NCBI GenBank assembly: GCA_023133275.1
Contig: JAGLWU010000009.1
Location: forward strand, 1-35,777
Origin: Candidatus Moraniibacteriota bacterium
GTDB lineage: Bacteria > Patescibacteriota > Minisyncoccia > Moranbacterales > GCA-2747515
Direction: 5' to 3'
DNA length: 35,777 nucleotides
Shown: positions 1-35,777 of the stretch, in pieces
Position numbering within the stretch: the first letter of the stretch is position 1
Layout of the letters: each line of letters begins with the position of its first letter
The notes under the pieces: model-generated
What the model saw: the letters and a program-made list of their open reading frames with translations, nothing else
Told to the model about the DNA's origin: nothing
Databases searched by the model: none
Translations under genes and position numbers: made by a program

Positions 1-102
1 GGGGCTTCGGGGTTTGAATTCGGGGGTTTTTAAAATTATTGTTATAATAAATTTTTCATGTTAATATTTAAGTAATACATAAAAAAATAAATTTATATAA
101 AC

Positions 103-1278
103 ATGCAGAAAAATAAAAAACGACCAAAAGTTGTAAGTCTTTTTGCTGGATGTGGAGGCTTGGATTTGGGTTTTATAAATGCTGGTTATGAAATTATTTG
201 GGCAAACGACTTTTTTCCTGAAGCTGTAGAAACTTATGAGAAAAACATAGGAAAACATATAACTTCTGATGATATTTCAAAAATTAAAAGTTCTGAAATA
301 CCTGATAATTTTGACATTTTATTAGGAGGTTTTCCATGCCAAGGCTTTTCAATTGCAAATTCAAATAGAAGCATGGAAGATGAAAGAAATTTTCTTTATA
401 GAGAGATGTTAAGAATCGTCAAAGACAAAAAACCAAAAATGTTTTTAGCTGAGAATGTTAAAGGTCTACTTTCCATGCACAAAGGTAAAGTCATAAAAAT
501 GATAGTAAAAGATTTTGAAAAAATAGGCTATAAAGTAGACTATAAATTAGTTAATTCTGCTGATTATGGAGTTCCTCAACAAAGAGAAAGGGTTATTATT
601 ATGGGAAATAAAATTAAAAAAGAAAATATTTTTCCAAAAACTACTCACAAAAATAATCATATCACAGTAAAAGACATTGTTGGAGATTTAGCAAAATTAA
701 GAACTAGAGATTCTTCATTTAAAACTAAAGGTAAAACTATATACAATCACATAGCTAGAACAAATGTTCATGATAAATTTTGGGGAAGAAAACATAAAGT
801 TGATCAACATAAAATATGTGATTATCTAAAAAAATGGAGAAATAAAAAAGGAATTTCTACTAAAAAAGTAGATGAACATTTTGGATATAAACATACAGCT
901 GGACATTGGTTCAGAAAAGATAATGGTTCTGGAAGCATCCCTAAACCAGAAGATTGGAAAAAATTAAAAAAATTATTAGGCTTTGATAATAAAAATGATA
1001 AAAAAGTAACAGAATTAGAATTAAAAGAAATAAAATTTGAACAATCCTTAAGAATAAATAATTGGAAAAGACCTAGTGACACAATTACTGCCACTGGGCC
1101 AGAAATACATCCAAACAAAAAGCGACGAATGTCTGTTAGAGAATGTGCCAGAATACAAACATTCCCAGATGATTTTATATTTTATGGAAGCTTAGGAAAT
1201 ATGTATAAACAAATAGGAAACGCTGTTCCTGTTTTATTAGCAGAAAAAATAGCAAAAACCATGAAAAATAATTTATAA
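103..1278 (+). CDS. DNA (cytosine-5-)-methyltransferase, type II R-M
   Basis: Motif I VSLFAGCGGLDLGF, motif IV GGFPCQGFS, motif VI ENVKGL, QRERV motif and C-terminal GNAVP motif are all visible in the translation. Confidence 0.95.
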   Translation: MQKNKKRPKVVSLFAGCGGLDLGFINAGYEIIWANDFFPEAVETYEKNIGKHITSDDISKIKSSEIPDNFDILLGGFPCQGFSIANSNRSMEDERNFLYREMLRIVKDKKPKMFLAENVKGLLSMHKGKVIKMIVKDFEKIGYKVDYKLVNSADYGVPQQRERVIIMGNKIKKENIFPKTTHKNNHITVKDIVGDLAKLRTRDSSFKTKGKTIYNHIARTNVHDKFWGRKHKVDQHKICDYLKKWRNKKGISTKKVDEHFGYKHTAGHWFRKDNGSGSIPKPEDWKKLKKLLGFDNKNDKKVTELELKEIKFEQSLRINNWKRPSDTITATGPEIHPNKKRRMSVRECARIQTFPDDFIFYGSLGNMYKQIGNAVPVLLAEKIAKTMKNNL

Positions 1279-1290
1279 TTTTAAAACAAT

Positions 1291-2049
1291 ATGTTATCAG
1301 ACAAACAAATTGAAAAAATCGAGGAAAAATATTTAAAAAAGTTTTTTCATTTAATGAAATATGCGGAAGATGAAATGATGATTGGTTTTCAAACTAAAGA
1401 AAAAATCAAAGATGATTGGCAGGGAAAATATGGAACTGAAATATCTAGCTTTGCTATTGGTGCTGAAAGAATTATTTATGCCTTGATGAATGGTAAAGGT
1501 ATTGGTCAACCTAATTCATGCCCAGTTGGTTCCAATATGTTTTTTGAAGTTGAAGATGCTTTTATACATATAGATTTAAAAACTGTGCAAACTAGAAATA
1601 TTGGAGATATAACTAGAAGTATTTTTGTAGGAGAAAATCAAAATAGTTACAAAGGCAAAATGATAGTAAATACAAAAAAAGGGATGGTAGAAAGAGAATA
1701 TAATCCAGCATTACCAACTTTTTACAATAAAGGCAAAGAAAATGAAAAAATCTGTCTTTCATATTTCATTACCATTTTATATGAAGATGAAAATTTAAAC
1801 ATTTTAAATATAAATATAGTTTGCATGCCTAATGGAGAGCTAGAAAAACATTACCAAACTAGAACATTGCAAGCTGGAAAAAATCCAGGCAAAACAAGAT
1901 TTAGATTTTCAGAATTACCAAATTTTGAATTGTTAGATGATCCCTCAAGTAGAATAAAAGTTATTTATTTTAATAAAAAGATGAAAGATGAATACAAAAA
2001 TAAATTGAAACTTTATGAAAATATTCATGATAAACAAAAAGATAATTAA
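1291..2049 (+). CDS. Probable type II restriction endonuclease partner of the upstream methyltransferase
   Basis: Starts 12 bp after the 5mC MTase stop; PD-(D/E)XK-like stretch EVEDAFIHIDLKTVQ; family not recognised with certainty. Confidence 0.7.
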   Translation: MLSDKQIEKIEEKYLKKFFHLMKYAEDEMMIGFQTKEKIKDDWQGKYGTEISSFAIGAERIIYALMNGKGIGQPNSCPVGSNMFFEVEDAFIHIDLKTVQTRNIGDITRSIFVGENQNSYKGKMIVNTKKGMVEREYNPALPTFYNKGKENEKICLSYFITILYEDENLNILNINIVCMPNGELEKHYQTRTLQAGKNPGKTRFRFSELPNFELLDDPSSRIKVIYFNKKMKDEYKNKLKLYENIHDKQKDN

Positions 2050-2152
2050 AGAGTATTCCTTTACAAATCCCCCAACCCATGATATAAATAAGAAACTAGT
2101 CTGATAAAATACATGCTCATAAATTTATCAATAATTAAGAAAAAACAACAAT

Positions 2153-2425
2153 ATGCCAATCAAAGATTCAGCAAAGAAATACATTAAGGTAACAGAAAAA
2201 AAGACCGAACAAAACCGAAAAACACGAGGAGCTTTCCGAAGTGCAATCAAAAACCTGATGAATGCCGTTGCAGAAAAAAACATAAAAGCAATGGATGAAT
2301 GGTTAAGTAAATCACAAAAAACTCTTGATAAAGCCGTACAAAAAAACGCACTTAAGAAAAATACTTGTGCAAGAAAAAAATCTCGATTAAACAAATTAGT
2401 TCAAAAAACAAAGCAAGAGGCTTAA
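2153..2425 (+). CDS. rpsT: 30S ribosomal protein S20
   Basis: Small basic protein with S20-type pattern (KK..R..KR..RSAIKN...A.....LDKA..KN..KKN.ARKKSRLNKLV). Confidence 0.9.
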   Translation: MPIKDSAKKYIKVTEKKTEQNRKTRGAFRSAIKNLMNAVAEKNIKAMDEWLSKSQKTLDKAVQKNALKKNTCARKKSRLNKLVQKTKQEA

Positions 2426-2440
2426 AACTAAATACTTCAT

Positions 2441-2480
2441 AAAAAAACTTCCGACTCATTTCGGAAGTTTTTTGTTTTTT
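2441..2480 (+). terminator. Intrinsic terminator after rpsT
   Basis: AACTTCCGA ... TCGGAAGTT followed by TTTTGTTTTTT. Confidence 0.85.
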
Positions 2481-2505
2481 AAAATATTTAAATTGTCATT
2501 AAAAT

Positions 2506-2676
2506 ATGTCATCCTAAAAAATTATTTTGTAACAAGGTGGAAAAATAATTTATTCAGGATCTCGGAATAAAGTTATATTTTAAATTTTCTTTAAAATTAA
2601 AGTATAGATTCCGGATAAATTATTTTCTAATTTCTCGCTATTGTTCAAAAATAAAATATATTTTCCAGAATGACAT
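2506..2676. repeat. MITE-like intergenic element with imperfect terminal inverted repeats
   Basis: ATGTCATCCTAAAAAATTATTTT at the left and reverse complement of ATGTCATTCTGGAAAATATATTTT at the right; left half resembles 35608-35672. Confidence 0.5.
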
Positions 2677-2747
2677 ACCTAAAAGAATACCAAAAATCTA
2701 ACTTTCTTTAAAAAGATAAATATCTAACTATCTATAAATCTAATCTT

Positions 2748-3704
2748 CTAAACCTTCATTACAAAAAAATCCAAAGCACTTTCAATTTTCCTTTTCCCTA
2801 ATTTAACTTCCCTATCCAAACTCAATAAAAGATGATGAGCATTCAAAAACTTTTTCGCCGATAAACCTCTAATCAACGCCAAAGATTTTTTCACCACAAA
2901 CGGATGAAGTTTAACCTCTTTCGCAATCGAATATTCGTTCGCATTATTTTGCTGTTCCATGCAACCTGAAATTTTCAAAAGCACTCGAATCTGATAAACG
3001 TACATCGAAAAAATGTAAAAAGGATCATCCCCTTTCGCCAACTGTTGTTTCAACAAAAGCATCGCTCGTTTTTTATCATTTCGAAATACCAATTCAATTG
3101 TTTGAAAAATATCCGCCTCAACTTTATTCGCCACTAATTTATGAATATCATCCAAAGTTATTTCGCCGACTGAAACATAACTTGCCAACTTATTAAGCTC
3201 AATATCAACTTTCCGCAAATCCCCGCCCGTCAAAAAAATTAATTCTTGAAGTGTTTTACTTTCAATATTCACTTTTTCCTCAATTTCACGAAGCTGTTTT
3301 TTTATCCAATCAGAAAGTTTTTTATCCTGCAATTTAGAAAATTTTTTAGAAATTTTTGCATTCTTCTTCAGCCATTTAAAAAGTCGTCCATTTTTCCGAG
3401 GTTGAATCTTTTCAGAAAAAACTAAAACATCACTCAACTCTATTTTTTTCAAAATATCTAATAAATTATTCTGATCATCCGCTTTCGTATTCGCAAAAAA
3501 ATCTTTGACGATAATTAATTTATTTTCGGTAAACAGATTTTGCTCTGAAAAATTATCAATTAAATTTTGAGAAGTTACTTCCTGATCAAATTCAAAAACA
3601 CACAATCCACTCCCCGTCGGATTTTTCGCAAGAAATTTATTTTTCAATTCTTTAACTTTTTGTTCAGCCAAAAAATCTTCTTCCCCGTAAAAAAATAGAA
3701 TCAT
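2748..3704 (-). CDS. holA: DNA polymerase III subunit delta
   Basis: HolA-like N-terminus (ILFFYGEEDFLAEQKVKELK) and C-terminal DPFYIFSMYVYQIRVLLKI...AKEVKLHPFVVKK pattern. Confidence 0.88.
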   Translation of the reverse strand: MILFFYGEEDFLAEQKVKELKNKFLAKNPTGSGLCVFEFDQEVTSQNLIDNFSEQNLFTENKLIIVKDFFANTKADDQNNLLDILKKIELSDVLVFSEKIQPRKNGRLFKWLKKNAKISKKFSKLQDKKLSDWIKKQLREIEEKVNIESKTLQELIFLTGGDLRKVDIELNKLASYVSVGEITLDDIHKLVANKVEADIFQTIELVFRNDKKRAMLLLKQQLAKGDDPFYIFSMYVYQIRVLLKISGCMEQQNNANEYSIAKEVKLHPFVVKKSLALIRGLSAKKFLNAHHLLLSLDREVKLGKRKIESALDFFVMKV

Positions 3705-3770
3705 TTGTTGCTCAATAAAAAAATTAAACTACTGATATTATAACATAATTATTTTCTTAAATTTTAATAA

Positions 3771-3799
3771 AAAAAGACAGGCTCATTACCTGTCTTTTT
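3771..3799 (-). terminator. Intrinsic terminator after DUF3048 gene
   Basis: AAAAAGACAGG...CCTGTCTTTTT hairpin with T-run on the minus strand. Confidence 0.75.
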
Positions 3800-3823
3800 A
3801 AAAAGTTACAAATTATTTTATCA

Positions 3824-5047
3824 TTATTGAACTTCTGTTCCCTCAGCCGCTTCGTCCTCCAATCGCTCAGCATATTCCTCCGCATCTTCGTAACCAACTT
3901 TTTGTCCATGAGGCAAAACATGCATCCAAATTTGTCCTGACACAAAATGTACCTCACTACCATCTTCGTAATAAAATTTAAATGGTTTATTTTGACCTTT
4001 TTCTCTCTTCCACGTTCCTTTATATTCCTGACCATTCATATAAAATTTCGCATCACCTTCAAATTTTGTGTCAAACCACGGATCTCCCAACTGCATATTT
4101 GGATATTGGTTACTTTCAACTTTTTCCTGAGGAACTCCATCCCACGGATCTAATAATCCTTCTGCAACATAATCTTTTTCTGCTAACCAACTATCACGTT
4201 TCGCAATAATTCCAATAATATTTTTCGGTGCATACTGTTCACCACTTATCATATCTTTACTCGGCTCACCTTTGTGAAATCGTTTATATGAATTTGTTTC
4301 TTTATCATACTGATATTTAATACGATAACTAGATGTATCAAATTTTACATCAACCATTCCATAATCTGGACGTTCTTCCATTGCAATTTCTCCTTGATGT
4401 TTAAATCCTTCGAAAATATTATCACCACTGTAACCCTTATCTTTTGACATTCCAATAATTCCATTCAAATCAGCGTAGGCAGAGTTTGCACTATAAAACT
4501 TGATACTTGAATCAATATATCCAGCTCGTGTTCCATCACTTGATTTTGTTCCATTTCCCACTTCTAAATTATCTGCAAATTCTTTATCCATAGCAGATTT
4601 AGCAACAATTGATTTTCCCCAAGTAACAAAAACTGCACCCAATGAATCTGCTACTGACATATGATCTATACGACCACTTCGCATTGGACCAATTTCATTT
4701 GGAACATCACATTGAAAAATTCCCATCAATCGTGGTTCATTATGCATTCGATGTGGCATTTCCAACACGAAATCTGCTTTGTCTAAATTTTTCCAATATG
4801 GTCGAGCGTCATTACTTCCACTGTACATTACTCCGAAAGATCTTTTTTGATAATTATCACACGCTAATCCTGTAATTGGACTTGCGTTTTCTGGTTTATC
4901 ATAAGGTATTGTTGCAACTACCGGTTCCGCAGGTTGTTCTTCCACTTTTATTTCTTCTTTCTTTTTACAACCGCATCCACAACCCGCTAGAGCTGTAATT
5001 AAAATTAGAGATAGTACTGATAATTTTACGTAATTTTTTGATTGCAT
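3824..5047 (-). CDS. DUF3048 domain-containing (YerB-like) lipoprotein
   Basis: Lipobox LITALAGC; ASPITGL...R.FGVMYSGSNDARP...KADFVLEMPH...IGPMRSGRIDH typical of DUF3048. Confidence 0.85.
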   Translation of the reverse strand: MQSKNYVKLSVLSLILITALAGCGCGCKKKEEIKVEEQPAEPVVATIPYDKPENASPITGLACDNYQKRSFGVMYSGSNDARPYWKNLDKADFVLEMPHRMHNEPRLMGIFQCDVPNEIGPMRSGRIDHMSVADSLGAVFVTWGKSIVAKSAMDKEFADNLEVGNGTKSSDGTRAGYIDSSIKFYSANSAYADLNGIIGMSKDKGYSGDNIFEGFKHQGEIAMEERPDYGMVDVKFDTSSYRIKYQYDKETNSYKRFHKGEPSKDMISGEQYAPKNIIGIIAKRDSWLAEKDYVAEGLLDPWDGVPQEKVESNQYPNMQLGDPWFDTKFEGDAKFYMNGQEYKGTWKREKGQNKPFKFYYEDGSEVHFVSGQIWMHVLPHGQKVGYEDAEEYAERLEDEAAEGTEVQ

Positions 5048-5193
5048 ATTTTATTTATTATGATTAAAATTAACTCTTTTTATATTAACATAGCGAGGAG
5101 GAAATGCAAGAAATTCATTTGAAATTATTTGAAATGTTTCAATAAAGTGATACACTTTAAAATAGTAAATATCATATATTTAATTTAAACGCT

Positions 5194-6183
5194 ATGAATG
5201 AAGTATTAGAAAATTCTGCAATCTTAGAAAGTCATTATTATGGAAAAAATGGTTCTGCTATAAAATATCAAACAAGAAACATTTGTTCTGATGCTACCGC
5301 AAAAATTTTAGAGGAAATGGCTAAAATTTTATTTCCAAAAGAAGATGTAAGAATTTATGTTTTACCAGCAAAAGATGGTTGTCATCAAGATAGTTTTTTA
5401 ATAAAGTTTTCAAAAAACCCAATGGCCGTGACTATATCTGGAATTTTACTAACAGCTCTTTTAGCACATCTCTCTCCCCTCACTCAATCTACAATCAAAG
5501 TAAATAATTCTCAAAATGAACTGAATGAATTAGAAATGAAACTAAAAAAAGACCTAGATAAAAACGATGTAAGGGACGCTGATAGTAAAATAGAAGCACT
5601 GATAAAAAATGATGAGATTAAAGAAAATACAGATAGACATTTTAGACAATTACAAAAAGATTCTGAAATTATTAAAGAAAAATTTATTGCCAAATCTGAA
5701 AATGAAGTTATAGCAGAAAAAACAATCGAAAGAGATGATTTCAAAAAATATATTGAATTACCAAAAGAAAATGTATCCAAAACATTCACAGCCATTCATA
5801 ATTTACGTATAGTTTCCCAAATAAATACACACGAAAATAAAAAACTCGCATAGCAAGTAAAAGACATAAAAAAAGATAAAGATCATTATTCTATTTATAT
5901 GAAAGATGAAAATTTTTATAAATCTTATTTTGAAGATACTTTACAAGTAAAAACAATTACAGCACAAGTTAATTATACAATATCCCCACAAAAAAGTGGT
6001 GATAAAAAAATAACAAGAGAAGTTGTGCTTGTTTATAAATATAATGAAACAGAAATTATAAATCTTCCCATAGACAAAAAAATTGAAACATTTCCTTTAT
6101 CAGTAACTAAAGTTGACGATAAAAACATAAAAATAATTCTAAAAAATAAAAAAGAACCTAAACAACTATCTATACAACTTTAA
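5194..6183 (+). pseudogene. Hypothetical membrane protein interrupted by one in-frame UAG at 5851-5853 (ORFs 5194-5853 and 5899-6183 are in the same frame)
   Basis: Direct translation: ...HENKKLA*QVKDIKKDKDHYSIYMKDENFYKSYF...; one hydrophobic segment (AVTISGILLTALLAHL); no further stop until 6183. Confidence 0.6.
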
Positions 6184-6215
6184 AAAATAATCTGCAATAC
6201 AACCAATCAAAAAAA

Positions 6216-6256
6216 CGTAGCAATGCTACGCTTCTACAATCTACTTTCTACTAACC
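6216..6256 (-). repeat. Dispersed hairpin repeat, family A copy 1
   Basis: Minus: GGTTAGTAGAAAGTAGATTGTAGAAGCGTAGCATTGCTACG; similar to 33124-33161. Confidence 0.55.
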
Positions 6257-6266
6257 ACTTATAAAC

Positions 6267-8921
6267 CTACAATTCCCCCCAATCAACCCCAACCGCAATA
6301 TCAACCACCAATGGCACAGAAAATTTATAAACCTCCTCCATAATTTTTCTAATATCCTCAGAAACCCTCTCCACCAAATCATCCTGAACCTCCAAAATAA
6401 CCTCATCATGAATCTGCAAAATCATCCTCGCTTCATCAGATTCAAAATTATCCTTCAAATAATCAAAAACCCCAATCATCGCCAACTTCATAATATCCGC
6501 CGCCAAACCCTGAATCGGCATATTCACCGCCATCCGCTCCCCCATCGTTCGAAGTTGAAAATTTTTTGATTGAATTTCCGGAACATTTCGTCGTCGTCCC
6601 ATTTCCGTTTCCACAAAACCATTTTCCTCAACTTCCTTTTTAGTCTGCTCAATATATTTTTTCACCTCAGGAAATTTCTCAAAATATTTTTTAATAAAAT
6701 CCTTCGCCTCTTCAACAGTAATTCCCGCCGCTCGAGAAAAACCAAAAGAACCCATTCCATAAATAAGTCCGAAATTCAATTCCTTTGCTGCACTTCGCTC
6801 AGTTTTACTAACTTCAGAAACATCCTTCCCTCGCACCGTCGCCGCTGTGAAAGAATGAATGTCCATATTATTTTTAAACGCCTGAATCAAATTTTTATCC
6901 TGACTGACATGAGCAATACATCGCAAATCAATTTGAGAATAATCCGCACTCACCAATTTAAAACCTTTCTCCGCCACAAAACCTTTTCGCAAACGTCGTC
7001 CAGTTTCCGTTCGAATCGGAATATTTTGCAAATTCGGTTCAGAGGAAGAAAGTCGTCCCGTCGCTGTAATCGCTTGATTGAAAGTAGTGTGAATCCGATT
7101 ATTAGAATCTGTTAATTTTGGCAAAGCATCAACATAAGTCGTTTTCAATTTAAACAATTCTCGATATTTTTCAATTTTCAAAGCAATCGGATGCATTTCT
7201 TTAATTTTTTCCAACTCACTGGAAGCAGTCGAAAAACCTGTTTTCGTTTTTTTAATATTAGTCGTATCAATTTTCAGTTTTTCAAAAAGAATCACTCGCA
7301 ACTGTTTCGTCGAATTAATATTAAATTCCTCGCCCGCCATTTTGTAAATATCTTTTTCTAATTTACCAATTTTTTTATTAAAATCTTTCGCAATTTCTTC
7401 AAAAATTTTGCTATCAAAAGCTACACCATTTTTTTCCATGTCGAATAAAATTTGAACAAGTGGCATTTCTAAATTTTCTAAAAGAGATTTAATATTTTTT
7501 TCCTTATTTTGCTGTTTAGCAATAGATTTAATTTCTTTGGTAAAAAAATCGTGGATTAATAAAATATCTTTCGCTTTCTGACAAACTTCTTGCTGAGCCT
7601 TTTTTTCATTTCGCAAATTTAAAGCCATTTGATTACTTTTCTTCTCAGGACTAACTACTCGCCCCGTAACTTCAAAAATCAAATCATCTAACACAATCTT
7701 CTTCCCCGTCCGACAAACGTAAGCTTCCAATAAAATATCAGAATCAATTTTTTTCAAACTCAAATCATTTTTATCAAGAATGTGTAATAAATTTTTCACA
7801 TCAAAAAAAGTTTTTTCAATTTCTTCATTTAGCAAAAATTCCTGAAAAATTTCTTTATTTTTTTTATCAAAAGGTAAATAAAAATTTTCTTTTTCCGTCG
7901 CCAAACCCAAACCGTAAAAAATAGAATCTTCCACATCCGGAAAAACACCAATCATTTTTTTAGAAAAAGATTCAACAATTTTACTAATATTAGAAGAATC
8001 TAAAATTGTAAACTGATTAGCATTTTTATTTTTCTCTTCAAACTCGCCATTGTCAGGCAATCGTTTGATCAATCGCTTAAACTCAAATTCATGAAAAATC
8101 TTCCTTGCTCCATCGAATGAAATTTGATTAACATCCGCTTTTTTCAAATCAAGCTTCACCGGAACATTTGTTAAAATAACTCCTAACTCTCGAGACAAAA
8201 AAGCTTTCTCTTTATCAGCGATTAATTTTTTCCGAACGCTCTCTTTAATATTATCTAAATTTTCGTAAATTTTTTCCAAAGTCGGATATTCTTGCAATAA
8301 AGTTAAAGCCGTTTTATCGCCAACGCCTTTTACCCCCGGAATATTATCACTCGCATCTCCTCGTAAACCTTTATACTCAATCACTTGATCTGGCAAAACA
8401 CCCATTTTATCTTTCACCATTTCTTGATCGTAAAGTAGCATATCATTAATTCCCCGCGACATAGTAAAAACTTTCACCTGATCGTCAACGAGTTGCAACG
8501 TATCTTTATCACCTGTAACAATAATCGTTTCCAAATTTTTCTCACTCGCCTGAACGGATAATGTTCCAATAATGTCATCAGCTTCAAATCCCGCTTTTTC
8601 TAAAATAGCAATGTTAAAAGCTTTCATCACATCTTTCACTAAAGTAAATTGCGGAATTAAATCTTCAGCAGTTGCTTTTCGATTTGCTTTGTAATCAGAA
8701 AATTTTTCATGCCGAAAAGTTTTTCCTGGTAAATCAAAGGTGGCGACAATGTAATCTGGTTGGAATTTTTCTAGGACGTTAAGAAAAGTTGCAGTAAATC
8801 CGTAGACGGCGTTGACTTGTAATCCACTTTGGGTGGTGAGTGGTGGAATTCCGTGAAAGGCTCGATGAACGATTGCGTTTCCGTCAAGTAAGAGTAATTT
8901 TTTTGATTTGTTTTTTATCAT
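6267..8921 (-). CDS. polA: DNA polymerase I
   Basis: N-terminal 5'-3' exonuclease (LLLDGNAIVHRAFHG, EADDIIGT, GDASDNIPGVKGVG); polymerase motifs A (LVSADYSQIDLR), B (RSAAKELNFGLIYGMG) and C (LQIHDEVILEV). Confidence 0.97.
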   Translation of the reverse strand: MIKNKSKKLLLLDGNAIVHRAFHGIPPLTTQSGLQVNAVYGFTATFLNVLEKFQPDYIVATFDLPGKTFRHEKFSDYKANRKATAEDLIPQFTLVKDVMKAFNIAILEKAGFEADDIIGTLSVQASEKNLETIIVTGDKDTLQLVDDQVKVFTMSRGINDMLLYDQEMVKDKMGVLPDQVIEYKGLRGDASDNIPGVKGVGDKTALTLLQEYPTLEKIYENLDNIKESVRKKLIADKEKAFLSRELGVILTNVPVKLDLKKADVNQISFDGARKIFHEFEFKRLIKRLPDNGEFEEKNKNANQFTILDSSNISKIVESFSKKMIGVFPDVEDSIFYGLGLATEKENFYLPFDKKNKEIFQEFLLNEEIEKTFFDVKNLLHILDKNDLSLKKIDSDILLEAYVCRTGKKIVLDDLIFEVTGRVVSPEKKSNQMALNLRNEKKAQQEVCQKAKDILLIHDFFTKEIKSIAKQQNKEKNIKSLLENLEMPLVQILFDMEKNGVAFDSKIFEEIAKDFNKKIGKLEKDIYKMAGEEFNINSTKQLRVILFEKLKIDTTNIKKTKTGFSTASSELEKIKEMHPIALKIEKYRELFKLKTTYVDALPKLTDSNNRIHTTFNQAITATGRLSSSEPNLQNIPIRTETGRRLRKGFVAEKGFKLVSADYSQIDLRCIAHVSQDKNLIQAFKNNMDIHSFTAATVRGKDVSEVSKTERSAAKELNFGLIYGMGSFGFSRAAGITVEEAKDFIKKYFEKFPEVKKYIEQTKKEVEENGFVETEMGRRRNVPEIQSKNFQLRTMGERMAVNMPIQGLAADIMKLAMIGVFDYLKDNFESDEARMILQIHDEVILEVQDDLVERVSEDIRKIMEEVYKFSVPLVVDIAVGVDWGEL

Positions 8922-8990
8922 ATTTTTTATAATTTTTTAATAATGTTTTCTTTATGTAGTATAGCGAGATTTGAAGTTTGAGGCAAAAGC

Positions 8991-9018
8991 TTGACTTATT
9001 TAAAAAGTGCTATATAAT
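8991..9018 (+). promoter_or_regulatory. Sigma70-type promoter TTGACT-N16-TATAAT
   Basis: -35 at 8991-8996, -10 at 9013-9018, upstream of the 9069 CDS. Confidence 0.75.
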
Positions 9019-9068
9019 TATTTGCAAGCTCTTTAATAATTTTAAACCTCAAAAAAAGGTGAATCAAA

Positions 9069-10220
9069 ATGAAAAACAGTTTGAAAACAATGCTACTAGT
9101 ATTGTCAGCAGTATTGCTACTGAATTCAGTAGCATTGGCAAAAAAACCTGTACGACCTGAGCCTGTTGAACCAATGACAGAAAAAACAATTATCATTCGA
9201 ACTCCTGAAAATTTCGTCTGGTGGGATGCTGCAGACACACATCTCGAACTCTTCAAGAACGAAGGTATAACAACAATCATTCTACTTGTAAAGAATGATG
9301 AAGATCTGCCCCATATGGATTCAGGGGAAGTTTTTTATGACAGCTCAATTGCCCCCAAAGCATTTGACTATCAGGAATCTAATTTGGATGCTTTGCGATA
9401 TGTAGGAGAATTTTGTAAAGCTAATGGAATTAAGCTGTATGCTTGGGTTCCACAATTCCATGATAAAGTCGTCATAATAAAGAATAATTCAGATCTCCAA
9501 ATGATATGGCTCAATCCTGATACGGAATTAGTGGAGTTTTATAATCCAAATAACGAATGGTTTGTCAATCCATCCCATCCTGAAGTTCAAAACTACCAAA
9601 GATCTATACTAGCAGAAATTGCCACTAATTACGGTCATCTGCTCACTGGCATTTATTTGGATTGGGTAAGATTCGATGATTATAATATGGATCTCAGTGA
9701 TTCTGTCCGTGCTAAATTTCAAGCATTGTACGGAATCGATCCTATTAGTATTAATTTTTCAACGGAAAATGATACGTTACTTCTTTGGAATAAATTTCGA
9801 GAAGATATAATTGCTAATTATATCATTGAATCAGCTAACCTGATCAAGAGCATTGATCCGAATTTGGAAGTGGGAATTTTTGTACTTCCAGTTGCGATGC
9901 ACGAAGTTGCCCAAGATCCATCAAGATTTGAAGACGCTATCGACTGGGTTTCTCCAATGCTTTACAATGATGATTGGGGATACCCTCAAAGCTGGATCTA
10001 TGAAACAGCCATTTCTGATATCATGGAGAATATGAGTGATGACAGTAAAATCATTCCAACTCTAGATCTTCAGGACTGTGGTGATGCTGCCCTTTGGCAA
10101 AAGATCATAGCAACAGGAATTACGAGAAAAAACTGCTTCTGGTATTGGGACTGGACGCCAGAAACACTAGATATGGCTTTTCCGCGAGTATTAGTTAGGG
10201 GAAAAAAGGAAAAGAAATAA
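9069..10220 (+). CDS. Secreted putative glycoside-hydrolase-like (GHL10/FenI-type TIM barrel) protein
   Basis: Signal peptide; NPSHPEVQNYQRSILAEIATNY..TGIYLDWVRFD and DWVSPMLYNDDWGY typical of GHL-type barrels; SD AGGTGA at 9057-9062. Confidence 0.75.
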   Translation: MKNSLKTMLLVLSAVLLLNSVALAKKPVRPEPVEPMTEKTIIIRTPENFVWWDAADTHLELFKNEGITTIILLVKNDEDLPHMDSGEVFYDSSIAPKAFDYQESNLDALRYVGEFCKANGIKLYAWVPQFHDKVVIIKNNSDLQMIWLNPDTELVEFYNPNNEWFVNPSHPEVQNYQRSILAEIATNYGHLLTGIYLDWVRFDDYNMDLSDSVRAKFQALYGIDPISINFSTENDTLLLWNKFREDIIANYIIESANLIKSIDPNLEVGIFVLPVAMHEVAQDPSRFEDAIDWVSPMLYNDDWGYPQSWIYETAISDIMENMSDDSKIIPTLDLQDCGDAALWQKIIATGITRKNCFWYWDWTPETLDMAFPRVLVRGKKEKK

Positions 10221-10262
10221 TAAAATGTTTCTTTAGCTAACTAAAATTATTAAGAGCTAATT

Positions 10263-10298
10263 AGGTTGTAATGGCAAACGCTATTACAACCTTTTTTA
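10263..10298 (+). terminator. Intrinsic terminator
   Basis: AGGTTGTAAT...ATTACAACCT followed by TTTTTATTT. Confidence 0.85.
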
Positions 10299-10559
10299 TT
10301 TGCTAAAATTATCCAGTATTATAATTAGAATTACCCTCAGAATTCAGATCTCGTATAATATGATGGAGTAATTATCTAAACAATTACTACTATAAATATA
10401 AGAGGAAACACACTAGAAAAAATCATGGATATGAAAGATTAAAAATTGATATAAAAACTTACAATATTTCAGATTTTAAAATTGTATGCTATAATTTCAG
10501 CAATGTTATAAACTATTTAACATTGTAAAATTAAATAAATAAATTCATAAAATAAAAAT

Positions 10560-11405
10560 ATGAAAAAGAAAATTTTCGCAGGAGCAATTGTCTTTTGCCT
10601 AGGAGTATTACCAATGTACTCAGCCACAAAAATTGCAAGTGCCACATCCGTCAATGCCGACAATGTCAAAGTCAAAGTTTACACAGAACAAGGAGACGAT
10701 TGGTTTAAAGCCATGGAAAAACACACAACCAGTCATGGAACTTTAAAATTAAAAAAAATGCTACCTGGAAAATACAGATTAGAAATTGACGAGGATGATG
10801 CACAAACATCTCAAATTTTAGATGTAAAAGCTCAAATGTATGATGAAAAAGGACGAGAATTTGATGAAAAAGTTGATGTAAAAGTATACGCTTACATTGA
10901 TACAGCTTCTTTGCCGAGTATTGTTGCTGGTAATAATAAAATTTTGGTAAATGTTTATGAAACTGATAGTGATGGCGAACTTGAATTAGAGAACGTTATT
11001 CCTGGAATGGAATACAAAATTGAAGTTGATGAAAATGCATCTTTAAGTAAAAAGAAAGACCGACCACGTATTAAAGTAAAAGCTAAAATTGATGATAGTG
11101 ATTGGTTTTACACTGCTTACGAAAGAACTGACACGACTAATACATTACGTTTAACTGATGTAATTTCTGGAAAATATAAATTTAAATATAAAGACGGCGA
11201 TGTCGCAAATCCAATGCAAAGATTTAATTTGTACATTAGATTGCGTGATGAAGACGGAGAAAAAATTAAGAAATCACACAAAGTTAAAATTTACACTTAC
11301 ATCAATGATCAAAAAATTCCAGTTGGAGAATTTATGACAACAAAAGATGGTAAGTTGTATTTACCAAACGTGATGCCAGGCGAATATAAAATTGATGTAA
11401 AATAA
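10560..11405 (+). CDS. Secreted beta-repeat protein of unknown function
   Basis: Signal peptide; four internal motifs of the type G(T/E/K)L.L..V.PG.Y.(I/L).(V/I). Confidence 0.75.
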   Translation: MKKKIFAGAIVFCLGVLPMYSATKIASATSVNADNVKVKVYTEQGDDWFKAMEKHTTSHGTLKLKKMLPGKYRLEIDEDDAQTSQILDVKAQMYDEKGREFDEKVDVKVYAYIDTASLPSIVAGNNKILVNVYETDSDGELELENVIPGMEYKIEVDENASLSKKKDRPRIKVKAKIDDSDWFYTAYERTDTTNTLRLTDVISGKYKFKYKDGDVANPMQRFNLYIRLRDEDGEKIKKSHKVKIYTYINDQKIPVGEFMTTKDGKLYLPNVMPGEYKIDVK

Positions 11406-11432
11406 TTTAGCTTTACAAAAAAGTTGAATTAA

Positions 11433-11462
11433 AAAAAGACGAGTTTTAATACTCGTCTTTTT
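11433..11462 (+). terminator. Intrinsic terminator
   Basis: AAAAAGACGAGT...ACTCGTCTTTTT. Confidence 0.85.
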
Positions 11463-11489
11463 ATTTTATTTAATTTTAATTATTTAAAA

Positions 11490-11511
11490 AGTGCTCGCCG
11501 CACGAGCTTTT
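11490..11511 (+). repeat. Dispersed hairpin repeat, family B copy 1 (GTGCTCGCCGCACGAGCTTTT)
   Basis: Near-identical strings at 28960, 35552 and, on the minus strand, at 33225-33245. Confidence 0.65.
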
Positions 11512-11782
11512 CTGAAACAAGGGGTCATGACCTCTTGTTAAAATTCTAAAAAATTTTCTGTTATTGTAATATAGAGGTTGAAAATTCTCAACTCAAAGAT
11601 AACGTAATACTAATAATTTATATTTTCTGAACAGTTACCTTGCTTGTTTTTCTATGACCTAAAACACCGTAGTGCAATGTCTCTATATATATCTAATTTG
11701 TTACCTGTCTAATTAATTTCTTCTTGAAACTTCCCTATTTTACTGCTATATTTAAACTATTAAATTTAATGAATAAAAAACT

Positions 11783-14700
11783 ATGTCTAAAGATTTTTCA
11801 AAAACTTACAATCCTCAAGAAGTTGAAGATGACATTTATAAAAAATGGGAAGAAAGTGGATATTTTAATCCTGACAATTTAGATGGTGAACCATATTCCA
11901 TAATGATGCCACCACCAAATGTTACCGGAGTGCTTCATCTCGGTCATGCAATGGAAAATTCAATTATGGACATAATGATTCGCTATCAACGCATGAATGG
12001 TAAAAAAGCACTTCTCCTCCCTGGAACAGATCACGCAGCCGTGGCCACTCAAGCAAAAGTAGAAAAAATATTAATTGAAAAAGGTATTAAAAATCCGCGC
12101 GAAGAACTTGGTCGAAAAAAACTACTTAACGAAATTCGTGAATATGCTGAAAATTCAAAATCAACTATCATTTCACAAATTCGTAAAATGGGTACGAGTT
12201 GCGACTGGAGTCGTTTAGCTTATACATTTGATGAAACCCGATCACAGGCAGTTAATACTGTATTTGTAAAAATGCACGAAGATGGATTAATCTATCGCGG
12301 ACATCGAGTGATCAATTGGTCTGTTAAAGGTCAATCTACTTGTTCTGATGACGAATTGGAACATATTGAACGACCAGCCAAATTATATACTTTTAAATAT
12401 AGTAAAGATTTTCCAATTACAATCGCTACAACACGACCAGAAACAAAACTTGGTGATACGGCAGTAGCAGTTAATCCAGATGATAAAAGATACCAGGAAT
12501 TTATTGGTAAAATATATACTGTTGATGTGGGTGCAAAAAACCCCCTTGAAATTAAAATTATTACTGATTCTGAAGTTGAAAAAGATTTTGGAACTGGAGC
12601 ACTTGGAGTAACTCCGGCACATAGTCCAATTGATTTTGCAATGTATGAAAAACAAAAAGCTAAAAATGATCCTATTGGTTTAATTCAAGTAATTGATAAA
12701 GATGGAAAAATGACAGCTGAAGCTGGCGTTAATTATCAAGGACTTTCAGTTGATAAAGCTCGAGAAAAATTTGTTAATTACTTAAAGGAAAATGATTTAT
12801 TAGAAAAAGAAGAAGAAATTACGCAAAATGTTGGTACTTCAGATAGATTTGGTGATGTTATAGAATCGATTCCAATGACTCAGTGGTTTATTGATGTTAA
12901 TAAAAAAATTCCTGGAAAAAATAAAAGTTTAAAGGAGTTGATGCAGGAAGCTGTGCGAACTGGACATAATAATAATCCTAAACAAAAAATAAATATTACA
13001 CCCAAACGATTTGAGGAAACTTATTTTTCTTGGATTGATAATTTACGAGATTGGTGTATTTCACGACAAATTTGGTGGGGTCATCAAATCCCAGTTTGGT
13101 ATCGAGAAAATAATGGAGAAAAAGAAATTTTTGTCGGAGAAAATAAACCTAAAGAAAAATATAATAAAGTTGTTTTATTACATGCTTGGGGATCTGATCC
13201 AACAGAAGCATTTTTTCCATGGCTAAAAAAAGAATTAGAAGATCTTAATTTACACGTTGAAGCACCTAAATTACCAAATGCTGAAAATCCAAATTACGCT
13301 GAATGGTTATCTGAGTTTAAAAAATTAAATATAGATGAAGATACAATTGTTATTGGACGTTCTTTGGGCGCAACATTAGCTTTAGCAACAGCACAAGAAG
13401 GTCATAAATTTGGTAAATTAATAGCAGTTTGCACACCTTTAGAAAATGAGGCTATTCCTGATTTTTTTAATGATATTGGTGAATGGAAATTTGATAAAAT
13501 AAAAAATAATATTAGTGAAATTGAAGTTTTACATTCTACTGATGATCCTTACATTCCCAATGAAATGTCTGAAAAATTATCTGAAAAATTAAATGTACCA
13601 CTCACAATAGTGAAGAAGGCTAATCATTTTACAGGAGACAAGCATCAAGAAATTTTAGATTCTTGCAAATTGTGGCAACAAGATCCTGATACTTTAGACA
13701 CTTGGTTTTCCTCTGGACTTTGGACATTTTCAACATTAGGCTGGCCTGAAAAAACCAAAGACTTCAAAGATTTCCATCCAACAAATTTCATGACAATGGG
13801 ACGAGATATTATATTCTTTTGGATGGCACGTATGATACTAATGACAACCTACACATTGGATGAAATACCTTTTAAAGATGTCTATCCCCATGGAATGCTT
13901 ACTGACAAGGAAGGTAATAAATTTTCAAAATCACTTGGAAACGCCATGGATCCAATAGATATTGTAGAAGAGTATGGTGCTGATGCTCTGAGACTTAGTT
14001 GCATTACAGGAATATCACCTGGTAATGATTTAAAAATTTATCCAAAAAAAATTGAAAGTAGTCGAAATTTTACTACAAAATTATGGAATATTGGTCGTTA
14101 TATAAATTCAGCATGTCCTGATTTACAAAATAATATTCCTAAAAAATATAATCTAACAACGACCGATAAATGGATTTTAACTAAACTTATTGAAATTACA
14201 AAAGAAGCTACTGCTGACATTGAAAAATATGATTTTTCTCAAGCTAGCGAAAAACTACGGAACTTCACTCGAAATGATTTTGCCGACTGGTATGTTGAAG
14301 TTCATAAAATAGAAAAAAATGATGCAATTCTAATTTACGTTTATAAACAAATTGTGAAAATGTGGCACCCTTTCATACCTTTCGTAACTGAAAAAATTTG
14401 GCAAGAAATGTTTGCAACTGATAAGAATAATTTATTAATGGTTGAAAAATGGACTGACAATAAAACGTTAAAATCTGAATTGGACAATCCTGAGCTTGAA
14501 AATAATTTTGCTTTGATTCAAGAATTAATTGTGAAAATTAGAAATATTCGTTCAACTTACAACGTAGCGATTAATGAAAATGTAACTATTACTTTGGTAA
14601 ATTCTGATGAAAATGAAGAAATAAAAGAAAATAAAGAAATAATTAAAAAATTAGGTAATATTTCTGAAATTAAAATTATCGAAAAAGATGAGATTCAAAA

Positions 14701-14962
14701 ACAATCTGCTTCAGATGTTGTTGGCGATTTGAAATTGTATGTTCATTTGGAAAATGTGATTGATATTAAAAAGGAAAAAAATAGAATTGAACAGGATTTG
14801 CGGAAAACTATTGGTTATCAAAAAGGATTGGAAAAAAGATTGTCCAGCGAACAATTTGTAAGTAAAGCTCCTGAAAATGTTGTTAATCAAGAACGAGATA
14901 ATTTTAAAAAAACTCAAGAAAAAATAATTAAATTAGAAGAACATTTGAAAAATTTAAGTTAA
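11783..14962 (+). CDS. valS: Valine--tRNA ligase with inserted RBBP9/YdeN-like alpha/beta hydrolase domain (about 13163-13665)
   Basis: PPPNVTGVLHLGHA (HIGH); CP1 editing TTRPETKLGDTAVAVNP...GTGALGVTPAHSPIDF; KFSKS; C-terminal coiled coil; insert VVLLHAWGSDPTEAFFPWL...IGRSLGATLAL...LHSTDDPYIP...ANHFTG. Confidence 0.95.
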   Translation: MSKDFSKTYNPQEVEDDIYKKWEESGYFNPDNLDGEPYSIMMPPPNVTGVLHLGHAMENSIMDIMIRYQRMNGKKALLLPGTDHAAVATQAKVEKILIEKGIKNPREELGRKKLLNEIREYAENSKSTIISQIRKMGTSCDWSRLAYTFDETRSQAVNTVFVKMHEDGLIYRGHRVINWSVKGQSTCSDDELEHIERPAKLYTFKYSKDFPITIATTRPETKLGDTAVAVNPDDKRYQEFIGKIYTVDVGAKNPLEIKIITDSEVEKDFGTGALGVTPAHSPIDFAMYEKQKAKNDPIGLIQVIDKDGKMTAEAGVNYQGLSVDKAREKFVNYLKENDLLEKEEEITQNVGTSDRFGDVIESIPMTQWFIDVNKKIPGKNKSLKELMQEAVRTGHNNNPKQKINITPKRFEETYFSWIDNLRDWCISRQIWWGHQIPVWYRENNGEKEIFVGENKPKEKYNKVVLLHAWGSDPTEAFFPWLKKELEDLNLHVEAPKLPNAENPNYAEWLSEFKKLNIDEDTIVIGRSLGATLALATAQEGHKFGKLIAVCTPLENEAIPDFFNDIGEWKFDKIKNNISEIEVLHSTDDPYIPNEMSEKLSEKLNVPLTIVKKANHFTGDKHQEILDSCKLWQQDPDTLDTWFSSGLWTFSTLGWPEKTKDFKDFHPTNFMTMGRDIIFFWMARMILMTTYTLDEIPFKDVYPHGMLTDKEGNKFSKSLGNAMDPIDIVEEYGADALRLSCITGISPGNDLKIYPKKIESSRNFTTKLWNIGRYINSACPDLQNNIPKKYNLTTTDKWILTKLIEITKEATADIEKYDFSQASEKLRNFTRNDFADWYVEVHKIEKNDAILIYVYKQIVKMWHPFIPFVTEKIWQEMFATDKNNLLMVEKWTDNKTLKSELDNPELENNFALIQELIVKIRNIRSTYNVAINENVTITLVNSDENEEIKENKEIIKKLGNISEIKIIEKDEIQKQSASDVVGDLKLYVHLENVIDIKKEKNRIEQDLRKTIGYQKGLEKRLSSEQFVSKAPENVVNQERDNFKKTQEKIIKLEEHLKNLS

Positions 14963-15000
14963 TAAAAATATAGTCCGCATCAAGTTTCTGATACGGACTT
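14962..15000 (-). terminator. Intrinsic terminator for the 15007-15189 gene
   Basis: Minus strand AGTCCGTATCA...TGATGCGGACT followed by TATATTTTTATT. Confidence 0.75.
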
Positions 15001-15006
15001 ACCAAT

Positions 15007-15189
15007 TCAACGAGAAAAAATATTTCTCAAAAAACATCTGATAATTTCCAATTCGTTGGAAGAACTTCTACATACTTCCCTATCTTCTTTTTTGCATTTC
15101 ACACCACTAACAAACCCCTTAAACATTCCAATAGTAAATACTGCTACAAATAAAATCACAATGTTACTAATAGTAATAATTAATTCCAT
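15007..15189 (-). CDS. Small single-pass membrane protein, unknown
   Basis: 60 aa with N-terminal TM; SD CAGGAG spaced from ATG; own promoter and terminator. Confidence 0.7.
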   Translation of the reverse strand: MELIITISNIVILFVAVFTIGMFKGFVSGVKCKKEDREVCRSSSNELEIIRCFLRNIFSR

Positions 15190-15239
15190 TTTTTTCTCCT
15201 GAATTTTAAATATTGAATATCTATCATCTGCAACATTTT

Positions 15240-15268
15240 ACTTTATCAGAAGAAGAAAAAGAAGTCAA
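15240..15268 (-). promoter_or_regulatory. Promoter TTGACT-N17-TAAAGT with polypyrimidine CTT-type spacer
   Basis: Minus: TTGACTTCTTTTTCTTCTTCTGATAAAGT; -35 at 15268-15263, -10 at 15245-15240. Confidence 0.55.
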
Positions 15269-15315
15269 GTGCAATTTTTTTAAAAAATTTAATTAAAATT
15301 TAAAATTTCAAAAAA

Positions 15316-15813
15316 ATGAAATACATCGAATCACTAATTTGGGGTTTCATCGTAGCTTTAACTGCATTAATTTTAGAAGTCTTTTGCGAAATAATTATCA
15401 AAGACATTTTAGGATTTTCCGCTTTCACTTTTCAATATACAGAATTCGCTTTTCCATTAGCTTTATTAATTATTTTCCTAGTCGCCACAATTGAAGAAAG
15501 TTTAAAATTCACAATTTTCTGGAAAAGAACATTACTTTACGTCACAAAAAAAAATTTAACTTTACACGGAGGATTACTCGGAAGCGGTTTTGCTCTCACA
15601 GAATTAATTTTATTTTATTATAAAAACAATCATTCCCTTTCAATGATTTCCATTTGGCAAATAACAGTAGTTTTTTTAACCCACATAATTTTAGGAATTT
15701 TACTAATTTACAGCCTTTCAAAAATACCAAAAAATTACATATTCATAATGTTGCTATTTATAATAATTTTACATGCCGGAATTAATATTGTAATTTTATC
15801 GTTTTTAAGATAG
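15316..15813 (+). CDS. PrsW-like/CPBP-like integral membrane protein (possible intramembrane protease)
   Basis: Multiple TM segments with EESLKF (EExxK-like), TH in a later TM and ILHAGIN. Confidence 0.55.
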   Translation: MKYIESLIWGFIVALTALILEVFCEIIIKDILGFSAFTFQYTEFAFPLALLIIFLVATIEESLKFTIFWKRTLLYVTKKNLTLHGGLLGSGFALTELILFYYKNNHSLSMISIWQITVVFLTHIILGILLIYSLSKIPKNYIFIMLLFIIILHAGINIVILSFLR

Positions 15814-15825
15814 AATGAAAGGGTA

Positions 15826-15854
15826 TTGCATTTTTGAAGTAAATGTTCTATAAT
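15826..15854 (+). promoter_or_regulatory. Sigma70-type promoter of the small heat shock gene (TTGCAT-N17-TATAAT)
   Basis: -35 at 15826-15831, -10 at 15849-15854. Confidence 0.65.
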
Positions 15855-15876
15855 AAAGAAAAATTAAAATAAATAT

Positions 15877-16425
15877 ATGCAAAAACAAAAGTCATCTTTT
15901 TTAAACAGAATCACTGGTTCTGAAGAAGAAAATGTTGAAGAAAATACAGCTCAACAATCTTTAAATTCTACACCTATTTACAGTGGTGAAGAAGATTATC
16001 CACAAGACAATTTAGATACACCTGATCAAGATATTGACGTTGTTCAGGAAAATCCTAATGAAGAATATTCAGAGTATGAAGAAAATGGAGAGGCTGATGG
16101 TCAATTAACAATCGACGTATATCAAACAAATACTAGCATTGTTATCAAATCAACGATTGCAGGAGTAAAACCTGAGGATGTTGATGTTTCAATAAGTAAT
16201 GACATGATCACTATCAAAGGAGAGCGTAAACAGGAGGAAAATATTGACGAAGATAGTTATTATTATCAAGAATGTTATTGGGGAACTTTCTCTCGATCAA
16301 TCGTTCTACCTATGGATGTAGTTACTGATAAAATTGATGCGTCTTTAAAAAATGGAATTTTGACAATCAAATTACCTAAAGCTGACACTTTAATCGCTAA
16401 GAAAATTCAAGTTCGCGGATTCTAA
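15877..16425 (+). CDS. Hsp20/alpha-crystallin family small heat shock protein
   Basis: ACD: VDVYQTNTSIVIKSTIAGVKPEDVDVSISNDMITIKGER...YYQECYWGTFSRSIVLP...KNGILTIKLPK. Confidence 0.93.
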   Translation: MQKQKSSFLNRITGSEEENVEENTAQQSLNSTPIYSGEEDYPQDNLDTPDQDIDVVQENPNEEYSEYEENGEADGQLTIDVYQTNTSIVIKSTIAGVKPEDVDVSISNDMITIKGERKQEENIDEDSYYYQECYWGTFSRSIVLPMDVVTDKIDASLKNGILTIKLPKADTLIAKKIQVRGF

Positions 16426-16454
16426 AAAAAATAGTTTTACCAAATTTTTAAAAT

Positions 16455-16488
16455 AAAGAGAGCTTGATTTTACGCTCTCTTTATTTAT
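16455..16488 (+). terminator. Intrinsic terminator
   Basis: AAAGAGAGC...GCTCTCTTTATTTATTT. Confidence 0.8.
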
Positions 16489-16509
16489 TTCTAAGAAAAT
16501 TTTAATTAA

Positions 16510-17727
16510 ATGAAAAATCTTTTTCGAAAAAAATATATATTTTTAAAATTTAATGCAATATTATTTATTGGATTAATATTTTTGCTTGCAAATACAAAAA
16601 ATTCCTTTGCAAATAAATCTTCACTTAAATTAAAAATTAACGATATTGAAGAAAATTTAGCTTACTCAACCCTTGCAGATTGGTTTGAGTTTACGCCTTA
16701 TTTAATAACAGACAATTCTTATGACTCAGAAATTGAAAATATAAATTATTACCAAAATCAAGAAGATATTTGCTTATTAACTAATTCTTTACAAGATAAA
16801 TATCATATTCAAAAAAATGTCCACTTCTCTGTTAATGAATCAAGTATAGCTTTTTACGTGTCGACCTTGTCTCAAAAAGTTAACAAGAACACCAAAGATG
16901 CTAAAATAAAATTTAACGAAGAAACTGAAAAAGTTGAAATAGATTTTCCAGAAAATGATGGCTTAAGTTTAAATATTCCCGAAAGTACCCAGATAATCAT
17001 CGACACTATCACCGCTAACACAGAACTTCCAGAAAATGTAGAATTATCTTATAAAATTGAAAAAGCCGATGTCAGATCTGATAACTTGAAAAGTCTAGGT
17101 ATAAATAAGCTTGTCGGAGAAGGAAAATCTAATTTTCATGGATCTACTAAAACTCGTATTCATAATATTAAAACTGCTGTCAATAAATTTGATGGATTAT
17201 TACTCAAGCCAGAGGAAGAATTTTCATTTGTTGACACATTAGGACCAGTTGACGGTGAGAGTGGTTACAAAGAAGAATTGGTTATCAAAAAAGATGAAAC
17301 AGTTAAAGAATTTGGTGGCGGAATTTGTCAAGTTTCCACCACTACATTTCGAGCAGCTATTTACAGTGGATTAGCAATTACAGCGAGAAGAAATCATGCT
17401 TATCCCGTTCACTACTACGCGCCTCAAGGAATGGATGCCGCTATCTATTTACCTAAACCTGATTTAAAATTTGTAAACAATACGCCTAATCATATTTTAG
17501 TTCAAGTGGAAATTAAAGAAGATACTAACGATTTATTTTTTAGATTTTACGGAACAAGTGATAAACGCAAAGTGGAAGTTAAAGGACCTTTCGTAACTGA
17601 AAAAAATCCCGATGGATCAATGCGAACTTATTTTACTCAAAAAGTTTTCGATAAAAATGGCGAACTCGTAATCGATGAGGTTTTCAGAAGTTTTTACGCT
17701 TCCCCTGATAAATATCCCCGATCTTAA
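16510..17727 (+). CDS. VanW family protein
   Basis: GGGICQVSTTTFRAAIYSGLAITARRNHAYPVHYY..QGMDAAI. Confidence 0.9.
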   Translation: MKNLFRKKYIFLKFNAILFIGLIFLLANTKNSFANKSSLKLKINDIEENLAYSTLADWFEFTPYLITDNSYDSEIENINYYQNQEDICLLTNSLQDKYHIQKNVHFSVNESSIAFYVSTLSQKVNKNTKDAKIKFNEETEKVEIDFPENDGLSLNIPESTQIIIDTITANTELPENVELSYKIEKADVRSDNLKSLGINKLVGEGKSNFHGSTKTRIHNIKTAVNKFDGLLLKPEEEFSFVDTLGPVDGESGYKEELVIKKDETVKEFGGGICQVSTTTFRAAIYSGLAITARRNHAYPVHYYAPQGMDAAIYLPKPDLKFVNNTPNHILVQVEIKEDTNDLFFRFYGTSDKRKVEVKGPFVTEKNPDGSMRTYFTQKVFDKNGELVIDEVFRSFYASPDKYPRS

Positions 17728-17792
17728 AATGTTATAAAGAATAATTTTCATAGGAAATAGCTTCAAACCGTTCCCTATTTTATTTCTAAAAC

Positions 17793-17826
17793 AAAAAAAC
17801 CACTCAAATTAATGTAGTGGTTTTTT
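17793..17826 (+). terminator. Intrinsic terminator after VanW gene
   Basis: AAAACCACT...AGTGGTTTTTT. Confidence 0.75.
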
Positions 17827-17833
17827 AAATTTG

Positions 17834-17905
17834 TACCCCCACTAGGAATCGAACCTAGATCTCCAGCTTAGAAGGCTATTGCTCTATCCGTTGAGCTATG
17901 GGAGC
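17834..17905 (-). tRNA. tRNA-Arg (anticodon TCT)
   Basis: GCTCCCATAGCTCAACGGATAGAGCAATAGCCTTCTAAGCTGGAGATCTAGGTTCGATTCCTAGTGGGGGTA cloverleaf; no encoded CCA. Confidence 0.93.
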
Positions 17906-17936
17906 GAAAGAAATCCTCAAAAAAGGACTTCACCTG

Positions 17937-18009
17937 TGCGCCGTGAGGGATTTGAACCCCCGACCGTTTGATTAAGAGTCAACTGCTCTACCGACTGAGC
18001 TAACGGCGC
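17937..18009 (-). tRNA. tRNA-Lys (anticodon CTT)
   Basis: GCGCCGTTAGCTCAGTCGGTAGAGCAGTTGACTCTTAATCAAACGGTCGGGGGTTCAAATCCCTCACGGCGCA cloverleaf; no encoded CCA. Confidence 0.93.
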
Positions 18010-18119
18010 AAATTATTAATCAATACTACCTATTGTATTCAAAAATTAGACATTAGTCAAGATTGACCAAAGTTGTTTTAATATGTAACATGAAAAGGTA
18101 ATTAAAAAAATGATTTTTA

Positions 18120-18446
18120 ATGTTTGCTAAAAAATATCGTATTTCTAAAGATGATGATTTTAATAAAGTTTTTCGAAATGGAAAAAGTTTTTATGGTGAT
18201 TTTTTTATGGTTAAAGTTTTAAAAAATAATCTTGAACTCAATCGTTTTGCAGTTGTAGTTTCTAAAAAGGTTTCTTTGAAAGCTGTTGAACGGAATGGAA
18301 TTAAAAGGAAATTGCGAGAAGTTTTGAAAAAAAATGTTAATCTTTTTCCTGAAAATTGTGATGTTATTATTTATGTTAATAAATCTATTTTGGGTAAGTC
18401 TTTTAATGAGATTGAGGATAAATTGAAAGGTTGTTTTAGAAAATAA
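18120..18446 (+). CDS. rnpA: Ribonuclease P protein component
   Basis: RnpA pattern: FNKVFRNGKSF...RFAVVVSKKVSLKAVERNGIKRKLREVL. Confidence 0.93.
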   Translation: MFAKKYRISKDDDFNKVFRNGKSFYGDFFMVKVLKNNLELNRFAVVVSKKVSLKAVERNGIKRKLREVLKKNVNLFPENCDVIIYVNKSILGKSFNEIEDKLKGCFRK

Positions 18447-18460
18447 AAATCTTTGAGACA

Positions 18461-18488
18461 TTGACTAAATACTAAAAAAATGTATAAT
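18461..18488 (+). promoter_or_regulatory. Sigma70-type promoter TTGACT-N16-TATAAT
   Basis: -35 at 18461-18466, -10 at 18483-18488; points into a short region without a convincing ORF. Confidence 0.7.
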
Positions 18489-18494
18489 AAAGAT

Positions 18495-18605
18495 ACATTG
18501 AAGTACGCAAGTATGGTTTGCCTTCGAGGTTAGTAATAATTCCATATGAGTGAAAACAATTCGAAAAACTCGGCCCCTCTAGCTAGCGGGCGGAGTTTTT
18601 ACTTT
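18495..18605 (+). ncRNA. Candidate small structured RNA, about 105-110 nt
   Basis: Promoter just upstream; local hairpins GTAC-GCAA-GTAT and CCT-TCG-AGG; ends at terminator AAAAACTCGGCCC...GGGCGGAGTTTTT. Confidence 0.4.
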
Positions 18606-18607
18606 TT
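18564..18607. terminator. Bidirectional intrinsic terminator
   Basis: AAAAACTC-G-GCCC loop GGGC-G-GAGTTTTT; also directly downstream of the minus-strand ORF 18599-18979. Confidence 0.75.
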
Positions 18608-18979
18608 GGAGAAAAAACATGAAACAAAAAATAATTTTTTATTTTTTCCCTTATCTGTAATTTCTTCTCTAATATGTATTCCGACAATCATTTCATCAAC
18701 TGAATTTCCTTTAATCTCAAACTCTCTTTCATGTTTACCATTTATTTTTTCTTTATAATTACGTTCGTATTTCAAAATATCACACGCAACTAAAAAACAT
18801 TGCAAGCGTTTTTTTCTTGTACTTTTGCGATGTATAATTGCATTTGGTAATTTATCTAAAAATACTTTTCTTTTCAATGCTTTTACATAAATAAAATAAT
18901 GACTTTTTAAATAGTCATCGAGATCTTTACGTAAAACTGCCAGTGATTTATTTTCTATTTTTTTATTTGAATTATACAT
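18599..18979 (-). CDS. Hypothetical protein
   Basis: 126 aa ORF with own terminator; FLVACDILKYER...EFEIKGNSVDEMIVGIHIREE not assigned to a family with confidence. Confidence 0.6.
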   Translation of the reverse strand: MYNSNKKIENKSLAVLRKDLDDYLKSHYFIYVKALKRKVFLDKLPNAIIHRKSTRKKRLQCFLVACDILKYERNYKEKINGKHEREFEIKGNSVDEMIVGIHIREEITDKGKNKKLFFVSCFFSKK

Positions 18980-19051
18980 GATTTTGATTATAACATATCA
19001 TCAGTACCCCACTTCGCTACGGACGGGAATGACATTTTAGAGATTTTTGAT

Positions 19052-20421
19052 TTATTTAAAAGTTTCTAAAAAATCTATAATAACAATATTTATTGCTAAC
19101 ACTTTATTCTCTTCCCTAAATTCAGATATTTTTTCCAAACTTTTTTTAATTTTTTCTAATTTTTCTTTCTTACCATAAAAATTCAGGAATAGTTTTTTCA
19201 TTAAATTTATTGTATTTATTTTTTCATTTTTAACTCGTCTTTTCTCCTCTTCACTACGAAAACTAACTAGTCCATCTATTGAAACCCACAGATCTGTAGT
19301 TAAAAAACTTTTAGGATCATAAAGATAGAAAGAAAGGTAGCACATAAACCATTTAACACTGATTTTAGGAAATAATACTTTAATAGTATCAAATACATCA
19401 TACGTGTTGTTATTTGTTTTTGAAAATTTTATAAATTTTTCCTGAATCACCTTTTGAAAAAAGTTATTATAATCCTCCTCTGTTATCTTCCAATCTTCTG
19501 GAAAAGTATTTAGAATAGCTGACTTCAAACTACTATCCCTACAATCAAAAATATAACGGAAAATTTTATCAAAAAATAAATTTATAATTTCCTTATCATT
19601 TTCATACTTTTTAATTTCATCATAAATACATCCAAAATTCGATAAGTTATCTTTTGGCTTACTCCTTAAAATATCATCAAAAAAGTAATTTCTAAAAAAC
19701 CACCCCTTACAATAAAAAATTTTATTTCTTTGAATTTACCTTCTCTCTCCATTTTTGTTTCAATCTTAATCCATTTCAACAAATTAGGAAGTACAACTGT
19801 TGCAATTAGATAATAATCTCTATTCTTTATATGCTTTCTATAAACATTTGCCATTATTGTAGCAGAATTATAATCACCCTCACTAATAATTTCATTAACA
19901 AGACCACAAAAAATTTCTGTATACTCTTCTTCCAAACTATCACCTTTACTAACCCAAACAGACTCCCAAGACTTTAAAAGAATTTTTTTATCCATTTTAT
20001 ATTTTTTCAAAAATTTTAAAGCAAAATCTTTATCTGACTCAAAAACCCATTTCCAAATATTTCTAAAGGGACTCCAAATAAGCCAAATTATAAAAGCTAA
20101 AAAGCTAAAAATTAATACAATCTTAAAAACCCAAAAATAATTTTTATAAAAAATAAAATTAAACAAAACAAGGGTAGAAAAAAATAAAATCTTATCTACT
20201 TTTAAGATCTCTTTTAATAGAATGAATAATTCTAAATTTGTATCGACTTTTCCTTCTGCTCTTTTTTCAAAAAAATAACTCAAAACTGCAACTCCAATCG
20301 GAACTAACATAGTCAACATTCCCAAAATAACATTCTGAAAATGAGACGGATCTAATTTATTTAAAAATTCAATAAACCCTAAATTACCCCAATCAACTAA
20401 TAAGTCTAAAAATTCTTTCAT
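19052..20421 (-). pseudogene. Hypothetical membrane protein split by a frameshift at an A6/T6 run (19714-19719); ORFs 20421-19666 and 19528-19052 look like one gene
   Basis: Frame change at minus AAATTTTTTATTGTAAGG joins ...FKEIKFF to YCKGWFFRNYFFDDILRSKPKDNLSNFGCIYDEIKKYENDKEIINLFFDKIFRYIFDCRDSSLKSAILNTF... Confidence 0.65.
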
Positions 20422-20435
20422 AATTTATTTATTAC

Positions 20436-20466
20436 AAAAAACCGAAGGCTCTCGCCTTCGGTTTTT
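20436..20466 (-). terminator. Intrinsic terminator after dnaK
   Basis: AAAAACCGAAGGC...GCCTTCGGTTTTT. Confidence 0.88.
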
Positions 20467-20475
20467 CCAAATTCC

Positions 20476-22431
20476 CTATTTCTTCTCTTCACCCTCACCA
20501 TCATCTTTCTTCTCCTCCTCTTCTTTCTCAACCTCAGCCTCTTTAACATCACTTTTCTTCTCATCATCACCCCCACAAGTTCCCCCAGCACAATCGCCAC
20601 CCTCTTTAGCCTGAGCCTCCTGAGCCGCTTTATAAAGCTTCTCACCAATCACCTGAGCCGCAGTAGAAAGCTCTTCACTAGATTTCTTAATCGCCTCATT
20701 ATCAGCTTTCTCATCAGCCAATACCGTTTTCAAAGCCTCAATCTTTTCCTCAACCGGCTTTTTCTCATCAACCGTAATCTTATCACCAGCCTCTTTCAAA
20801 GCCTTTTCACTTGTAAAAACTAACGTATCAGCAGTATTTCGAATCTCAACACCCTCTTTCTTTTTCTTGTCCTCCTCAGCGTGAGCCTCAGCATCCTTTT
20901 TCATCTTATCAACTTCCTCATCAGACAAACCAGATGAACCCTCAATCTTAATTGACTGCTCTTTTCCACTAGCCTTATCAATCGCTTTAACATTCAAGAT
21001 ACCATTTGCATCAATATCGAAAGAAACTTCAACCTGTGGCACTCCTCGAGGAGCTGGCGGAATCGAATCAAGAATGAAACGTCCCAAAGTCTTATTATCC
21101 ACAGCCATCTCACGTTCACCTTGCAAAACATGAATCTCAACACTCGGTTGATTATCAGCCGCAGTAGAAAAAGTCTGAGATTGACTAGCAGGAATAGTAG
21201 TATTCTTTTCAATCAATGGAGTTCGCACACCACCCATAGTCTCAATTCCCAAAGTCAAAGGAGTAACATCCAAAAGCAAAACATCTTTCACATCACCTTG
21301 AAAAACACCACCCTGAATCGCAGCACCACTTGCCACAACCTCATCAGGATTAACAGAAACATTAGGTTTTTTACCAAAATATTCCTCAACAGTTTTCTGA
21401 ATAATTGGCATTCGAGTCATACCACCCACCAAAATAATTTCATTAATATCACCCTTTGAAAGTCCTGCTTCTTTAATCGCTGCTTCAGTCGGCTCTAATG
21501 TTTTTTGAACCAAATCATGAACTAATTCTTCCATCTTCGCTCGAGTCAAAGTCATAACCAAATGTTTTGGACCATCTTCTCCTGAAGTAATAAACGGTTG
21601 GTTAATCTCACTCTGAGCAGCTGTTGAAAGCTCAATTTTTGTCTTCTCTGCCGCTTCCTTAACTCTTTGTAATGCTAGATTATCTTTTGAAAGATCAATT
21701 CCCTCAGCCTTTTTAAATTCATCCAAAATCCATTTAATAAGAACCTGATCAAAATCATCACCACCTAAGTGAGTATCACCATGAGTAGCCTTAACTTCAA
21801 TTGTGTCTTCACTAACCTCCAAAACAGAAACATCAAAAGTACCACCACCTAAATCATAAACAACAATTTTTTCTTCATTCTTTTTATCAAATCCGTAAGC
21901 CAATGCAGCTGCAGTCGGTTCGTTAATTACTCGACGAACTTTCAAACCTGCAATCTCTCCCGCCTCTTTTGTTGCCTTTCTCTGTGCATCATCAAAATAT
22001 GCAGGAACTGTAATTACTGCTTCTTCAATTGTTTCGCCTAATTTCTCTTCCGCATCTGCTTTCAATTTACCAAGAATCATTGCACTAATCTCTTGTGGAG
22101 TGAACTCTTTTCCGCCCATCACTACTTTGATTCCACCATTGTCAGCCTTTGCAACTTTAAACGGAAAAAGTTTAATATCTTCTTGAACTTCTGAATCCGT
22201 AAAATCACGACCGATCAAACGCTTTGTTGAAAACAATGTGTTTTCAGGATTAGTTACAGCTTGACGCTTTGCCAACAGACCTACTAAACGTTCATCATTT
22301 TTATTGATTGCAACTACTGAAGGAGTTGTTCGGTTTCCTTCTTTATTTTCTAAGATCTCTGGCTTTCCACCTTCAACTACAGCCATCGCTGAGTTTGTGG
22401 TTCCGAGATCGATTCCTAATATTTTTCCCAT
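20476..22431 (-). CDS. dnaK: Molecular chaperone DnaK (Hsp70)
   Basis: [45 protein letters not shown], substrate-binding domain. Confidence 0.98.
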
Positions 22432-22472
22432 ATTGTTTTTTGTTAATTTTTTGATTGTTCTAATTATCTTTC

Positions 22473-22505
22473 GTAGTAGAACGGTTTTAAACCGTTCACT
22501 ACTAC
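22473..22505. repeat. Long hairpin in the dnaK leader
   Basis: GTAGTAGAACGGTTTTAAACCGTTCACTACTAC, near-perfect palindrome. Confidence 0.6.
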
Positions 22506-22562
22506 CGCAAAACTAACAACCAAAAAACTTAATTAAATTACTTATATTTTTGTTACATTTGT

Positions 22563-22592
22563 ATTTTACGAGAAATTGGCACTCATGTCAAG
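22563..22592 (-). promoter_or_regulatory. dnaK promoter TTGACA-N18-TAAAAT
   Basis: Minus strand -35 at 22592-22587 inside the CIRCE spacer, -10 at 22568-22563. Confidence 0.8.
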
Positions 22593-22602
22593 AGAGTGCT
22601 AG
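22576..22602. promoter_or_regulatory. CIRCE element (HrcA operator)
   Basis: TTGGCACTC-N9-GAGTGCTAG vs consensus TTAGCACTC-N9-GAGTGCTAA. Confidence 0.9.
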
Positions 22603-22623
22603 TTTTTAAAAAATTCACATTTG

Positions 22624-22656
<33 letters not shown>

Positions 22657-22713
22657 GATAACCTAAAGTATCTAGTAATTTTACTGGACAACTCAGAAGC
22701 AAGGAGAAAACAC

Positions 22714-23010
22714 ATGATCCCTGAAATTTCAGAAATAAAAGATAAAGATATTTTTTATAGCTCACTCAAAAAGGAAGTGCTTATAGTAAAAACAGTAGAA
22801 ATAGCTGATGAAAATCACGCAGGTTTTTTCTATACAGCAATATATCACTCTTCCGAAGAAAGTACGGAAGTAATAATCAGAGAGAGGTGTTGGTTCTCAA
22901 CTGCCCAATACAATACAAGATTTCGAAAAGAACATCTCAAAATAACAACTTTAGATGAAATTTATCTATTGCCTTTGCAAAATGCCACTAAACAGGCACT
23001 GCAACAATAA
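22714..23010 (+). CDS. Hypothetical protein, about 98 aa
   Basis: ATG at 22714 preceded by SD AAGGAG (22701-22706); followed by intrinsic terminator; the longer ORF start at 22621 would translate the microsatellite. Confidence 0.7.
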   Translation: MIPEISEIKDKDIFYSSLKKEVLIVKTVEIADENHAGFFYTAIYHSSEESTEVIIRERCWFSTAQYNTRFRKEHLKITTLDEIYLLPLQNATKQALQQ

Positions 23011-23016
23011 AGGAGT

Positions 23017-23060
23017 TTAGCACGGGGAAGCACAAAGCTGTTTCCTGTGCTTCTTTTTTT
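23017..23060 (+). terminator. Intrinsic terminator
   Basis: AAGCACA-N11-TGTGCTT-C-TTTTTTT. Confidence 0.75.
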
Positions 23061-23132
23061 AAACACAATTTCAAAAGCTCTAACTTTTCCAAAAGGTCAT
23101 TCAGCTCATCCGCCAAGCAACCCAAAGAAAAA

Positions 23133-23506
23133 CTAATCCTCCATTTCAACCACTATCTTTTTCGATTGAGATTTTTCAATCTTAGGAATCACAATCCGCA
23201 AAACACCTTTTTTGTAACTCGCTTTAGCTTCATCCTCCTTAACCATCACAGGCAAAGAAACCGATCGAGAAAAACTCCTCTCTCAAACATCCTTTCGATA
23301 ATAGGACTCCTTTTTAACCTCTTCTTTACTTGATGTATTTCCAGAAACAGTCAAAGCATTGTCCTCAATCAAAATATCAACATCCTCCTTATCAATACAA
23401 TATCAGAAATAGGAGTCTTCACCACAACATTCTCACCCTCTTGATAAACATCAATAAGCGACGTAAAATCAAATTCATTATTAAAAATCCTTAATAAACT
23501 ACCCAT
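23133..23506 (-). pseudogene. Degraded Hsp20 family gene
   Basis: Minus: MGSLLRIFNNEFDFTSLIDVYQEGENVVVKTPISDI / frameshift / IDKEDVDILIEDNALTVSGNTSSKEEVKKESYYRKDV*ERSFSRSVSLPVMVKEDEAKASYKKGVLRIVIPK. Confidence 0.8.
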
Positions 23507-23538
23507 CAAGAGCTGACAGGGTATTTTTTAAAGCGGTG

Positions 23539-23803
23539 TCAGTTGCTGAGAGTGTATTTTTTGTAATTCTTAATTTCTTGATTCTTCATATAACTTGTTA
23601 TACTTTTTTCACTTCCAAATTTACTTACCGTATTTATAAAATATCCGCTTGACCAAAATTTTTCTCCCCACAATTCTTTTTTAACTTTAGGACATTCTTT
23701 GAAAATTTGTTTTGCTATTAGATTTTTTATTAAATTTAGCTGGACATACAAAATAATAAATCAATATTGAAACATTGTGACTTTTTTGTATATATTTAAT
23801 CAT
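23539..23803 (-). pseudogene. Internally deleted IS200/IS605-type Y1 transposase (TnpA) remnant
   Basis: N-terminal IQKSHNVSILIYYFVCPAKF in one frame joined to C-terminal KNLIAKQIFKECPKVKKELWGEKFWSSGYFINTVSKFGSEKSITSYMKNQ in another; HUH-containing middle missing. Confidence 0.75.
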
Positions 23804-23895
23804 TAATTCAGTATATCACGAACGTAGCAGAACTACGGAAAATTAGACTCTTAGTGAATAAAAACTAAGTAATAATTACTACTCCTCGCAAAACA

Positions 23896-23927
23896 AAAAA
23901 GTAATAATTTACGAATTATTACTTTTT
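23896..23927 (-). terminator. Intrinsic terminator
   Basis: AAAAAGTAATAATT...AATTATTACTTTTT. Confidence 0.75.
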
Positions 23928-23951
23928 ACTAAAATTAAAATCACACAACTA

Positions 23952-24611
23952 TTATTCCACAATAACCTCTTCAATTTCTTCCTGAAAAGATTCTGGCAAA
24001 AGACCTAACTTAATATATTTATTAATATCTTTTATATTCACTGAATCTTGTTTCAAAGCTGCCTGCATAAAAATTTCTTTTTTCTCTTCAGTATTAAAAA
24101 TCTCACACTTCTGTCCAGCATGCCTTTTTGCTAAATTTTTCTTTGCTAAAAAAGGATCAATTGGACGCCCAGCAGTTCCTGAAGTAAAAGTTACAGAATT
24201 GTTACTGGCATTAAATACAAGTCTCACATCTTCACCTGGTCGAGCAATTACTGAAACAGTTGCTACTTTTTTATCACTGCTACGAATTTTAGTTTTGTTA
24301 TCAGTTTTATGAGGCATGCAACTGTCTTTACATTTGTAAAAACTTACTGTATAAACACCATTTTTTGCATCATCGAAAACTGCATTATTTCCAAATTCAA
24401 CTTCTACATATTTTCCATTTTGAAACATCACTCCTTTGTATCTCTTGGAACTGCCTCCAACGATCGTGTAGGTAATTGTTGTTCCACCATGAGCTCTCAC
24501 CCATTCTGGCGATCGATAACCTTCTCCCCACCAAGCATCTGCTGAAACATTTTCTGAAATTATAATGATTCCTCCTACAACAACTAATATTGTTAATAAT
24601 ATTTTTTTCAT
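23952..24611 (-). CDS. Secreted hypothetical protein
   Basis: Signal peptide MKKILLTILVVVGGIIIISENVSADA; terminator downstream. Confidence 0.7.
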   Translation of the reverse strand: MKKILLTILVVVGGIIIISENVSADAWWGEGYRSPEWVRAHGGTTITYTIVGGSSKRYKGVMFQNGKYVEVEFGNNAVFDDAKNGVYTVSFYKCKDSCMPHKTDNKTKIRSSDKKVATVSVIARPGEDVRLVFNASNNSVTFTSGTAGRPIDPFLAKKNLAKRHAGQKCEIFNTEEKKEIFMQAALKQDSVNIKDINKYIKLGLLPESFQEEIEEVIVE

Positions 24612-24783
24612 AAAATTAAATATAAATTATTATCTTAAAATTTTTTCATTAATTAAATCTGGAATTATTTTATTACGAATAATTGGAAAAACTTTTTTAA
24701 ATTATCTTTTTCAGTTCAGTAAATTATATTTTATTCAATTGTCTTTTTTGTAAATTTTTATAATTTTATAGAAAAAAGATAAT

Positions 24784-27096
24784 TTATTTCCTCCTTCCTG
24801 AATACCCCAATGCCTTTTCCCATCTCCAAAGCATCTCATCACTATAATCTGGTTTTGCCGTTGGGTCAAGAGGATTATCTCTATTTACATAATATAAAAT
24901 ACTGTGTCCGAAAGATTGTGTATATCTTTTCTGCAATTTACTCGCATCCATTTTCCTAGCTTTGTCAACAGAAATCCTTTCACCTGTTTTTTTATTATAA
25001 TACACTGCACCGCCTTGAGAAATACTACCCCCTAATTTACCCGTAACCATAGAATGTACAGAAGTATTTGGCTCATAATCTTCAAATTGAGTATCTGGCA
25101 AAGACTCCAATTCCCTTTCAATAAATTTCCGCCACAAAGGAGCAGCCACTTGACTTCCTAAACTGCCTTTTTTCAAAGGTTTATTTTCATTGTTTCCCAC
25201 CCAAACGCCAACAGCTAAATCAGGAGTATAACCTAATGTTAAAACATCCCTCGCTTCTTGAGTTGTCCCAGTTTTAGCTGCTACCTTTCGCTCTGGAAAA
25301 TAAAGATTATTTTTCTTGCCAAAAACATAAGTTCTTGCATCATTATCACTAAGAATACTATTAATTTTACGAGCAACATCAGCATTAATAACTCTCTCTG
25401 ATTCTGGCGGATGAACGATTTCTTCATCACTAGAATCAACCACACGACTAATTCCATGAACTGGAGCTTTAACCCCATCATTTGCAAAAACTGAAAAAGC
25501 ACCTACTTCTTCCAAAAGTTTAACCTCGCCACTACCTAAAACTAATGACAATCCAAAGCGACTCCTATCTTTCAAAGTAGTAATTCCCAACTCCTCCGCA
25601 AAATCAATTGACTCATCAATTCCAACTAAATATAAAGTTTTAACCGCTGGAGTATTCAATGAACCTGCCAAAGCTTTTCGCATAGAAACTAATCCATGAT
25701 TTTTTCCATCATAATTACTCGGTTTATATTCATTGCCTGAACCATCTTCACCAAAATTTGTTGGCACATCGTAAAGCAAAGTTTCTGGTTGATAACCTTT
25801 ATCAAAAGCGGCTGCATAAACAATTGGCTTGAAAGATGAGCCTGGTTGTCGTTTACTTAATGTTACATTTACTTCTCCATCATTCTCAGCATCAAAATAA
25901 TCAACGCTTCCCACCATTGCTAAAACCCCGCCACTTTTAGGATCAATCGCTACTAAAGCCGCATTACTTGCTCCGTGTTTTGGCAATTCAACTGCATAAT
26001 CTTTAACATCCTGTTCTGCTCTTTTCTGCATTTCATAATCTAAAGTTGTATAAACTTTAAATCCCCCTTGTTGCACTCGTTCTTCTCCAAAAATTTTTGT
26101 TAATTGTTCTTTAACATAAAAAACAAAATGAGGAGCTTGAATTGTTTCTTTATGTGCTTTAAGTTTTCCCAAAGTATTAGTTGCCAACGCTTCATTGACT
26201 ATCTCTTTATCATACATTTCTAAATCAGCCATTCGATTTAAAATATATCTCTGACGCTCAATCAATCTATCAGTATTTTCAGCATAAGGCGAAAAATCAT
26301 ACGTAGCTTTTGGCAAAGACGCTAATAAAGCTGCCTCGTCCAAAGTTAATTCGCTAGCATTTTTACCAAAGAAAACTTCCGACGCTGACTGCACTCCATA
26401 AGCATTTGAACCATAAGGAACCTCATTTAAATAATAATCAAGAATTTGATCTTTTTCAAAATATCTTTCTATTTTTATCGCTAAAACAATTTCTTTAAAT
26501 TTACGTTGGTAAGTTTTTTCTCGAGTAAGAAAAGTATTCCGCACTAATTGTTGCGTGATTGTACTTCCTCCTTGCGAATTTTCTTTTTTGATAAAGTTTT
26601 TATGAGCTGCTCGTAAAATTCCGTAAATATCAATTCCAATGTGTTTATAAAAATCGTCATCTTCCGCCGCAATCGTTGCATTACGCATGTAATCAGAAAT
26701 ATCATTGTGATTAACTACTTTACGATCTTCCTCACCATGTAATTCGTATAAAATATGTTCACCAGTTTTATCATAAATGATTGTAGTTTCATAAATATCC
26801 ATTTTAACCAAAGCTTCTGCGTCAACTGTATTGTAATAAGCATACAAAAAAACTGTCGCTCCTGCTAGAGCCACAACCAAAATTAAATCTATAGAAGTAC
26901 TTGCTATAAACCCTATTATTTTAAAGAAAATTTTCCACTTGCTATTTTGCTTTTCGCCTTTTTTCTTAGTCTTTTTGCTCTTTTCTTTAGTAGTTTGCTT
27001 CGTTTTTTCTAGTTTAATTGTTCCTAATTTGGAGCTTTCTTTTTTTTTGAAAAAACTTTGAGATTTGCTCTTTAATTTGTTGAAATTTAGTTTCAT
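24784..27096 (-). CDS. Bifunctional penicillin-binding protein 1A (GT51 + transpeptidase)
   Basis: EDDDFYKHIGIDIYGILRAAHKN...QGGSTITQQLVRNTFL; transpeptidase SSFK, SLN and KTGTT motifs. Confidence 0.95.
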   Translation of the reverse strand: MKLNFNKLKSKSQSFFKKKESSKLGTIKLEKTKQTTKEKSKKTKKKGEKQNSKWKIFFKIIGFIASTSIDLILVVALAGATVFLYAYYNTVDAEALVKMDIYETTIIYDKTGEHILYELHGEEDRKVVNHNDISDYMRNATIAAEDDDFYKHIGIDIYGILRAAHKNFIKKENSQGGSTITQQLVRNTFLTREKTYQRKFKEIVLAIKIERYFEKDQILDYYLNEVPYGSNAYGVQSASEVFFGKNASELTLDEAALLASLPKATYDFSPYAENTDRLIERQRYILNRMADLEMYDKEIVNEALATNTLGKLKAHKETIQAPHFVFYVKEQLTKIFGEERVQQGGFKVYTTLDYEMQKRAEQDVKDYAVELPKHGASNAALVAIDPKSGGVLAMVGSVDYFDAENDGEVNVTLSKRQPGSSFKPIVYAAAFDKGYQPETLLYDVPTNFGEDGSGNEYKPSNYDGKNHGLVSMRKALAGSLNTPAVKTLYLVGIDESIDFAEELGITTLKDRSRFGLSLVLGSGEVKLLEEVGAFSVFANDGVKAPVHGISRVVDSSDEEIVHPPESERVINADVARKINSILSDNDARTYVFGKKNNLYFPERKVAAKTGTTQEARDVLTLGYTPDLAVGVWVGNNENKPLKKGSLGSQVAAPLWRKFIERELESLPDTQFEDYEPNTSVHSMVTGKLGGSISQGGAVYYNKKTGERISVDKARKMDASKLQKRYTQSFGHSILYYVNRDNPLDPTAKPDYSDEMLWRWEKALGYSGRRK

Positions 27097-27215
27097 TAAA
27101 ACTTTAAATTTATTGAAATTTAATAGAAAACAAACCTTTAATTTTGATAGAATATTTAAAGATTTTTATAATGTTATTTAACCACAAAAAATTATTCTTG
27201 TCAATAAAATTAATT

Positions 27216-27598
27216 CTACCTCTCCATAACTGATTTTAAGTTAATTAAAGTATCTTTAATAAATGGATTGTCTAATTCTCCATTTTTCATCCATTCAAAA
27301 TATTCCATCTCAGTTTTATTTTCATCAATTTCTTTGTAAGTATATTTAACTGAATAATTTTCTTCTAAATCGGTTAGTATGAATATATTATTTTTTTGAA
27401 ACTCTACAACTTTATAAAAATCCCATTCAGAACCCCCCCTGTATTTTTATATTGAGTGCCTATTTTTGGAGGATATTCATCTACAATTTCTTCCTCGATA
27501 GAAGAAATCCATAAATGAGTATTTTTTGGATTTGTCGTAAATTCAAAAACTTCTTCAATTGGCTTATCAATAATAATTGTAATTTTATTCTTTTTCAT
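27216..27598 (-). pseudogene. SRPBCC/START-like protein disrupted at a G7 homopolymer (27433-27439)
   Basis: MKKNKITIIIDKPIEEVFEFTTNPKNTHLW...GTQYKNTGG / shift / SEWDFYKVVEFQKNNIFILTDLEENYSVKYTYKEIDENKTEMEYFEWMKNGELDNPFIKDTLINLKSVMER. Confidence 0.75.
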
Positions 27599-27628
27599 AT
27601 AATTTTTTATTAAATGTATATTTAAAAT

Positions 27629-28810
27629 TTATTTATTACTTTTATAAATCCCCTCCAACTGTTCTCCAATTTTCTTCCAACTAAATTTCTCCGCTCTCCG
27701 AAAAGCATTTTCAGCATAATTCTTAACCAATTCCCTATCATTATACAACTTTTTCACAGATTGACAAATATTCTCCGCATTCACTTCCGACAAATATACG
27801 CCGCCATCATCACCTAAATAATTCCTATTAATCGCACGATCACAACAAATAATCGCCGTCTTTGCCACCATATAATGCAATATTTTTCCACTAGCCTGTT
27901 GAACAGAATTATCCTTAGGATCCACCGCCACATCTGCCAGAGAATTTACTTCTGCCAGAGAAAAATAATTCAAAGGAGAAATCACCGTTACGCTTTTTTC
28001 CAAATTATTTTTCGCAATATAATTTCTAACCCATCCAGCTGGAAAACCTCCAATCACAAAATAAACATCAGGTAAATTTTTTACTGTTTTTTTAATCGAA
28101 TTTATTAAATGTTTCACACCTTTATTTTCAATCAAGGCACCTGTGTAAACAACTACAAATTTATCAACTGGAATATTAAATTTTTTTCGTAAATTTTTTT
28201 TATCATCCAAATCTTTATAATAATCAACATTTACACCATCAGATACATGAAAAGCTTTTTCATCACCTCGAGCATTTTTAATAATTTTTACATTATTTTT
28301 ATCACTCACCACGGCGACATCACCGATACTATTTATTTTCCTTTCAAGAAAATTAAAAATTGATTTCAACCAACTAATTTTTAAATAACCATGAGATTTC
28401 ATTTCATTTACCAAACTGCCATGAAAATCAGAAACAAGCAAAAACTTACGCCAAAAGAAAATTATTCGCATCATTTTGCCAATCAAAGCTCCTTCATGTA
28501 AATGACCATGAACCACATCTGGTTTCCAAGTACGAATCATGTAAAAAGTTTTCCGAATCAAAAAAATATTTAATAAAACTTTTTGCCAATCAGGACCCGC
28601 CTCAGTTTTTTTATACCAAAAAAGCCAACGTCGAATTCTCCTCACGTCAATCTTTGTTTCTATATATTTGTGAATATCATCACCATTATGATAGGTAACA
28701 ATAACTATTTCATGACCCAGTTTTTCCAAAGCTCGAGCTTCTTCATAAATACGAATATGCGTACCACGATGAGAAAAAAACGGAGTCGGTGCAATCATTA
28801 AAATTTTCAT
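27629..28810 (-). CDS. Glycosyltransferase (GT4-like)
   Basis: MKILMIAPTPFFSHRGTHIRIYEEARALEKLGHEIVIVTY; VVYTGALIENKGVKHLI; C-terminal GT-B pattern. Confidence 0.9.
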   Translation of the reverse strand: MKILMIAPTPFFSHRGTHIRIYEEARALEKLGHEIVIVTYHNGDDIHKYIETKIDVRRIRRWLFWYKKTEAGPDWQKVLLNIFLIRKTFYMIRTWKPDVVHGHLHEGALIGKMMRIIFFWRKFLLVSDFHGSLVNEMKSHGYLKISWLKSIFNFLERKINSIGDVAVVSDKNNVKIIKNARGDEKAFHVSDGVNVDYYKDLDDKKNLRKKFNIPVDKFVVVYTGALIENKGVKHLINSIKKTVKNLPDVYFVIGGFPAGWVRNYIAKNNLEKSVTVISPLNYFSLAEVNSLADVAVDPKDNSVQQASGKILHYMVAKTAIICCDRAINRNYLGDDGGVYLSEVNAENICQSVKKLYNDRELVKNYAENAFRRAEKFSWKKIGEQLEGIYKSNK

Positions 28811-28959
28811 TTCCGCAATATTTTTTATAAAAAATAAATTTTTAAAACATTTTCAATCTATTAAATCAAATTGAAAGATTCTAATTTATATATTTAATAC
28901 TAACTCATTTTCCACAACTTCACAAGAAAACATTAAAACTATAAATAAAATAATAATTG

Positions 28960-28980
28960 TGCTCGCCGCACGGGCTTTTC
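28960..28980 (+). repeat. Family B hairpin repeat copy 2
   Basis: GTGCTCGCCGCACGGGCTTTT. Confidence 0.65.
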
Positions 28981-29155
28981 ACCATTCAACATTTTCCAAA
29001 ATTATGAAAATTTATTGTTATCCGAATTTCCTGTCATTCAAAGTTATCTGTCATTCTGAACGGATTTATTTTTTCTTTAGAAAAAATAAAGGAATGAATA
29101 ATCCCCTACAGAAAAATACAAAACCTTAAAAATCACACTTTCACAAAAACAAAAC

Positions 29156-29953
29156 TCAAACAAACAAGTTTAACAAATCTGGAAAAAGAAATTTAACAAA
29201 AAACATCAACATAAATCCAAAAATTAAAAAAGGACCAAAAGGCACTTGAGATTTTAAATCTGCCTTTCCTAAAATAACAATAGTAATACTAAAAATTGAT
29301 CCCACGCAAAAAGCCACTAAAATTGCCAGAAAACTCGCCACTGGACCCAAAGCTAAACCGATTAACAACGCTAAAAAAGAATCGCCGTAACCCATCCATT
29401 CTTCATTTGAAATAAAACTCAAACCGAAAAAAAAGATGAAAGCTACTAATCCACTTAAGCCATTGATGAATATCGTACTTTCGAAAAAAATAGAACAGTC
29501 AATCAAATTAATTTTGTCTGTAAAAAAATTAATTGCAATAATTAAAACTAACGAAAACCAAACTAAGTTCATGGGTATTTCCATATACTTCCAGTCGTAA
29601 ATAAAAATAACCCACAAAGCTGAAAAAATTAAACTCCACGTAATTGCAATAAAAAAGTTTTCGAAAAAATTAAAATAATACAAATATCCAATCAATCCCC
29701 AAGTAATTCCCACTAAAAATTCCACCATCGGATATTGCCATGAGATTTTTGCTTTACAATTTCGACATTCACCTCGCAAAATTAAAAAGCTAATTATTGG
29801 AATATTGTCTCTCCAAATTATCTTCTTTTTGCAGGCGAAACAATGTGAAGCAGGTTTAACAACACTCATTGAATTTTTCATGCGAAAAACAAGGACGTTG
29901 CAAAAACTTCCTATCAAAAGTCCAAAAATGAAAAATATAAATATCAAAAACAT
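29156..29953 (-). CDS. pilD: Prepilin peptidase (A24)
   Basis: CFACKKKI...CRNCKAKISWQYPMVEF zinc-binding CxxC pair; GYGDSFLALLIGLALG (GxGD). Confidence 0.93.
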   Translation of the reverse strand: MFLIFIFFIFGLLIGSFCNVLVFRMKNSMSVVKPASHCFACKKKIIWRDNIPIISFLILRGECRNCKAKISWQYPMVEFLVGITWGLIGYLYYFNFFENFFIAITWSLIFSALWVIFIYDWKYMEIPMNLVWFSLVLIIAINFFTDKINLIDCSIFFESTIFINGLSGLVAFIFFFGLSFISNEEWMGYGDSFLALLIGLALGPVASFLAILVAFCVGSIFSITIVILGKADLKSQVPFGPFLIFGFMLMFFVKFLFPDLLNLFV

Positions 29954-30167
29954 AAAAGATTATTTAAACCTGTTATTTCTACTTAAAAAAAGTTTCAAAC
30001 TTTAAAATTAAGTGAAAAATTTTACTATAATTTTAACCCATTATCATTATAATCATCTTTGCGATAATTGTCATCTTTTGTACTTTGAAAATTTTCCATA
30101 TTTATACGCTAAATTAATATTATTTTAAAAAACGTAGAAAGTGCTAGCAATTAAAAAATAATTTTGC

Positions 30168-30173
30168 TATAAT
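30168..30173 (+). promoter_or_regulatory. Extended -10 (TGCTATAAT) 6 nt upstream of the ATG
   Basis: TATAAT at 30168-30173; start codon at 30180. Confidence 0.55.
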
Positions 30174-30179
30174 AGAATT

Positions 30180-31424
30180 ATGAAAAATAATAAGATAAAA
30201 TTTAATAAAACTGCTTTATTGCTATTTTTAGTTTACTTTTTTATGTATGTTTTTTTTGCATTTACAACAGTAAAGGCTGATGATGAAAAAGATGATTTAT
30301 TAGATGAGCAAGAAAAAATTGAGGAAGAAATAGAAAAAACTCAAAAACTGATTGATTTAAAGGAAAAAGAGCAGAATATAATTAGTTCTCAAGTAAATAA
30401 ACTGGAAAATGAAAGTCTTCGTGTTGAAGAAGATATTAATGTAAATAAAAAAGAAATTAAAAAAATCGAAAGTGATATTGATCGAATTGAGAGAACTGTT
30501 AAACAGAAAGAAAGTCATATCAATTTACAAAAGCAAATTTTAAGTAAGATTATTCGGGATTATTACCAAGATCATTCAGACACAAATGATTTTTTCACTA
30601 TAGCAAAAAATACTGACGATCCAAGTTTATTTACTAATAATGATCAACTTGATCAAACAACTAGTAAATTAAGCGATGTTACAAGTTCTATTATGCAAGA
30701 GCAAGTTGATTTGACTGAAGAAAAAAATAAACTTGAGAATAAAACAACTGAAATTAAAGATACCAAACATGAATTGGAAAAAAGGAATCAATATTTGGAA
30801 AGTACTAGAAATCAAAAAGAGGGTTTGATGGCACAAGCTACGAATGAAAAACAAAAGTATGAAACGAAATTATCTAAATTGGAAACTGAGCAATTAGCTA
30901 TTCAAGATGAAATTAACAGTATCGATTATGGATCTACAGACAATTATTCAAAATCTGATCTACCTTCAAAATCCAAAGCTGATCTATCCAGACCAGTCGC
31001 TAAGCCTTATGTAGTAACTCAAGGTTATGGAAAAACTAATTTCTCTCATAATTATAAAGGTGGACTACACAATGGTGTTGATTATGTTGCAAAGGGTAAT
31101 AAAAAAATTATGGCAGCTGCTGATGGAAAAGTTATAGGTACTGGAAACATGGGTTATTACGGTTATGGTCGGTGGGTAGCAATTGATCATCAAAATGGAT
31201 TAGTTACTCTTTACGGGCATATGAGTTCTGTTAAAGTTGATAAAGGAGATAAAGTTGATAAGGGTGATAAAATAGGTGTTATGGGCAATACTGGATTTTC
31301 TACTGGAACTCACCTTCATTTTACTGTATTTGTTCGCAAGACTTTTGCAATTGTTAAATCAAGTTCAGTAAGCGGTATTTATATTCCAACTGGTGCAACT
31401 GTTAATCCTGCTAGTTATTTATAA
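30180..31424 (+). CDS. EnvC-like murein hydrolase activator / M23 family metallopeptidase
   Basis: Signal/TM, long coiled coil, then HNGVDYVAKGNKKIMAAADGKVIGTG...GNTGFSTGTHLHF. Confidence 0.93.
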   Translation: MKNNKIKFNKTALLLFLVYFFMYVFFAFTTVKADDEKDDLLDEQEKIEEEIEKTQKLIDLKEKEQNIISSQVNKLENESLRVEEDINVNKKEIKKIESDIDRIERTVKQKESHINLQKQILSKIIRDYYQDHSDTNDFFTIAKNTDDPSLFTNNDQLDQTTSKLSDVTSSIMQEQVDLTEEKNKLENKTTEIKDTKHELEKRNQYLESTRNQKEGLMAQATNEKQKYETKLSKLETEQLAIQDEINSIDYGSTDNYSKSDLPSKSKADLSRPVAKPYVVTQGYGKTNFSHNYKGGLHNGVDYVAKGNKKIMAAADGKVIGTGNMGYYGYGRWVAIDHQNGLVTLYGHMSSVKVDKGDKVDKGDKIGVMGNTGFSTGTHLHFTVFVRKTFAIVKSSSVSGIYIPTGATVNPASYL

Positions 31425-31455
31425 TATAAAACTTTTCCTAAAAAATATCTTAAAA

Positions 31456-31491
31456 ACAAAAAACATTATCTTAAAAAATAATGTTTTTTGT
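31456..31491 (+). terminator. Intrinsic terminator
   Basis: ACAAAAAACATTAT...ATAATGTTTTTTGT. Confidence 0.8.
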
Positions 31492-31512
31492 TTTACGATG
31501 AAGTTATAAAGT

Positions 31513-31692
31513 CTAATTTGTCATATTATTTTCTTCTTTTTTCTTCTCAGTCTCATCAGATTCATCTTTTTTATTTGAATAAAAATCACCCGCCAATACA
31601 TCTTCAGCAGACTGATCTTTCACATTCCCTTTCCAAGAACCAGAACCACTTTTCAAAACACCAACTTTTCTCAAAAAATCTAGAATACCCAT
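31513..31692 (-). CDS. Small hypothetical protein (59 aa) absent from the supplied ORF track
   Basis: MGILDFLRKVGVLKSGSGSWKGNVKDQSAEDVLAGDFYSNKKDESDETEKKKEENNMTN; just under the 60 aa cutoff. Confidence 0.55.
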   Translation of the reverse strand: MGILDFLRKVGVLKSGSGSWKGNVKDQSAEDVLAGDFYSNKKDESDETEKKKEENNMTN

Positions 31693-31755
31693 ATTTTTAT
31701 TTTTAATAGTTATTTTTTAAATTTAAACTAAAACAATCTCTCTTAACATTTTACA

Positions 31756-31941
31756 TTAAAAACTTTTTGTTTCGCATTGACTATTTATACAGTCACAAGA
31801 TGTTGGAGCCACACAAAAACACTCTCCACCAGTTCCAGATGGTAAATTATTTTTGTTATAACATCCGCAATTACAATCCCCCGTTTTACCAAAAGCAACA
31901 CAATCTGAATTAACTTCACAATTTTTGCTTTTCACCTCTTT
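31756..31941 (-). pseudogene. Cys-rich domain in frame after the UAA of the preceding ORF, no evident own start
   Basis: KEVKSKNCEVNSDCVAFGKTGDCNCGCYNKNNLPSGTGGECFCVAPTSCDCINSQCETKSF*. Confidence 0.55.
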
Positions 31942-32319
31942 TTATTCAACTCTACAAGCACAAGGACAGCGTAACCCTTCAATTGTTCCGATTAATTCGC
32001 CAGAATAAGTTGTTTCTCCAAGAATATTAAAAATCTCTCCGCCTTGAGCTTTGCAATCTTCCATTGAAATTATATTTGGAGGTAATTGTATAATTTGTGG
32101 TTTTTCATAGTTATCATCTAAATGTGGCATTGTTGTGCCTGGACATTTTGCAAATTCACAGTTATTAGTAACTTCTCGACCGACATAAGTTCCGTCAAGA
32201 CATAGTTTTGCTTCTTGATTACAGATTATTAATTTATCCTCATGTTGAATAAGCTTAATGAATAAAAAATATCCTCCAATTGATATAATTGCTATTATTC
32301 CTATTATTGTTTTTTTCAT
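31942..32319 (-). CDS. Secreted Cys-rich hypothetical protein
   Basis: Signal/TM N-terminus; CNQEAKLCLDGTYVGREVTNNCEFAKCPG; C-terminal CPCACRVE. Confidence 0.75.
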   Translation of the reverse strand: MKKTIIGIIAIISIGGYFLFIKLIQHEDKLIICNQEAKLCLDGTYVGREVTNNCEFAKCPGTTMPHLDDNYEKPQIIQLPPNIISMEDCKAQGGEIFNILGETTYSGELIGTIEGLRCPCACRVE

Positions 32320-32336
32320 ATTAAATTATAATTGTA

Positions 32337-33044
32337 TTAACCATTTTTAACCACACTCCCCTCAAATTTATCACCATTTAAATAATTCTTAAGGTTTTCT
32401 AAATTTCTACCATTCATAGTAATCAATTCCAAATTCTCTTCATTAGAAAACTTAATCGCCACTGGATCAAAAGGAGCATTCATACCAGGCGTCCATTTAT
32501 TATCAATCATATTCTGCAATTCATTCCAAGACAACTCATCTAATTTTTTAGCATCGGAAAATTTATTCGGATCCTTATCATAAATATAATCAATATTGGA
32601 CAAATTAATCATCTTTCCAATCTCTAAATATTTAGCCAAAAGAGCTGTGTCGTAATCAGTAGAAAAACCTGGTCGCCACCCAGCCGCAATAATAATTGGT
32701 TCTTTACATTTATAAAAATCTTCCAAATCATGAGGATTAGTATTTATTCTAGGATAAGCATAATCACGAAAAATTGTTCGTACTAAATGAGCATTTAATC
32801 GTGTTGCGTGAATTCCTAACCAATCTTTATCTTCATTAGTAACGTGTTCTGAAATCTCCCCTGCTACACTTGCATAATTACGAGCTGTTTTACCACCTCC
32901 CGTAATAAAAACAAATTTTTGATCCTTTTCTTCAATTTGCTTAACAATAATATCCCGAAATTCTTTTAAAAATTTCCCATCAATCTCTTCTGGAACAATA
33001 ATAGATCCACCTAAATTAACAACGAAAGTATTTTCTTTTTGCAT
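32337..33044 (-). CDS. pyrH: UMP kinase (amino-acid kinase family)
   Basis: VVNLGGSIIVPEEID; FITGGGKTARNYA; LSNIDYIYDKDPNKF..AKKLDELSW. Confidence 0.85.
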   Translation of the reverse strand: MQKENTFVVNLGGSIIVPEEIDGKFLKEFRDIIVKQIEEKDQKFVFITGGGKTARNYASVAGEISEHVTNEDKDWLGIHATRLNAHLVRTIFRDYAYPRINTNPHDLEDFYKCKEPIIIAAGWRPGFSTDYDTALLAKYLEIGKMINLSNIDYIYDKDPNKFSDAKKLDELSWNELQNMIDNKWTPGMNAPFDPVAIKFSNEENLELITMNGRNLENLKNYLNGDKFEGSVVKNG

Positions 33045-33123
33045 AAAAATAAATTATAAAAATTAGATTACTACTTTTGATAATAGCTCAAAAACTAAAA
33101 AAAATCAAATGATTAATTAGAAA

Positions 33124-33161
33124 GTTAGTTAGTAGAATTGTAGAAACGTTGCATCGCAACG
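33124..33161 (+). repeat. Family A hairpin repeat copy 2
   Basis: GTTAGTTAGTAGAATTGTAGAAACGTTGCATCGCAACG. Confidence 0.55.
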
Positions 33162-33224
33162 CTTAGATATAAAATCAGAAATTTATAAAATTTAAAAGCA
33201 GGAACGGTACCTCGCATCTGTACA

Positions 33225-33245
33225 GAAAAAGCCCGTGTGGCAAAC
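33225..33245 (-). repeat. Family B hairpin repeat copy 3, diverged
   Basis: Minus: GTGTTTGCCACACGGGCTTTTT. Confidence 0.5.
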
Positions 33246-33274
33246 ACAAAAAAATTCATAAAAAATTATCATTA

Positions 33275-33673
33275 TTAATCACAAGAAGATGTCTTTGTGT
33301 AACCTTTGTTGACTGCATCCTCGTCTGAAGAGAAACATCTTAAATTTTCTGAAATAATTTTCTCTGCATACGAACAAGTTGGCGGATAATATTTACTTCC
33401 TTTTTTACTTCCAACATAAATACATGTTGTCAAAACTTCTCCTATTTTATTTTTTTCTTCGGCAGATGATTCACTTGAATTAATAATAACTGGAGGAACT
33501 TCTGGCATTGAAATAACTAGTGGCTCCTGAGAAATTCCTTTCCCTTTCATAATTCCAAAAGTAAAACTAATCAATGTTATTAAAAAAATACCAAAGCCCA
33601 CAACTATTCTACGTTCATTTTTAACAAAAAAACTCACTAAATTCCTAAAATAATTTCTCATAAATGTTGACAA
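33275..33673 (-). CDS. Hypothetical protein with one TM segment and Cys-rich C-terminal region
   Basis: VVGFGIFLITLISFTFGIMKG TM; C-terminal CIYVGSKKGSKYYPPTCSYAEKI. Confidence 0.65.
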   Translation of the reverse strand: MSTFMRNYFRNLVSFFVKNERRIVVGFGIFLITLISFTFGIMKGKGISQEPLVISMPEVPPVIINSSESSAEEKNKIGEVLTTCIYVGSKKGSKYYPPTCSYAEKIISENLRCFSSDEDAVNKGYTKTSSCD

Positions 33674-33747
33674 TATTAATTTCCTTGTTATAATAGCATA
33701 ATGAATACTTAAAGAAAAGAAACGAGTAATTATTTAAATTAAATATT

Positions 33748-34026
33748 ATGGCACATAGAAAAGCTGGCGGTTCCACTAGACTGGGTCGCGATTCTATATC
33801 AAAACGTCTTGGCGTAAAAATTTTTGGCTCACAGACAGTAAAAACTGGAAATGTTATCGTTCGACAAAGAGGTACTAAATTTCATCCTGGGAAAAATGTA
33901 CTTCGAGGAGCTGATGATACTCTTTTTGCAAGAGTTGATGGAATTGTTGAATTTACTCATAAAAGAGTTAAAGATTTTACTGGAAAACTTCAAAAAAGAA
34001 AGTTTGTACATGTTATCACTGAATAA
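33748..34026 (+). CDS. rpmA: 50S ribosomal protein L27
   Basis: [48 protein letters not shown]. Confidence 0.96.
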
Positions 34027-34049
34027 CATTTGTTTTCTTTATAGAATTT

Positions 34050-34082
34050 TAAAAAACACTTTTTTGCAAAGTGTTTTTTATA
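34050..34082 (+). terminator. Intrinsic terminator after rpmA
   Basis: AAAAAACACTTT...AAAGTGTTTTTTAT. Confidence 0.8.
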
Positions 34083-34246
34083 TTTAGAAATTTTATAATA
34101 TTTTAAGCTTATATTCACAACTTATTTAAAACAAAAAAATCTCTGAAAGCTAAATTTTAATTTTGCTATTTTCTTGTAAACTTGAAAATAGAATAATTCA
34201 ATCAAATTAAATTTAATAATTTTTCGACCATTGAATTTCATGAAAA

Positions 34247-35302
34247 TCAAACAATCGCCCCGCCACCCAAACAATATTCACCATCGTAAAAAACCGCAAA
34301 CTGCCCTGGAGTAATTCCCTGATCTTTTTCCCCTAATTTAACTTTCAATAAATCATCTTCGATAAAATCAATCTCACAATCATAAAACTTTTCGCCGTGT
34401 CGCAACTTAACTCGAAGATTTTTATTTTTAGGTTTGCCACTAATCCAATTCAAATTACTAACCTCAAATTCATCCCGTCGCTGATCATCACCACCAAAAC
34501 CATGCGAAACAAAAACAATATTTTTTTCAATATTTTTATCACAAACATACCACGGACCGCCTGACAATTCTATCCCTCGCCGTTGCCCAATCGTATACAA
34601 ATAAGCCCCGTCATGCTCACCGATAATTTCACCAGATTCTTTTTCAATGATTTTACCTTTCTTTTTGCCTAAATGATGCAACAAAAAATCCCGAAAAGAA
34701 ATCTTACCTAAAAAACAAATTCCTTGAGAATCTTTACGTTTGGCTGTCGGCAAATTCCACTTCTCTGCTAATTCTCGAACCTCACTTTTCTGCATTTTCC
34801 CAATCGGAAAAATCGCTTTTTGTAATTGTTCTTGCGTTATCATTGCTAAAAAATAAGTTTGATCTTTGATAGGATCAGGTGCTATTTTTAATTTTGCCAA
34901 TTCAGTTTTTTCATCACGATCAACAAAAGCATAATGCCCAGTCGCCACCAAATCAAAATCCTTACCATATTTTTCAATAAAAGCTCCAAACTTAATCTGA
35001 GAATTACACAAAACATCAGGATTCGGTGTCAAACCTTTCCGAACTGCATCAATTGTATAATTAACAACTTTTTCGTGATATTCTTTTTGGAATGGTACTA
35101 CAGACAAAGAAATATTCAACTGATCACAAACCGCTTGTGTATATTCCAAATCTTCTTCCCAAGGACAAGATCCTAAATAAGCCATTTCATCCTCCAGCCA
35201 AATTTTCAAATAAAAAGCCTGAAGTTCATGACCTTCTTTTTTTAAAATATTTAAAGCCACCGAACTATCTACCCCACCACTAAGTAAAACTGCAATTTTC
35301 AT
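34247..35302 (-). CDS. mnmA: tRNA-specific 2-thiouridylase MnmA
   Basis: LLSGGVDSSVAL; GLTPNPDVLCN..IKFG; ATGHYA; DQTYFLA; SQGICFLG; TIGQRRG; PGQFAVFYDGEYCLGGG. Confidence 0.97.
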   Translation of the reverse strand: MKIAVLLSGGVDSSVALNILKKEGHELQAFYLKIWLEDEMAYLGSCPWEEDLEYTQAVCDQLNISLSVVPFQKEYHEKVVNYTIDAVRKGLTPNPDVLCNSQIKFGAFIEKYGKDFDLVATGHYAFVDRDEKTELAKLKIAPDPIKDQTYFLAMITQEQLQKAIFPIGKMQKSEVRELAEKWNLPTAKRKDSQGICFLGKISFRDFLLHHLGKKKGKIIEKESGEIIGEHDGAYLYTIGQRRGIELSGGPWYVCDKNIEKNIVFVSHGFGGDDQRRDEFEVSNLNWISGKPKNKNLRVKLRHGEKFYDCEIDFIEDDLLKVKLGEKDQGITPGQFAVFYDGEYCLGGGAIV

Positions 35303-35463
35303 AAAACCGAAATTATTTCAAATAATGATTCATCCCAAAATATTTCAAACATAAAATACAGAACGATAAAATAAATAATAGTATAAATAAAAAGCTTAAT
35401 CAAAATAACTTTAAATGTTTTACTCGTAAAAATTTTTTTAAACCAATTTAATATTTTCTTCAT
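35299..35463 (-). CDS. Small membrane protein (54 aa), ATGA-overlapping with mnmA; absent from the ORF track
   Basis: MKKILNWFKKIFTSKTFKVILIKLFIYTIIYFIVLYFMFEIFWDESLFEIISVL*; its TGA overlaps the mnmA ATG. Confidence 0.6.
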   Translation of the reverse strand: MKKILNWFKKIFTSKTFKVILIKLFIYTIIYFIVLYFMFEIFWDESLFEIISVL

Positions 35464-35551
35464 CGCAAAAAATAGTTAATTTATAATATTATTATTCTAA
35501 CACGCTCACCAAACAAATCAAGAAACATTAATTTAATTAAAAGAAAAAAGT

Positions 35552-35572
35552 GCTCGCCGCACGGGCTTTCCT
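35552..35572 (+). repeat. Family B hairpin repeat copy 4
   Basis: GTGCTCGCCGCACGGGCTTTC. Confidence 0.65.
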
Positions 35573-35681
35573 GAACAGGAAATCATAACACCTTGTTTAA
35601 TTCATGTCATCCTGAAAAATTTTTTTAGTTTTCACAGAAAAATGAAATGATTTATTCAGGGTCTCAGACTTAAAATTAAAT

Positions 35682-35719
35682 TTAAAGTCAAAGTTAAAGT
35701 TAAAGTTAAAGTTAAAGTT
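35682..35719. repeat. Hexanucleotide tandem repeat (TTAAAG)x6
   Basis: TTAAAG TCAAAG TTAAAG TTAAAG TTAAAG TTAAAG TT. Confidence 0.9.
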
Positions 35720-35777
35720 TTATTATTAATTTTGGTATTGCTACTAAAATACAGAAAATACTTATTTTTTAGCTTAA

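Follow-up and report, generated by a model that had tools for sequence, protein, structure and literature searches.

How often errors arise at branched-chain residues is set by the editing activity of the isoleucyl-, leucyl- and valyl-tRNA synthetases (IleRS, LeuRS and ValRS), for which the CP1 domain is regarded as the single hydrolytic module. Among class I synthetases, an editing domain is confined to these three enzymes (PMC9023258). The human serine hydrolase RBBP9 cleaves bonds to amino acids bearing a free alpha amine, which is bound by its residue Glu108; the amino acids that it traps are hydrophobic, and the trapped adducts include Leu/Ile (PMC8866121). Here we describe a gene in which relatives of these two systems are joined, with a domain of the RBBP9/YdeN type lying inside a ValRS, in a 35,777-nucleotide stretch of DNA from a Candidatus Moraniibacteriota bacterium (the whole of which we call the window). 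The architecture is real and unusual: it is a synthetase with an added catalytic-type domain, and no description of such inserts was found in the open-licence literature.

A serine hydrolase-type domain within valyl-tRNA synthetase

The ValRS gene occupies positions 11783-14962 of the forward strand, as do all of its features given below, and encodes 1059 amino acids in an ATG frame that is uninterrupted throughout, as the original prediction had stated. The equivalog models PRK05729 (E 1e-285) and TIGR00422 (E 3e-261) match both flanks of the insert, and the other hallmarks of the family are also present: the HIGH motif in the form HLGH (11936-11947, aa 52-55), near-invariant in the ValRS alignment; the KMSKS motif in the form KFSKS (13919-13933, aa 713-717), in conserved columns; the anticodon-binding domain (14165-14590, aa 795-936; PF08264, E 2e-30) and the C-terminal tRNA-binding arm (14762-14956, aa 994-1058; PF10458, E 7e-13). 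The host part of the full-length model matches Thermus ValRS (1gax) with a TM-score of 0.83, normalised by target. The protein thus shares HIGH, KMSKS, CP1, the anticodon domain and the C-terminal arm with bacterial ValRS as represented by 1gax and TIGR00422, but differs from it in having an enzyme domain in place of the zinc-ribbon link and G and S in place of K270 and D276 of CP1. Its closest named ValRS relatives are those of Magasanikbacteria, Uhrbacteria and Buchananbacteria. The flanking genes have housekeeping or envelope functions (PolA, DnaK, Hsp20, a penicillin-binding protein and an MnmA-type thiouridylase), and no phage or defence setting was seen among the neighbouring genes, with the exception of a C5 cytosine DNA methylase at the contig end (103-1278). 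The methylase is followed by a 252-amino-acid gene (1291-2049) without a Pfam match, and the two are possibly a restriction-modification pair.

The insert (13166-13669, aa 462-629) is preceded by the strand EIFVG and followed by QDPDTLDTWF. It is entered from a ribbon strand, ENNGEKEIFVGENKPKEKYNK (13103-13165), where relatives show WY..IYVG..P..W.QD, and the return to the host sequence, WQQDPDTLDTWFSSGL or nearly so (13670-13717), is highly conserved in ValRS. The alignment to 1gax breaks off at residue 419 and restarts at residue 447, which places the insert within the zinc-ribbon segment; in the window ValRS this segment contains no cysteines. The insert lies in a ribbon on the protein surface, flanked by the two halves of the catalytic core, at a site where the link in ordinary relatives is 17-40 amino acids long, in keeping with the expectation that ordinary ValRS has only a short connection here.

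The claim that this segment is a complete RBBP9/YdeN-like hydrolase was borne out by profile search, by comparison with PDB sequences and by fold prediction. PF06821 (Ser_hydrolase) spans aa 464-619 (13172-13639) and scores 35.2 bits (E 1.5e-8) with the whole protein and 40.4 bits (E 3.7e-10) with the segment alone, above its curated cut-off of 22 bits, and phmmer against the PDB finds RBBP9 at E ~1e-14 and YdeN at 4e-10. The AlphaFold (AF2) model of the domain, built on 25 aligned sequences from the window and the other loci, has a pLDDT of 94.9; its top seven PDB matches in Foldseek are all RBBP9/YdeN entries (TM 0.83-0.87, with RBBP9 the best at 0.87), and the next-best fold trails them by over five orders of magnitude in E-value. 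Confidence in the fold of the insert is likewise high in the full-length ValRS model, whose alignment included six insert-bearing rows. An intein was considered and rejected, the insert having the RBBP9 fold and no Hint match among the Pfam hits.

The predicted nucleophile Ser527 (13361-13363, in the motif GRSLG), the acid Asp588 (13544-13546) and His615 (13625-13627) occupy columns that are invariant across 25 aligned RBBP9-type domains. A triad of these residues had been proposed with either Asp587 or Asp588 as the acid; it is Asp588, the second Asp of DDP, that aligns with the second Asp of STDDP in RBBP9. The insert has in common with human RBBP9 and Bacillus YdeN, both of PF06821, the fold (TM 0.87 and 0.85), the GxSxG nucleophile and the positions of Asp and His, but it is only 27% and 20% identical to them, is embedded in a synthetase and has GRSLG rather than GHSxG. 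The alpha-amine anchor of human RBBP9, Glu108 and Tyr99 (PMC8866121), is not conserved: Tyr99 falls in a loop that is shortened by deletion, and the position of Glu108 is occupied by E, K, S or P among the ValRS copies. Since neither residue is conserved, the specificity of the insert may differ from that of RBBP9.

The same insert is present, in frame and with the same junctions, in six further genomes from three families, one (G047, locus L004) in the same order and the others (G275, G351, G240, G219 and G372) within the class. In searches of the class, E-values are 1e-79 to 1e-83 for the ValRS copies and ~1e-30 for the best stand-alone proteins, making the ValRS copies a distinct subfamily; no ValRS-type copy was found outside the class when the ValRS-copy profile was run against 380 genomes over the phylum. 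In the window genome, nothing apart from the embedded domain matches PF06821 above the cut-off, and the LeuRS carries no insert. Presence of the insert varies within a family.

An altered CP1 editing domain

The CP1 domain (12356-12841, aa ~192-353 by alignment to 1gax) retains TTRPET and was described in the original prediction as kept. This holds for the domain but not for two of its conserved editing-site positions. The editing motif (12605-12634) reads FGTGALGVTPAHSPID where the Thermus counterpart is FGTGALKVTPAHDPLD, with G275 at the position of Thermus K270 and S281 at that of D276, so that one of the three canonical residues is left (D279, as D284). The E. coli counterpart of K270, Lys277, is presumably important for editing. 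The same change, from K..D to G..S (or T..S), occurs in ValRS across many Patescibacteria, whether insert-bearing or insert-free. Because insert-free relatives share it, the change in CP1 did not follow from the insert, nor is the insert a required replacement for CP1. The further suggestion of two hydrolytic centres in one enzyme is accordingly weaker than first stated: the hydrolase triad is intact, but CP1 in this clade is without the canonical Lys and one Asp, with or without the insert. Enzyme inserts accompany 11 of 48 altered CP1 motifs against 1 of 50 of the K/D type (p 0.002, hand-counted), an association confounded by phylogeny because the K/D-type sequences are mostly from other phyla. 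The insert might yet compensate for the altered CP1.

Enzymes embedded in the editing synthetases

RBBP9 profile searches that were blind to host identity, with 30 long frames checked, yielded 32 embedded domains, distributed over LeuRS (22), ValRS (7), IleRS (2) and a glycosyltransferase (1). The host body restarts after the insert in all 29 synthetase frames. The placement of 31 of the 32 copies in ValRS, LeuRS or IleRS is beyond chance under random placement by residue count, the copies not being independent of one another. Ser and His are present in every copy; as the acid, 28 copies have Asp and the remaining 4 have Glu. In the domain tree there are several separate embedded lineages, which entered this class of hosts at different sites. 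The glycosyltransferase copy (L148, contig 25 of G044) belongs to the LeuRS-type clade, which suggests movement between host genes.

Both embedded and stand-alone RBBP9 proteins are found in some genomes at the class level. Within the order, a strong embedded copy and a strong stand-alone copy never occur together, and in G107, which has both, the embedded copy is weak. The idea that the embedded domain has taken the place of a stand-alone gene was considered on these grounds and set aside: the p-value was 0.12 or 0.04 depending on the cut-off (hand-read counts), lineage is a confounder, and the pattern fails at the class level.

RBBP9 is not the only enzyme at or near these sites. A histidine phosphatase occupies the ValRS link in L015, L039, L040, L041, L066, L184, L185 and L213, and in L170 the link holds a histidine phosphatase and an RBBP9 domain in tandem. 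Pfam identified those of L066, L170 and L213, and the RHG motif or a family search those of L015, L039, L041, L184 and L185; in L040, L170 and L213 the RHG motif has lost its Arg. Histidine phosphatases also occur in the IleRS of L157, L159, L160, L161, L186, L187, L188, L189, L190, L191 and L192. In the order, all 14 long-frame histidine phosphatases lie in IleRS or ValRS, and wherever junctions were read (including the IleRS of L157, L159, L160 and L161) the insert is upstream of the DxLDTWF motif. The ValRS linker carries a PhzF-like isomerase of ~230 amino acids in G344 (L212; PF02567, E 2e-29), an insert without a Pfam match in G312 (L214) and a long segment in G018 (L162), the latter two both in the range of ~100-170 amino acids. 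In LeuRS, NUDIX domains, most of them with a recognisable Nudix box, stand beside the RBBP9 copies of L150, L153, L154, L175, L178, L179 and L180, and the LeuRS of G056 (L144) contains both a PD-(D/E)XK_3 domain (GxxExxY-type) and an RBBP9 domain. One NUDIX domain is embedded in the IleRS of L195. As Ap4A is a by-product of synthetases, its clearance by the NUDIX inserts is a testable idea. The presence of histidine phosphatase and PhzF in the ValRS link, and of NUDIX and PD-(D/E)XK in LeuRS, means that the sites accept unrelated chemistry; neither histidine phosphatase nor PhzF is capable of deacylating tRNA by serine-hydrolase chemistry.

Short in-frame repeat peptides (for example NSKFKIQNSKL, NQESGIRNQES and CHSREGGNP/LDSRLRGND) were seen in the synthetase linkers and beside the inserts of L019, L027, L034, L146, L147, L150, L160, L170 and L213, and may mark a route of insertion. 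An Uhrbacteria ValRS frame of 1113 amino acids (L035) has a normal linker, and its extra length must therefore lie elsewhere.

Possible roles of the insert and comparison with known systems

The fold, triad, constraint, position and host restriction, read jointly, lead us to favour, tentatively, an active accessory hydrolase tethered to ValRS and acting by a Ser-His-Asp mechanism, alongside which the host would go on charging tRNA-Val. Its predicted substrate would be an ester, thioester or amide whose aminoacyl or acyl part is small, probably hydrophobic, and either produced or encountered by the branched-chain synthetases; our best guess is a compound of this aminoacyl or acyl type located at the synthetase itself. 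Candidates include a misacylated tRNA freed from the core, an aminoacyl derivative that is damaged or non-protein, and an inhibitor directed against the synthetase. A bolder version, which we consider unlikely, is that the embedded RBBP9 domain provides proofreading at a second centre whose chemistry is unrelated to the first, acquired by lineages in which the CP1 editing site had lost its conserved Lys and one Asp, and that it belongs to a broader tendency among Patescibacteria to place catalytic inserts in the three editing class I synthetases. More generally, the repeated occurrence of catalytically intact hydrolase inserts in exactly IleRS, LeuRS and ValRS would point to a remodelling of the proofreading synthetases in Patescibacteria, and the recurrence there of this and other small enzymes suggests an undescribed route by which new chemistry is joined to the apparatus that determines how accurately the genetic code is translated.

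It is also quite possible that the domain is a useful metabolic hydrolase, active but unrelated to tRNA charging, which in a streamlined genome is accommodated by an abundant protein in one of its permissive loops, the tether having no function. This explanation stays close because unrelated enzymes (RBBP9, histidine phosphatase, PhzF) use the same loop, and it would sit well with the absence of a strong stand-alone RBBP9 from the seven genomes with a ValRS copy, with the LeuRS-type copy in a glycosyltransferase and with the variation of the insert within a family. Other large proteins would, however, be expected to serve as hosts too, yet Ile-, Leu- or ValRS account for all but one of the RBBP9 copies and for every long-frame histidine phosphatase; entry of several RBBP9 lineages into the same host class at different sites, and the genomes that hold embedded and stand-alone copies together, also speak against it.

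The history of the insert bears on another explanation. The ValRS inserts form a single clade in the insert tree (support 100/100), while the insert-bearing ValRS bodies are split among three well-supported positions close to insert-free relatives, and a single clade of insert-bearing hosts is rejected (p-AU 1e-73; 6e-5 for the window and L004 alone). Identity between the window and L004 is 66% in the insert against 53% and 43% in the two host halves, and the window host halves are 82% and 60% identical to those of insert-free ValRS from its own family. From these sequence comparisons we infer that lateral movement between ValRS genes is probably a better fit than repeated loss from a common ancestor, an ancient presence followed by many losses being a possible alternative history. 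The conflict between the insert and host trees, and the higher identity of the insert, would equally be expected of a site-specific mobile insert that spreads between ValRS genes at one conserved site through recombination in its flanks, somewhat like an intein but unspliced, and persists mainly by moving. We regard this as decidedly unlikely, since there are no intein, endonuclease or transposase features within the insert, the triad and purifying selection suggest a catalytic role, and ancient presence with many losses offers another account of the trees.

A hydrolase that destroys ester- or amide-bearing natural inhibitors of the branched-chain synthetases at their target would explain the restriction to Ile-, Leu- and ValRS and a patchy distribution that differs from that of the hosts; it nevertheless seems improbable, with no inhibitor, producer or resistance context and with mostly housekeeping neighbours. 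The chance is smaller still that the insert is purely structural and has kept its active site by inertia, although it does occupy a ribbon close to the catalytic core and is predicted to fold within its host. The dN/dS of the insert is 0.09-0.17 among f49/f75 relatives, against mostly 0.05-0.11 for the N-terminal and 0.09-0.25 for the C-terminal half of the host (Nei-Gojobori estimates, with many dS values high); on this measure the insert resembles the C-terminal half and is under purifying selection. Between families, synonymous sites are near saturation and the catalytic residues are nonetheless kept, which makes a structural-only or decaying insert unlikely; with Ser and His never lost in the embedded copies, the structural option raised in the original prediction is disfavoured. 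An assembly chimera, finally, is rejected because the junctions recur in frame at the identical site in six other genomes, giving seven independent carriers, and homologues of the insert keep its fold and its triad.

For the tethered accessory hydrolase that we favour, mutation of one serine would tell the added centre apart from the original one. Should the domain prove to be a passenger, a conserved loop of an essential enzyme that repeatedly takes in whole enzymes would still be a useful site for engineering, and a caution for annotation.

Among described systems, the editing domains of other synthetases (CP1 of class Ia and INS of ProRS; reviewed in PMC7373986) resemble the present case in that a synthetase carries a hydrolytic domain. 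CP1 and INS are long-established deacylase folds, whereas the insert is a predicted alpha/beta-hydrolase, has a Ser-His-Asp triad and is present in addition to CP1. A class I synthetase with an extra enzyme domain is also known in the IleRS with GNAT (NCBIfam NF040702, ileS_w_GNAT); there the added domain is an acetyltransferase and the host is IleRS, whereas the insert in the window is of the hydrolase type and its host is ValRS.
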